Positions 1-50,192 of a DNA stretch of 50,192 bases are shown here, piece after piece. The translations under genes and the position numbers were made by a program. The DNA comes from an uncultured Pelagibacteraceae bacterium (GTDB lineage Bacteria > Pseudomonadota > Alphaproteobacteria > Pelagibacterales > Pelagibacteraceae). The stretch is taken from the NCBI GenBank assembly GCA_902571095.1, contig CACGAV010000006.1, forward strand, positions 1-50,192, written 5' to 3'. The notes under the pieces were generated by a model that did not search any database, had not been told where the DNA came from, and worked only from the letters and a program-made list of their open reading frames with translations. Each line of letters starts with the position of its first letter. Position 1 is the stretch's first letter.

Positions 1-588
1 TTAGCTTTCTGTTTAAGAAAAAACGATTTTAAAAAATTAATATCTTATTCGTGTATATTGTTTTGTTTATTCGTGACATTAAAATATCATCTTAGATTTA
101 ATGAAGATAGAAAGTTTCATGATCTAAGCAATTCAAATTTTGACTTAGCAATAAATGCGGAAGTTATTGATAAAAAATTAAAAGGAATTAAATGGATTAC
201 ACCTGGACAATTTAATAATGAGCCAAATAAGGAAATTCAATTTATTAAATCAACAAAGGATTATCTTAAAAAAGAAGAGAGAAATTACATGGTAATTACA
301 AATTATTCTTTTTTTTCATCGATATTAGAAAAAAAAACATATTCACCCACTAGATGGCATACCGGTGATGGTACAGATTTTCCTAGATTGAAAAATAAAT
401 ATTTCCAAAATTATAAAAATATGATTAAAAATTCGATCAAAGATAACCAAATTGAAGTGATCTATATAATTTATCCAATAAAAACTTCGAGTATATTGGA
501 TTATATAAACAAAAATTGTTTTGATATAATAAACATTAATGAATTTTTAACTAGTCTTAAAATAAAAAAATGTAATGAGTTATTATGA
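1..588 (+). CDS. C-terminal part of an unidentified, possibly membrane-anchored protein (5' end outside window)
   Basis: The reading frame is open from base 1, so the gene very likely starts upstream of the window. The TTG at 58 is only the first possible start inside it. A hydrophobic stretch around bases 37-90 could be a last membrane span, followed by about 165 mostly polar, Lys/Asn/Ile-rich residues. A short segment with YSPTRWHTGDGTDFP stands out as the most motif-like part. The stop overlaps the sucC start as ATGA, so the two genes may be cotranscribed. I do not recognise the family. The C-terminal soluble tail of a polytopic membrane glycosyltransferase is one possibility, held at low confidence. 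Confidence 0.7.
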   Translation, partial: LAFCLRKNDFKKLISYSCILFCLFVTLKYHLRFNEDRKFHDLSNSNFDLAINAEVIDKKLKGIKWITPGQFNNEPNKEIQFIKSTKDYLKKEERNYMVITNYSFFSSILEKKTYSPTRWHTGDGTDFPRLKNKYFQNYKNMIKNSIKDNQIEVIYIIYPIKTSSILDYINKNCFDIININEFLTSLKIKKCNELL

Positions 589-1742
589 ATATTCACGAGC
601 ATCAAGCGAAACAAATACTTAAAGAATTTGGTGCACCAATTACAAATGGCGTAGTAGTTTTCTCTGTTGATGAAATAGAAGAAAAAATAAAGTCACTGAC
701 TTCAAATAAAATTGTTATAAAAGCCCAAATACATGCTGGTGGCAGAGGTAAGGCTGGAGGGGTAAAACTTATTGATAAGTCCCAAGCCTTAATCGAAGGT
801 AAGAAAATGTTTGGAAAAGTATTAGTTACCCCACAAACTGGACCAGAAGGCAAAAAGGTAAAAAGAGTCTATTTTCAAGAGGCTTACGATATAGATAAAG
901 AATTTTATTTATCATGTTTAATTGATCGTGAAAGTTCTAAAATCGCATTTATAAGTAGTACTGAAGGAGGAGTAGATATCGAGTCTGTTGCCAAAAATAA
1001 TCCTGAGAAAGTTGTAACAACAAAAATTGATATAAAAAATTCCCTTTCGATTGATGATATAGAAAATATTACTAAAATATTTTCATTTGATCAAAAACAA
1101 AAAGAAGATGTAAAAAGTTTATTAAATGCACTAAATAATATTTTAATTAAAAAAGATGCATCACTTATTGAAATTAATCCCTTGATAATAACAAAACAAA
1201 AAAAACTTATTTGCTTAGATGCCAAAATGAATTTTGATGATAATGCGATGTATAGACAGGCTGAAATTTTAAAATTAAGAGATTTGAATGAAGAAGAAGA
1301 AGCTGAAATAGAAGCAAGTAAATTTGGTTTAGCTTACATTAAATTAAATGGTTCTATTGGATGTATGGTAAACGGCGCAGGTCTAGCTATGGCTACTATG
1401 GATATTATTAAATTATACGGTGAGGAACCAGCAAATTTTCTTGATGTTGGAGGCGGCGCTACAAAGGATCAAGTAACTGCTGCGTTTAAATTAATTTTAT
1501 CAGATAAAAAGGTAAAAGGAATTTTAATTAACATTTTTGGGGGGATTATGCGTTGCGATGTACTCGCAGAAGGAGTAGTAGAGGCAGCAAGAAAAAATAA
1601 AATAAAAGTTCCATTAGTAGTAAGACTTGCGGGAACAAACTATGAGAAAGGTATAGAAATATTAGATAAGTCTGGACTAAAAATTTTGTCAGCATCAGAT
1701 TTAAATGATGCTGCAAAAAAAATTGTTGATCAAATTAAATAA
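585..1742 (+). CDS. sucC: Succinyl-CoA synthetase, beta subunit (ADP-forming)
   Basis: This is the ATP-grasp subunit of succinyl-CoA synthetase, which makes ATP from succinyl-CoA in the TCA cycle in the cytosol. Its 385 residues match the usual family length. The N-terminus [16 protein letters not shown] is the classic start of this subunit. The nucleotide-binding part follows with [14 protein letters not shown] near residues 46-60, and the C-terminal ligase domain contains [10 protein letters not shown]. The ATG at 585 overlaps the upstream stop. The gene's stop TAA (1740-1742) shares base 1742 with the sucD ATG, which indicates translational coupling and a 1:1 subunit ratio. Identification is essentially certain. 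Confidence 0.97.
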
Positions 1743-2617
1743 TGTCAGTTTTAATAAATAAAAATACAAAAGTAATATGTCAGGGTTTCACCGGAACTCA
1801 TGGAACTTTCCATTCGGAACAAGCAATAAAGTATGGCACCAAATTAGTGGGTGGAGTCACCCCAAAAAAAGGAGGACAGAAACATCTGGGGCTACCTGTT
1901 TTTAATACAGTTATTGAGGCAAAAGAGAAAACTAGAGCAAACGCTACAATGATTTACGTGCCCCCGAAGTTTGCTGCAAACGCAATAATAGAATCAGTTG
2001 ATGCAGAAATTGAATTAATTGTTTGTATTACTGAGGGAATACCAGTTTTCGATATGATTAAAGTAAAAAAATCCTTAAAAGGAAAAAGTAGCAGATTAAT
2101 TGGACCAAACTGTCCCGGAATAATAACTCCCGAAGAATGTAAAATCGGAATAATGCCTGGAAATATTCACAAAAAAGGATCGGTAGGTATTGTTTCAAGG
2201 TCAGGTACCCTTACATATGAGGCTGTAGCTCAAACTTCTAAAAATGGATTAGGACAATCAACATGTATCGGGATAGGCGGTGATCCAGTGAATGGGACAA
2301 ATTTCATAGATTGTCTTGAACTTTTTCTAAAAGATGAAGAGACCAAGTCTATTGTAATGATCGGTGAAATAGGAGGTTCTGCAGAGGAAGAGGCAGCAGA
2401 TTTTCTAAAACAATCGAAAATAAAAAAACCTACAGTGGGTTTTGTTGCTGGTTTAACTGCTCCAAAAGGAAGAAGGATGGGTCATGCTGGCGCAATCATA
2501 TCTGGAGGAAAAGGTGGAGCCCAGGATAAAATTGAGGTTATGAAATCTGCTGGAATTACTATATCAAAGTCCCCAGCAGATATAGGCAAAACACTTTATG
2601 ACAAACTTAAAAGCTGA
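1742..2617 (+). CDS. sucD: Succinyl-CoA synthetase, alpha subunit
   Basis: This is the CoA-binding, phospho-histidine-carrying partner of SucC. An N-terminal Rossmann CoA-binding fold contains [16 protein letters not shown], and SRSGTLTYE lies mid-protein. [15 protein letters not shown] near residues 247-261 carries the catalytic histidine (about 248). The length of 291 residues is normal. The start shares a base with the sucC stop. A 54-base gap follows before sucA, the only real gap in this operon; it holds a 7-bp inverted repeat and a possible promoter. Confidence 0.97.
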
Positions 2618-2618
2618 A

Positions 2619-2671
2619 AATTCAAAACAAAAAATTTGAATATTTAATTTTTATGTTATTATAGTTACAAA
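2619..2671 (+). promoter_or_regulatory. sucD-sucA spacer with inverted repeat and possible internal promoter
   Basis: The spacer holds ATTCAAA (2620-2626) and TTTGAAT (2635-2641) as a perfect 7-bp inverted repeat. The second arm supplies a possible -35, TTGAAT (2636-2641). A TATTATAG stretch (2657-2664) could act as -10. Initiation there would fall only a few bases before the sucA ATG at 2672, and no Shine-Dalgarno sequence is visible. This is suggestive only, because A/T-rich DNA makes such matches common. Confidence 0.3.
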
Positions 2672-5569
2672 ATGTCGTCTAATAAAAATAATAATATTTT
2701 TGAAAAAACATCTTTTCTTGGAAATAATAGTTCTGAATTTGTAGAAGCTTTGTATAGTGATTATTTAAGCGATCCTAGCAAAATACCTGATGAATGGAGA
2801 AAATTTTTCCAAGGTTTAAATGAAAATCCTGAAAAAATAATTAAAAATGCCAATGGTCCAAGCTGGTCACGTAAAAAAAAGATTAAAAATAAATTAAAAA
2901 GTTTATATTCTGAATCAGAAATAGCACCTGAAGTTTCAAATGAGTCCATAAACGGTACAGGAGTTTTAGAGGCAGCAAAAAACTCCGTTAGAGCTAATAT
3001 GTTGATTAGAGCCTATAGGATAAGAGGTCACCTGATATCAAATTTGGACCCACTTGGTTTACAAAAACCTGAAGAACATCCTGAATTGAAACCAGAAACT
3101 TATGGTTTTTCTAAAAAAGATTTTAAAAAAAAAATATTTTTAGATGGAGTGCTTGGTCTACAGTCAGCAACATTAAATGAAATTCTTGAAATTTCAAAGA
3201 AAACTTATTGTCAAAAAATTGGTTATGAGTTTATGCATATGGGTGACCCAAATGAAAAACAGTGGATTAGGGATAGAATTGAGGGAAAGGAAAAAGGAAT
3301 CTATTTTACAGAAAATGGAAAAAAAGCAATTTTAAATAAACTTGTAGAAGCTGAGGGTTTTGAAAAATTTTTACATGTTAAATTTGTTGGAACAAAAAGA
3401 TTTGGTTTAGATGGCGGAGAGTCTTTGATACCTGCTTTAGAGCAAATAATTAAAAGAGGTGGCAATCTCGGCGTAAAAGAAGTTAAAATCGGCATGCCAC
3501 ATAGAGGAAGATTAAATGTACTGGCCAATATGATGCAAAAACCTTTTAAGGCTATATTTAAGGAATTCTTTGGACAAAGCATAACATCTAAAAAAGATTT
3601 TGAAGGGGATGTAAAATATCATTTGGGAGCATCAGCAAATCGGGAATTTGATGGAAACCTGGTTCACATTAGTTTGACCGATAACCCTTCTCATTTAGAA
3701 GCTGTAAATCCAGTTGTTTTAGGTCAAGTAAGAGCTAAACAATATTTTCATAAAGATAAAGACAGAAAAAAAGTTGTGCCAGTTTTAATTCACGGAGACG
3801 CAGCTTTTGCAGGTCAAGGTGTTGTTGCAGAATGTTTTGCAATGTCAGGCTTGCCAGGACATAATATTGGTGGAACCATACACATTATAGTTAATAATCA
3901 AATTGGTTTTACAACAGCCCCAAGGTTTGCGCGATCTTCTCCTTATCCATCAGATCTTGCAAAAATGGTTCAAGCTCCAATTTTTCATGTGAATGGAGAT
4001 GATCCCGAGGCGGTTGTACACTGTGCAAAAATTGCAACGGAATTTAGACAGAAATTTAATAGAGATGTTGTAATTGATATGGTTTGTTATAGAAGGTTCG
4101 GTCACAATGAGGGAGATGAACCATCTTTTACTCAACCTTTAATGTATAAAAAAATTAAATCACACCCTACTACATTACAAATATATGGAAAAAAACTTTT
4201 AGATGATGGATTAATTTCAAATAACTACCTTGAAGCAAAAAAGAAAGAATTCAGAAATTTTCTTGATGGGGAATTTTTTGGTGCCAAGGACTATAAAATA
4301 AAAATGAAATGGTTTGATGGAGTTTGGTCTAGATTCAAACCATCAAAAGGCCAAGATAGAAGAGGAGTTACTGGTGTAGATAGAAAAAAATTAATATCAA
4401 TTGGAAAAAAAATTACGGAAATACCAATAAATTTTAATATTCACAAAACATTGGCAAAAATATTTGAATTTAAAAGAAAAATGTTTACAGAAAATAAACC
4501 AATCGATTGGTCTACTGCAGAAACTTTAGCTTTTGCTACACTTCTAGACGACGGTTTCTCAGTAAGATTATCAGGGCAAGATTCAGGAAGAGGAACTTTT
4601 AGCCAAAGACATTCCGTACTAAGAAATCAGGATAACCACGAAAGATATATTCCGTTACATAATATATCAAAGGATCAAAAAAAATTTGAAGTTATAGATA
4701 GTCTTTTATCTGAACTAGGGGTGCTGGGTTTCGAATTTGGATATTCACTTTCAGAACCAGAAACTCTAGTTTTATGGGAAGCCCAGTTTGGTGATTTTGC
4801 TAATGGTGCACAGGTTGTAATTGACCAATTTATTTCTTCTGGTGAGTCTAAGTGGTCAAGAGCTAGTGGACTTGTAATGCTTTTACCTCACGGTTATGAG
4901 GGCCAAGGACCAGAACACTCTTCTGCAAGACTTGAGAGATTTTTGCAATTATGCTCTCAGGATAATTTACAAGTGGTAAATTGCACAACACCTGCAAACT
5001 ATTTCCATGCTCTAAGACGACAGATGCACAGAAATTTTAGAAAACCTTTGATAGTTATGACACCAAAATCTCTATTAAGACACAAAAGATGTACCTCAAG
5101 CATTGATGATTTCACAAAGCAAAATTCTTTTCACAGGATTTTAGAGGATCATGCATATCTTAAAGACAGCAAATTAGTTGAATTAAAAAAAGATAAAAAA
5201 ATTAAAAAAGTAGTTATTTGTTCTGGTAAAATTTATTTCGATTTAGTCGAGGCACGAGAAAAAGCTAAAGATGATAATGTAGTTTTGATAAGGGTAGAGC
5301 AATTATATCCATTTCCGGTTAAACAATTAGGGAAACAATTAAAAAGATATGAGAACGCAAAATTTTACTGGTGCCAAGAAGAACCTATGAATATGGGAGC
5401 ATGGAACACTGCTAGACATTATATAGATAGAACTTTGGATATCATTCAAGCAAAAGGCGAAAAAGTGAAATATGTAGGTAGAAATGCTGCGGCATCACCA
5501 GCTACTGGAAATCTAAATAAACATCTTGCAGAACAAAAAGAAATATTAGAAAAGGTTATAAACAAATAA
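2672..5569 (+). CDS. sucA: 2-oxoglutarate dehydrogenase E1 component
   Basis: This thiamine-diphosphate enzyme decarboxylates 2-oxoglutarate and passes the succinyl group to the lipoyl arm of SucB. Its 965 residues fit the usual length. The N-terminal E2-binding motif region (EFVEALYSDYLSDPSKIPDEW) is present. The thiamine site includes HGDAAFAGQGV (about 373-383) and NNQIGFTT (about 409-416), and the transketolase-like C-terminal half contains GQDSGRGTFSQRH and the GYEGQGPEHSSAR loop. The stop codon abuts the sucB ATG directly. No SD sequence is seen upstream. Confidence 0.97.
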   Translation: MSSNKNNNIFEKTSFLGNNSSEFVEALYSDYLSDPSKIPDEWRKFFQGLNENPEKIIKNANGPSWSRKKKIKNKLKSLYSESEIAPEVSNESINGTGVLEAAKNSVRANMLIRAYRIRGHLISNLDPLGLQKPEEHPELKPETYGFSKKDFKKKIFLDGVLGLQSATLNEILEISKKTYCQKIGYEFMHMGDPNEKQWIRDRIEGKEKGIYFTENGKKAILNKLVEAEGFEKFLHVKFVGTKRFGLDGGESLIPALEQIIKRGGNLGVKEVKIGMPHRGRLNVLANMMQKPFKAIFKEFFGQSITSKKDFEGDVKYHLGASANREFDGNLVHISLTDNPSHLEAVNPVVLGQVRAKQYFHKDKDRKKVVPVLIHGDAAFAGQGVVAECFAMSGLPGHNIGGTIHIIVNNQIGFTTAPRFARSSPYPSDLAKMVQAPIFHVNGDDPEAVVHCAKIATEFRQKFNRDVVIDMVCYRRFGHNEGDEPSFTQPLMYKKIKSHPTTLQIYGKKLLDDGLISNNYLEAKKKEFRNFLDGEFFGAKDYKIKMKWFDGVWSRFKPSKGQDRRGVTGVDRKKLISIGKKITEIPINFNIHKTLAKIFEFKRKMFTENKPIDWSTAETLAFATLLDDGFSVRLSGQDSGRGTFSQRHSVLRNQDNHERYIPLHNISKDQKKFEVIDSLLSELGVLGFEFGYSLSEPETLVLWEAQFGDFANGAQVVIDQFISSGESKWSRASGLVMLLPHGYEGQGPEHSSARLERFLQLCSQDNLQVVNCTTPANYFHALRRQMHRNFRKPLIVMTPKSLLRHKRCTSSIDDFTKQNSFHRILEDHAYLKDSKLVELKKDKKIKKVVICSGKIYFDLVEAREKAKDDNVVLIRVEQLYPFPVKQLGKQLKRYENAKFYWCQEEPMNMGAWNTARHYIDRTLDIIQAKGEKVKYVGRNAAASPATGNLNKHLAEQKEILEKVINK

Positions 5570-6907
5570 ATGTCAGAAAAAATAGTTGTTCCAGCCTTGG
5601 GGGAGTCAGTAACTGAAGCTACCGTATCTAAGTGGCTAAAATCAGTTGGAGAAGCTGTCGACTCAGATGAACCACTAGTAGAATTAGAAACGGACAAAGT
5701 TAATGTAGAGGTTCCATCACCCTCTAACGGTATATTAGAAAAAATAGCTGTCAAAGAAGGCGATACAGTTCAGGTAGGTGCTCTTTTAGGAAGTGTGGGT
5801 GAAAGTGTATCAAAATCAGAAATAAAAATACCTGAAAAAAAATATACACCCCCAAAACAAGAAAAACAATTTACTGAGTCTAACTTACAAAAAGAGGAAA
5901 CCCCAAAAATTTTTGATAAACCAAAAGAAACTAAAAAACCAAAAAGCATAAACGGTAAAGATAAATTAATTTTAGGAAAAAAAGAGGCACAATCACCTTT
6001 AATTTTAAATGAGGAATACAAAGAGGTTAAAACAGAAAAAAACAAAAATGAAAATTACGCTTCACCATCTGCCAAGAGAATTGCGAAAGAGAGTAATATT
6101 GATTTAAAAAAAATACAAGGAAGTGGAAGACGTGGGATGGTAATGAAGGGGGATTTAATAGATCTCATGGGCACAAAACCTAGTCCGAATTTGAAAAGAT
6201 TAAATGAAGGACCCGAAGAAAGAATTCAAATGACAAGGTTGCGGTTAACTATAGCAAAAAGATTAAAAGAGGCTCAAAATAATGCAGCAATGCTCACAAC
6301 CTTCAATGAGGTTGATATGTTTAATATTATTGAAATAAGAAAACAGTATCAGGAGGAATTTATAAGAAAATATTCTGTAAAATTGGGTTTCATGTCATTT
6401 TTTGTTAAAGCATGCATTGTTGGATTAAAAAACTATCCTGCAATTAATGCAGAAATACAAAACGAGGAAATTGTTTATAAAAATTACTATAATATTAGTT
6501 TTGCAGTTGGAACGGACAAAGGTCTTGTAGTTCCAGTATTAAGAAATCCAGACGAAATGTCTTTTGCTGAAATTGAAAAAAATATTATTGAACTTGGAGA
6601 AAAAGCAAGAAATGGTAAAATTACAATCAACGACCTACAGGGTGGAACTTTCACTATTACAAATGGAGGTATTTATGGTTCAATGCTCTCTACGCCAATA
6701 TTAAACCCGCCACAGTCAGGAGTTTTAGGTATGCATAATATTATAGAAAGGCCAGTGGTAGTTAATGGGGAAATTTCAATACGACCCATGATGTATTTGG
6801 CTTTATCTTATGATCATAGAATAATAGATGGTAAAGAGGCAGTTTCGTTTCTAAAATTAATAAAAGATACATTAGAAGAACCTAGAAGACTCTTTTTAAA
6901 CTTATAA
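5570..6907 (+). CDS. sucB: 2-oxoglutarate dehydrogenase E2, dihydrolipoamide succinyltransferase
   Basis: This is the core subunit that carries succinyl groups on lipoamide and transfers them to CoA. Domains in order: one lipoyl domain (residues 1-75, lipoyl Lys43 in [13 protein letters not shown]), a long charged Lys/Glu/Pro linker (about 80-160), a peripheral-subunit-binding domain starting with [12 protein letters not shown] (about 164-205), and the acyltransferase domain with SYDHRIIDG and catalytic His about 416. The length of 445 is slightly long because of the linker. It begins immediately after the sucA stop. Sucrose-type linkage to SucA rather than to the pyruvate complex follows from operon position and the GESVTEATV lipoyl motif. 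Confidence 0.96.
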
Positions 6908-6910
6908 AAA

Positions 6911-8314
6911 ATGGAAGATAAATTTGATTTAATAGTTATTGGTGGCGGACCCGGAGGATACGTTTGTGCTATTAGAGGGGCCCAACTTGGATTGAAAACT
7001 GCTTGTGTTGAATCAAGAGGAACTTTGGGAGGAACATGTTTAAATGTAGGTTGTATACCATCTAAGAGTCTTCTTAATTCATCCGATCTATACCACAAAG
7101 CTACTAACCAATTTAATAATATTGGTATAGAGACAAATAACGTTAAATTAAATTTAAGTAAAATGATGTCAAATAAAAGCAAGTCAGTTCAAGTTTTGAC
7201 TAAAGGTGTTGAGTTTTTATTCAAAAAAAATAAAGTTACTTACATAAAAGGCAAGGCTGTAATTTTTTCAAAAAATAACATTGTAGTTCACAATAATGAT
7301 GTAAGAAAAACTTTTGAAGCTAAAAATATTGTTGTAGCAACTGGCTCAACACCAACTTCTTTACCAGGTGTCAACATTGATGAAAAAAATATAATTTCAT
7401 CAACAGGCGCTTTATCTTTAGAAAAAGTACCAAAAGATATAGTAATAATCGGAGGAGGTTATATAGGATTAGAAATGGGATCAGTATGGAAAAGACTAGG
7501 ATCCGAAGTAACCGTAGTTGAATTTTTAGACCACATAACCCCAGGAATGGATAAAGAAATTTCAAGGGAGTTTCAAAAAATTTTATCAAAACAAGGTATT
7601 AAGTTTAAACTTAATAACAAAGTTACTTCTGTTAAATCATTAAATGGTAAATCAATAGTTGAATTTATTAGCAACAAAGACAAAAAAAAAGAGAAAATAG
7701 AATGTGAAAAAGTTTTAGTTTCTGTTGGTAGAAAACCTTACACTGAAGGCTTAAACTTATCTAAAATTGGTGTTAAAAAAGATCCAAAAGGGAGAGTAGA
7801 GGTAAATAGTAATTTTCAAACTTCTGTTTCAAATATTTATGCAATTGGTGATGTTATCAAAGGTCCAATGTTAGCACACAAGGCCGAAGAAGAGGGGATC
7901 GCTGTCGCAGAGATACTTGCTGGTAAATCAGGACATGTTAATTACGATGTAATTCCTGGGGTGATTTATACCTCTCCAGAGGTAGCTACTGTTGGTAAAA
8001 CTGAAGAACAACTTAGAGAACTTAAAATAGATTATAAAGTAGGAAAATTTCCTTTTATAGCAAACTCTAGAGCTAAAGTTAATAATGAAACAGAAGGATT
8101 TGTAAAAATATTAGCAGACTCAAACACAGATAAAGTTTTGGGTGTGCATATAATAGGTCCGCATAGTGGTGATATGATAGCCGAAATGGCAATCGCGATG
8201 GAATTCGGCGCTAGTTCAGAGGATATTGCCAGAACGTGCCATGCTCATCCAACTCACACAGAGGCTATAAAAGAGGCTGCCTTAGCAGTTGAAAAGAGAC
8301 CTATTCATTTTTAA
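6911..8314 (+). CDS. lpdA: Dihydrolipoamide dehydrogenase (E3)
   Basis: This FAD flavoprotein reoxidises dihydrolipoamide using NAD+. It has an N-terminal FAD fold (VIGGGPGGYVCAIRGAQLG), the redox disulfide C43/C48 in GGTCLNVGCIPSKS, a central NAD fold (IIGGGYIGLEMGSVW), and a C-terminal dimer domain with the His/Glu pair in HAHPTHTE (His446, Glu451). The length of 467 is typical. It sits three bases after sucB. No second E3 gene is found beside the pyruvate dehydrogenase genes at 45526-49800, so this E3 probably serves both complexes. Confidence 0.96.
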   Translation: MEDKFDLIVIGGGPGGYVCAIRGAQLGLKTACVESRGTLGGTCLNVGCIPSKSLLNSSDLYHKATNQFNNIGIETNNVKLNLSKMMSNKSKSVQVLTKGVEFLFKKNKVTYIKGKAVIFSKNNIVVHNNDVRKTFEAKNIVVATGSTPTSLPGVNIDEKNIISSTGALSLEKVPKDIVIIGGGYIGLEMGSVWKRLGSEVTVVEFLDHITPGMDKEISREFQKILSKQGIKFKLNNKVTSVKSLNGKSIVEFISNKDKKKEKIECEKVLVSVGRKPYTEGLNLSKIGVKKDPKGRVEVNSNFQTSVSNIYAIGDVIKGPMLAHKAEEEGIAVAEILAGKSGHVNYDVIPGVIYTSPEVATVGKTEEQLRELKIDYKVGKFPFIANSRAKVNNETEGFVKILADSNTDKVLGVHIIGPHSGDMIAEMAIAMEFGASSEDIARTCHAHPTHTEAIKEAALAVEKRPIHF

Positions 8315-8334
8315 GTAATTTTTTTTATAAAATA

Positions 8335-10290
8335 ATGAAAGTACCGGTTCTTATACCAAGAATTTTTGATCATCCACACACTTACTTATCTAAAAAGTTT
8401 GGAAAATTAAAAACAGGCTCTATTGTTTCAGTACCATTCGGAAAAGAAGAAGCAATTGGAGTTGTTTGGGATAAAGAGGAAAATACAAACAAGAATTTTA
8501 AACTAAAAAATATCAAAGAAAAAAAGTCTGTTTCACTTAGTAATAATTTGGTAAAATTTATAAATTGGTTCTCTTTATACAACTTAGCACCTAAAGGCAT
8601 GGTATTAAAAATGTGCTTAGGCGATGACTCTTATTATTCAAAAAAAAAAGAAAACTTTGACTCAAACAATCTTCAAAAAAAAAACAAGTTTAATTTAAAT
8701 GAAGAACAAAAAAAATGTTTAAAAGAAATTAATAGTTTAGGTAATAAATTTAGTGTTACATTATTACAAGGAATTACTGGCTCAGGTAAAACAATCGTAT
8801 ATTTTGAAAAAATAAAAGAAAATATTTCAAAAGGAAAACAGTCTTTGGTTTTGTTACCTGAAATTTTTTTGACTAATCAATTTAGCCAAAGATTTGAAGA
8901 TTTTTTTGGTTTTAAACCTGCAATTTGGCATTCAAAAATAACAAAAAAGAATAAAAGGATAATTTGGAAAAATATTATAAATGGAAAAATTAAATTAGTA
9001 GTTGGAGCAAGATCATCACTTTTTTTACCATTTAAGGATTTAGGTTTAATTGTAGTTGACGAAGAACACGACTCTTCATACAAACAAGAGGAAGGTATTA
9101 GATATAACGCCAGAGATATGGCAATATCAAGGGCCTCTATAGAGAATATACAAGTTCTTCTTTCAACCTCTATACCATCTTTAGAAACATTTAATAATGT
9201 TAAGAATAAAAAATATAATCTTACAAGATTAAAAAAAAGATATAAAAATTTTTCCTTGCCAACAGCTGAAGTAATAGATCTTAAATTAGACAGAAAGAAA
9301 AAAAATATTTGGTTAGATTCAAAAACAATTAATTTAGTAAAAAAATATCTTGAAAAAAAAGATCAAGTTCTTTTTTTTCTCAATAGAAGAGGTTACGCAC
9401 CATTTATGATTTGCAAGGCATGTGGGTCAAAACTTAATTGCCCAAATTGTTCAATTTTTTTAACTTTTCATAAACATATAAATAAGGCCATGTGTCATCA
9501 CTGTGGATATAAATCTAGTCCTAATTCGAAGTGTAAAAAAACAAATTTAAATTGTGATTATCAAATGTACGGACCAGGTGTTGAAAAAATATATGCTGAG
9601 CTAAAACAAATTTTTCCTGAAAAGAAAATTAAAATATTATCTAGTGATTTTCTTAATAAAAAAAAGGAAACTAAAAACATACTTTCAGATATAGAAAATA
9701 ATAGGGTTGATATTCTTGTTGGAACTCAATTAATTTCAAAAGGATTTAATTTTCCTAACCTTAATTGTATTGTAGTCGTAGATGCTGACTTTTCTGGAAT
9801 GGGTTTTGATCTTAGATCAACAGAAAAAAATATTCAGTTATATAATCAATTAAGTGGGAGGGCAGGCAGATTTAGCAAGGACTCACTTGTTATATATCAA
9901 ACTTTTAATCCATCAGATGAGACTTTAAAGAATATTCTTGAAAATGATCCTGCTAAGTTTTTAGAAGATGAAATAAGTTTGAGAAAAGAAAAGAACCTAC
10001 CACCATTTACAAGACTTATAGCTCTAATAATATCATCAAAAAATGAAAAAGATGGAATTTCAGAAGCGCAAAAAATAAAAAAAAATCTTTCTATTCTAAA
10101 ATATACAGAGATAATGGGTCCAGTTAGTTCCCCAATATTTAAAATTAAAAATAATTATAGAACAAGATTACTTTTGAGATTTAAAAACAATCTTTTTATT
10201 CAAAAAGATATAGCTAAAATACTCAAAAAAATTAATTTATCGAAAAAAATTAAACTTACAGTTGATGTTGACCCTCTAAATTTTAGCTAA
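8335..10290 (+). CDS. priA: Primosomal replication restart helicase PriA
   Basis: This superfamily 2 helicase binds abandoned replication forks and reloads the replisome. It has an N-terminal fork 3'-end binding domain (about 1-110), Walker A GITGSGKT (about 145-152), the DEEH box (about 240), a zinc-binding cysteine cluster between the helicase lobes (about 360-405), and motifs SGRAGR and KGFNFPN in the second lobe. At 651 residues it is shorter than the roughly 730-residue enterobacterial protein, mainly through compact linkers. In the fourth zinc pair the second Cys is displaced (see findings). A priA gene just upstream of the atp genes is a known alphaproteobacterial arrangement. Confidence 0.93.
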   Translation: MKVPVLIPRIFDHPHTYLSKKFGKLKTGSIVSVPFGKEEAIGVVWDKEENTNKNFKLKNIKEKKSVSLSNNLVKFINWFSLYNLAPKGMVLKMCLGDDSYYSKKKENFDSNNLQKKNKFNLNEEQKKCLKEINSLGNKFSVTLLQGITGSGKTIVYFEKIKENISKGKQSLVLLPEIFLTNQFSQRFEDFFGFKPAIWHSKITKKNKRIIWKNIINGKIKLVVGARSSLFLPFKDLGLIVVDEEHDSSYKQEEGIRYNARDMAISRASIENIQVLLSTSIPSLETFNNVKNKKYNLTRLKKRYKNFSLPTAEVIDLKLDRKKKNIWLDSKTINLVKKYLEKKDQVLFFLNRRGYAPFMICKACGSKLNCPNCSIFLTFHKHINKAMCHHCGYKSSPNSKCKKTNLNCDYQMYGPGVEKIYAELKQIFPEKKIKILSSDFLNKKKETKNILSDIENNRVDILVGTQLISKGFNFPNLNCIVVVDADFSGMGFDLRSTEKNIQLYNQLSGRAGRFSKDSLVIYQTFNPSDETLKNILENDPAKFLEDEISLRKEKNLPPFTRLIALIISSKNEKDGISEAQKIKKNLSILKYTEIMGPVSSPIFKIKNNYRTRLLLRFKNNLFIQKDIAKILKKINLSKKIKLTVDVDPLNFS

Positions 10291-10308
10291 TACGCGTTTC
10301 AATCATAC

Positions 10309-10378
10309 TTGAACAGATCATTTTCCTATGGTACGAAATCTCAATAAATCAAACACAATTCATTAAGAGGGAACTACA
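10309..10378 (+). promoter_or_regulatory. Candidate promoter and ribosome binding site of the atp operon
   Basis: TTGAAC (10309-10314), a 17-base spacer and TACGAA (10332-10337) resemble a sigma70 promoter with a weak -10. The site lies in the 88-base gap after priA. An AGAGGGA Shine-Dalgarno sequence (10366-10372) sits six bases before the TTG at 10379 and decides that unusual start for atpH. The RBS is the stronger of the two calls. Confidence 0.5.
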
Positions 10379-10936
10379 TTGAGTAAAAACAGATCATTTT
10401 CAGGCAGTATATCACAAAGATACGCTTTAGCTTTGTTTGAACTTTCTAATGAAGTTAATAAAACTGATGAGTATGCCTCTAGTTTGAGATCCTTTATGAA
10501 ACTATATTATTCGAATGATAACTTAAAAAACTACATTAAAAATCCCACTAATACGACTCAAAATCAAAAAGAAGTATTTGAGAAAATACTAAATGTAATG
10601 AACGCTGATAAAATGATTAAAAACTTTTTCTTTATATTAATAATGAAAAAAAGAATATTTTTTGTGGGTGAAATTATAGAGGAATTTATTAGATTAGTTT
10701 CGTCTAAAAAAGGGGAAATAAGTGCAAATTTATTTTCATCAAGAAAGATAGATGATAAAACAATTTCTGATATAGAGAACGAGATTTCTGAAAATGTAAA
10801 AGGAACTATCAAATTAAAATCTAAAATAGACGAAACTTTAATAGGAGGAATTGTATTACAAATTGGTAGCTTAATGATTGATACTTCTATTAAAAATAAA
10901 TTAGCAAATTACAAAAAAGTATTGATGGAGAACTAA
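10379..10936 (+). CDS. atpH: F1Fo ATP synthase delta subunit
   Basis: The delta subunit joins the F1 head to the peripheral stalk. The 185-residue protein has the family's N-terminal SQRYALALFELS helix and the C-terminal signature region ending in LIGGIVLQIGSLMIDTSIKNKL. It starts with TTG, supported by the AGAGGGA sequence just upstream; there is no nearby in-frame ATG at the right distance. The stop is directly followed by the atpA ATG. It is the first gene of an F1-only operon (atpHAGDC). The Fo genes (a, b, c) are not in this window, consistent with the split ATP synthase operons of alphaproteobacteria. Confidence 0.94.
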   Translation: MSKNRSFSGSISQRYALALFELSNEVNKTDEYASSLRSFMKLYYSNDNLKNYIKNPTNTTQNQKEVFEKILNVMNADKMIKNFFFILIMKKRIFFVGEIIEEFIRLVSSKKGEISANLFSSRKIDDKTISDIENEISENVKGTIKLKSKIDETLIGGIVLQIGSLMIDTSIKNKLANYKKVLMEN

Positions 10937-12477
10937 ATGGATATAAATCCCTCAGAAATAACAAAAATTTTAAAAGAACAAATAAAGAATTTAGGAGATA
11001 AAGCTCAGGTCTCAGAAATTGGTAAAGTACTTTCTGTTGGGGATGGAATCGCAAGGGTTTTCGGACTAGATAATGTACAAGCAGGTGAAATGGTAGAGTT
11101 CCAGGACAACACAAAAGGTATGGCTCTTAATTTGGAAAGTGACAATGTTGGTATTGTAATTTTTGGAGATGACAAATCTATAAAAGAGGGCGATACAGTA
11201 AAAAGAACAGGTGCAATTGTAGATGTACCCGTTGGGAAAGAGTTGCTTGGGAGAGTCGTTGATGCATTAGGAAATCCAATTGATGGTAAAGAAAATTTGG
11301 ATAAAAATATTAAAAGAAAAAGGGTTGAAGTTAAAGCCCCTGGAATCATACCAAGAAAATCAGTGGGTGAGCCCATGCAAACAGGCTTGAAAGCAATAGA
11401 CAGCTTAATTCCGGTAGGAAGAGGACAAAGAGAACTGATAATTGGAGACAGGCAAACAGGAAAAACTGCAGTCGCAGTTGATACAATTATAAACCAAAAA
11501 AAAATAAATGAGTCAGAAAATGAAAAAAAGAAACTTTATTGTATTTATGTTGCAATAGGGCAAAAAAGATCAACAGTTGCCCAAATCGTAAAAACTTTAC
11601 AAGATGCAGGGGCGATGGATTATACAATTGTTGTTTCTGCTACGGCTTCCGATCCCGCTCCACTACAATTTTTAGCACCATATACAGGATGTACTTTTGG
11701 AGAGTTTTTCAGAGACAATGGAATGCATGCTTTAATAATTTACGACGATTTATCAAAACAAGCAGTTGCGTACAGACAAATGTCTCTTTTACTAAGACGT
11801 CCTCCAGGTAGAGAAGCATATCCAGGTGATGTATTTTATTTACATAGCAGGTTGCTTGAAAGGGCAGCAAAATTAAATGATGATAATGGCGGTGGTTCAC
11901 TAACAGCATTACCTATTATTGAAACACAGGCAGGCGATGTATCTGCTTACATCCCAACAAATGTAATTTCAATTACTGATGGTCAGATTTTTCTAGAAAC
12001 TGAACTTTTCAACCAAGGAATAAGACCGGCAGTTAATGTTGGTTTATCTGTTTCTAGAGTTGGTTCAGCAGCGCAAACCAAAGCTATGAAAAAAGTAGCA
12101 GGCTCAATCAAATTAGAATTAGCACAATATCGTGAAATGGCAGCTTTTGCCCAGTTTGGATCTGATTTAGATGCTTCAACTCAAAAATTATTAAATAGAG
12201 GTTCTAAACTTACAGAACTATTAAAACAAGACCAATATAGCCCAATGACTGTAGCAGAACAGGTAGTATCGGTTTATTCTGGCGTGAAAGGTTATTTAGA
12301 TTCAATTGAAAATAATCAAATTCGGTCTTTTGAAAAAGGTTTATTAGATTTAATTAAAAATGAAAAACCAGAGATATTGGATTCAATTCAAAAAAGCGGA
12401 AAAATTGAAGATGATACTGAAAAGCTCTTAACTGAAGCAATAACAAATTACAAAAAGTCAAATTTTGAAAAAAAATA

Positions 12478-12478
<1 letters not shown>
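10937..12478 (+). CDS. atpA: F1Fo ATP synthase alpha subunit
   Basis: This is the non-catalytic nucleotide-binding subunit of the F1 hexamer. Its 513 residues are the usual length. It has an N-terminal beta-barrel, Walker [10 protein letters not shown] (about 169-177), [17 protein letters not shown] with the Walker B region, and the arginine-finger region [10 protein letters not shown]. The last base of its TAA stop is the first base of the atpG ATG (12478), so translation is coupled. Confidence 0.97.
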
Positions 12479-14779
<2,301 letters not shown>

Positions 14780-15169
14780 ATGGAAAAAAATTTTAATCTT
14801 GAAATAATTTCTCCAGAAAAAATTCTACTTTCTGATAAAGTAAATTCGGTGACAATACCATCTTTTGAAGGTGAAATGACAATTTTATCAGATCATATTC
14901 CATTAATTACTTTTTTAAGACCTGGAATTATAGAAATTCATGAATCTAAAAAAAAGAAGTTTTTTACTGAAGAAGGAACTGTGGAATTTTCAAATAACAA
15001 TTTAATTATTTTAGCATCAACAATTATTGACTTAGAAAATTTAACAAAGGATAAAATATCTGGAATGCTTAAGGAGAGCAAAGATTTGCTCAGTAAAGGT
15101 AATTTAAATGATAAAGCAGTTTATGTAAACTCCCATAAAATAGATTGCTTATCCAAAATCAATTTATAG
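14780..15169 (+). CDS. atpC: F1Fo ATP synthase epsilon subunit
   Basis: This rotor-stalk subunit couples gamma to the c-ring and can inhibit ATPase activity. The N-terminal beta-sandwich is clear (FNLEIISPEKILLSDKVNSV, IPSFEGEMTILSDHIPLIT). The 129 residues are near the family norm, with a short, divergent helical C-terminus. It is the last gene of the atp operon. Its 3' end overlaps the 3' end of rppH on the opposite strand by 11 bases, and no terminator hairpin separates them. Confidence 0.94.
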   Translation: MEKNFNLEIISPEKILLSDKVNSVTIPSFEGEMTILSDHIPLITFLRPGIIEIHESKKKKFFTEEGTVEFSNNNLIILASTIIDLENLTKDKISGMLKESKDLLSKGNLNDKAVYVNSHKIDCLSKINL

Positions 15170-15632
15170 AAGATTTAATTTTGGGCAATAGTTCTTCATA
15201 AACTTTCTTTTTAAAATTAACAATTACACTAGGAAGACTATCAATATCAAGCCATTTCCAGTCAATAAATTCTTGGTGGTCACTTTTAATGTTTATGTCA
15301 TTATCTCTTCCTAAAAATCTTACAACAAACCATTTTTGTTTTTGTCCTCTATATTTTCCCCTCCAAATTTTTCCAAGAAGATAATTCGGCAATTCGTATA
15401 TTGACCATCCTTCAATTTCTTTTATTATTTTTATATTTTTAATCCCCGTTTCTTCTTCTAGTTCTCTTTTCATAGCATCTAAAAGATTTTCTCCGTGGTT
15501 AACCCCACCTTGTGGCATTTGCCATTTATCAATAGGATTATCTTTTCTTTTTCCAACAAAAACCTTATCTTCGTCATTTAAAACAATTACTCCTACACCT
15601 AACCTAAGAGGAAGATTTTTTTTTAAATTCAT
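15159..15632 (-). CDS. rppH: RNA pyrophosphohydrolase (Nudix family)
   Basis: It removes pyrophosphate from the 5' end of mRNAs and so triggers their decay, or acts on dinucleoside polyphosphates. The Nudix box fits exactly: GGVNHGENLLDAMKRELEEE followed by TGI. The N-terminus LRLGVGVIVLNDEDKVFVG and the W-Q-MPQGGV segment are typical of RppH. It has 157 residues. The start overlaps the ctpA stop as ATGA. It is the last gene of the nine-gene minus-strand run and converges on atpC with an 11-base overlap. Confidence 0.92.
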   Translation of the reverse strand: MNLKKNLPLRLGVGVIVLNDEDKVFVGKRKDNPIDKWQMPQGGVNHGENLLDAMKRELEEETGIKNIKIIKEIEGWSIYELPNYLLGKIWRGKYRGQKQKWFVVRFLGRDNDINIKSDHQEFIDWKWLDIDSLPSVIVNFKKKVYEELLPKIKSSIN

Positions 15633-16765
15633 GTTTTTAGTAACTTAACTGCATATTCTAATTGATTATCATATGGACTGTTTACTTTAAAATTTTCGTT
15701 ATCATCTTCTTCAACGAAAATGTCTGGTTTTACACCTACCTTAGAAATTGATTTACCCGAGGGCAAATAATATTTTGAAACTGTTAATCTTATACCTCCA
15801 CCGTCACTCAAAGGTATTATTGATTGTACTGATCCTTTGCCATAGGTTCTCTCACCTAAAATTATAGCTCTTTTATGATCCTTCAGAGCCCCAGCCACTA
15901 TTTCAGATGCTGAAGCAGATCCGTTATTTATTATTACTATTAAAGGTTTGCCTTTTACTTTATCATCTTTCTTTGCAAAAAATCTTCTATTTTCAAAAAT
16001 TCTTCTGCCTTTAGTTGAAACAATCTCACCATCATCTAAAAACAAATCAGTAACATTTATCGCTTGTGTTAAAAGTCCTCCAGGATTATTTCTTAAATCA
16101 AGTATATAACCAACAGGTTTGTCCTTATTTTCAAATTTTTTTATCTTCTCAAATAATTGTTTACTGCTGTTACTATTAAATGCCTTTAATCTGATGTAAG
16201 CAATATCGCTGCTTATTATTTTAGCTTCCACAGATTTTATTTCTATTATTTCCCTCTTTATACTTTTTTCTATAGCTTTTTTCTCTCCCTTCCTTCTAAT
16301 GGTAAGTTTAATTTCTGAGCCAACAGGACCTCTCATCATTTTAACTGCCTCCATCAATGATTTACCCTGAACCTGTTCATCATTAATTTTAACTATATAA
16401 TCTCCAGATTTAATTCCTGCCTCTGATGCAGGGGTATCATCTATGGGGGAAATAACCTTCACCACACCTGCTTCCATTGCAACTTCAATTCCCAATCCTC
16501 CAAACTCCCCCCTAGTATCTGTCTCTACACTTTCAAATACCTCTGGATTCATGTAAGCCGAATAAGGATCTAAAGATTGCAAGGCCCCATTTATTGCTGA
16601 GTCAATCATTTCAGATTGATCTATTTCATCGACGTATTCTTTCTTAATCTTTTCTAAAACTTCACCAAATAAATCAATTTTTTTAAAAAGTTCTTCATTG
16701 GTACTGCTGTGTACTTTGGTTGTTAGTAGAATTATTAGTATTAAAATAAATTTATTAAATTTCAT
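15629..16765 (-). CDS. ctpA: C-terminal processing peptidase, S41 family, secreted
   Basis: This periplasmic serine protease trims or degrades envelope proteins at their C-termini. A signal peptide covers about residues 1-20 (KFILILIILLTTKVHSS). A PDZ domain follows at about 85-170 (GLGIEVAMEAGVVKVISP, DTPASEAGIKSGD). The S41 core has the nucleophile Ser in NGSASASEIVAGAL and the paired Lys in GERTYGKGSVQ. It has 378 residues. The start overlaps the rsfS stop (ATGA). The frequent alphaproteobacterial murein hydrolase partner (EnvC type) is not next to it here. Confidence 0.93.
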   Translation of the reverse strand: MKFNKFILILIILLTTKVHSSTNEELFKKIDLFGEVLEKIKKEYVDEIDQSEMIDSAINGALQSLDPYSAYMNPEVFESVETDTRGEFGGLGIEVAMEAGVVKVISPIDDTPASEAGIKSGDYIVKINDEQVQGKSLMEAVKMMRGPVGSEIKLTIRRKGEKKAIEKSIKREIIEIKSVEAKIISSDIAYIRLKAFNSNSSKQLFEKIKKFENKDKPVGYILDLRNNPGGLLTQAINVTDLFLDDGEIVSTKGRRIFENRRFFAKKDDKVKGKPLIVIINNGSASASEIVAGALKDHKRAIILGERTYGKGSVQSIIPLSDGGGIRLTVSKYYLPSGKSISKVGVKPDIFVEEDDNENFKVNSPYDNQLEYAVKLLKT

Positions 16766-17109
16766 AATAGAAGCTCTTTTTCGTTTATTGGATCACACCA
16801 CATTTTCTCTAAATCGTAAAATTTTCTTTTTTCAGGGTGAAATATATGTACAATTATATCAATAGCATCAATTAATTTCCAATCTTTACTTTCTCTACCC
16901 TCAATTTTACATTTTGAAATACCCTCGTCAGCAAGTTTTTTTATTAATATTTCTGATAGGGACTGAATATGCCTAGATGAATTACCAGATGCAATAATCA
17001 TATAATCAGCTATAGAGGACTTACCTTTTAGATTGATGGCTATTATGTTTTTAGCTTTATTTTGATTTAACGTTCCTTCTATTATTTTTTTTACTTTTAA
17101 AATTTTCAT
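16762..17109 (-). CDS. rsfS: Ribosomal silencing factor RsfS
   Basis: It binds ribosomal protein L14 and blocks joining of the subunits when nutrients are scarce. The 115-residue protein contains the family core DYMIIASGNSSRHIQSL (about 35-52) and the C-terminal WKLIDAIDIIVHIFHPEKR. Its position directly after nadD and before ctpA and rppH is common in alphaproteobacteria. The stop overlaps the ctpA ATG by four bases. Confidence 0.93.
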   Translation of the reverse strand: MKILKVKKIIEGTLNQNKAKNIIAINLKGKSSIADYMIIASGNSSRHIQSLSEILIKKLADEGISKCKIEGRESKDWKLIDAIDIIVHIFHPEKRKFYDLEKMWCDPINEKELLL

Positions 17110-17117
17110 TACTAATA

Positions 17118-17657
17118 CTACTTTACGTAATTTTTTCTCAATTTTGAAGAAGAAATATCGACTTTTTTTGATTTCATAAATAATATTTTTTCTTTACCAA
17201 GAACTTTGAATGCTTTGCATCTTGGTAACCTTTTAATAAAACCTCTTCTTGGAAAAACGACAATTTTAACGAGTTCAGAAATTTTCTTCCACTCATGCCA
17301 CTTATGAAAGCTGATTAAATTATCTGAGCCCATGAGGAAAAAAATTTGTAATTTTTTATTTTTATTAATATATTTGATTAGATCAATAGTTTTTGAAGAC
17401 CTAATTGTTTTGTCAAATGATTTTACTTTTACTTTTTTAATTTTATTAACTTTATTCTTTGAAAGCAAAATTCTTTTTTTTAGAGTTAAAAAAGGATTTT
17501 TTTTCATTGGGTTTTTCTTAGTTATTGCCCAAATAAGTGAAGATAAATTCAGTTTTTTAATTGCGTATTTTGAAATCTCGACATGACCTTTATGTGGTGG
17601 GTCAAAAGTTCCGCCTAGTAGCCCAAGTCTTCTATTTTTACTTTTGTTGGCACTCAT
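17118..17657 (-). CDS. nadD: Nicotinate-nucleotide adenylyltransferase
   Basis: It converts nicotinate mononucleotide and ATP to deamido-NAD in NAD synthesis. The nucleotidyltransferase signature GGTFDPPHKGH is near residues 15-25, and the C-terminal SSSKLRKNY stands in for the usual SSTxxR ATP-binding motif. I set the start at the ATG 17657 (179 residues, MSANKSKNRRLG). A TTG one codon upstream (17660) directly follows the proA stop and is an alternative. The sequence is rich in Lys, like its neighbours. Confidence 0.92.
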   Translation of the reverse strand: MSANKSKNRRLGLLGGTFDPPHKGHVEISKYAIKKLNLSSLIWAITKKNPMKKNPFLTLKKRILLSKNKVNKIKKVKVKSFDKTIRSSKTIDLIKYINKNKKLQIFFLMGSDNLISFHKWHEWKKISELVKIVVFPRRGFIKRLPRCKAFKVLGKEKILFMKSKKVDISSSKLRKNYVK

Positions 17658-17660
17658 CAA

Positions 17661-18901
17661 TTATGATCTGATGCTTCCTTTGCCCTCAAGTATATACTTA
17701 TATGAAGTAAGCTGATTAATTCCAACAGGGCCTCTTGGAGGTAATTTATTAGTTGATATTCCAATTTCACCACCAAAACCAAATTCTCCACCATCAGCAA
17801 ATTGAGTTGATGCATTATGTACTGCAATAGCGCTATTTATTCTATTTAAAAATAGACTTGCAGTTTTTTTGTTATTTGTAACTATGGAGTCTGTATGCAT
17901 AGTTCCATAACGTAATATGTGCTCTATAGCTTCGTTAACACCATCAACAACTTTAACTGCTATTTTCGGGTTAAGATATTCTGTTTTCCAATCTGATTCT
18001 TTAGCTAATTTAAGTTTTCCACCAAATAATTTATTTATTTTGTTATCTGCAATAATTTCACAACCCAAAAAAATCAATTCTTCTATGATAGGAATAGCAT
18101 GTGACTTTAAACATTTTTTATCTATTAACAATGTTTCTGCAGCACCACAAATTGAAGTTCTTCTCATTTTAGAATTAACTACAATTTTTTTTGCCATATT
18201 AAGGTTTGCATCTTTATCAACATAAACATGGCAATTACCTTCTAAATGTCCAATCACATTAACTTTTGAAAACTTTTTTACCTTACCGACTAAACCCTTC
18301 CCACCTCTAGGAACAATTACATCTATATAATCTGACATTTCAGATAATAAATAATCAACAACTTTTCTGCTTCTTAAATTTATAAATTGAATACAATTAG
18401 GATCAGTATTATTTTTTTTTAGAGACACTTTAAAAAGATTGGACAATATTTTATTAGAAAAATATGCTTCAGATCCTCCTTTTAAAATAGCAACATTTCC
18501 AGATTTAATACATAAAGCAGAAACATTACAAGTTACATCTGGTCTACTTTCATAAATAACTCCCATTACACCTATTGGTACTGATATTTGTTTAATTCTA
18601 AGACCATTAGGTCTTTTCCAATTAGAGATTACTTTACCCAAAGGATCTTTAAACTTATTTATTTCGTTTAAAGAATGTCTAATATTTTCAATTTTATTTT
18701 TATCAAGAATTAGCCGGTCGACTAAGTCGTTTCTTTTACATATTTTTAAATCTTTATTATTCTCGTTTAAAATTTTTTTAAGATTTTTACCTAATTCTTT
18801 ATTATAAGTATTTATAATTTTATTTCTTTTTTTTAAATTATAGTTATTAAGACTCTTGAAGGCTGTTCTTGCATTAATTCCAATTTTTTTTAAATATTTT
18901 A

Positions 18902-18905
<4 letters not shown>
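17661..18905 (-). CDS. proA: Gamma-glutamyl phosphate reductase
   Basis: This is the second step of proline synthesis, NADPH reduction of glutamyl phosphate to glutamate semialdehyde. It has an aldehyde dehydrogenase-like fold, with PIGVMGVIYESRPDVT (about 113-128), IVPRGGKGLV, the catalytic Cys in RRTSICGAAETLL (about residue 253), and ASTQFADGGEFGFGGEIGIS near the C-terminus. The 414 residues are normal. The start overlaps the proB stop by four bases (ATGA), so both proline enzymes are probably made in step. Confidence 0.96.
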
Positions 18906-20994
<2,089 letters not shown>

Positions 20995-21004
20995 CTACTA
21001 AAAA

Positions 21005-21259
21005 TTATTTGGGTACTACAGATACTAAAGTTCTGTTAGATCTTGATTTTTTAAATTTAACTTTGCCACTTACAAGTGAAAAGATCGAATGATCTTTGCC
21101 CATACCAACGTTATTACCAGGATGAATTTTCGTACCACGTTGACGAACTATTATATTACCAGGTTTAACAAATTGATCCCCGTACCTCTTTACGCCAAGG
21201 CGACGTCCAGCACTATCTCGGCCGTTTTTGGTTGTTCCACCTGCTTTTTTTGTTGCCAT
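21005..21259 (-). CDS. rpmA: 50S ribosomal protein L27
   Basis: L27 lies near the peptidyl transferase centre of the large subunit. The 84-residue sequence starts [20 protein letters not shown] and contains [19 protein letters not shown], both diagnostic. It follows rplU after five bases. Confidence 0.97.
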
Positions 21260-21264
21260 AGTTT

Positions 21265-21705
21265 TTACTTTTTAATTTCTTTTTTAATATTCTTATCAGC
21301 TGTTTTTTTTGTAATTAATTTTTTATCAGATTTTTTATCTTTTAATAATTTTAATTTTTCCGGTTTTACCTCAGAAACTATCTTACCACCTTTTGATAAG
21401 ATTTTTGTAATTTGAATTTTCGATAAAGGCTGCCTATGTCCATATCTTTTTCTTGAATTTTGTCTTCTTCTTTTTTTAAATACTATTATTTTTTTGTCCT
21501 TAATATTGTCTAATAACAAACCTTCAACAATAGCTCCATCAATGGTAGGGCTACCAACCTCTACGTTTTTATCGTCTTTAATAAGCAAAACTTTTTTAAA
21601 TTCAACTTTTTTACCTTTGGAAATGTTAAGTTTTTCAACTTTCAAAATTTCACTTGGTGAAACTTTGTATTGCTTTCCTCCAGTTTCAATTATTGCAAAA
21701 GACAT
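21265..21705 (-). CDS. rplU: 50S ribosomal protein L21 with Lys-rich C-terminal extension
   Basis: L21 is a 23S rRNA-binding protein of the large subunit. The first about 100 residues match the family ([34 protein letters not shown]). The remaining about 45 residues are an extension very rich in Lys ([21 protein letters not shown]), making 146 residues against about 103 in E. coli. Such tails occur in alphaproteobacterial L21. It is the first gene of the nine-gene run, with a promoter just upstream. Confidence 0.96.
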
Positions 21706-21730
21706 AAAATAACCATTTTTATTTTAAGGC

Positions 21731-21758
21731 AATATAACCTGGTGCTTTATCAAGTCAA
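21731..21758 (-). promoter_or_regulatory. Candidate sigma70 promoter of the rplU operon
   Basis: On the minus strand TTGACT (21758-21753) is separated by 16 bases from TATATT (21736-21731), about 25 bases before the rplU ATG. The spacing is one base short of ideal, but both hexamers match the consensus at five of six positions. It lies in the 64-base gap after gloB and would drive rplU through rppH. Confidence 0.55.
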
Positions 21759-21769
21759 GTTCAATGATA

Positions 21770-22534
21770 CTAAAATTCATCCTTTAGTTTCCTCAGTTTA
21801 GAAAAAACTTCGAATTCTGAGTTTTTCTCCATTTTAAGGTTGATCTTTATTTTTTTATTATCACATCTAAGGAATATATTAGTTTCTAATTCTTCCGCTA
21901 AAGTAATAGGAAGAGTTGGAAGATTCTTTTTTAATAATTCTTTGACTGTATCAAATCTTTTTTTAAGCTTAGTATTTTGACTATCATTTTTTAAACAAAA
22001 TTTTGCATTATTTTTTGTGTACTCATGTCCGCAATAAATTAAAGTATTTTTTGATAACTTTTTAATTTTACCAAGAGAGTTATACATTTGTTCTAAAGTC
22101 CCCTCGAAAACTCTTCCACATCCCATAGAAAATAGAGTATCACCAGTAAATACCAGATTATCCTTTTCCGTATAAAAAATAATATGGCCAGCTGTATGCC
22201 CGGGAACATGCATTATTTTAAAAGTAGTCTCTCCAAATATGAATTCTTCTTTGTCAGACATAGAAATTTCAGAACCGGGTATTTTATTTTTTTCATAAGA
22301 GGAACAGACAATTTTTGAATTATATTTCTTTTTTAAATCTAAATTTCCCCCAACATGATCGCTGTGATGATGCGTGTTTAATATAAAATCTAATTTTTTA
22401 TATTTCTTAGAAATTTCCAAATCTACAGGATTAAACTCTGATGGGTCGACTACACCGACCAAGTTCGTTTTTGTATCTCTAATCAAATATGAGAAATTAT
22501 CTGACAGACATTTTATAATAGAAACTTCAAGCAT
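21770..22534 (-). CDS. gloB: Hydroxyacylglutathione hydrolase (glyoxalase II)
   Basis: It hydrolyses S-lactoylglutathione in methylglyoxal detoxification. The metallo-beta-lactamase fold has the metal-binding motif NTHHHSDHVGG (about 54-64), then HVPGHTAGH, FTGDTLFSMGCGR and CGHEYT with further metal ligands. The 254 residues are typical. It starts one base after metW ends, so it is probably read from the metX promoter. Confidence 0.93.
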   Translation of the reverse strand: MLEVSIIKCLSDNFSYLIRDTKTNLVGVVDPSEFNPVDLEISKKYKKLDFILNTHHHSDHVGGNLDLKKKYNSKIVCSSYEKNKIPGSEISMSDKEEFIFGETTFKIMHVPGHTAGHIIFYTEKDNLVFTGDTLFSMGCGRVFEGTLEQMYNSLGKIKKLSKNTLIYCGHEYTKNNAKFCLKNDSQNTKLKKRFDTVKELLKKNLPTLPITLAEELETNIFLRCDNKKIKINLKMEKNSEFEVFSKLRKLKDEF

Positions 22535-22535
22535 T

Positions 22536-23129
22536 TTAACCTAACCAGAAAATTCCAATTTTAGAAAATAGATTTTTTCTTTCAAGATTACTTTTTTTTA
22601 TTTCTGATGTTCTATTCTCGTTAAGTCCAATAATTTTATTAATTTTAATATTCTTGTCAGAACAAAAATTAAATAGATCTTTTATAGTACACATGTGAAG
22701 ATTGGGCGTATCATACCAATTATTTGGAAGTGTTTTTGTTACAGGCATTTTTCCAAAAAATAATAAACTGGTCCTAACCTTCCAATATCCAAAATTAGGT
22801 ATAGATACAATTGCAGACTTTCCTACTCTCAACAAATCTTTTAAAACTTTCTCAGGATTGTAAAAAGCCTGAAGTGTTTGGCTTAAAATTACAAAATCAA
22901 AAGATTGATCCGGAAATTGATGTAGTTCAGTCTCAGCGTCACCTTCTATAACTGAAAGTCCTCTGCTAATACATTTTTTAACATATTCCTCTTTGATCTC
23001 TAAACCTCTAGCTTTTATATTTTTTTCTTTAATTAATAAATTCATTAGAGATCCATCCCCACAGCCTACGTCTAGCACGCTTATATTCTTGGGTATAATA
23101 TCAGCAATAGCTTTAAATTCTTTTTTCAT
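22536..23129 (-). CDS. metW: Methionine biosynthesis protein MetW
   Basis: This is a small methyltransferase-like protein that works with MetX in homoserine acylation. The SAM-binding-like motif LDVGCGDGSLMNLL lies near residues 18-31, and VSIPNFGYWKVR and NWYDTPNLHMCTIKDL are family hallmarks. It has 197 residues. It overlaps the end of metX by 17 bases, the usual metX-metW arrangement, and so falls under the same SAM-II riboswitch. Confidence 0.94.
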   Translation of the reverse strand: MKKEFKAIADIIPKNISVLDVGCGDGSLMNLLIKEKNIKARGLEIKEEYVKKCISRGLSVIEGDAETELHQFPDQSFDFVILSQTLQAFYNPEKVLKDLLRVGKSAIVSIPNFGYWKVRTSLLFFGKMPVTKTLPNNWYDTPNLHMCTIKDLFNFCSDKNIKINKIIGLNENRTSEIKKSNLERKNLFSKIGIFWLG

Positions 23130-24252
23130 TTTTAAATTTTGTGTGCATAGAGTCTATAAAACCCTTTATAGTTTTTAAAAACTCAGGTTCATTTACTAAA
23201 AAAGAGTCATGACCTTTATCAGTTTTAATTTCAGCAAATGATACATCTGCACCGGCCGCGTTTAAAGCTATCACAGTATCTTTATTCTCTCTTGTTGTGT
23301 ATAGCCAATCAGACGAAAAGGAAATTACTAAGAATTTAGTTTGTTGATTTTTAAAAGCTTCAACAAGTCCACCCTTAAATTGTCTAGATAAGTCAAAGTA
23401 ATCCATGGCTCTAGTAATATATAAAATCGAATTTGCATCAAACCTCTCAACAAATGTATAACCTTGGTGTCTCAAGTAACTTTCTACTTGAAAATCAGCA
23501 TCAAAACTAAACTCGTAATCTGCTTTTTCTTGAAGTTTTCTTCCAAATTTTTCCTGCATACCTTTTTCTGACAAATAGCTAATATGACCAACCATTCTAG
23601 CAACAGCCAGACCATTTTTAGGTTGAACTTTTTTTTTTAAATATTTTCCCTTGTCCCAAACAGGATCAGCCATTACAGCTTGTCGCGCTAATTCATTTAG
23701 TGCAATGTTTTGTGCACTATGACTCGTGCTGCAAGCAATAGGTATCGCTGAGAACGTTCTATCAGGAAAAGTTGCACAGAATTGTAATGCCTGCATCCCA
23801 CCCATAGACCCCCCAGTTGCACAAAGTAGTTTTTTTATTCCTAAATAATCAAGAAGAGTTTCTTGAGCTTTAACGATATCTCTTATTGTTATAACAGGAA
23901 AGTTTAATCCATAGGGTTCACTTGTTTTTTTATTTATTTCTTTAGGTCCCCAAGATCCCATACATCCTCCTATGACATTTGCACAAATTACAAAATATTT
24001 ATTTGTATCAATAGCTTTTCCTGGTCCAACAGCTGTATTCCACCATCCCTCTTTTTTTGTTACCGGATTTATCCCACTTACGAATTGATCACCTGTAAGA
24101 GCATGAAAAACTAAAATAGCGTTATCTTTATCTTTGTTTAATTCACCGTAAGTTTCATATGCCAAAGGAAAGTTACTCACATTCTGTTTGCAGTCTAGCA
24201 AAAGAGGTTTAGTAATATTTAATTTTTTAATATTTTCTAGTTTTTCATTCAT
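23113..24252 (-). CDS. metX: Homoserine O-acyltransferase MetX
   Basis: It acylates homoserine in methionine synthesis, making O-acetyl- or O-succinylhomoserine; the acyl donor cannot be told from sequence alone. It has an alpha/beta hydrolase fold with the nucleophile Ser149 in CATGGSMGGMQALQF, NVIGGCMGSWGP as the oxyanion region, Asp in FSSDWLYTT and His in KGHDSFL. I place the start at the ATG 24252 (379 residues, MNEKLENIKK). An in-frame ATG at 24303 would begin inside the riboswitch aptamer and translate through the terminator, giving 17 unrelated extra residues. No Shine-Dalgarno sequence precedes 24252; the U-tract of the terminator lies there instead. Confidence 0.95.
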   Translation of the reverse strand: MNEKLENIKKLNITKPLLLDCKQNVSNFPLAYETYGELNKDKDNAILVFHALTGDQFVSGINPVTKKEGWWNTAVGPGKAIDTNKYFVICANVIGGCMGSWGPKEINKKTSEPYGLNFPVITIRDIVKAQETLLDYLGIKKLLCATGGSMGGMQALQFCATFPDRTFSAIPIACSTSHSAQNIALNELARQAVMADPVWDKGKYLKKKVQPKNGLAVARMVGHISYLSEKGMQEKFGRKLQEKADYEFSFDADFQVESYLRHQGYTFVERFDANSILYITRAMDYFDLSRQFKGGLVEAFKNQQTKFLVISFSSDWLYTTRENKDTVIALNAAGADVSFAEIKTDKGHDSFLVNEPEFLKTIKGFIDSMHTKFKNEKRI

Positions 24253-24254
24253 AT

Positions 24255-24280
24255 AAAAAAAAAGCCCAGCTAGACTGGGC
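24255..24280 (-). terminator. Intrinsic terminator between the SAM-II aptamer and metX
   Basis: On the minus strand GCCCAG-TCTAG-CTGGGC (24280-24264) is followed by nine Ts (24263-24255). The metX ATG begins two bases after the T-run, so termination here prevents all expression. The TAGCTG part of the 3' arm (24272-24267) is exactly complementary to CAGCTA at the 3' side of the aptamer (24300-24295), which provides an antiterminator. Confidence 0.9.
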
Positions 24281-24287
24281 AAAAAAT

Positions 24288-24340
24288 CCCTGTTTAGCTG
24301 CATTTACTTAGCGCTCGCAATTTTGGTTAAATCAGCGCTA
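24288..24340 (-). promoter_or_regulatory. SAM-II riboswitch aptamer upstream of metX
   Basis: The minus strand reads TAGCGCT (24340-24334), then GATTTAACC, then ATTGCGAGCGCTA ending at 24309, then AAATGCAGCTAAACAGGG ending at 24288. Stem P1 is a perfect 7-bp TAGCGCT/AGCGCTA pair. The loop GATTTAACC, the ATTGC before the second P1 arm and the 3' GCTAAA-x-AGGG strand are the conserved pseudoknot elements of SAM-II (metA motif). Known members sense S-adenosylmethionine in front of metA/metX-type genes of alphaproteobacteria, the same context as here. Transcription from the promoter just upstream would begin at about its first base. Confidence 0.93.
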
Positions 24341-24346
24341 GGCGAA

Positions 24347-24375
24347 TGTATACTAAATCGCCACAAACATGTCAA
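24347..24375 (-). promoter_or_regulatory. Strong sigma70 promoter of metX-metW-gloB
   Basis: On the minus strand TTGACA (24375-24370), exactly 17 bases, then TATACA (24352-24347). This is a perfect -35 and a five-of-six -10. The predicted start falls near 24340, the first base of the riboswitch P1 stem, so there is practically no extra leader. Confidence 0.8.
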
Positions 24376-24443
24376 TTTATTCAAATAAATTCATTTCCAT
24401 TATACAAAAGGAGACACTTCTAATATAAGAAATTTGAAATATT

Positions 24444-25526
24444 ATGAAATTACCAAAACCTAGAAAAATAATAGCAGAAAAATATGTAGCAGGACTTAGT
24501 CTTTTTAAAAGCAGACGAAGTCCGATCAAATTATCAGCTAATGAATCTGCCTTAGGTCCAAGCCCAAAGGCTGTGAAATCTTATTCTTCAATTGGAAAAA
24601 GTTTCGTGAGATATCCAGATTCAGATGGAACTTTTTTTAGAAAGGTCCTTGCAAAAAAATTTAGATTAAAAAAGGACAGAATTATTTTAGGATCAGGATC
24701 TGATCAAATTTTTGAATTAGTATGTAAACTATTTATAAATAAAGGTGATGAAGTTGTCGTATCTGAATATAGTTTTATAATTTATAGAATTTACAGCCGA
24801 ATGTTTGGCGCCAAAGTGAGATATGCCAAAGAGGAAAATTTTACACCATCTGTTAAATCGATTATGAACTGCGTTAATAAAAAAACAAAAATTGTTTTTT
24901 TAGCTAATCCTAATAATCCTACAGGAACATATCTAAATAAAACTGAAGTTTTAAAATTAAGAAAAAAACTTAGAAATGATATTTTACTTGTAATAGACGA
25001 TGCATATTTTGAATATATCAAAGACCCAGAATATGCGTCTGGAATTGATTTATTCTCAAAATCAGAAAATGTAATTGTAACAAGAACATTTTCAAAAATT
25101 TATGGTTTAGCTGGTTTAAGAATAGGTTGGGGTTATGGTCCAAAAAAAATTATAAAAAAAATGTATCAAATTAAGCCACCTTTTAATGTGAGTAGGCCAG
25201 CTCTATTTGCCGCCACACAAGCTGTGCTAGATACAAAATGGCTCAATAAAGCTATTCAGCATAATAATTTTTGGGCTAAAAAAATATTTGATGTAATTGA
25301 TGAAATTGGAATTGCTACAAATAGAACAAATGTAAACTTCTTTCTTATTAATTTTGATTTAGTAAATCAATCTGCCTCTAAAGTATTCAACAAGTTGGCA
25401 AATTCAGGAATATTAGTAAGGCAAATGGATGTTTATGGTATAAAAAATTCACTAAGGGTCACAATAGGAAATACCAAAGAAAATAAAAAATTTATTTCAG
25501 TTTTAAGGAAGATCTTTAATGTTTGA
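24444..25526 (+). CDS. hisC: Histidinol-phosphate / aromatic aminotransferase (HisC family)
   Basis: This PLP aminotransferase acts on histidinol phosphate, and in this family often also on aromatic 2-oxo acids or prephenate. It shows KLSANESALGPSPKA near the N-terminus, LANPNNPTGTYL, DDAYFEY, and the PLP Lys in TRTFSKIYGLAGLRIGW (about residue 218). The length of 360 is normal. It overlaps tyrA by eight bases, so a role in tyrosine/phenylalanine synthesis is at least as likely as histidine synthesis. It is divergent from metX. An AAGGAGA 30 bases upstream of the ATG is too far to be its ribosome site, and the codon series before the ATG contains a close stop, so no earlier start exists. Confidence 0.88.
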   Translation: MKLPKPRKIIAEKYVAGLSLFKSRRSPIKLSANESALGPSPKAVKSYSSIGKSFVRYPDSDGTFFRKVLAKKFRLKKDRIILGSGSDQIFELVCKLFINKGDEVVVSEYSFIIYRIYSRMFGAKVRYAKEENFTPSVKSIMNCVNKKTKIVFLANPNNPTGTYLNKTEVLKLRKKLRNDILLVIDDAYFEYIKDPEYASGIDLFSKSENVIVTRTFSKIYGLAGLRIGWGYGPKKIIKKMYQIKPPFNVSRPALFAATQAVLDTKWLNKAIQHNNFWAKKIFDVIDEIGIATNRTNVNFFLINFDLVNQSASKVFNKLANSGILVRQMDVYGIKNSLRVTIGNTKENKKFISVLRKIFNV

Positions 25527-26418
25527 TCAAATTTCAATAATAGGATGTGGGTTAATTGGATCTTCAATTTTTAAAGGATTAAAAAAAGTTGGATCAACTA
25601 AAAAAATAATTACTTATGACAATGATAAGTCAGTAAATGAAATAATTAAGAAAGACAAACTCTCTGATGAAATATTTAACAGTGCAGGTGAAGCAGTTAA
25701 AAATTCTGATTTAGTTATTATTGCAACACCTATAAGTAGTTTTGAGAACGTATTAAATTCTATTAAAGACAATTTAAAGACTGGCTCAATTTTAACAGAC
25801 ACTTGTTCAGTTAAAACAGGAGTGGGCAAAATATTTGAAAAAATGAATTTAAAAAATTCTATTTGTATTCCTGGTCATCCAGTTGCTGGAATAGAAAATA
25901 ACGGACCAAAAGCTGGTTTTGCTGAACTATTTGAAAATAGATGGACTATACTAACTCCTAATAAAAAAATAGATGAAAAGGCAGTTAAAAAAGTTTCTAA
26001 TTTTTGGGAGTCCATGGGAAGTAAAGTTAAAATAATGTCTGATGAAGATCATGATAAAATATTAACTTTTACAAGTCATTTACCTCACGTAGTAGCATAC
26101 AATATTGTAAAAACATCTATGTCTAATAACGAGAAAGTTAAAGATGATATTATAAAATATAGTGCTGGAGGATTACGAGACTTTACCAGAATTGCTGCCT
26201 CCGACCCCATTATGTGGAGAGATATTTTTATCGATAACAGCGCTTTAATTATTCAAGCTATCGATAAGTTTATTAAAAACTTAGATGAGTTTAAAAAAGC
26301 AATTTCAGAGAAAGATAGCAAAAAACTAATAGAAATTTTTGAGAAATCGAAAGATTTCAGAAAATCAGTTATAAAAGCTGGCCAAGATACAGACAAACCC
26401 AACTTTGGAAGAAAATAA
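25519..26418 (+). CDS. tyrA: Prephenate/arogenate dehydrogenase
   Basis: It oxidatively decarboxylates prephenate or arogenate on the way to tyrosine. It has an N-terminal NAD(P) fold (ISIIGCGLIGSSIFKGLKK), the substrate-binding region GHPVAGIENNGPKAGFAELF (about 117-136), HDKILTFTSHLPHVVAY, and the helical dimerisation domain. It has 299 residues. It follows the HisC-like aminotransferase with an eight-base overlap. Its TAA stop abuts the stop of the opposite-strand acyltransferase with no base in between. Whether it uses prephenate or arogenate is not visible. Confidence 0.9.
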   Translation: MFDQISIIGCGLIGSSIFKGLKKVGSTKKIITYDNDKSVNEIIKKDKLSDEIFNSAGEAVKNSDLVIIATPISSFENVLNSIKDNLKTGSILTDTCSVKTGVGKIFEKMNLKNSICIPGHPVAGIENNGPKAGFAELFENRWTILTPNKKIDEKAVKKVSNFWESMGSKVKIMSDEDHDKILTFTSHLPHVVAYNIVKTSMSNNEKVKDDIIKYSAGGLRDFTRIAASDPIMWRDIFIDNSALIIQAIDKFIKNLDEFKKAISEKDSKKLIEIFEKSKDFRKSVIKAGQDTDKPNFGRK

Positions 26419-27126
26419 TCAGTCTAAAAAGTCAATTTCTTTATAAATAATATTTTGTAACTTTTTTAAAAACTCCTCTTTGCTTAAACCAGGCTCAATA
26501 GGACTAAGAAATGATATTGTTATGGTTCCAGGATATTTATTAAAACTATTTTTAGGCCATACCTTTCCAGTGTTAAGGGCTACGGGCACACAAGGTAATT
26601 TTAAGGCCTCATAAATTCTTGCAACTCCTTTTTTAAAATCAGGCCTTTCTTTATAAGGCACCCTTGTTCCTTGAGGAAAAATTAACAAAGGTCTTTTGCT
26701 TTTGTTTGTTTGTTCAAGAACTCGGTCAAAAAAATTTAAGTTTTCTTTTGTGGCTGTATCTCTAACAATCGCAATTGCTCCAATTTTTTTTAAACACCAA
26801 CCAAAAAAAGGTATTTTCATTAATCCTTTTTTTAAAACAAAAACTGGACCTGATATGACTGTTTGAAGCGCAAAAGTTTCGAACATAGATTGGTGAGCTG
26901 AGGCAACAAAATATTTGTCAAATTTTTTAAGGTTTTCTTTGCCTTTGAAATTAATTTTAACATCAATAAACACTTTCAATAAAAACTCAATGTATTTTGA
27001 AAGAATTTTTCCAGCGCAAATCATGTGCTTGTCTTTAATAAATAGAAGGGGAAATACAATTACACACGCAACTGCTATACCTCCAAATAAAAAAATATTA
27101 AAAAATAATGATCTTAAGAATATCAT
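26419..27126 (-). CDS. 1-acylglycerol-3-phosphate acyltransferase-like protein (PlsC family)
   Basis: It is a membrane-associated acyltransferase of phospholipid synthesis. An N-terminal hydrophobic span covers about residues 5-30. Motif I appears as SAHQSMFETFAL (about 76-87), with Glu where many members have Asp; that variant is common in alphaproteobacterial members. Motif III is FPQGTRVPY, and PCVPVALNTGKVWP is motif IV. It has 235 residues. It follows lysA after three bases. The acyl acceptor is inferred from the family only. Confidence 0.85.
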   Translation of the reverse strand: MIFLRSLFFNIFLFGGIAVACVIVFPLLFIKDKHMICAGKILSKYIEFLLKVFIDVKINFKGKENLKKFDKYFVASAHQSMFETFALQTVISGPVFVLKKGLMKIPFFGWCLKKIGAIAIVRDTATKENLNFFDRVLEQTNKSKRPLLIFPQGTRVPYKERPDFKKGVARIYEALKLPCVPVALNTGKVWPKNSFNKYPGTITISFLSPIEPGLSKEEFLKKLQNIIYKEIDFLD

Positions 27127-27129
27127 TTA

Positions 27130-28350
27130 CTAAATGATCTCAGAAATTTTTTGTCTTTTTCTGATTACTTTTATTTTACCTTTTTTTATAATGATCTCGG
27201 AAGCCAATGGTCTCGTATTGTAATTTGATGAAAGAGTTGAGCCATATGCACCAACATTAGTTATAGCTACATATTCCCCTTCCTTTAAAAAAGAAAAATT
27301 TTTATATTTTAGAAAAGTATCAGTGCTTTCACAAATTGGCCCAACAAATTCAATATTCCCAGCAATTCTTTTTTTAGATTTTGATACAGAAACAATCTCA
27401 TGTTTTGCATTGTACAAAGCTGGTCTCATAAAGTCATTCATTCCAGCATCCAAAATTATGAAATATTTTTTACCATTTTTTTTTATAAATACAATTCTTG
27501 AAACTAATGAGCCCGTGTTACCAACAATATATCTTCCTGGTTCAAAAATAATTTTACAATTAGTCTCTTTTTGAAATTTTTGAACTAAATTAGAATAATT
27601 TTTTATATCGATTTTTTTATCTTTATTTTTATATTGAATACCAAATCCACCACCAAGATCGACATAATCAAAATTTGTTTTACTTAATTTAATAATTTTT
27701 CTTATAGCGTTCAAAGTTCTTTTGTATGGTGCTATAGATGTAATCTGACTTCCAATGTGAACGCTAATTGCATTAATTTTTATATTTTTTAAGTTTTTAG
27801 AACTTTTGCAAAATCTTAAAAAATTTTTACTTAATAGACCAAACTTACTATCAAGTTTACCAGTTGAAATTTTAGAAAGAGTATTTGCATCAACATTTGG
27901 ATTTAATCTAATCCCAATGGAAGTCACTCTATTCATTTTTTTGGATATTTTATTTATTAACAATGCCTCACTTTCAGACTCAACATTAATAAGTAAAACC
28001 CTTTTTTTAATTGCTAGACGTAATTCACTGTCTGTTTTTCCAACACCAGAAAAAACAATTTTTTTAGGATTAATCTTTGCCCTCAACGCTTTTAGCAATT
28101 CGCCCTCAGATACTACATCGGCACCAGATCCCAATTTTCTTAACTCTGTCAAAATAGAAACATTCGAGTTAGATTTAACAGAAAAGCACACTAGGGGGCT
28201 TACTTTTTTAAAGTAATTATAAAAATTTTCAAAATTATCTTTTATTTTTTTGTAAGAATATAAATAAAAGGGAGTATTATTTTTTCTTACAATACTTTTA
28301 ATAGATGTATTTTCAATAAATAGGTTTTGACCTTTATAATTCAAACTCAT
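27130..28350 (-). CDS. lysA: Diaminopimelate decarboxylase
   Basis: This is the last step of lysine synthesis, PLP-dependent decarboxylation of meso-diaminopimelate. It is a fold-III (alanine racemase-like) barrel with PLP Lys in VCFSVKSNSN (about residue 58), GADVVSEGEL, VHIGSQ, DLGGGFGI, the phosphate loop EPGRYIVGN, and the active-site Cys in GPICESTDTF. It has 406 residues. The ATG follows the stop of the small lipoprotein gene by one base. Argininosuccinate lyase, lipoprotein, lysA is a widely kept order. Confidence 0.95.
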   Translation of the reverse strand: MSLNYKGQNLFIENTSIKSIVRKNNTPFYLYSYKKIKDNFENFYNYFKKVSPLVCFSVKSNSNVSILTELRKLGSGADVVSEGELLKALRAKINPKKIVFSGVGKTDSELRLAIKKRVLLINVESESEALLINKISKKMNRVTSIGIRLNPNVDANTLSKISTGKLDSKFGLLSKNFLRFCKSSKNLKNIKINAISVHIGSQITSIAPYKRTLNAIRKIIKLSKTNFDYVDLGGGFGIQYKNKDKKIDIKNYSNLVQKFQKETNCKIIFEPGRYIVGNTGSLVSRIVFIKKNGKKYFIILDAGMNDFMRPALYNAKHEIVSVSKSKKRIAGNIEFVGPICESTDTFLKYKNFSFLKEGEYVAITNVGAYGSTLSSNYNTRPLASEIIIKKGKIKVIRKRQKISEII

Positions 28351-28351
28351 T

Positions 28352-28468
28352 TTATAAATAAATAACTATATTTGACTCTATTTTTTTTGACTCATATTCA
28401 GGATTATTTTTTCTTCCACACCCAAATAGAAATACAAAAACTATTGAAAACAATATAATTTTCCTCAT
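28352..28468 (-). CDS. Small lipoprotein between argH and lysA (LptM/YifL-like)
   Basis: This is a 38-residue reading frame that is easy to miss. Its sequence is MRKIILFSIVFVFLFGC followed by GRKNNPEYESKKIESNIVIYL. Residues 1-17 form a lipoprotein signal with a lipobox FLFGC and the modified Cys at position 17. The CGRKNNPEY start of the mature part resembles the CGLKGPLY of LptM-type proteins, which assist assembly of the LPS translocon in the outer membrane. The ATG overlaps the argH stop (ATGA) and the stop lies one base before lysA. The same gene order is known from other Proteobacteria, so the call rests on lipobox, motif and context together. Confidence 0.82.
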   Translation of the reverse strand: MRKIILFSIVFVFLFGCGRKNNPEYESKKIESNIVIYL

Positions 28469-29853
28469 CTTAAAGCTTTTTTATACATCTTAATCATTCT
28501 TTTTATATTTTTAGCCGCTGTTCCTCCATAAGATGTTTTAGAGTTCATGGAACTTAATACATCAAATATTTTAACATTATCAATTTTAATTTTTTTTAAA
28601 AATTTGTTTATTTCCTCAAGAGAAAGTTCATCTAGTCTTACTTTTTTTTTCTCAGCATAGTTAACAAGTTTAGATGAAGTTGCATATGCTTGTCTAAAAG
28701 GAAAATTATTTTTCTTTACCAAATAATCTGCAAAATCGGTTGCTGTTGTATAACCTCTTTGAGCCATTTGCTTCATATTTATTTTATTTGTATTAAGGTT
28801 TAAAATAAGCTCGTTCGCCATAAGTAATGTATCTTTTAAAGTATCATAACTGTCAAACACAAGAGCTTTATCATCTTGTAAATCTTTATAATAAGAAATT
28901 GGCAACCCTTTCATAATTGTAAGCATCGAATTTAATTTTCCATAATTAATCGCAGTTTTACCTCTAATTAATTCAGCCGGGTCAGGATTTTTCTTTTGAG
29001 GCATAATTGATGAACCTGTGAGTACCCTGTCGCTGAATTTTAAAAAATTAAAAGCTTCAGAATTAAATATAATAAAATCCTCAGCTAATCTTGACATATG
29101 CATTGCACATGTAGCTGCTGCTGATAAAAAATCTATTGTAAAATCTCTATCACAAACTGCATCAATAGAATTACCAGTAGGTTTTTTAAAACCAAGTTTC
29201 TTTGCAGTAAATTGTCTATCTATTTTGTAAGATGTACCAGCTAATGCCGCAGATCCTAAAGGACATTCGTCAATTAATTCAATATTATTTAAAAATCTTT
29301 TCTTATCTCTATTAAGCATTTCTACATAGGCTAATAAGTAATGTGCAAAAGAAATAGGTTGTGCATTTTTTAAATGGGTAAAACCGGGCATAACAGTATC
29401 AATATTTTTCTCTGCTTTTTTCAAAATAGATTTAATTAATAAATTTAAAGTATCATTTACATCTAGTGATGCTTTTTTTACCCAAATTTTAAAATCTGTC
29501 ACAACTTGGTCATTTCTTGATCTTGCTGTATGAAGATATCCTGCAGATTGACCAATAATTTCAAACAGTCTTTTTTCAATATTAAGATGAATATCTTCAA
29601 ATTTTTCTTTAAATTTAAATTTATTTTTTTCAATTTCTTTCTCTATTTTTTTAAGACCTTTAATTATTTTGGCCCCATCTTTTTTTGGAATAATTCTCTG
29701 CTTAACAAGCATTTGAGCGTGAATAATTGAAGCAAAAATATCCTCTTTATAAAGTCTTTTATCTATATTTATTGATGATCCAATTCTTTGAAAATTTCTA
29801 GAATTCCCTTTACTAAATCTATCAGACCAAACCGTCTTATTTTTATTTTTCAT
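28465..29853 (-). CDS. argH: Argininosuccinate lyase
   Basis: This last step of arginine synthesis cleaves argininosuccinate to arginine and fumarate. The N-terminal WSDRFSKGNSRNFQRIGSS, HTARSRNDQVVTDF (about 103-116) and the family signature GSSIMPQKKNPDPAELIRGK (about 280-299, with the catalytic Ser loop) are clear. The 462 residues are usual. Only 24 bases separate its ATG from the divergent thioredoxin-like gene, so the promoters of the two genes must overlap or lie within coding DNA. Confidence 0.96.
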   Translation of the reverse strand: MKNKNKTVWSDRFSKGNSRNFQRIGSSINIDKRLYKEDIFASIIHAQMLVKQRIIPKKDGAKIIKGLKKIEKEIEKNKFKFKEKFEDIHLNIEKRLFEIIGQSAGYLHTARSRNDQVVTDFKIWVKKASLDVNDTLNLLIKSILKKAEKNIDTVMPGFTHLKNAQPISFAHYLLAYVEMLNRDKKRFLNNIELIDECPLGSAALAGTSYKIDRQFTAKKLGFKKPTGNSIDAVCDRDFTIDFLSAAATCAMHMSRLAEDFIIFNSEAFNFLKFSDRVLTGSSIMPQKKNPDPAELIRGKTAINYGKLNSMLTIMKGLPISYYKDLQDDKALVFDSYDTLKDTLLMANELILNLNTNKINMKQMAQRGYTTATDFADYLVKKNNFPFRQAYATSSKLVNYAEKKKVRLDELSLEEINKFLKKIKIDNVKIFDVLSSMNSKTSYGGTAAKNIKRMIKMYKKALR

Positions 29854-29877
29854 TTTATATGTTAAACCTTTTTATAT

Positions 29878-30405
29878 ATGAATATTTCAAGGTTTTTTTT
29901 ATTCCAATTATTTTTTTTTACTTTTATAAAGTTCAATTTTTTAACTGCGACTGAACCTTTACCATTCAATAATATAGTTCTTCACAAAAATCCATTACAA
30001 GTTTCTCAAGTAAAATTTAAGGATTTTGACTCAAAAGATATTGTACTGAATAAAAATGATGGCAAGATTAAGATACTAAACTTTTGGGCAACATGGTGCG
30101 CTCCTTGCAAAAAAGAAATGCCATCACTTGATAAATTCAGTTTAAATAATCTAGATTTTTTGGTTTTTCCAATAAATTTAGAAAAAATCAACAAAGAGAA
30201 AACTTTGAAATTTTATGAGAATTTAAATATTAAAAATTTAAAGATTTTTTTTGATCCAGAATTTAAATTGACAAAACAGTTTAAGTTAAGAGGAGTACCG
30301 ACCACAGTTTTTATAAATCAAAAAGGACAAGAGTTTGCTAGGGTGTTGGGTGACATAGATTTTAATGACAAAAATTTTATTAAATGGTTAAATAGTTATA
30401 AGTAA
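29878..30405 (+). CDS. Exported thioredoxin-like (TlpA family) thiol-disulfide protein
   Basis: This is an envelope thiol:disulfide oxidoreductase, probably a reductant of periplasmic cysteines. An N-terminal hydrophobic signal or anchor covers about residues 5-24. The thioredoxin fold follows, with NFWATWCAPCKKEMPSL (active-site Cys74 and Cys77) and the cis-Pro region RGVPTTVFINQKGQ. It has 175 residues. TlpA genes beside argH and lysA are frequent in alphaproteobacteria. The partner, for example haem or cytochrome oxidase maturation, cannot be read from the sequence. Confidence 0.9.
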   Translation: MNISRFFLFQLFFFTFIKFNFLTATEPLPFNNIVLHKNPLQVSQVKFKDFDSKDIVLNKNDGKIKILNFWATWCAPCKKEMPSLDKFSLNNLDFLVFPINLEKINKEKTLKFYENLNIKNLKIFFDPEFKLTKQFKLRGVPTTVFINQKGQEFARVLGDIDFNDKNFIKWLNSYK

Positions 30406-30410
30406 TATTT

Positions 30411-31061
30411 ATGAGCTATAGTTTAAATTCTATAATAATAAATCCAATTTCAAAATCTTCTCCAAAAAATGCTGTAATACTTTGTCATGGATATGGAGGT
30501 GATGGCAAAGATATTTCAATTATCGCAAACTATTGGAAGAACTTTTTATCTGATACATTATTTCTTTGTCCTGATGCTCCGGAAGTTTGTAATATTAATC
30601 CATCAGGTTATCAGTGGTTTGATTTGACGGCACAAACTGAAGACGAAATTTTATCAAAATCTTTAATTGCTGAAAAAAAATTAAATCAATATATTGATGA
30701 TATAAAAAAAAAACACAATCTCAAAACTGAACAAATAGCCCTGGTTGGATTTAGTCAAGGATGTATGATTTCTATTCAAACTGCTTTAAAAAGAAAAGAT
30801 GAATTAAAATGCTTGATAGGCTATTCAGGAAAAATTATAAACTCTAATCATCTAAGTAAAAATATATTATCCAAGCCTAAAATTTATCTTATGCATGGAG
30901 AGGATGATCAAGTAGTTCCAATAAACCATATTCTTGAATCTAAGGATTTTTTATTAACAAATGGTTTTAATATTACCACAAAAATTTTCAAGAATTGCGA
31001 ACATAGAATTCCTACTGAGGGATTAAGCATAGGATTAGAATTTTTAAAAAAAAATTTATAA
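30411..31061 (+). CDS. Carboxylesterase/phospholipase family alpha/beta hydrolase
   Basis: This is a cytosolic serine esterase of the small carboxylesterase (YpfH/Est) group. It shows the oxyanion segment VILCHGYGGDGKD (about 22-34), nucleophile Ser in ALVGFSQGCMISIQ (about residue 116), Asp in LMHGEDDQVVP and His in NCEHRIP. It has 216 residues. It lies five bases after the thioredoxin-like gene and is followed by a terminator-like hairpin. The substrate is unknown. Confidence 0.88.
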   Translation: MSYSLNSIIINPISKSSPKNAVILCHGYGGDGKDISIIANYWKNFLSDTLFLCPDAPEVCNINPSGYQWFDLTAQTEDEILSKSLIAEKKLNQYIDDIKKKHNLKTEQIALVGFSQGCMISIQTALKRKDELKCLIGYSGKIINSNHLSKNILSKPKIYLMHGEDDQVVPINHILESKDFLLTNGFNITTKIFKNCEHRIPTEGLSIGLEFLKKNL

Positions 31062-31067
31062 ATAAGA

Positions 31068-31107
31068 TATCAAGTGTAACAAAATTATAACTTGATAATT
31101 TTTTTTT
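31068..31107 (+). terminator. Terminator-like hairpin after the esterase gene
   Basis: TATCAAGT (31068-31075) and ACTTGATA (31090-31097) pair over eight bases around a 14-base A/T loop, followed by a run of nine Ts (31099-31107). The stem is A/T-rich and the loop large, so it is weaker than the other terminators here. It ends 19 bases before the HNH gene. Confidence 0.6.
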
Positions 31108-31126
31108 AATACGCTAGCATTTAATT

Positions 31127-31696
31127 ATGATTATATCTTCTTCCGAAAGAGTACCACTTGAGAAATGTCCTGCATTAGTTCTTAATGCGGATTTTAGACC
31201 TTTGAGCTATTATCCTTTATCTTTGTGGTGTTGGCAAGATGCAGTTAAATCTGTTTTCTTAAATAGAGTAAGTATTGTTTCTAGCTACCAAAGAAAAGTT
31301 AGAAGCCCTTCTTTTGAAATGAAACTTCCAAGCGTTATAGCTTTAAAAAGTTTTGTCAAACCATCAGAGCATCCAAATTTTACAAGGTTTAATGTTTTTC
31401 TTAGAGACAAGTTTACCTGTCAGTACTGTGGAGACAAAAGCGACCTAACATTTGACCATCTACTACCTAAATCAAAAGGTGGTTTAACTGACTGGGAAAA
31501 CGTTGTTACCGCTTGTTCTACATGCAATGTTAAAAAAGGGGGAAAACTTTATAACAAATGTGATCTCAAATTAAAAAGAAAACCATTTATCCCAACCGTG
31601 GATGACCTCCATAAAAATGGAAGAAATTTTCCTCCAAATTTTTTACATGAAAGCTGGATGGATTATCTATACTGGGATATTGAATTAGAACCCTAG
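31127..31696 (+). CDS. HNH endonuclease family protein
   Basis: The C-terminal half holds a zinc-bound HNH nuclease module: FTCQYCGDKSDLTFDHLLPK (two zinc Cys, then the catalytic His in DHLLP), then GGLTDWENVVTACSTCNVKK with the HNH Asn and the second CxxC. The N-terminal half (PALVLNADFRPLSYYPLSLW) is the conserved leader of a widespread bacterial stand-alone HNH family. It has 189 residues. No restriction, CRISPR or toxin gene lies nearby, so a housekeeping role is more likely than defence. Its stop abuts the coq7 stop on the other strand. Confidence 0.88.
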   Translation: MIISSSERVPLEKCPALVLNADFRPLSYYPLSLWCWQDAVKSVFLNRVSIVSSYQRKVRSPSFEMKLPSVIALKSFVKPSEHPNFTRFNVFLRDKFTCQYCGDKSDLTFDHLLPKSKGGLTDWENVVTACSTCNVKKGGKLYNKCDLKLKRKPFIPTVDDLHKNGRNFPPNFLHESWMDYLYWDIELEP

Positions 31697-32230
31697 TCAG
31701 ATTTTTTCTGACACTTTTATCGCAACTTTAGAGGTATTTTGGATAATTTTATCCAAAATGAAATATAAGCCGCCTTTAGTAGCCCCCTCGTCATAAGCTA
31801 TATTTTTATGATCATCCTCATCATCTCTAAATTTTTTAATGGATTTTTTCAAATCTTTTTCATCTTCACCCAACTTATCCAATTGATCTTTGTAATGATC
31901 ACAAATGACTTCCTCAACTGAAGCAGTACAAAGCATAGCTGCTTTTTGACCCAGCATAGTAGTACCAAAACCTAGTGTAACTCCTAAAAGATCCCACAAA
32001 GGTAAAAAAATTGTTGGTTTAATATTTCTTTTATGTATTTCTTTCTCAAAATATTCAAAATGCTCTTTCTCATGCTCCTTCATTTCCTCAATTAATTTTT
32101 TCATTTTTTCATCTTTTTTAAAAGTATTTAAAGCTAGTAATTGTCCCTCATAGATTTTGATTGCACCCCTTTCACCAGCGTGGTCTACTCTAATGATTTC
32201 TTCAACAGTTTTTTTATTTGTAGTTTTCAT
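31697..32230 (-). CDS. coq7: Demethoxyubiquinone hydroxylase Coq7
   Basis: This di-iron monooxygenase carries out the penultimate step of ubiquinone synthesis. Metal ligands appear in the repeated pattern: RVDHAGERGAIKIYEGQ (Glu), EKEHFEYFEKE (E and ExxH), ASVEEVICDHY and DDEDDHKNIAYD. I chose the ATG at 32230 (177 residues, MKTTNKKTVEEIIRVDHAGE). A TTG start at 32260 would add ten residues that run deeper into dsbB. Even so, it overlaps the end of dsbB by 17 bases. The coupling of dsbB and coq7 is of interest because DsbB passes electrons to ubiquinone. Confidence 0.92.
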   Translation of the reverse strand: MKTTNKKTVEEIIRVDHAGERGAIKIYEGQLLALNTFKKDEKMKKLIEEMKEHEKEHFEYFEKEIHKRNIKPTIFLPLWDLLGVTLGFGTTMLGQKAAMLCTASVEEVICDHYKDQLDKLGEDEKDLKKSIKKFRDDEDDHKNIAYDEGATKGGLYFILDKIIQNTSKVAIKVSEKI

Positions 32231-32696
32231 AATTTTTAAATAACCTAAAAAATATACCAAATAAAAACAAAGAAAAAATAGTATTTATTGTAGCAAGCGA
32301 CAAACCAAAAACTCTGAAAGTTACAGTTTTACAACTTATTGTATTTTCTCCCAAAGCTTTAAATAGCTCATCTTTAGTTAAGTTTTGATCGAAATTTTTA
32401 ACATTACAAACAACAGACTCATCAAAAAAACCTTGTTCAATACCAACATGGTAAAAAGCAATGACAGAGCCCAATAAAGATACTAGCATTAATCCTAACA
32501 AAGATAATTTGATATATTTTTTAAATATTAAAATATTTAAAATTAAAAAAATTGATATAAAATATGGATAGCGCTGATAAATACATAACTTGCACGGTTT
32601 ATGTCCCAAAACATATTCTATAAAGAAAGCAGAAAATATAGATATAGATAATATTAATAAAATTAAAAATAATATTTTATTTAAATTTTTGTCCAT
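32214..32696 (-). CDS. dsbB: Disulfide bond formation protein DsbB family
   Basis: This is an inner-membrane quinone reductase that reoxidises DsbA. It has four predicted membrane spans (about 8-28, 43-60, 67-86, 133-152). The first periplasmic Cys pair is CKLC in HKPCKLCIYQRYPY (about 36-39), and the second pair is formed by Cys in SVVCNVK and ENTISCKTV. It has 160 residues. It starts one base before the YqaA-type gene ends in a minus-strand run. No DsbA gene lies in the window. Confidence 0.9.
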   Translation of the reverse strand: MDKNLNKILFLILLILSISIFSAFFIEYVLGHKPCKLCIYQRYPYFISIFLILNILIFKKYIKLSLLGLMLVSLLGSVIAFYHVGIEQGFFDESVVCNVKNFDQNLTKDELFKALGENTISCKTVTFRVFGLSLATINTIFSLFLFGIFFRLFKNYENYK

Positions 32697-32697
32697 T

Positions 32698-33294
32698 TCA
32701 CTTAATCAAAAAATAAACTCCAGCAATAATTATTAAAACAATTACTGTTAAAATCACCGACCATTTAGCACCTTCTTTTTCTAAAAAAGGACCTAATTTT
32801 TGCCCAAATTTATATGTTAAAAATGATACAATTAAAAATCTTGATCCTCTAGTGAGGATACAAATGATAATAAAAAATAGTAAGTTAAAATGAATAAAGC
32901 CACTTGAAATAGTTAAAAGTTTAAAGGGTAATGGAGTAAAACCTGCTGTCACAAGTATTCCTAACCAAGAAAAAAAACCTCCAGTTGTTGAAAACTTTTC
33001 TTTTAAAAAATTTGGATCCTCATAACCATAAATTTCAAATATTTTTATTCCTATTTCGTTGAAAAAAACATAACCAATTAAATATCCAAACAATGCTCCT
33101 AAAACAGAAAAAATAGTAGCAATTAGAGCTACTCTTAAGAACTCTTTTCTTTTTGCTACAACCATTGGGATTATCATTACATCAGGAGGGATAGGGAAGA
33201 AGGAACTTTCAATAAAAGCCTCAAATGCCAATAAAGGTTTAGCATATTTATGCCCAGCCCATTGAACACATTTATCGTATATTTTTTTTATCAT
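32698..33294 (-). CDS. YqaA-type DedA/SNARE-associated membrane protein
   Basis: This integral membrane protein of the DedA superfamily is thought to act as a lipid scramblase/flippase or in membrane homeostasis. The family signature FEAFIESSFFPIPPDVMIIP (about 24-43) is a re-entrant loop. GALFGYLIGYVFF and a later hydrophobic pair (about 140-160, 178-197) follow. It has 198 residues. It is the first gene of the run to dsbB and coq7. Its start is 69 bases from the divergent tRNA-Leu. Confidence 0.85.
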   Translation of the reverse strand: MIKKIYDKCVQWAGHKYAKPLLAFEAFIESSFFPIPPDVMIIPMVVAKRKEFLRVALIATIFSVLGALFGYLIGYVFFNEIGIKIFEIYGYEDPNFLKEKFSTTGGFFSWLGILVTAGFTPLPFKLLTISSGFIHFNLLFFIIICILTRGSRFLIVSFLTYKFGQKLGPFLEKEGAKWSVILTVIVLIIIAGVYFLIK

Positions 33295-33302
33295 TTTTTA
33301 TG

Positions 33303-33331
33303 TTGCGTCTTAAATTAATTCAAAACATAAT
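33303..33331 (+). promoter_or_regulatory. Candidate promoter of tRNA-Leu
   Basis: TTGCGT (33303-33308), a 17-base spacer and CATAAT (33326-33331) match a sigma70 promoter at four and five positions. The tRNA begins 32 bases downstream, leaving a normal short 5' leader for RNase P. Confidence 0.55.
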
Positions 33332-33362
33332 GTTTGTACAAACATAAATTAATGGAGATAAT

Positions 33363-33449
33363 GGGCGAATGGTGGAACTGGTAGACGCGTTGGACTCAAA
33401 ATCCAATGGTAGCAATACCTTGAGAGTTCGAGTCTCTCTTCGCCCACCA
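33363..33449 (+). tRNA. tRNA-Leu(CAA)
   Basis: The acceptor stem GGGCGAA pairs perfectly with TTCGCCC (33439-33445), and a genomically encoded ACCA tail follows (33446-33449). The anticodon stem TTGGA/TCCAA (33390-33394, 33402-33406) encloses CTCAAAA, with anticodon CAA at 33397-33399. A long variable arm (GGT-AGCAAT-ACC) identifies a class II tRNA, as required for leucine. The T arm GAGAGTTCGAGTCTCTC is intact. The length of 87 bases is normal. Confidence 0.97.
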
Positions 33450-33454
33450 AAGTT

Positions 33455-35143
33455 ATGGAATTATCAAAAATAAATAGTTTAGTTGAGTTATATTTTAAAA
33501 AATCCATGGAGGTTGATGGAAAAAAACCTTTTTTAAAATGGTTAAAACCTAATAAACCAACTTATAATTGGAATGAAACTACTGATAGCATATATAAAAT
33601 TTCCAATAAAATAAAAAATTTAATCAAACCTGGAGATAGATGTTTAATACTATCAGAGAATAGACCTTATTGGTTGATGTCAGATATAGCCGTAATGAAT
33701 GCCGGAGGTATATCAGTTCCAATATTTACTACTTACTCATCAAATGATTATGAATATATATTAAAAGATTGTAAACCTGCTCTAATAATAGTCTCAGACG
33801 ACAATCAATTTAAAAAAATAAAAGATTTTATTAATCCCGAAACCAAACATATAATTTCTTTTGAAAAAATCGAAAAAAAAAGTTTATTAATTTCAGATAT
33901 TTTAAATGAAGAAAACTATGAGAGAATAGTAAATAAAAATATAAAACGAAGTATGCCTGCTTGTATAATTTATACATCAGGAACATCAGGTAATCCAAAA
34001 GGGGTTGTACTAAGCCATGGAGGAATTTTGGCAAATTGCGAAGGAGCTTATGATATACTTCATCCGCTTACAAAAAAACGTGATCCTATATTTTTGACCT
34101 GGTTACCTCTTTCTCATTCATATGAACATGCAGTTCAATTCATACAAATTTTATTGGGGGCTAGGGTTTTCTACGCGGAAAGTCTTGAAAAACTTTTATC
34201 CAACATGTCTTTAGCTAAGCCAACAATTATGACAGCTGTTCCAAGATTTTATCAAAATTTATACAATAAAATTTATATTAACTTTAATAAACAGAAAGGT
34301 TTAAAAAAAATTCTGATTAACAAAACAATTGAATTAGGAATTAAAAATTTAAAAAAATTGAAACTAACTTTTACACAGAAAATAGTAAATTTTATATGTA
34401 ATATTCTGGTTAGAAAAAAAATTCAAAAGCAATTTGGTGGTAATTTACAAGCATTTGTATCTGGTGGCGGTGCTCTTGATAAAAATGTAGGTGAATTTCT
34501 AAATGCCATAGGTTTACCTACCTTACAGGGCTATGGACTTACAGAAACATCACCTGTAGTTAGTTGTAATTTGCCAGGAAATATTAAAGTAGAAACTGTA
34601 GGCCCTCCTTTCAAAACCAATCAGGTTAAAATAGCTGATGATGGTGAAATTTTAGTGAAGGGAGAAAATGTGATGCTTGGTTATTGGAATAAGCCAAAAG
34701 AAACAGACGAAATTATAAAAGATGGATGGCTACACACAGGTGATATTGGAGAATTAGATTCAAGTGGCTATTTAAAAATTACAGATAGAAAAAAAGATAT
34801 AATAGTAAATCATGGTGGCGATAATATTTCTCCAAGCAAAATCGAAAATTTAATTTGCAATAATGAAAAAATTAAACAGAGTTTAGTTTATGGAGATAAA
34901 AAAAATTATCTTGTTGCTTTATTAGTTGTAGATGCACAAAATAAAAATGATTCAACTATAAGAAGTATTATTGAAAACTTAAATAAAAATTTAAGTATTA
35001 TTGAAAAAATAAAAAAATTTTATTTAATTGAAGAAGAATTTACAATTGAAAATGGTTTAATGACTCCTACTTTAAAGTTAAAAAGAAAAAAAATAATCGA
35101 AAGATATAAACAGGATTTAGAAAATCTTTATAACAAAAATTAA
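33455..35143 (+). CDS. Long-chain acyl-CoA synthetase (AMP-forming)
   Basis: It activates fatty acids to acyl-CoA through an acyl-adenylate. It contains the AMP-binding motif IIYTSGTSGNPKGVVLSHGG (about residues 169-188), QGYGLTETSPVVSC, and the motif GWLHTGDIGELDSSGYLKITDRKK with the hinge, and the catalytic Lys probably lies in LMTPTLKLKRKK at the C-terminus. Its 562 residues place it with the medium-length bacterial long-chain synthetases. The ATG comes five bases after the encoded ACCA of tRNA-Leu, and no Shine-Dalgarno sequence other than tRNA bases is present. Substrate chain length is inferred from the family. Confidence 0.9.
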   Translation: MELSKINSLVELYFKKSMEVDGKKPFLKWLKPNKPTYNWNETTDSIYKISNKIKNLIKPGDRCLILSENRPYWLMSDIAVMNAGGISVPIFTTYSSNDYEYILKDCKPALIIVSDDNQFKKIKDFINPETKHIISFEKIEKKSLLISDILNEENYERIVNKNIKRSMPACIIYTSGTSGNPKGVVLSHGGILANCEGAYDILHPLTKKRDPIFLTWLPLSHSYEHAVQFIQILLGARVFYAESLEKLLSNMSLAKPTIMTAVPRFYQNLYNKIYINFNKQKGLKKILINKTIELGIKNLKKLKLTFTQKIVNFICNILVRKKIQKQFGGNLQAFVSGGGALDKNVGEFLNAIGLPTLQGYGLTETSPVVSCNLPGNIKVETVGPPFKTNQVKIADDGEILVKGENVMLGYWNKPKETDEIIKDGWLHTGDIGELDSSGYLKITDRKKDIIVNHGGDNISPSKIENLICNNEKIKQSLVYGDKKNYLVALLVVDAQNKNDSTIRSIIENLNKNLSIIEKIKKFYLIEEEFTIENGLMTPTLKLKRKKIIERYKQDLENLYNKN

Positions 35144-35248
35144 TTTCTTTATTAAAAAAAATTATAAAAAACGTTGGTATTGCTTGCTTTTTTAAATTAA
35201 AATTATTTTAATTTTTTTAATTAATTTTTATAAATTTTTCAAAAATTG

Positions 35249-35337
35249 TTGCACTCTTTTATATTTGACATCTATTGAAAAAAACTTAAAAATGAATTTA
35301 TTAACGAATCACTTTGATTTGTTTAAACAAAAGGGAG
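35249..35337 (+). promoter_or_regulatory. Promoter, palindrome and RBS of the polybasic small gene
   Basis: TTGCAC (35249-35254), 18 bases and TATTGA (35273-35278) form a plausible promoter in an otherwise very A/T-rich 200-base gap. The leader of about 60 bases holds the perfect 14-base palindrome TTTGTTTAAACAAA (35318-35331). This runs into a strong Shine-Dalgarno AAGGGAG (35331-35337), six bases before the ATG. The RBS is clear; the promoter is moderate. Confidence 0.55.
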
Positions 35338-35343
35338 ATAGCA

Positions 35344-35415
35344 ATGGCTAAAAGACGTAAAAAAAAGAAAAAGAAAGCTAAGAAAGCTAAAAAAAGAAGA
35401 AGAAGAAGAAGATAA
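35344..35415 (+). CDS. Tiny polybasic protein (23 residues, 19 of them Lys or Arg)
   Basis: The frame starts at ATG 35344 and ends at TAA 35415. After MAKRRKKKKKK come two AKK repeats and a run of six Arg. The composition is 11 Lys, 8 Arg, 3 Ala and Met. I do not recognise a family. Support for a real gene is the strong AAGGGAG ribosome site at ideal distance, a candidate promoter, and a strong intrinsic terminator starting 10 bases after the stop; nothing else lies between. Such a protein would bind nucleic acid, for example rRNA or DNA, like the tiny extra basic ribosomal proteins (bTHX, AURKAIP1/COX24 type) or histone-like tails. A short non-coding RNA is the alternative reading of the same transcript. 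Confidence 0.68.
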   Translation: MAKRRKKKKKKAKKAKKRRRRRR

Positions 35416-35425
35416 GTAGTTTTCT

Positions 35426-35465
35426 AAAACGCCCTTTCTAAATCTCACGGAAAGGGCGTTTTTTT
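35426..35465 (+). terminator. Strong intrinsic terminator after the polybasic gene
   Basis: AAAACGCCCTTTC (35426-35438) and GAAAGGGCGTTTT (35450-35462) form a perfect 13-bp stem with an 11-base loop, and the Ts continue to 35465. On the minus strand it directly follows the carD stop, with a shorter T-run (four), so it may serve both convergent genes. Confidence 0.93.
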
Positions 35466-36117
35466 ATGGACTATCTAAAAGCTTTTCCTCTCTTCCAAGT
35501 GCTTTGTTCATTTTTTTCTTAGCATCCTCAGAAGATACTTTTAAAACTACTTCAAGTTCACTCTCTAACCTATCATAAGCTTTTTCGAATAATTGTCTCT
35601 CACTGTAGGACTGATCAGCAATGGTATTAGTATTTTTATTTAAATCTCTCACCACTTCAGCCAAATCATAAATTTTTCCTGAATTTATTTTTTGCTCGTA
35701 CTCTTGTGCTCTTCTACTCCACATTGTCCTTTTTATTTTTGGTTTACTTTTCAAAATTGAAATACATTTGCTTATTTGATGTGTTGAAGAAATAGATCTT
35801 AAATTTGACTGCTGATTAATCGGAATTGTCAAGGTCAGCTTATCTTTTTCAATAAACACTTTATAAAACTGTATATCAATATCACCTATCACAGCCTTTT
35901 CTACTGATAAAATTTTTCCTATCCCATGCTTTGGATAAACTACATGATCATTAATGTTGTAAATTTTTTTTTCTGTAGGCTGTTTTTTGATTTTTTTAAT
36001 TTCAATTTTTTCATCGCCTAAATTACCTTTTTGACTCTGAGCTGTCTTTTTATCAAACTTTTTAACTTTAACTTTATTTTTTTTAAGTTTTTTAGTTTTA
36101 CCTTTTTTTCTTGGCAT
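35464..36117 (-). CDS. CarD/CdnL-type RNA polymerase-binding transcription regulator
   Basis: It binds the RNA polymerase beta subunit and stabilises open promoter complexes, often at rRNA promoters. A very basic N-terminal tail (about 1-45; KKGKTKKLKKNKVKVKKFDK) precedes the RNAP-interacting domain (NDHVVYPKHGIGKILSVEKA, about 56-75). A C-terminal helical DNA-binding domain contains SRRAQEYEQKINSGKIYDLA and SYSERQLFEKAYDRLESE. It has 217 residues. It follows ferredoxin after two bases, an order kept in alphaproteobacteria. The Lys-rich tail is longer than in many homologues. Confidence 0.92.
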   Translation of the reverse strand: MPRKKGKTKKLKKNKVKVKKFDKKTAQSQKGNLGDEKIEIKKIKKQPTEKKIYNINDHVVYPKHGIGKILSVEKAVIGDIDIQFYKVFIEKDKLTLTIPINQQSNLRSISSTHQISKCISILKSKPKIKRTMWSRRAQEYEQKINSGKIYDLAEVVRDLNKNTNTIADQSYSERQLFEKAYDRLESELEVVLKVSSEDAKKKMNKALGREEKLLDSP

Positions 36118-36119
36118 TT

Positions 36120-36461
36120 TTATTCTCCTGGTTTTTCAGAAAAATATTTTTGAAATTTATCTTTTTCATTTTTATATTTTTCAGCATCTTTTGGTGGTTC
36201 CTTTTTCTTTGAAATGTTTGGCCATAATTTTGAATACTTTTTATTTATTTCTAACCATCTATCTTTATCTTTTTCTTTATAACTTACATCTGGAACTATT
36301 GCATCAACAGGGCATTCAGGCTCACATACACCACAGTCAATACATTCATCAGGATGAATTACTAACATATTTTCACCTTCATAGAAACAGTCAACAGGAC
36401 ATACTTCTACACAATCCATTAATTTACATTTTATACATTCATCTTTAACAAAATAAGTCAT
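36120..36461 (-). CDS. fdxA: Seven-iron ferredoxin (FdxA type)
   Basis: This is an electron carrier with one [3Fe-4S] and one [4Fe-4S] cluster. The N-terminal cluster ligands lie in [19 protein letters not shown] (about 8-26), followed by the second motif [16 protein letters not shown] (about 40-55). The C-terminal tail is longer than in clostridial ferredoxins and is typical of the alphaproteobacterial FdxA group. It has 113 residues. Its ATG shares one base with the stop of the TerB-like gene. The electron partner is unknown. Confidence 0.94.
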
Positions 36462-36895
36462 TAATCTTTTTTATTTAAAATTTTTGATTTTATTTCACCA
36501 CTTAATCTATCTGGTACATACAATAGGCCACAAATTCTTCTCATCAAATTGCTTTCATAAGCTACTGATTTCTTATCAGATAAAATAATTTCCCATAGTG
36601 TCTCTATTACCGCAGTTTTAAAATTCAAGTCCATTTTTTTAACCTCTTTTGTGTATTCTAAAATTTGATTAGAATTTTTTTCTTTTTCCTCAGATTCTCT
36701 TATCAGTTTTAAAATAGAATTCTCATCCCTTTTATTTGTAAGAAATTTCTTTATAAAATTAATTATAATTTTTTTTTCCTTTTCAGTGTAATCCTCGTCA
36801 ATTTTAGCTGCATGGATAAATAATGAAATAATTTTTATTAAATCTTGATCATTATTTTTTTCGTCAATTTTTTTGTCAAAAATTTTAAGAATCAT
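36461..36895 (-). CDS. TerB-like small helical protein
   Basis: The 144-residue protein is predicted to be all-helical. Its acidic pattern [20 protein letters not shown] (about 28-47), with a second half SYLRRIxGLLYVPD-like ([20 protein letters not shown]), fits the TerB/tellurite-resistance-like family of unknown function. It overlaps the helicase stop by four bases and the ferredoxin start by one. In many alphaproteobacteria an S4 RNA-binding protein sits at this place between helicase and ferredoxin; here that gene is absent. A direct role in tellurite resistance is not implied. Confidence 0.75.
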
Positions 36896-39354
36896 TTTAA
36901 ATTTAAAGACATTAATTTATTAAAAGGAGAATTTTTTTTACTTAAATTTCTCAATTTCTCAATTTTTTTTCTTTTCTCGCCTTTATAAAAGAATACATCT
37001 GTTTCATTATCTAGTTTTTTATAATTCATTATATTCATCAATAGAAAAAAATTTTCTTTTGAGCAACCTAGCAAATTCATCATCTCAGAATTAATTTTAA
37101 ATTTATTATCTTTCGTATTATCAATTATTTTTAAGAAAAATTTTTCCAAAATATCCACTCTTATATAAAAATTTTTAAACTTTTCAAATCCACATAAAAG
37201 TAGGAATTTACTATTAAATGTCCCTTTTGTATCAATTAAAAAATTTAAACCAGATTTTGGTATAACATTATTATTTTGTTCACTATTATGAAAAGACCAT
37301 AACAATATCCTCAGAGATACAGCTTTAGGTTTGAGCATTTTTGGTAAAAAAATATGATAACGCCCAATTTTGATACCAAGATTTCTAAACTGCTTTCTCT
37401 CTTCTTTGGAAATTAGTTTAACAACATCATTAACAACATCCCTTTTAAGTATTCCATTATTTTCATACAATTGAAAAGCCAAAGCTCTTAAATACTTATT
37501 TTTATTTTCTAGTTTTGTTAGATTAATCAAATCACTTAACTGTTCAGATATATAACTTTTCATCCAGCTATTCAAAAATTCAATCAAATCTTCTCTTGAT
37601 TGATAAGGAAGAGAGTCGTCTGCGATTATATCTATTTCAGGATATAGATAATTTTTACCCTTCTTAATTTTTGCAATAGGATTTTCTTTCCATATAATTT
37701 TAAAGTTATTTCCAAGTACAACCTCCTTTTTATCTTTAATTTCTTTTACTCTTTTTGACAATTCATCTTCAAGGCCATGTCTTGCAGCTTTTTTTAATGA
37801 TTTAATATCTGTATCTAAAGTACTTGATGTAAACTCAAGATTTAGTTTTAACCCTTTTAATTTTCCTATCAATTGACCATCTATTATAATTTCATCATTA
37901 TTATTAATGTCTGTTTTTAATTTAACATCTTGTTTAAGTCCTCTAGACAAAACACTAATTCTTTTATCTATGAAACTTTTAGTTAATTCATCATGTAATT
38001 TTTCAGATAACCCATCCTCAATATCTTTGCTCATTTGTTTCCAATAGTCAGCGTTTTCTACCCAATTTTTTTTATTTGTAACATAAGACCACGTTCTTAC
38101 ATTCGATATTTTATTTGATATCATATCAATATTTCCAATATATTTATCAAGCCCACTTAATTGACTTTTCATATAATCATTAGGGATTTTATTTTTTTTT
38201 GAATTTAAAAAATTAAAAACTTTTGTTACCACATCTATGTGAGTAAATGCTTTTTTTTGAAAGTCAGGAATTTGACAACATTCCCATAGCAAACTAAGCT
38301 TGTCATTTGAAAATTTTAGTTTTTTATCTCTAACAAGATACTTTAATACATTTTCATCAAGCGAGTCAGATATTTTTTGAAAATTTTTACTCGAGGTTTT
38401 TTTCTCCAGAGACCGAATTAATTCTTCTGGGCTATTAAAATTTAAGTTTGTATTTCTCCAAAATAAAAATTTAATATCATCAAGATTGTGATTTTCTATT
38501 CTTTCAATTTCATCAGGTAGAATGTTTTCACAGCCCCCTGTCACACCAAACATTCCATCAGTTTTATACCTACCAGCTCTTCCAGCTATTTGTGAAATTT
38601 CCGTAGTTCTTAAACGTCGTGTTTTTTTTCCATCGAATTTCTTAAGGCTAGAAAAACTTATTTGTTCAATATCCATATTTAATCCCATTCCAATTGCATC
38701 TGTGGCAACTAAATAATCTACGTCACCAGATTGGTACACCTCTACTTGAGAATTTCTTGTTTTAGGACTAAGAGATCCCATTATAACAGCAGCACCACCC
38801 TTTTGCCTCCTCACAAGTTCAGCTATTGCATAAACTTCCTCAATAGAAAAAGCAATTAGGGCACTTTTTCTGTCCAATCTTGAAATTTTTTTATGTCCAT
38901 TATAATAAAGTTTAGAAAATCTTTGTTGTTCAATAAATTGTGTTTCTGGAAGAATATCTTTTATTATATTTTTCATTACTTGCGAACCAAGAAACATGGT
39001 TAAAACTTCACCACGAAAATTTAATAATCTGTCAGTAAAAATATGACCTCTCTCTCTATCCCCGCACATTTGTATTTCATCAACAGCTATAAAATCGACT
39101 TCTTTATTTTTGGGCATTGCCTCAACAGTACAAATAAAGTACTGAGATGAATTTGGAATTATTTTTTCTTCTCCGGTTATCAATGCTACTTTTTCTTGTC
39201 CAACTTTAGAAACACATTTATCGTAAACCTCTCTGGCCAAAAGTCTTAAAGGAAGGCCAAAAATTCCAGAGTTAAATTCTAACATTTTTTCGATTGCTAA
39301 AAATGTTTTACCTGTATTTGTTGGACCTAGAACAGCTATAATTTTATTAGACAT
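36892..39354 (-). CDS. SUV3-like (mitochondrial degradosome type) RNA helicase
   Basis: This DExH helicase is related to the mitochondrial RNA-decay helicase SUV3. Walker A is GPTNTGKTFLAIEKM (about 10-24), the DEIQ box is VDEIQMCGDRERGHIF, motif III is MFLGS, and the C-lobe motif VI is QIAGRAGRYKTDG. The second half (about 330-820) contains the family's helical domains and a low-complexity Lys/Asn-rich region. The 820 residues are in the alphaproteobacterial range. It starts a run with TerB-like protein, ferredoxin and CarD. Substrate RNA or DNA cannot be seen. Confidence 0.88.
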   Translation of the reverse strand: MSNKIIAVLGPTNTGKTFLAIEKMLEFNSGIFGLPLRLLAREVYDKCVSKVGQEKVALITGEEKIIPNSSQYFICTVEAMPKNKEVDFIAVDEIQMCGDRERGHIFTDRLLNFRGEVLTMFLGSQVMKNIIKDILPETQFIEQQRFSKLYYNGHKKISRLDRKSALIAFSIEEVYAIAELVRRQKGGAAVIMGSLSPKTRNSQVEVYQSGDVDYLVATDAIGMGLNMDIEQISFSSLKKFDGKKTRRLRTTEISQIAGRAGRYKTDGMFGVTGGCENILPDEIERIENHNLDDIKFLFWRNTNLNFNSPEELIRSLEKKTSSKNFQKISDSLDENVLKYLVRDKKLKFSNDKLSLLWECCQIPDFQKKAFTHIDVVTKVFNFLNSKKNKIPNDYMKSQLSGLDKYIGNIDMISNKISNVRTWSYVTNKKNWVENADYWKQMSKDIEDGLSEKLHDELTKSFIDKRISVLSRGLKQDVKLKTDINNNDEIIIDGQLIGKLKGLKLNLEFTSSTLDTDIKSLKKAARHGLEDELSKRVKEIKDKKEVVLGNNFKIIWKENPIAKIKKGKNYLYPEIDIIADDSLPYQSREDLIEFLNSWMKSYISEQLSDLINLTKLENKNKYLRALAFQLYENNGILKRDVVNDVVKLISKEERKQFRNLGIKIGRYHIFLPKMLKPKAVSLRILLWSFHNSEQNNNVIPKSGLNFLIDTKGTFNSKFLLLCGFEKFKNFYIRVDILEKFFLKIIDNTKDNKFKINSEMMNLLGCSKENFFLLMNIMNYKKLDNETDVFFYKGEKRKKIEKLRNLSKKNSPFNKLMSLNLK

Positions 39355-39496
39355 GTGAGTATCAATTTGTATTATAATTTTTTTCAGACACTATATATAG
39401 ATCTGGTTTGAGAACAAAAGATGATTAAAGCATGACCGAATCACTTTGTCAAACGTTCTATTTAATTAATTATTTCTGTAGTACTATTTATTTGAA

Positions 39497-40732
39497 GTGG
39501 AAAATTATATAAAGAAAAATATTGCTAGCTTAAAACCATCATCTACTTTAGCAATTAATGAAAAGGTCAAAAAACTTTTAAATACAGGAAAAAAAGTTTT
39601 TAACTTTGGCTTTGGCCAATCGCCATTCCCTATTCCAGAAAAAATTGTATCAGTACTAAAAGATAATGCTCATAAAAAAGATTATCTACCAATGCAGGGA
39701 CTTCCTCAATTAAGAGAAGCTATATCAAAATATTTACTCAAAAGAACAGGAATTACTTATGAAAAAGAAAATATAATTATCACACCTGGTTCAAAGGAAG
39801 CAATGTTGTTAATGCATATAGCATTTGATGGAGATATAATTTTACCAGCACCAAGCTGGGTTTCATATCAACCTCAAGCCCAAATAGCTCTTAACAAAGT
39901 TCATTGGATAGAGACATCGATAGATAATAATTGGTTTCCGACCTCAAAACAACTAGAAGAAAAAATAAAAAAAATAAATAAAAAAAATATTATTTTGATA
40001 ATTAATTCTCCAAATAATCCTTCTGGATCAATTTGTAATAATTTTGGACAAATTGCTGAAATAGCAAAAAAGAATAATATCAATATTTTATCTGATGAGA
40101 TCTATGCAGATATAAATTTTAAAAAAAATTATGAGTCAATTTCAAAATTTTATCCTGAAGGAACTTTTATAAGTGGGGGTTTAAGCAAATGGTGTGGAGC
40201 GGGTGGATGGAGATTAGGTTTTTTTGCAGTACCTAAAAACCAAAGTAATTTTCTGAAAGCTTTAAAAACTTTAGCAAGCGAATCATATTCTACAGTAAAT
40301 ACTCCATTACAGTTTGCTGCAGTAGAAGCATACAGAGGTGATTACAGTGACTATTTGAATAAAAGTAAAAACATTTTAAAATCAGTTGGAAATTATGTTT
40401 ATAATAATTTAAAATCCAACAAAGTTTTAATAAATCCTCCCCAAGGAGCCTTTTATTTAATGCCTGAATTTTTAAACTCAAAGTTTAAAACCTCTAACGA
40501 TATGTGTGAGGATATTTTGTATAAAACAGGTGTAGCACTTTTACCTGGTTCTGATTTTGGTTTTAAACCAAACAAAATGTTAGCAAGATTAAGCTATACA
40601 GACTTTAATGGAGAAATTTTCTTAAAAAATATCAGCACAACTAAAAGTCTAGATGATGAAGTTATAAAGAAATATGCCCCAAATGTTGTAGAGGGAACAA
40701 ACAAATTAGTAGAGTGGTCTAAAACTCTTTAA
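39497..40732 (+). CDS. Class I/II PLP aminotransferase, specificity unknown
   Basis: It belongs to the aspartate/tyrosine aminotransferase-like fold-I group. It shows FGFGQSPFPIPEK near the N-terminus, IINSPNNPSGSI (about 169-180), LSDEIYADI, and the PLP Lys in SGGLSKWCGAGGWRLGFF (about residue 231), with a C-terminal Arg in ARLSYTDF. It has 411 residues. The start is a GTG; no Shine-Dalgarno sequence is visible. It precedes a TAXI-TRAP transporter by about 100 bases, so it may act on a transported amino or organic acid, but this is guesswork. Confidence 0.83.
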   Translation: MENYIKKNIASLKPSSTLAINEKVKKLLNTGKKVFNFGFGQSPFPIPEKIVSVLKDNAHKKDYLPMQGLPQLREAISKYLLKRTGITYEKENIIITPGSKEAMLLMHIAFDGDIILPAPSWVSYQPQAQIALNKVHWIETSIDNNWFPTSKQLEEKIKKINKKNIILIINSPNNPSGSICNNFGQIAEIAKKNNINILSDEIYADINFKKNYESISKFYPEGTFISGGLSKWCGAGGWRLGFFAVPKNQSNFLKALKTLASESYSTVNTPLQFAAVEAYRGDYSDYLNKSKNILKSVGNYVYNNLKSNKVLINPPQGAFYLMPEFLNSKFKTSNDMCEDILYKTGVALLPGSDFGFKPNKMLARLSYTDFNGEIFLKNISTTKSLDDEVIKKYAPNVVEGTNKLVEWSKTL

Positions 40733-40792
40733 ATTCACATTAAAAATTGACGTCCAATTTAAGCTATTTAGTTTTACATTAGTGTCAATGAA

Positions 40793-40838
40793 TTGATACA
40801 TTTTAAGTATTAATTGTACAATTAACGAAAGGGGAAAA
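40793..40838 (+). promoter_or_regulatory. Candidate promoter and RBS of the TRAP transporter genes
   Basis: TTGATA (40793-40798), 18 bases and TACAAT (40817-40822) match a sigma70 promoter well. The predicted start would leave only about ten leader bases. A strong GAAAGGGGA Shine-Dalgarno region (40827-40835) precedes the ATG at 40839. The RBS is secure; the promoter is tentative because of the short leader. Confidence 0.5.
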
Positions 40839-41843
40839 ATGAGAAAAATAATCTCTTCAATCTCAGCTCTGGCTATGCTGCTTGCATTATCTTTACCGAT
40901 AATGTCAGTTGCTAAATCAGCTGAGTTTTTTACAATAGGAACTGGAGGACCAACTGGAGTATATTTTCAAGTTGGAAACTCTGTTTGTAAAATGTTACAC
41001 AAGCAAGCTATAAGTGCTGAACACGGACGAAAAAAAGGAACAGCCAAAGCATATAGATGTACAGCTCCATCTACTGGTGGATCAAATTATAATATTGGTC
41101 AAATAAAAGCGGGAGAATTCCAATTTGGCGTTGCGCAATCTGACTGGCAGTTTCATGCTTATAATGGTTCAAGCAAATGGGAAGGAAAACAATTTGGTGA
41201 TCTAAGAGCTGTATTTTCAGTTCATAACGAACCTTTTCAAATTTGGGCAAGAAAAAAAGCTAAAGTTAAAGACTTTGATGGCTTAAAAGGAAAGGTAGTT
41301 AATATTGGTAACCCAGGTTCTGGTCAAAGGGGAACAATGGAAGAGCTAATGAAAGCTATGGGCGCTGATATGAATATGTTTAAAGGAACTACTGAATTAA
41401 CATCTTCTCAACAAGTAAAAGCATTATGTGATGGCAAGATAGACGCATTTGGTTACTCTGTAGGATTTCCTAATGGAGCAATGGAAGAAGCAGCAACTTG
41501 TGCAGCTAAAGCAATGCCAATTAATCTAACAGGTGGACCTGTTCAAGGTTTAATTGATGGCGCTGATTACTATGCTAAAGCAGTAATACCAAAGGGTACT
41601 TACACAGGTCAGAAAAAAGATGTAACGACTTTTGGTGTTAAAGCTACATTTGTGACTGGTGCTAACGTATCCGAAGAACTTGTTTATCTAGTAACTAAAG
41701 CTGTTATGGAAAATTTTGAAGATTTTAAAAAACAACATCCAGCTTTTGCTTTTCTTGAAAAGAAAAATATGATTAAGGATGGGTTATCAGCTCCGTTGCA
41801 TCCTGGTGCAATGAAGTATTATAAAGAAGCAGGATTAATGTAA
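40839..41843 (+). CDS. TAXI-family TRAP transporter substrate-binding protein
   Basis: This is the periplasmic ligand-binding part of a TRAP transporter. The signal peptide runs to about residue 27 (ALAMLLALSLPIMSVAKSA). The mature protein starts AEFFTIGTGGPTGVYFQVGN, the hallmark of the TAXI group; later NIGNPGSGQRGTMEELM and the region around KIDAFGYSVGFPNGAMEEA. It has 334 residues. It carries a strong ribosome site and is followed by a strong hairpin before the permease, so it is probably made in excess over the permease. The ligand is unknown; characterised TAXI systems take up glutamate, oxoglutarate and similar acids. Confidence 0.93.
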   Translation: MRKIISSISALAMLLALSLPIMSVAKSAEFFTIGTGGPTGVYFQVGNSVCKMLHKQAISAEHGRKKGTAKAYRCTAPSTGGSNYNIGQIKAGEFQFGVAQSDWQFHAYNGSSKWEGKQFGDLRAVFSVHNEPFQIWARKKAKVKDFDGLKGKVVNIGNPGSGQRGTMEELMKAMGADMNMFKGTTELTSSQQVKALCDGKIDAFGYSVGFPNGAMEEAATCAAKAMPINLTGGPVQGLIDGADYYAKAVIPKGTYTGQKKDVTTFGVKATFVTGANVSEELVYLVTKAVMENFEDFKKQHPAFAFLEKKNMIKDGLSAPLHPGAMKYYKEAGLM

Positions 41844-41863
41844 TAATTTTTACATTTTAAATT

Positions 41864-41896
41864 AAAAGGCCCAATATTTTATTGGGCCTTTTTTTT
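41864..41896 (+). terminator. Intrinsic terminator between TAXI binding protein and permease
   Basis: AAAAGGCCCAATA (41864-41876), loop TTT and TATTGGGCCTTTT (41880-41892) form a perfect 13-bp stem, with Ts continuing to 41896. It is 23 bases before the permease ATG, inside a two-gene transport operon. Partial read-through would set a high binding-protein to permease ratio. Confidence 0.9.
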
Positions 41897-41919
41897 ATAA
41901 TGGAGTATTCTAGAGTTTC

Positions 41920-44262
41920 ATGAAAAACGATAAAGAAAGTTTTCTAAATAAAAAAATTCAAGAAGATTTATCACCGACTCGTAATCTTACGGGTTTGCAT
42001 TTAAAGATAGTCGCAAGTATTGCAATTATTTGGTCATTATTTCAACTTTGGTATGCCTCTCCATTCCCATTTATGTTTGGAGTTGGTCTTTTTAAGGGGC
42101 TGCCCGCAAGAGCCATTCATTTAGGATTTGCTCTACTGTTAGCTTTTCTAATTTTTCCAATGACAAAAAAAGGTAAGACCGGTTTTATAGATATCATTCT
42201 AGCATGTTCAGCTTTTCTAGCATGTATATATATTTATTTCTTTTATGATCAAATCGTTGATAGGGGGGGAATCCTATTAGACCTTGATCTAAACTTTCTT
42301 GGTAGCCAATTTGTTTTACCAATTGAATTATTAATCGGAACTTTTGGAATTTTTGCACTTCTTGAATCTACAAGGCGAGTTATAGGAATCCCACTTGTAA
42401 TTGTTGCAATTGCTTTTTTACTTTTTTCATTTTTTGGTAAATATTTTCCCGAAATAATTTCTCATGGAGGACTTTCAGTAAGAAGACTTGTAGGATATCA
42501 TTGGTTTGACCAGGAAGCTATATTTGGAATTCCAATCAGTGTTTCTTTAGACTTTATTTTTCTTTTCGTACTATTTGGCGCTCTTCTAGATACAGCTGGT
42601 GGTGGGAAGTATTTTCTAGATTTAGCTTTTGCGATGGTTGGAAAAATGAGAGGTGGCCCAGCCAAAGCTGCAATCCTTGGATCTGGCATGACAGGTTTAA
42701 TATCTGGATCTTCAATTGCAAATACAGTTACCACTGGAACCTTCACAATTCCTATAATGAAAAAAACTGGTTTCTCAAAAGAGAAGGCGGGAGCTATTGA
42801 AGTTTCTGCATCAGTAAATGGACAAATAATGCCACCCGTAATGGGTGCAGCAGCTTTTATTATAGCTAGTTTTATTGGAATTACTTATTTTGAGGTAGTT
42901 AAACACGCTTTTTTACCAGCAATTATTTCTTATATCGCTCTTTTTTATATTTCTCATCTTGAGGCACTAAAACTGAACTTAAAAGGCATGGAAGAAAGCG
43001 AGATACCTAATTTAAAGAAAACTTTTATATCTGGTTTGCACTTTTTAATCCCAATCTTTGTTTTGATTTACTTGTTGGTTTATTTAAGACTAACTGCATC
43101 TTTTTCTATTTTTTATACAATAGTTACTTTGCTTTCAGTTAATTTAATTAAAAAACTAATCGAGGGTTCAAAAGATAAAGATTTTATTAATCCTTTAAAG
43201 GAATGGTATAATCAGACTATAACTGGTTTCCAAAAAGGTGCTTATAATATGGTAGGAGTGGGTGTTGCTATTGCAACAGCAGGTGTAATCGTTGGTGCTG
43301 TTGGATCAACTGGTTTGAGTACAAATTTAATTATTGTCGTTGAGTCTTTAGCAAAAGATAACGTAGTGATATTAATTCTTCTCACTATTGTTTTATGTTT
43401 GCTTTTAGGAATGGGTCTCCCAACAACTGCAAACTACGTAGTTGTTGCATCATTGATGTCAGCTGTACTAGTAGATGTGGGAAATGCATCCGGTTATATA
43501 TTTCCACTTATTGCAGTCCACTTATTTGTCTTCTATTACGGACTGATGGCAGATATAACACCTCCAGTTGGTTTAGCGTCTTATGCTGCAGCAGCAATAT
43601 CAGGAGGTGATCCCCTTAGAACAGGAGTTCAATCTTTTTGGTACAGTTTACGGACAGGAATTCTTCCTATTGTATTTTTGTTTAATCACGAATTACTATT
43701 GATCGGTATTGAAAATGTCTGGCATGCATTAATGGTAGTCTTCACATCATTAGCAGGAATTCTTATATTTACTTCTGCAACTCAGGGATGGTTTTTTAAT
43801 AAGCTAAAAATTTATGAAATATTAGTTTTTTTAATTATCGCGCTAGCTTTATTAAGACCGGATTTCATATTAAATAAATTTATACCAAAATATAATTTTA
43901 AAGATTTAAGCAAAAATCAAGAATTAGTTCTTCAATCAAATAATGAACTTAGAATAAAAGTAACCAGATTAACCGAATATGGAGAAAGATATAAATTGTT
44001 TGTGATACCGAAAAATTCATTTGATGAAGATTATAATCTTGAAAAACTTGGTATATCCGTAGAGACTGTTAACGAAAAAATAATAGTAAATAATTTGAAA
44101 TGGAACGGTTTAGCAAAAAGGAAAGGACTTTCCATTGATGATCAAATAACAGAATTTAAAGTTGAAAATCAAAATAGACCAAGCAAAAGTATTGTTTATC
44201 CTTTCGCATTAATAATATTTTTAATTTTTGCTTACCTGAATTATAGAAGAAAAAAAGTTTAG
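41920..44262 (+). CDS. TRAP transporter fused permease (small and large membrane subunits) with DUF3394 tail
   Basis: This is the membrane part of the TAXI-TRAP transporter. The N-terminal region (about 25-190) supplies the small-subunit spans; the large-subunit domain follows with GSGMTGLISGSSIANTVTTG (about 252-271) and LLLGMGLPTTANYVVVAS, both typical. The C-terminal part (about 650-765) is a soluble PDZ-like DUF3394 domain (TEYGERYKLFVIPK, WNGLAKRKGLSIDDQI) ending in a last membrane span. It has 780 residues. Its stop overlaps that of the opposite thioesterase gene by four bases. Confidence 0.92.
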   Translation: MKNDKESFLNKKIQEDLSPTRNLTGLHLKIVASIAIIWSLFQLWYASPFPFMFGVGLFKGLPARAIHLGFALLLAFLIFPMTKKGKTGFIDIILACSAFLACIYIYFFYDQIVDRGGILLDLDLNFLGSQFVLPIELLIGTFGIFALLESTRRVIGIPLVIVAIAFLLFSFFGKYFPEIISHGGLSVRRLVGYHWFDQEAIFGIPISVSLDFIFLFVLFGALLDTAGGGKYFLDLAFAMVGKMRGGPAKAAILGSGMTGLISGSSIANTVTTGTFTIPIMKKTGFSKEKAGAIEVSASVNGQIMPPVMGAAAFIIASFIGITYFEVVKHAFLPAIISYIALFYISHLEALKLNLKGMEESEIPNLKKTFISGLHFLIPIFVLIYLLVYLRLTASFSIFYTIVTLLSVNLIKKLIEGSKDKDFINPLKEWYNQTITGFQKGAYNMVGVGVAIATAGVIVGAVGSTGLSTNLIIVVESLAKDNVVILILLTIVLCLLLGMGLPTTANYVVVASLMSAVLVDVGNASGYIFPLIAVHLFVFYYGLMADITPPVGLASYAAAAISGGDPLRTGVQSFWYSLRTGILPIVFLFNHELLLIGIENVWHALMVVFTSLAGILIFTSATQGWFFNKLKIYEILVFLIIALALLRPDFILNKFIPKYNFKDLSKNQELVLQSNNELRIKVTRLTEYGERYKLFVIPKNSFDEDYNLEKLGISVETVNEKIIVNNLKWNGLAKRKGLSIDDQITEFKVENQNRPSKSIVYPFALIIFLIFAYLNYRRKKV

Positions 44263-44651
44263 GTTTTTAAAATTTTCCAAACACCTGACGTAACTGCAAC
44301 TATTCCACGAGAATTTACTATTTCACATGTTAAAAATACCAGCGATCTAGTTGTTTTTTGTATTTTTACTTTTGCAATGAGTTTATCCCCTAATTTTGCG
44401 GCAGAAATAAATTTCATTTCAAGGGAAATCGTCACACACTGTTTACCCGCAGCTCTATGTGCTCCATTTCCCATACCTGTATCTGCAATAAAAGTTAAGA
44501 AGCCACCGTGTGCCATGCCTGCAGTATTAAGGTGCATTTCTTTAACTTCAGCATGGTACTCAAAATTTTTATCATCAATCTTTTTAATTTTAAGTCCGCC
44601 AACGTGCTTTGAATAACCAGAATCAGTTTCGTCCATGTCTTCTTTTATCAT
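44259..44651 (-). CDS. PaaI/YdiI-type hotdog-fold thioesterase
   Basis: This is a small acyl-CoA thioesterase of the hotdog fold. The motif HLNTAGMAHGGFLTFIADTG (about 40-59) carries the active-site region, and SLEMKFISAAKLGDKLIAKV follows. It has 130 residues from the ATG 44651. A second ATG at 44636 with AAGAAG just upstream may be the true start (125 residues). It overlaps the end of the DMT permease gene by 29 or 14 bases and converges tail to tail on the TRAP permease. The substrate is not evident. Confidence 0.87.
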   Translation of the reverse strand: MIKEDMDETDSGYSKHVGGLKIKKIDDKNFEYHAEVKEMHLNTAGMAHGGFLTFIADTGMGNGAHRAAGKQCVTISLEMKFISAAKLGDKLIAKVKIQKTTRSLVFLTCEIVNSRGIVAVTSGVWKILKT

Positions 44652-45525
44652 ACAAAGGAGCCAGTTGTGAGAAAATAACAGCTGATAAAATAATTATAAT
44701 TCCCAAGATTTTATATTCATTAAGAAATTGGTCTAATATTATCCATGCAGCTATTGATCCAAATACACCTTCTAAAGAAAAAATAATTGCAGCTGGAGCA
44801 GGAGAAATATTTTGTAAAGCTAGAATTTGAAGCATAAAAGCAATTCCACTAGATAAAACTCCTGCATAAAGTAATTCAGCCGCTTCTAATGATAAAACTT
44901 TTAATGAGACATATTCGTAAGCAAACATCGGAACAGAAGAAAATATTGCAGCAGCAAGACATTGAAAAGAAGCAATAGTAATCGGAAAATTGAAAACTTT
45001 TAAAAATTTAGAAATATAAACAATATGAAAGGCCCAGAAAAAAGCCCCAATTACTACAAGAGTGTCACCAAACCTTACTCTAAGATTACCTAATTCACTA
45101 AGAAGAAAACCACCAATTAAACACATCATTACTGATGGCCAAACAGATTTATGAATTTTTTTTGAAAAAAGAAAAAAAGCAATTATTGGAACTATAACTA
45201 CATACAAAACTGTAAAGACCGCTGAGTTTGCTACATCGGTATAAATTAGTGAAATCTGCTGTAAAATATTTCCTCCAGCTAATAAAAAACCTAAAAAAAA
45301 TATATAACCTACAACAAATTTATAATTTAATTTTGTCTCTTTGATTTTTTTAAACTCAAAAATAAAAAAAAATGGTAGTAGTGCTAAGAAGCCTAAAATT
45401 AAACGAGCCGCAGAGAATGTCCAAGGGCCAATATAATCCATTCCCATATCTTGGGCCACAAAAGCTGTACCCCAAAGAAAAGAACATCCGACCGCACAAA
45501 TTAATGAAAATATTTTTTTATCCAT
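44623..45525 (-). CDS. EamA/DMT-family permease
   Basis: This is a drug/metabolite transporter superfamily membrane protein with two EamA repeats and about ten hydrophobic spans. It shows SLICAVGCSFLWGTAFVAQD at the N-terminus, and SPAPAAIIFSLEGVFGSIAA in the second repeat is the most conserved segment. It has 300 residues. It starts directly after the E2 stop, so it may be transcribed with the pyruvate dehydrogenase genes. The exported or imported compound cannot be predicted. Confidence 0.88.
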   Translation of the reverse strand: MDKKIFSLICAVGCSFLWGTAFVAQDMGMDYIGPWTFSAARLILGFLALLPFFFIFEFKKIKETKLNYKFVVGYIFFLGFLLAGGNILQQISLIYTDVANSAVFTVLYVVIVPIIAFFLFSKKIHKSVWPSVMMCLIGGFLLSELGNLRVRFGDTLVVIGAFFWAFHIVYISKFLKVFNFPITIASFQCLAAAIFSSVPMFAYEYVSLKVLSLEAAELLYAGVLSSGIAFMLQILALQNISPAPAAIIFSLEGVFGSIAAWIILDQFLNEYKILGIIIILSAVIFSQLAPLYDKRRHGRN

Positions 45526-46779
45526 TTAAACTGCAAGCTTGAATGCAAAATCTTTACCTAAACTTTTAGATAAGTGCACACAAAATCTTGCGCCTTCAGC
45601 ACCATCAATTACTCTGTGATCATAAGATAGAGATATTGGAAGCATCTTTCTCACAATAAATTGACCGTTAACTTTTTTAATTTTATCAAAAGTTTTACCA
45701 ACACCTAAAATAGCTACTTCTGGAGGATTAATAATTGGTGTGAAAAAATTTCCTCCAATACCTCCTAAGCTTGAAATTGTCATTGAACCCCCAAAAAATT
45801 CCTTCTTATCTATTTTAAGCTCTTTACATTGTTTACTTACTTTTCTTAATTCTTCATAAATTTCCTTTAATCCTAATTGATCAACATTTCTAATTTTTGG
45901 AACCATCAAACCGTGCGGAGTATCAACCGCAAAACCAACATGGTAATACTTTTTAAAAATTAATTTATTGTTCTCGGGATCTATAGAAGAATTAAAATTT
46001 GGATACTCTTTAAGTGCATTTACCACTGCTCTAGTTATAAATGCTAATGGACTTATTCTTATTCTATCACCAGAATAATTATCGATTAATGTTGTTCTAA
46101 ACTGTTCCATTTCAGTTATATCTATCTCATCATGTTGAGTAACGTGAGGAATCTCAGTCCAAGATCTAACAAGTTGAGGACCAGATAACTTTTTCACTCT
46201 GGGAAGATCTTTTTTTTCTATTTCTCCGAATGCTTCATGAGGATATTCATCCTTGTAAACTTTCTTTTCAACCTTTCCTTCATTAACTGATACCTGGGAT
46301 CTTACAAATTTTTTCACATCATCTTCAGTTACTCTACCAGCTCTTTGTGATCCAGGTATCTGAACGACATCAGCACCTAATTCTCTTGCAAATTTTCTTA
46401 CTTTTGGACTTGCAGATGATACGCCGTCTTTACTCAATTTTTTTACTACAGGAGCTATTTCTTTTGGAGTTTCAGTTACTATTTTCTTTTCAGGGATATT
46501 TTCTTTTACCTCAACTGCTTTTTTACTTTCTTCCTTTTTACTTACAGAATCTAATGATAATATTTCACTTCCTTCTGAAACTTTGTCACCAACTTTAACA
46601 ATAATCTTATTGATTTTTCCTTCATCAGTTGCAGGAACTTCTACACTTGATTTATCACTTTCCAAAGTAATTAAGGGATCATTTTTTTTGATCTGTTGTC
46701 CTGACTTAACTAATACCTCAATCACTTCAACATTTTTAAAATCTCCGATATTTGGAACTAATAATTTTTTTTCAGCCAT
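45526..46779 (-). CDS. aceF: Pyruvate dehydrogenase E2, dihydrolipoamide acetyltransferase
   Basis: This is the core of the pyruvate dehydrogenase complex, which moves acetyl groups from lipoamide to CoA. It has a single lipoyl domain (1-75; lipoyl Lys43 in LESDKSSVEVPATDEG), a linker, a peripheral-subunit-binding domain (ASPKVRKFARELGADVVQI, about 122-155), and the acetyltransferase domain with SYDHRVIDGAEGARF near the C-terminus. It has 417 residues. It lies six bases after aceE. With only one lipoyl domain it is shorter than the enterobacterial E2; the second lipoyl domain of the system sits on E1. Confidence 0.95.
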   Translation of the reverse strand: MAEKKLLVPNIGDFKNVEVIEVLVKSGQQIKKNDPLITLESDKSSVEVPATDEGKINKIIVKVGDKVSEGSEILSLDSVSKKEESKKAVEVKENIPEKKIVTETPKEIAPVVKKLSKDGVSSASPKVRKFARELGADVVQIPGSQRAGRVTEDDVKKFVRSQVSVNEGKVEKKVYKDEYPHEAFGEIEKKDLPRVKKLSGPQLVRSWTEIPHVTQHDEIDITEMEQFRTTLIDNYSGDRIRISPLAFITRAVVNALKEYPNFNSSIDPENNKLIFKKYYHVGFAVDTPHGLMVPKIRNVDQLGLKEIYEELRKVSKQCKELKIDKKEFFGGSMTISSLGGIGGNFFTPIINPPEVAILGVGKTFDKIKKVNGQFIVRKMLPISLSYDHRVIDGAEGARFCVHLSKSLGKDFAFKLAV

Positions 46780-46785
46780 TAAACT

Positions 46786-49700
46786 CTATAATTTTGTTGG
46801 AAAAACTTTTGTTTGATCAATATCGTATTTTTTAATCGCTTTTTCTGCATGTTCTGAAGCCATCAATTGTTCTTTTGCTAATGCGCTTAAAGTGTATGTA
46901 ACAATATGCTTTTTATCAACTTCAAAAAATTTTCTTAATTCTTTTCTTGTATCACTTCTTCCAAAACCATCAGTTCCTAATGTATAGAATGGTTTATTAA
47001 GATATGGTCTTATTTGGTCTGTATGTGATCTTATATAATCTGATGCTGCAAATATAATTCCCTCTTGAGAGTCTAAACATTTTTGTACATAACTTTTCTT
47101 AGGCTTCTCTTTTGGATTTAATAAATTTCTTCTTTCAACTTCCATACCATCTTTCTTTAATTCATTGAAACTAGTAGCACTCCAAACATTACAATCTACT
47201 CCGTAATCTTTTGATAAAGTTTCAGCAGCTTTAATAACTTCTCTTAAAATTGATCCTGAACCAAGCATTTGAACTTTAGCTTTACCTTTTCCTTTATAGT
47301 TTTTAAATAAATACATTCCTTTTAAAATTCCCTGATCCGAACCAGCGGGTTTTTCTGGATGAGTATAATTTTCGTTCATTGCAGTTATGTAGTAGTAAAT
47401 ATTTTCTTTTTTCTCATGCATCCTTTTTAATCCATCTCTAAAAATAACTGCCATCTCATATGAAAATGTAGGATCATAACTCACACAGTTGGGTATTGCA
47501 GATGCTAGGAGAAGACTATGTCCGTCCTGGTGTTGTAATCCCTCACCAGCTAAAGTTGTTTTTCCAGATGTTGCTCCAATTAAAAAACCTCTAGTCTGAG
47601 AATCTGCTGCAGCCCAAGCTAAATCTCCAATTCTTTGAAAACCAAACATAGAGTAAAACAAATAAATAGGAACCATTTCTAAATCATGATTAGTGTAAGA
47701 AGTTCCAGCTGCAATCCATGATGACATTGCCCCCGCCTCAGTAATACCTTCTTGTAAAACTTGCCCACTTTTGTCTTCTCTGTAGGAACTTAATTGTTCA
47801 GAGTCGACTGGTTCATATTTTTGACCTTCATGTGCATAAATACCAATCTTTTGAAAAAAACCTTCCATACCAAAAGTTCTTGCCTCATCAGCAATTATAG
47901 GTACCAACCTTGGCGCAACATTTTTGTCTCTTAGTAAATTTGCAAGCATTCTTACAAGAGCCATTGTAGTAGACATTTCTTTATCACCAGTAGATTTCAT
48001 AAAACTTTCAAATATATCTTGAGGAGGCGTTTTAACTGGTTTTGCAAAAGTAGTTCTCTCAGGAATGTGTCCACCAAGCTTAATTCTGCAATTTTTTAAA
48101 TACTTTATTTCTGGTGAATTTTCTGCTGGTTTGTAATATTCAATATTTTTAACCTGCTTATCAGTAAGTGGCACATTAAATCTATCTCTGTAAAATAATA
48201 AATCTTCCTCGTCTAATTTCTTTTGTTGGTGAGTTGTATTTATACTCTCACCAGATTTACCCATTCCATAACCCTTAATTGTCTTAGCTATTATTACAGT
48301 TGGCTTACCTTTGCATTGAACAGCTGCATTATAAGCTGAGTAAACTTTATGAGGATCGTGTCCGCCTCTATTTAATTTCCAAATATCAGCATCAGTCATA
48401 TTTGCTACCAAGTCTTTTAATTCAGGATATTTACCAAAAAATTTCTCTCTTACATAAGCCCCACCTTTTGCTTTGAATGCCTGATATTCACCGTCAACTG
48501 CTTCAGTCATTCTTTTAACTAGTAAACCAGTTTTATCTTTAGACAAAAGTTGATCCCAGTAAGAGCCCCAAATTACTTTAATTACATTCCAACCCGAGCC
48601 TCTAAATCTTCCTTCAAGTTCTTGAATAATTTTTCCATTTCCTCTTACAGGTCCATCTAGTCTTTGAAGATTACAATTAATAACAAAAATCAAATTATCT
48701 AATTTTTCTCTTGCTGCTAGTCCTACAGCTCCAAAGCTTTCGGGTTCATCCATTTCACCATCACCTAGATGACACCAAATTTTCCTATCTTGATCTTTTA
48801 AAAGACCTCTATTTATTAAATACTTAGTAAACCTAGCTTGATAGATTGCCATCATAGGACCAAGTCCCATGGACACAGTTGGGAACTGCCAAAACTTAGG
48901 CATCAACCAAGGATGTGGGTAAGAAGACAATCCGCCTTTCTCAACTTCTTGTCTAAATTTATCTAATTGTTTTTCTGTAATTCTTCCTTCTAAAAAAGCT
49001 CTTGCATACATACCCGGTGCGCTATGACCTTGGAAATAAACTAAATCACCACCAAATTTATTATTTTTTGCTCTCCAAAAATGATTCATACCGACGTCAT
49101 ATAATGTTGCTGCAGAAGCAAAAGTACCTATGTGGCCTCCTAGTTCTGGATTTTTTTTATTAGCCTTTACAACCATGGCAGCTGCATTCCATCTTATGTA
49201 AGCTCTAATTTTTCTCTCTAAATTTTGATCTCCTGGCGATTGGATATCTGCGGTGGCAGGTATTGTATTTATATAAGGAGTAGTTCTAGTGTCTGGTAAA
49301 ATTAATCCTTGTGTGTAAGCTTCATCAATTACTTTTTTAAGTAAGTAACCAGCTCTAGATGAGCCATCTGCTTTTACAACTGCTCGTAAGGAATCCAACC
49401 ACTCTTGTGTTTCCGCAGGATCTATATCATCCTTAGAAATGGGTTGAGCATAAATCGTCTCCTTTCCATTTCTTAGACCATTTGTTTTTTCCATTTTTGG
49501 AATTGTTTGTTCCTCAACTTCGATTATTTCTTTTGTTGGTTTGGCAACATCTTCCCTTTTTTCATTTGTGCCATCTAAGGTAGCTAGAATACTACCTTCT
49601 GAAACTTTATCTCCAATTTTTACTTTTAATTGAGATATTTTTCCATCGTAAGGTGATGGCACCTCAACACTTGATTTGTCACTTTCTAAAGTGACGATTG

Positions 49701-49800
49701 GATCATTTTTTTTTATTTGGTCTCCGGGTTTTACTAAAACCTCTATAATCTCAACATCCTTAAAATCACCAATATCTGGTACAGAAATGTTCTTTGGCAT
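46786..49800 (-). CDS. aceE: Pyruvate dehydrogenase E1 (homodimeric) with fused N-terminal lipoyl domain
   Basis: This is the thiamine-dependent decarboxylase that feeds pyruvate into acetyl-CoA. Residues about 120-1004 align end to end with the AceE type: DPAETQEWLDSLRAVV, YINTIPATADIQSPGDQ, HLGDGEMDEPES (thiamine motif), NLQRLDGPVRGNGKI, EARTFGMEGFFQKIGIY, GTDGFGRSDTRKELR. Residues 1-75 are an extra lipoyl domain (VPDIGDFKDVEIIEVLVKPG, lipoyl Lys42 in LESDKSSVEVPSPYDG), joined by a charged linker (about 80-118). The domain is nearly a copy of the one on the E2 next door. The length of 1004, against about 887 for the usual AceE, agrees with the fusion. The start ATG is supported because the lipoyl domain begins right there. 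Confidence 0.95.
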   Translation of the reverse strand: MPKNISVPDIGDFKDVEIIEVLVKPGDQIKKNDPIVTLESDKSSVEVPSPYDGKISQLKVKIGDKVSEGSILATLDGTNEKREDVAKPTKEIIEVEEQTIPKMEKTNGLRNGKETIYAQPISKDDIDPAETQEWLDSLRAVVKADGSSRAGYLLKKVIDEAYTQGLILPDTRTTPYINTIPATADIQSPGDQNLERKIRAYIRWNAAAMVVKANKKNPELGGHIGTFASAATLYDVGMNHFWRAKNNKFGGDLVYFQGHSAPGMYARAFLEGRITEKQLDKFRQEVEKGGLSSYPHPWLMPKFWQFPTVSMGLGPMMAIYQARFTKYLINRGLLKDQDRKIWCHLGDGEMDEPESFGAVGLAAREKLDNLIFVINCNLQRLDGPVRGNGKIIQELEGRFRGSGWNVIKVIWGSYWDQLLSKDKTGLLVKRMTEAVDGEYQAFKAKGGAYVREKFFGKYPELKDLVANMTDADIWKLNRGGHDPHKVYSAYNAAVQCKGKPTVIIAKTIKGYGMGKSGESINTTHQQKKLDEEDLLFYRDRFNVPLTDKQVKNIEYYKPAENSPEIKYLKNCRIKLGGHIPERTTFAKPVKTPPQDIFESFMKSTGDKEMSTTMALVRMLANLLRDKNVAPRLVPIIADEARTFGMEGFFQKIGIYAHEGQKYEPVDSEQLSSYREDKSGQVLQEGITEAGAMSSWIAAGTSYTNHDLEMVPIYLFYSMFGFQRIGDLAWAAADSQTRGFLIGATSGKTTLAGEGLQHQDGHSLLLASAIPNCVSYDPTFSYEMAVIFRDGLKRMHEKKENIYYYITAMNENYTHPEKPAGSDQGILKGMYLFKNYKGKGKAKVQMLGSGSILREVIKAAETLSKDYGVDCNVWSATSFNELKKDGMEVERRNLLNPKEKPKKSYVQKCLDSQEGIIFAASDYIRSHTDQIRPYLNKPFYTLGTDGFGRSDTRKELRKFFEVDKKHIVTYTLSALAKEQLMASEHAEKAIKKYDIDQTKVFPTKL

Positions 49801-49806
49801 TTAATT

Positions 49807-49840
49807 ATTATACACAATTTTTGACACAATTTGTCCGCTT
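49807..49840 (-). promoter_or_regulatory. Candidate promoter and repeat motif directly before aceE
   Basis: On the minus strand a perfect TATAAT (49812-49807) ends six bases before the aceE ATG, so transcription would start at or next to the A of ATG. No ribosome site exists. Just upstream ATTGTGT occurs twice, and GACA-AATTG-TGTC forms a 4-bp inverted repeat, which could be an operator. The -35 is poor (GACAAA at 17 bases). Confidence 0.5.
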
Positions 49841-49894
49841 TTTTAACACTTAGATTTTGTAATATAAATCATGCAACTTTTAAGACTTATATTT

Positions 49895-49922
49895 AAAAAA
49901 AAGAGAACTGCCGTTAACTCTC
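49895..49922 (-). terminator. Terminator after the thiolase/small membrane protein genes
   Basis: On the minus strand GAGAGTT-AACGGC-AGTTCTC (49922-49903) is a 7-bp stem with two G-U pairs, followed by eight Ts (49902-49895). Upstream, CAGGTATT/AATACCTG (49960-49953, 49929-49922) and TGCCGTT/AACGGCA form further pairings that share bases with it. Confidence 0.7.
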
Positions 49923-49945
49923 AGGTATTAATTCAAAAAATTTTA

Positions 49946-50086
49946 TTAAGAAAATACCTGGCTAAGACCAATTAACAGTACAACGGCAATTATTATTCCG
50001 TAATATATCTGGTAACCTCTTACAGAAAAAGGCAATTTCTTTTTTGATTTTTTTGAGTCTTTTCTTATTTGTTTTGATATTTTCAT
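49946..50086 (-). CDS. Small single-span membrane protein, 46 residues
   Basis: This short frame begins [20 protein letters not shown] and ends [16 protein letters not shown]. The first 20 residues are strongly basic and the last about 20 form one hydrophobic span, so a membrane peptide with a cytoplasmic basic tail is expected. The ATG overlaps the thiolase stop as ATGA, and a terminator lies 24 bases after the stop. I do not recognise a family. The basic-tail/one-span shape and translational coupling favour a real gene. Confidence 0.65.
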
Positions 50087-50192
50087 TTTCTTTCAACACA
50101 CATAGCAACACCCATTCCTCCGCCTATACACAATGTTGCCAAACCTTTTTTAACATCCCTTTTTATCATTTCATGAATCAAAGTTACAAAAA
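50083..50192 (-). CDS. Acetyl-CoA C-acyltransferase (thiolase), C-terminal end only
   Basis: The last 35 residues of the frame read [20 protein letters not shown] then [14 protein letters not shown] and a stop. This is the thiolase active-site signature with the C-terminal catalytic Cys in the CIGGGMG motif. The rest of the gene lies beyond the window. It may be an acetoacetyl-CoA or 3-ketoacyl-CoA thiolase; which one cannot be told from this part. The coding strand is the same as for aceE, but a terminator separates them. Confidence 0.9.

Follow-up and report, generated by a model that had tools for sequence, protein, structure and literature searches.

The window analysed here is a stretch of 50,192 nucleotides from an uncultured member of the Pelagibacteraceae within SAR11, a group that is among the most abundant marine bacteria. 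Between a gene for an acyl-CoA synthetase-type enzyme and carD it contains a very short gene, probably without annotation at present, that has its own promoter, leader, Shine-Dalgarno sequence and terminator (Table 1). A preliminary description made from the letters of this DNA had claimed a stand-alone unit here, comprising a strong Shine-Dalgarno sequence, a 23-codon frame of Met, Ala, Lys and Arg only and a perfect 13-bp terminator, and lying beside a carD with a polybasic tail, and each of these elements was found. The product, MAKRRKKKKKKAKKAKKRRRRRR, consists of Lys or Arg at 19 of 23 positions (83%), contains three Ala and no Pro, and carries a net charge of about +19. The terminator stem has 13 Watson-Crick pairs and one further G-U pair (-19.6 kcal/mol, z -5.9 by folding), and in the relatives listed it is likewise a GC-rich stem followed by a run of T. 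The CarD protein of the window has a Lys-rich N-terminal tail of 58 amino acids (38% Lys/Arg). The promoter that had been proposed exists but lies elsewhere: the conserved TTGACA hexamer is its -35 element, not a TTGCAC/TATATT-like stretch at 35249. This promoter matches the consensus at 10 of 12 positions, and its position would place the start of transcription near 35299-35301, so that the leader hairpin, which the preliminary description had overlooked and whose 5' arm is invariant throughout the order, would begin only a few bases into the transcript.

Table 1. Features of the polybasic peptide gene and its neighbours, in coordinates of the whole window
Feature	Position	Strand	Basis
Acyl-CoA synthetase-type AMP-binding enzyme, upstream neighbour	33455..35143	+	Pfam PF00501
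-35 hexamer TTGACA, conserved promoter	35265..35270	+	Consensus scan; fixed spacing to CGAATCA
-10 region TAAAAAT, 16- or 17-base spacer from -35	35287..35293	+	Consensus scan
5' leader hairpin AACGAATCA-CTT-TGATTTGTT	35303..35323	+	Fold; 5' arm includes GANTC site GAATC
Shine-Dalgarno GGGAG, 6 nt 5' of ATG	35333..35337	+	Sequence; kept in 55-sequence leader alignment
23-residue polybasic protein gene MAKRRKKKKKKAKKAKKRRRRRR	35344..35415	+	ORF, orthologs at carD loci, coding selection
Intrinsic terminator hairpin and U tract, common to convergent carD	35426..35462	+	Fold
carD, convergent neighbour	35464..36117	-	Pfam PF02559 and PF21095

With CarD as the anchor, loci were gathered across the order Pelagibacterales, in the genus and family of the window and in the sister family. 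All 140 carry the gene: it is intact in 133, truncated by the end of the contig in 6 and frameshifted in 1. This count exceeds the number of independent species because some genomes came from two collections. The intact ORFs encode 20 to 91 residues, more than 50% of them Lys or Arg, and are convergent to carD in both families; the acyl-CoA synthetase gene is upstream in the window's family, and the sister family has a different gene there. The single frameshift (L162) is an extra A within a run of eight. Among 247 genomes of the Pelagibacterales, 78 matched a pattern consisting of the Shine-Dalgarno sequence and MAKRRKK, each of them once, and the reversed control of this pattern matched nowhere. 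The pattern misses genes that begin with MPKKRK or MATKRK and those of the sister family, and wherever a missed genome was checked, the gene was present by synteny. The preliminary description had proposed to look for conservation in SAR11 relatives, and had reckoned with loss of the frame or of the entire unit; instead, the frame persists together with promoter and terminator. In six loci (L031, L046, L048, L049, L063 and L073) the contig ends inside the peptide gene, which suggests that its low-complexity DNA breaks assemblies. In another case (L070; G030:C6) carD and the peptide gene appear a second time, in inverted orientation, less than about 3 kb apart, which is probably an assembly artefact of the palindromic kind.

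Signs of translation were sought in the window's family, which supplied 95 distinct ORF sequences. None of their 2338 in-frame residues is acidic, compared with 507 of 2243 in frame +1, and reading in frame +2 meets 389 stops. In the purine-only (A/G) codons of the same ORFs, G is at position 1 in 5 of 1816, at position 2 (Lys/Arg) in 593, and at position 3 in 298. The codons of Arg 4 and Arg 5 interchange among AGA, CGT and CGA; of 130 sequences, 81 end in RRRR and the remainder in some other run of four basic residues. The spacing of the Shine-Dalgarno sequence and the stop codon are kept in all 133 intact loci. Thus, 35344-35415 is a real protein-coding gene under translational selection, and a chance ORF is ruled out by these frame statistics and the complete synteny. 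A regulatory small RNA, its frame incidental to a purine-rich tract, would account for a short transcript with two conserved hairpins and a poly-purine centre, but the amino-acid selection is specific to one frame of that tract, in its lack of acidic residues, codon-position preferences and synonymous Arg changes, which refutes a purely RNA function and leaves this explanation scarcely any credibility. A known RNA family was also rejected, Rfam having given no match near the gathering score and only chance, terminator-like matches far below it.

The peptides of the window's family have a charge of at least +15 (median +19). Chains of 20-30 residues carry roughly +15 to +24 charges and no acidic or aromatic residues, their only aliphatic residue being Ala or, rarely, Val. 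Length (20-41 residues) varies even inside one genus by the gain and loss of AKK-type units. A composition that is conserved while length varies, with no acidic or aromatic residues, suggests that there is no fold to conserve and that the peptide works by charge.

In the sister family (L165-L172), the gene at the equivalent slot encodes 76-91 residues (e.g. MEELKVIFAKARKKAKKKAAPKKKRKAAKRKPAKKKAAPKKKK...) with 53-61% Lys/Arg and AAPKKKK-type repeats. It has a TTGACA promoter, a CGAATCA...TGATTC leader, a G-rich Shine-Dalgarno sequence, a terminator and a convergent carD as in the window's family. Synteny and regulatory anatomy show that the genes of the two families are orthologs, which similarity could not do for low-complexity sequence. 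On a tree of the CarD core, with the sister family outside and crown support of 94/98, the deep genera of the window's family have peptides of 31 (g5), 34-58 (g12), 29-32 (g7) and 36-38 (g9) residues; those of the crown genera are mostly 20-30 residues long (41 in the longest crown form, L101). The proportion of Arg among basic residues, R/(K+R), is 0.08-0.20 in the sister family, often 0.4 in crown genera and about 0.4 in the window's genus, and stays low in genus g3. Thus, from the sister family to the crown, length and Ala/Pro content drop while charge density and Arg content climb. Shrinkage is the likelier direction of change, though unproved, and is read from the sister family alone, searches beyond the order having yielded no homolog. 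The short-form pattern was run against some 380 genomes of alphaproteobacteria other than the window's family without turning up a relative; the long-form start pattern, which recognises each of the eight sister-family loci fetched, turned up none in 285; and no such gene lies beside carD in 23 other alphaproteobacteria. A leader-like CGAATCA...GATTC at a distant carD (L178) has no Lys-rich frame after it and was put down to chance.

The CGAATCA element of the leader occurs in 90 of the 91 loci that had been gathered independently of it (in the remaining one a contig end cuts the element). It lies at a distance of 39-42 bases from TTGAC in 131 of 138 leaders and is identical in all 55 aligned leaders; the seven bases of the 5' arm never vary. 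In this alignment the core pairs are retained, and 90.9% of cells in the helix are paired, compared with 25-48% when the arms are slid by 1-3 columns. The covariation score of 0.124 was reached in 1 of 500 shuffles and is suggestive only, as just two pairs change on both sides, owing to the invariant 5' arm. We take the dyad to be a hairpin at the 5' terminus of the mRNA whose 5' arm is sequence-specific. Its pattern has a single occurrence in the window (chance 0.02) and a single one in the whole genome to which the window belongs (80% complete), which points to gene-specific control and rules out a global regulon. The dyad could, under any reading of the peptide, be a control site in DNA, either a dimer operator or a CcrM GANTC methylation site that would place the gene under a repressor or the cell cycle. 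The invariance of GAATC in complete leaders, its fixed spacing to the promoter and a full-length CcrM homolog encoded in the genome (L200:1168-2235, covering positions 4-349 of the 350 of the GANTC methyltransferase profile, below the curated cut-off) are in keeping with such a site, which we consider unlikely without dismissing it: the 3' arm drifts mainly from G-C to G-U (20 of 55), preserving the pair and losing GANTC, and in three genera (g5, g7 and g12) the partner arm TTAAGTGA pairs with TCACTTAA over a longer loop, a variation in spacing that a rigid operator would not permit and that disfavours a dimeric operator as the main reading. In the leaders of L155 and L151 (genera such as g7 and g12), CUCC is present between the hairpin and the GGAG of the Shine-Dalgarno sequence; it is not seen in crown genera. 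Pairing of CUCC with GGAG, hiding the Shine-Dalgarno sequence, is a possible translational switch.

Databases and literature were searched for known relatives of the peptide. Neither the short nor the long forms match a family in Pfam or NCBIfam, a weak profile test with low-complexity queries, and a close ortholog had no phmmer hits among PDB sequences, ribosome chains included, a weak test likewise for a short query of this kind. The peptide has no match in PHROG or in viral contigs, and a viral or mobile origin was rejected. Nothing was found in the literature on this gene in Pelagibacter, and carD is not mentioned in the paper on Pelagibacter structured RNAs. HU/IHF-family genes are present (1-3 per genome) in 31 of 31 genomes searched, which excludes the peptide as a replacement for missing HU.

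We favour, with a probability of about 0.55, a nucleoid role for the peptide as a minimal H1-derived polycation alongside HU/IHF. The unfolded chain would bind to the phosphate backbone of DNA, and probably also of RNA, in the manner of the lysine-rich tails of Hc1/Hc2, AlgP and BpH1, and would help to neutralise and compact the SAR11 nucleoid next to HU/IHF. Its ancestor was most likely a longer protein resembling an H1 tail, of the kind still present in the sister family, from which the window's family would have shed Pro, the greater part of its Ala and the short non-basic beginning MEELKVIFA, becoming 20-40 residues long and gaining Arg, a change from an H1-like to a protamine-like composition. 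The gene's own promoter would give a short monocistronic mRNA starting with the conserved hairpin, which probably sets mRNA stability or provides (auto)regulation. From the sequence we infer nucleic-acid binding and a nucleoid role, and likewise whatever concerns abundance, expression level and the function of the hairpin. The resemblance of the long sister-family orthologs to histone-H1-type tails favours a general nucleic-acid or nucleoid polycation, and a fragment of the KPAA tail of the H1-like protein AlgP binds DNA (PMC9239181). The presence of HU/IHF in every genome checked can be taken in two ways: the peptide would complement these proteins, but the need for a second compaction protein is then not obvious. 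The link to H1-like proteins is one of composition, because known H1-like profiles match neither the short peptides nor the long orthologs, and sequence that is basic and of low complexity readily arises by convergence, which counts against kinship; the 23-residue peptide is accordingly not filed as an H1-like member, its binding being deduced from charge. A charge of this kind would attach just as well to rRNA, mRNA, polyphosphate or membranes, and among targets we would rank the nucleoid as most likely and the ribosome or other RNA next. A bolder version of the nucleoid reading, to be entertained tentatively, is that SAR11 possesses a counterpart of protamines, an H1-tail-like chromosomal protein streamlined to a 20-residue Lys/Arg polymer. 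This polymer would be order-wide in distribution, would be regulated through the 5' hairpin of its gene and would belong to the general make-up of the nucleoid in one of the commonest cell types of the ocean.

The strongest competitor, improbable yet deserving some weight, is that the gene gives the order a small ribosomal protein or biogenesis peptide comparable to bTHX, bS22 or Sra, which would thread into rRNA and neutralise it. Lys/Arg-rich peptides of similar size occur in ribosomes, and the short and extremely basic product, its Met-Ala start, the strong Shine-Dalgarno sequence and the conserved stand-alone unit would all suit this role; the bS22-type slot is also not filled by a known protein, there being no match to COX24_C (Pfam PF08213) in nine Pelagibacterales genomes, that of the window included. 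The same result rejects the peptide itself as a bS22-type protein, and its variable length within one genus argues against a fixed ribosomal pocket. Further points against a ribosomal role are the 76-91 residues and H1-tail-like character of the gene in the same slot of the sister family, the lack of Gly or aromatic anchor residues and the absence of matches in Pfam, NCBIfam and PDB sequences. Distinctly less probable is a charge partner of some polyanion other than the chromosome, such as polyphosphate granules, mRNA/RNP condensates or a polyamine-like counter-ion role. The composition of the peptide confers no specificity for DNA, and AlgP associates with polyphosphate granules (PMC9239181), but nothing in the neighbourhood of the gene is specific to polyphosphate.

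A detached, trans-acting form of the Lys-rich CarD tail, tuning CarD at promoters, has little to recommend it beyond the convergent position next to carD in both families, the Lys-rich N-terminal tails of 57-127 amino acids on the Pelagibacterales CarD proteins read and the H1-like CarD tails of some other alphaproteobacteria. These tails remain on CarD and contain acidic and hydrophobic residues, of which the short peptides have none, and the peptide gene has a promoter of its own and runs on the other strand. Adjacency is also explained by the common terminator, and the conserved convergence may simply reflect its bidirectional use. At four carD loci of other alphaproteobacteria (L179, L182, L184 and L189) the CarD domain is fused to N-terminal H1-like Lys/Ala/Pro/Thr repeats, and most other CarD proteins read outside the Pelagibacterales have 12-40 amino acids N-terminal of the domain. 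CarD of genus g3 (L156-L163) combines a Lys-rich N-terminal tail of about 100-120 amino acids with an acidic C-terminal tail (...EEPISDTDEDLDE) that is absent in the window's genus.

If the nucleoid reading is correct, one of the most numerous kinds of bacteria in the ocean has an essentially universal protein that has been overlooked: gene callers miss so short a frame, trypsin destroys its residues and low-complexity filters remove its sequence. The peptide would be among the smallest chromosomal proteins known and a natural minimal model for charge-driven condensation of nucleic acids, and its orthologs would form a graded series, from 91 to 20 residues, leading from an H1-like to a protamine-like composition inside one bacterial order.

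Of the known systems, the small ribosomal proteins bTHX, bS22 (COX24_C-like) and Sra are comparable in size and basicity, but there is no sequence match, and the SAR11 peptide has no conserved Gly or aromatic anchors and no fixed length. The alphaproteobacterial CarD proteins with an H1-like N-terminal tail likewise tie a Lys-rich tail to carD, but that tail is fused to CarD and contains other residues too, whereas the SAR11 gene is separate and convergent and CarD retains a tail of its own. The bacterial histone-H1-like proteins (Hc1/HctA and Hc2/HctB of Chlamydia, BpH1 of Bordetella and the C-terminal tails of AlgP and PhaF of Pseudomonas) are similarly Lys-rich and unfolded, vary in length by repeat number and probably bind nucleic acids by charge. 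Their Ala/Pro repeat composition is matched by the sister-family orthologs; Lys/Ala(/Pro) repeats without a folded core are found in these and in the genus with 34-58 residues, whereas the peptide of the window is Lys/Arg with little Ala. Known H1-like members are much longer (Hc2, 165-237 amino acids, differing by lysine-rich repeats (PMC2848022); AlgP, more than 350), often with a folded domain or many repeats, whereas the SAR11 peptides of 20-41 residues, the shortest without repeats, have a far higher Lys/Arg fraction and no detectable profile match. By analogy, the SAR11 peptide may work as a polycation of the H1 type or of the protamine type. The protamines of animal sperm are very short, dominated by Arg and Lys, and stand at the end of a series of shortening from H1-like to Arg-rich proteins. 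Most SAR11 members differ from them in keeping a Lys majority, and they have no Cys and occur in cells that retain HU/IHF; the likeness, claimed as analogy and not as common origin, is that of a very short chain dominated by Arg and Lys.
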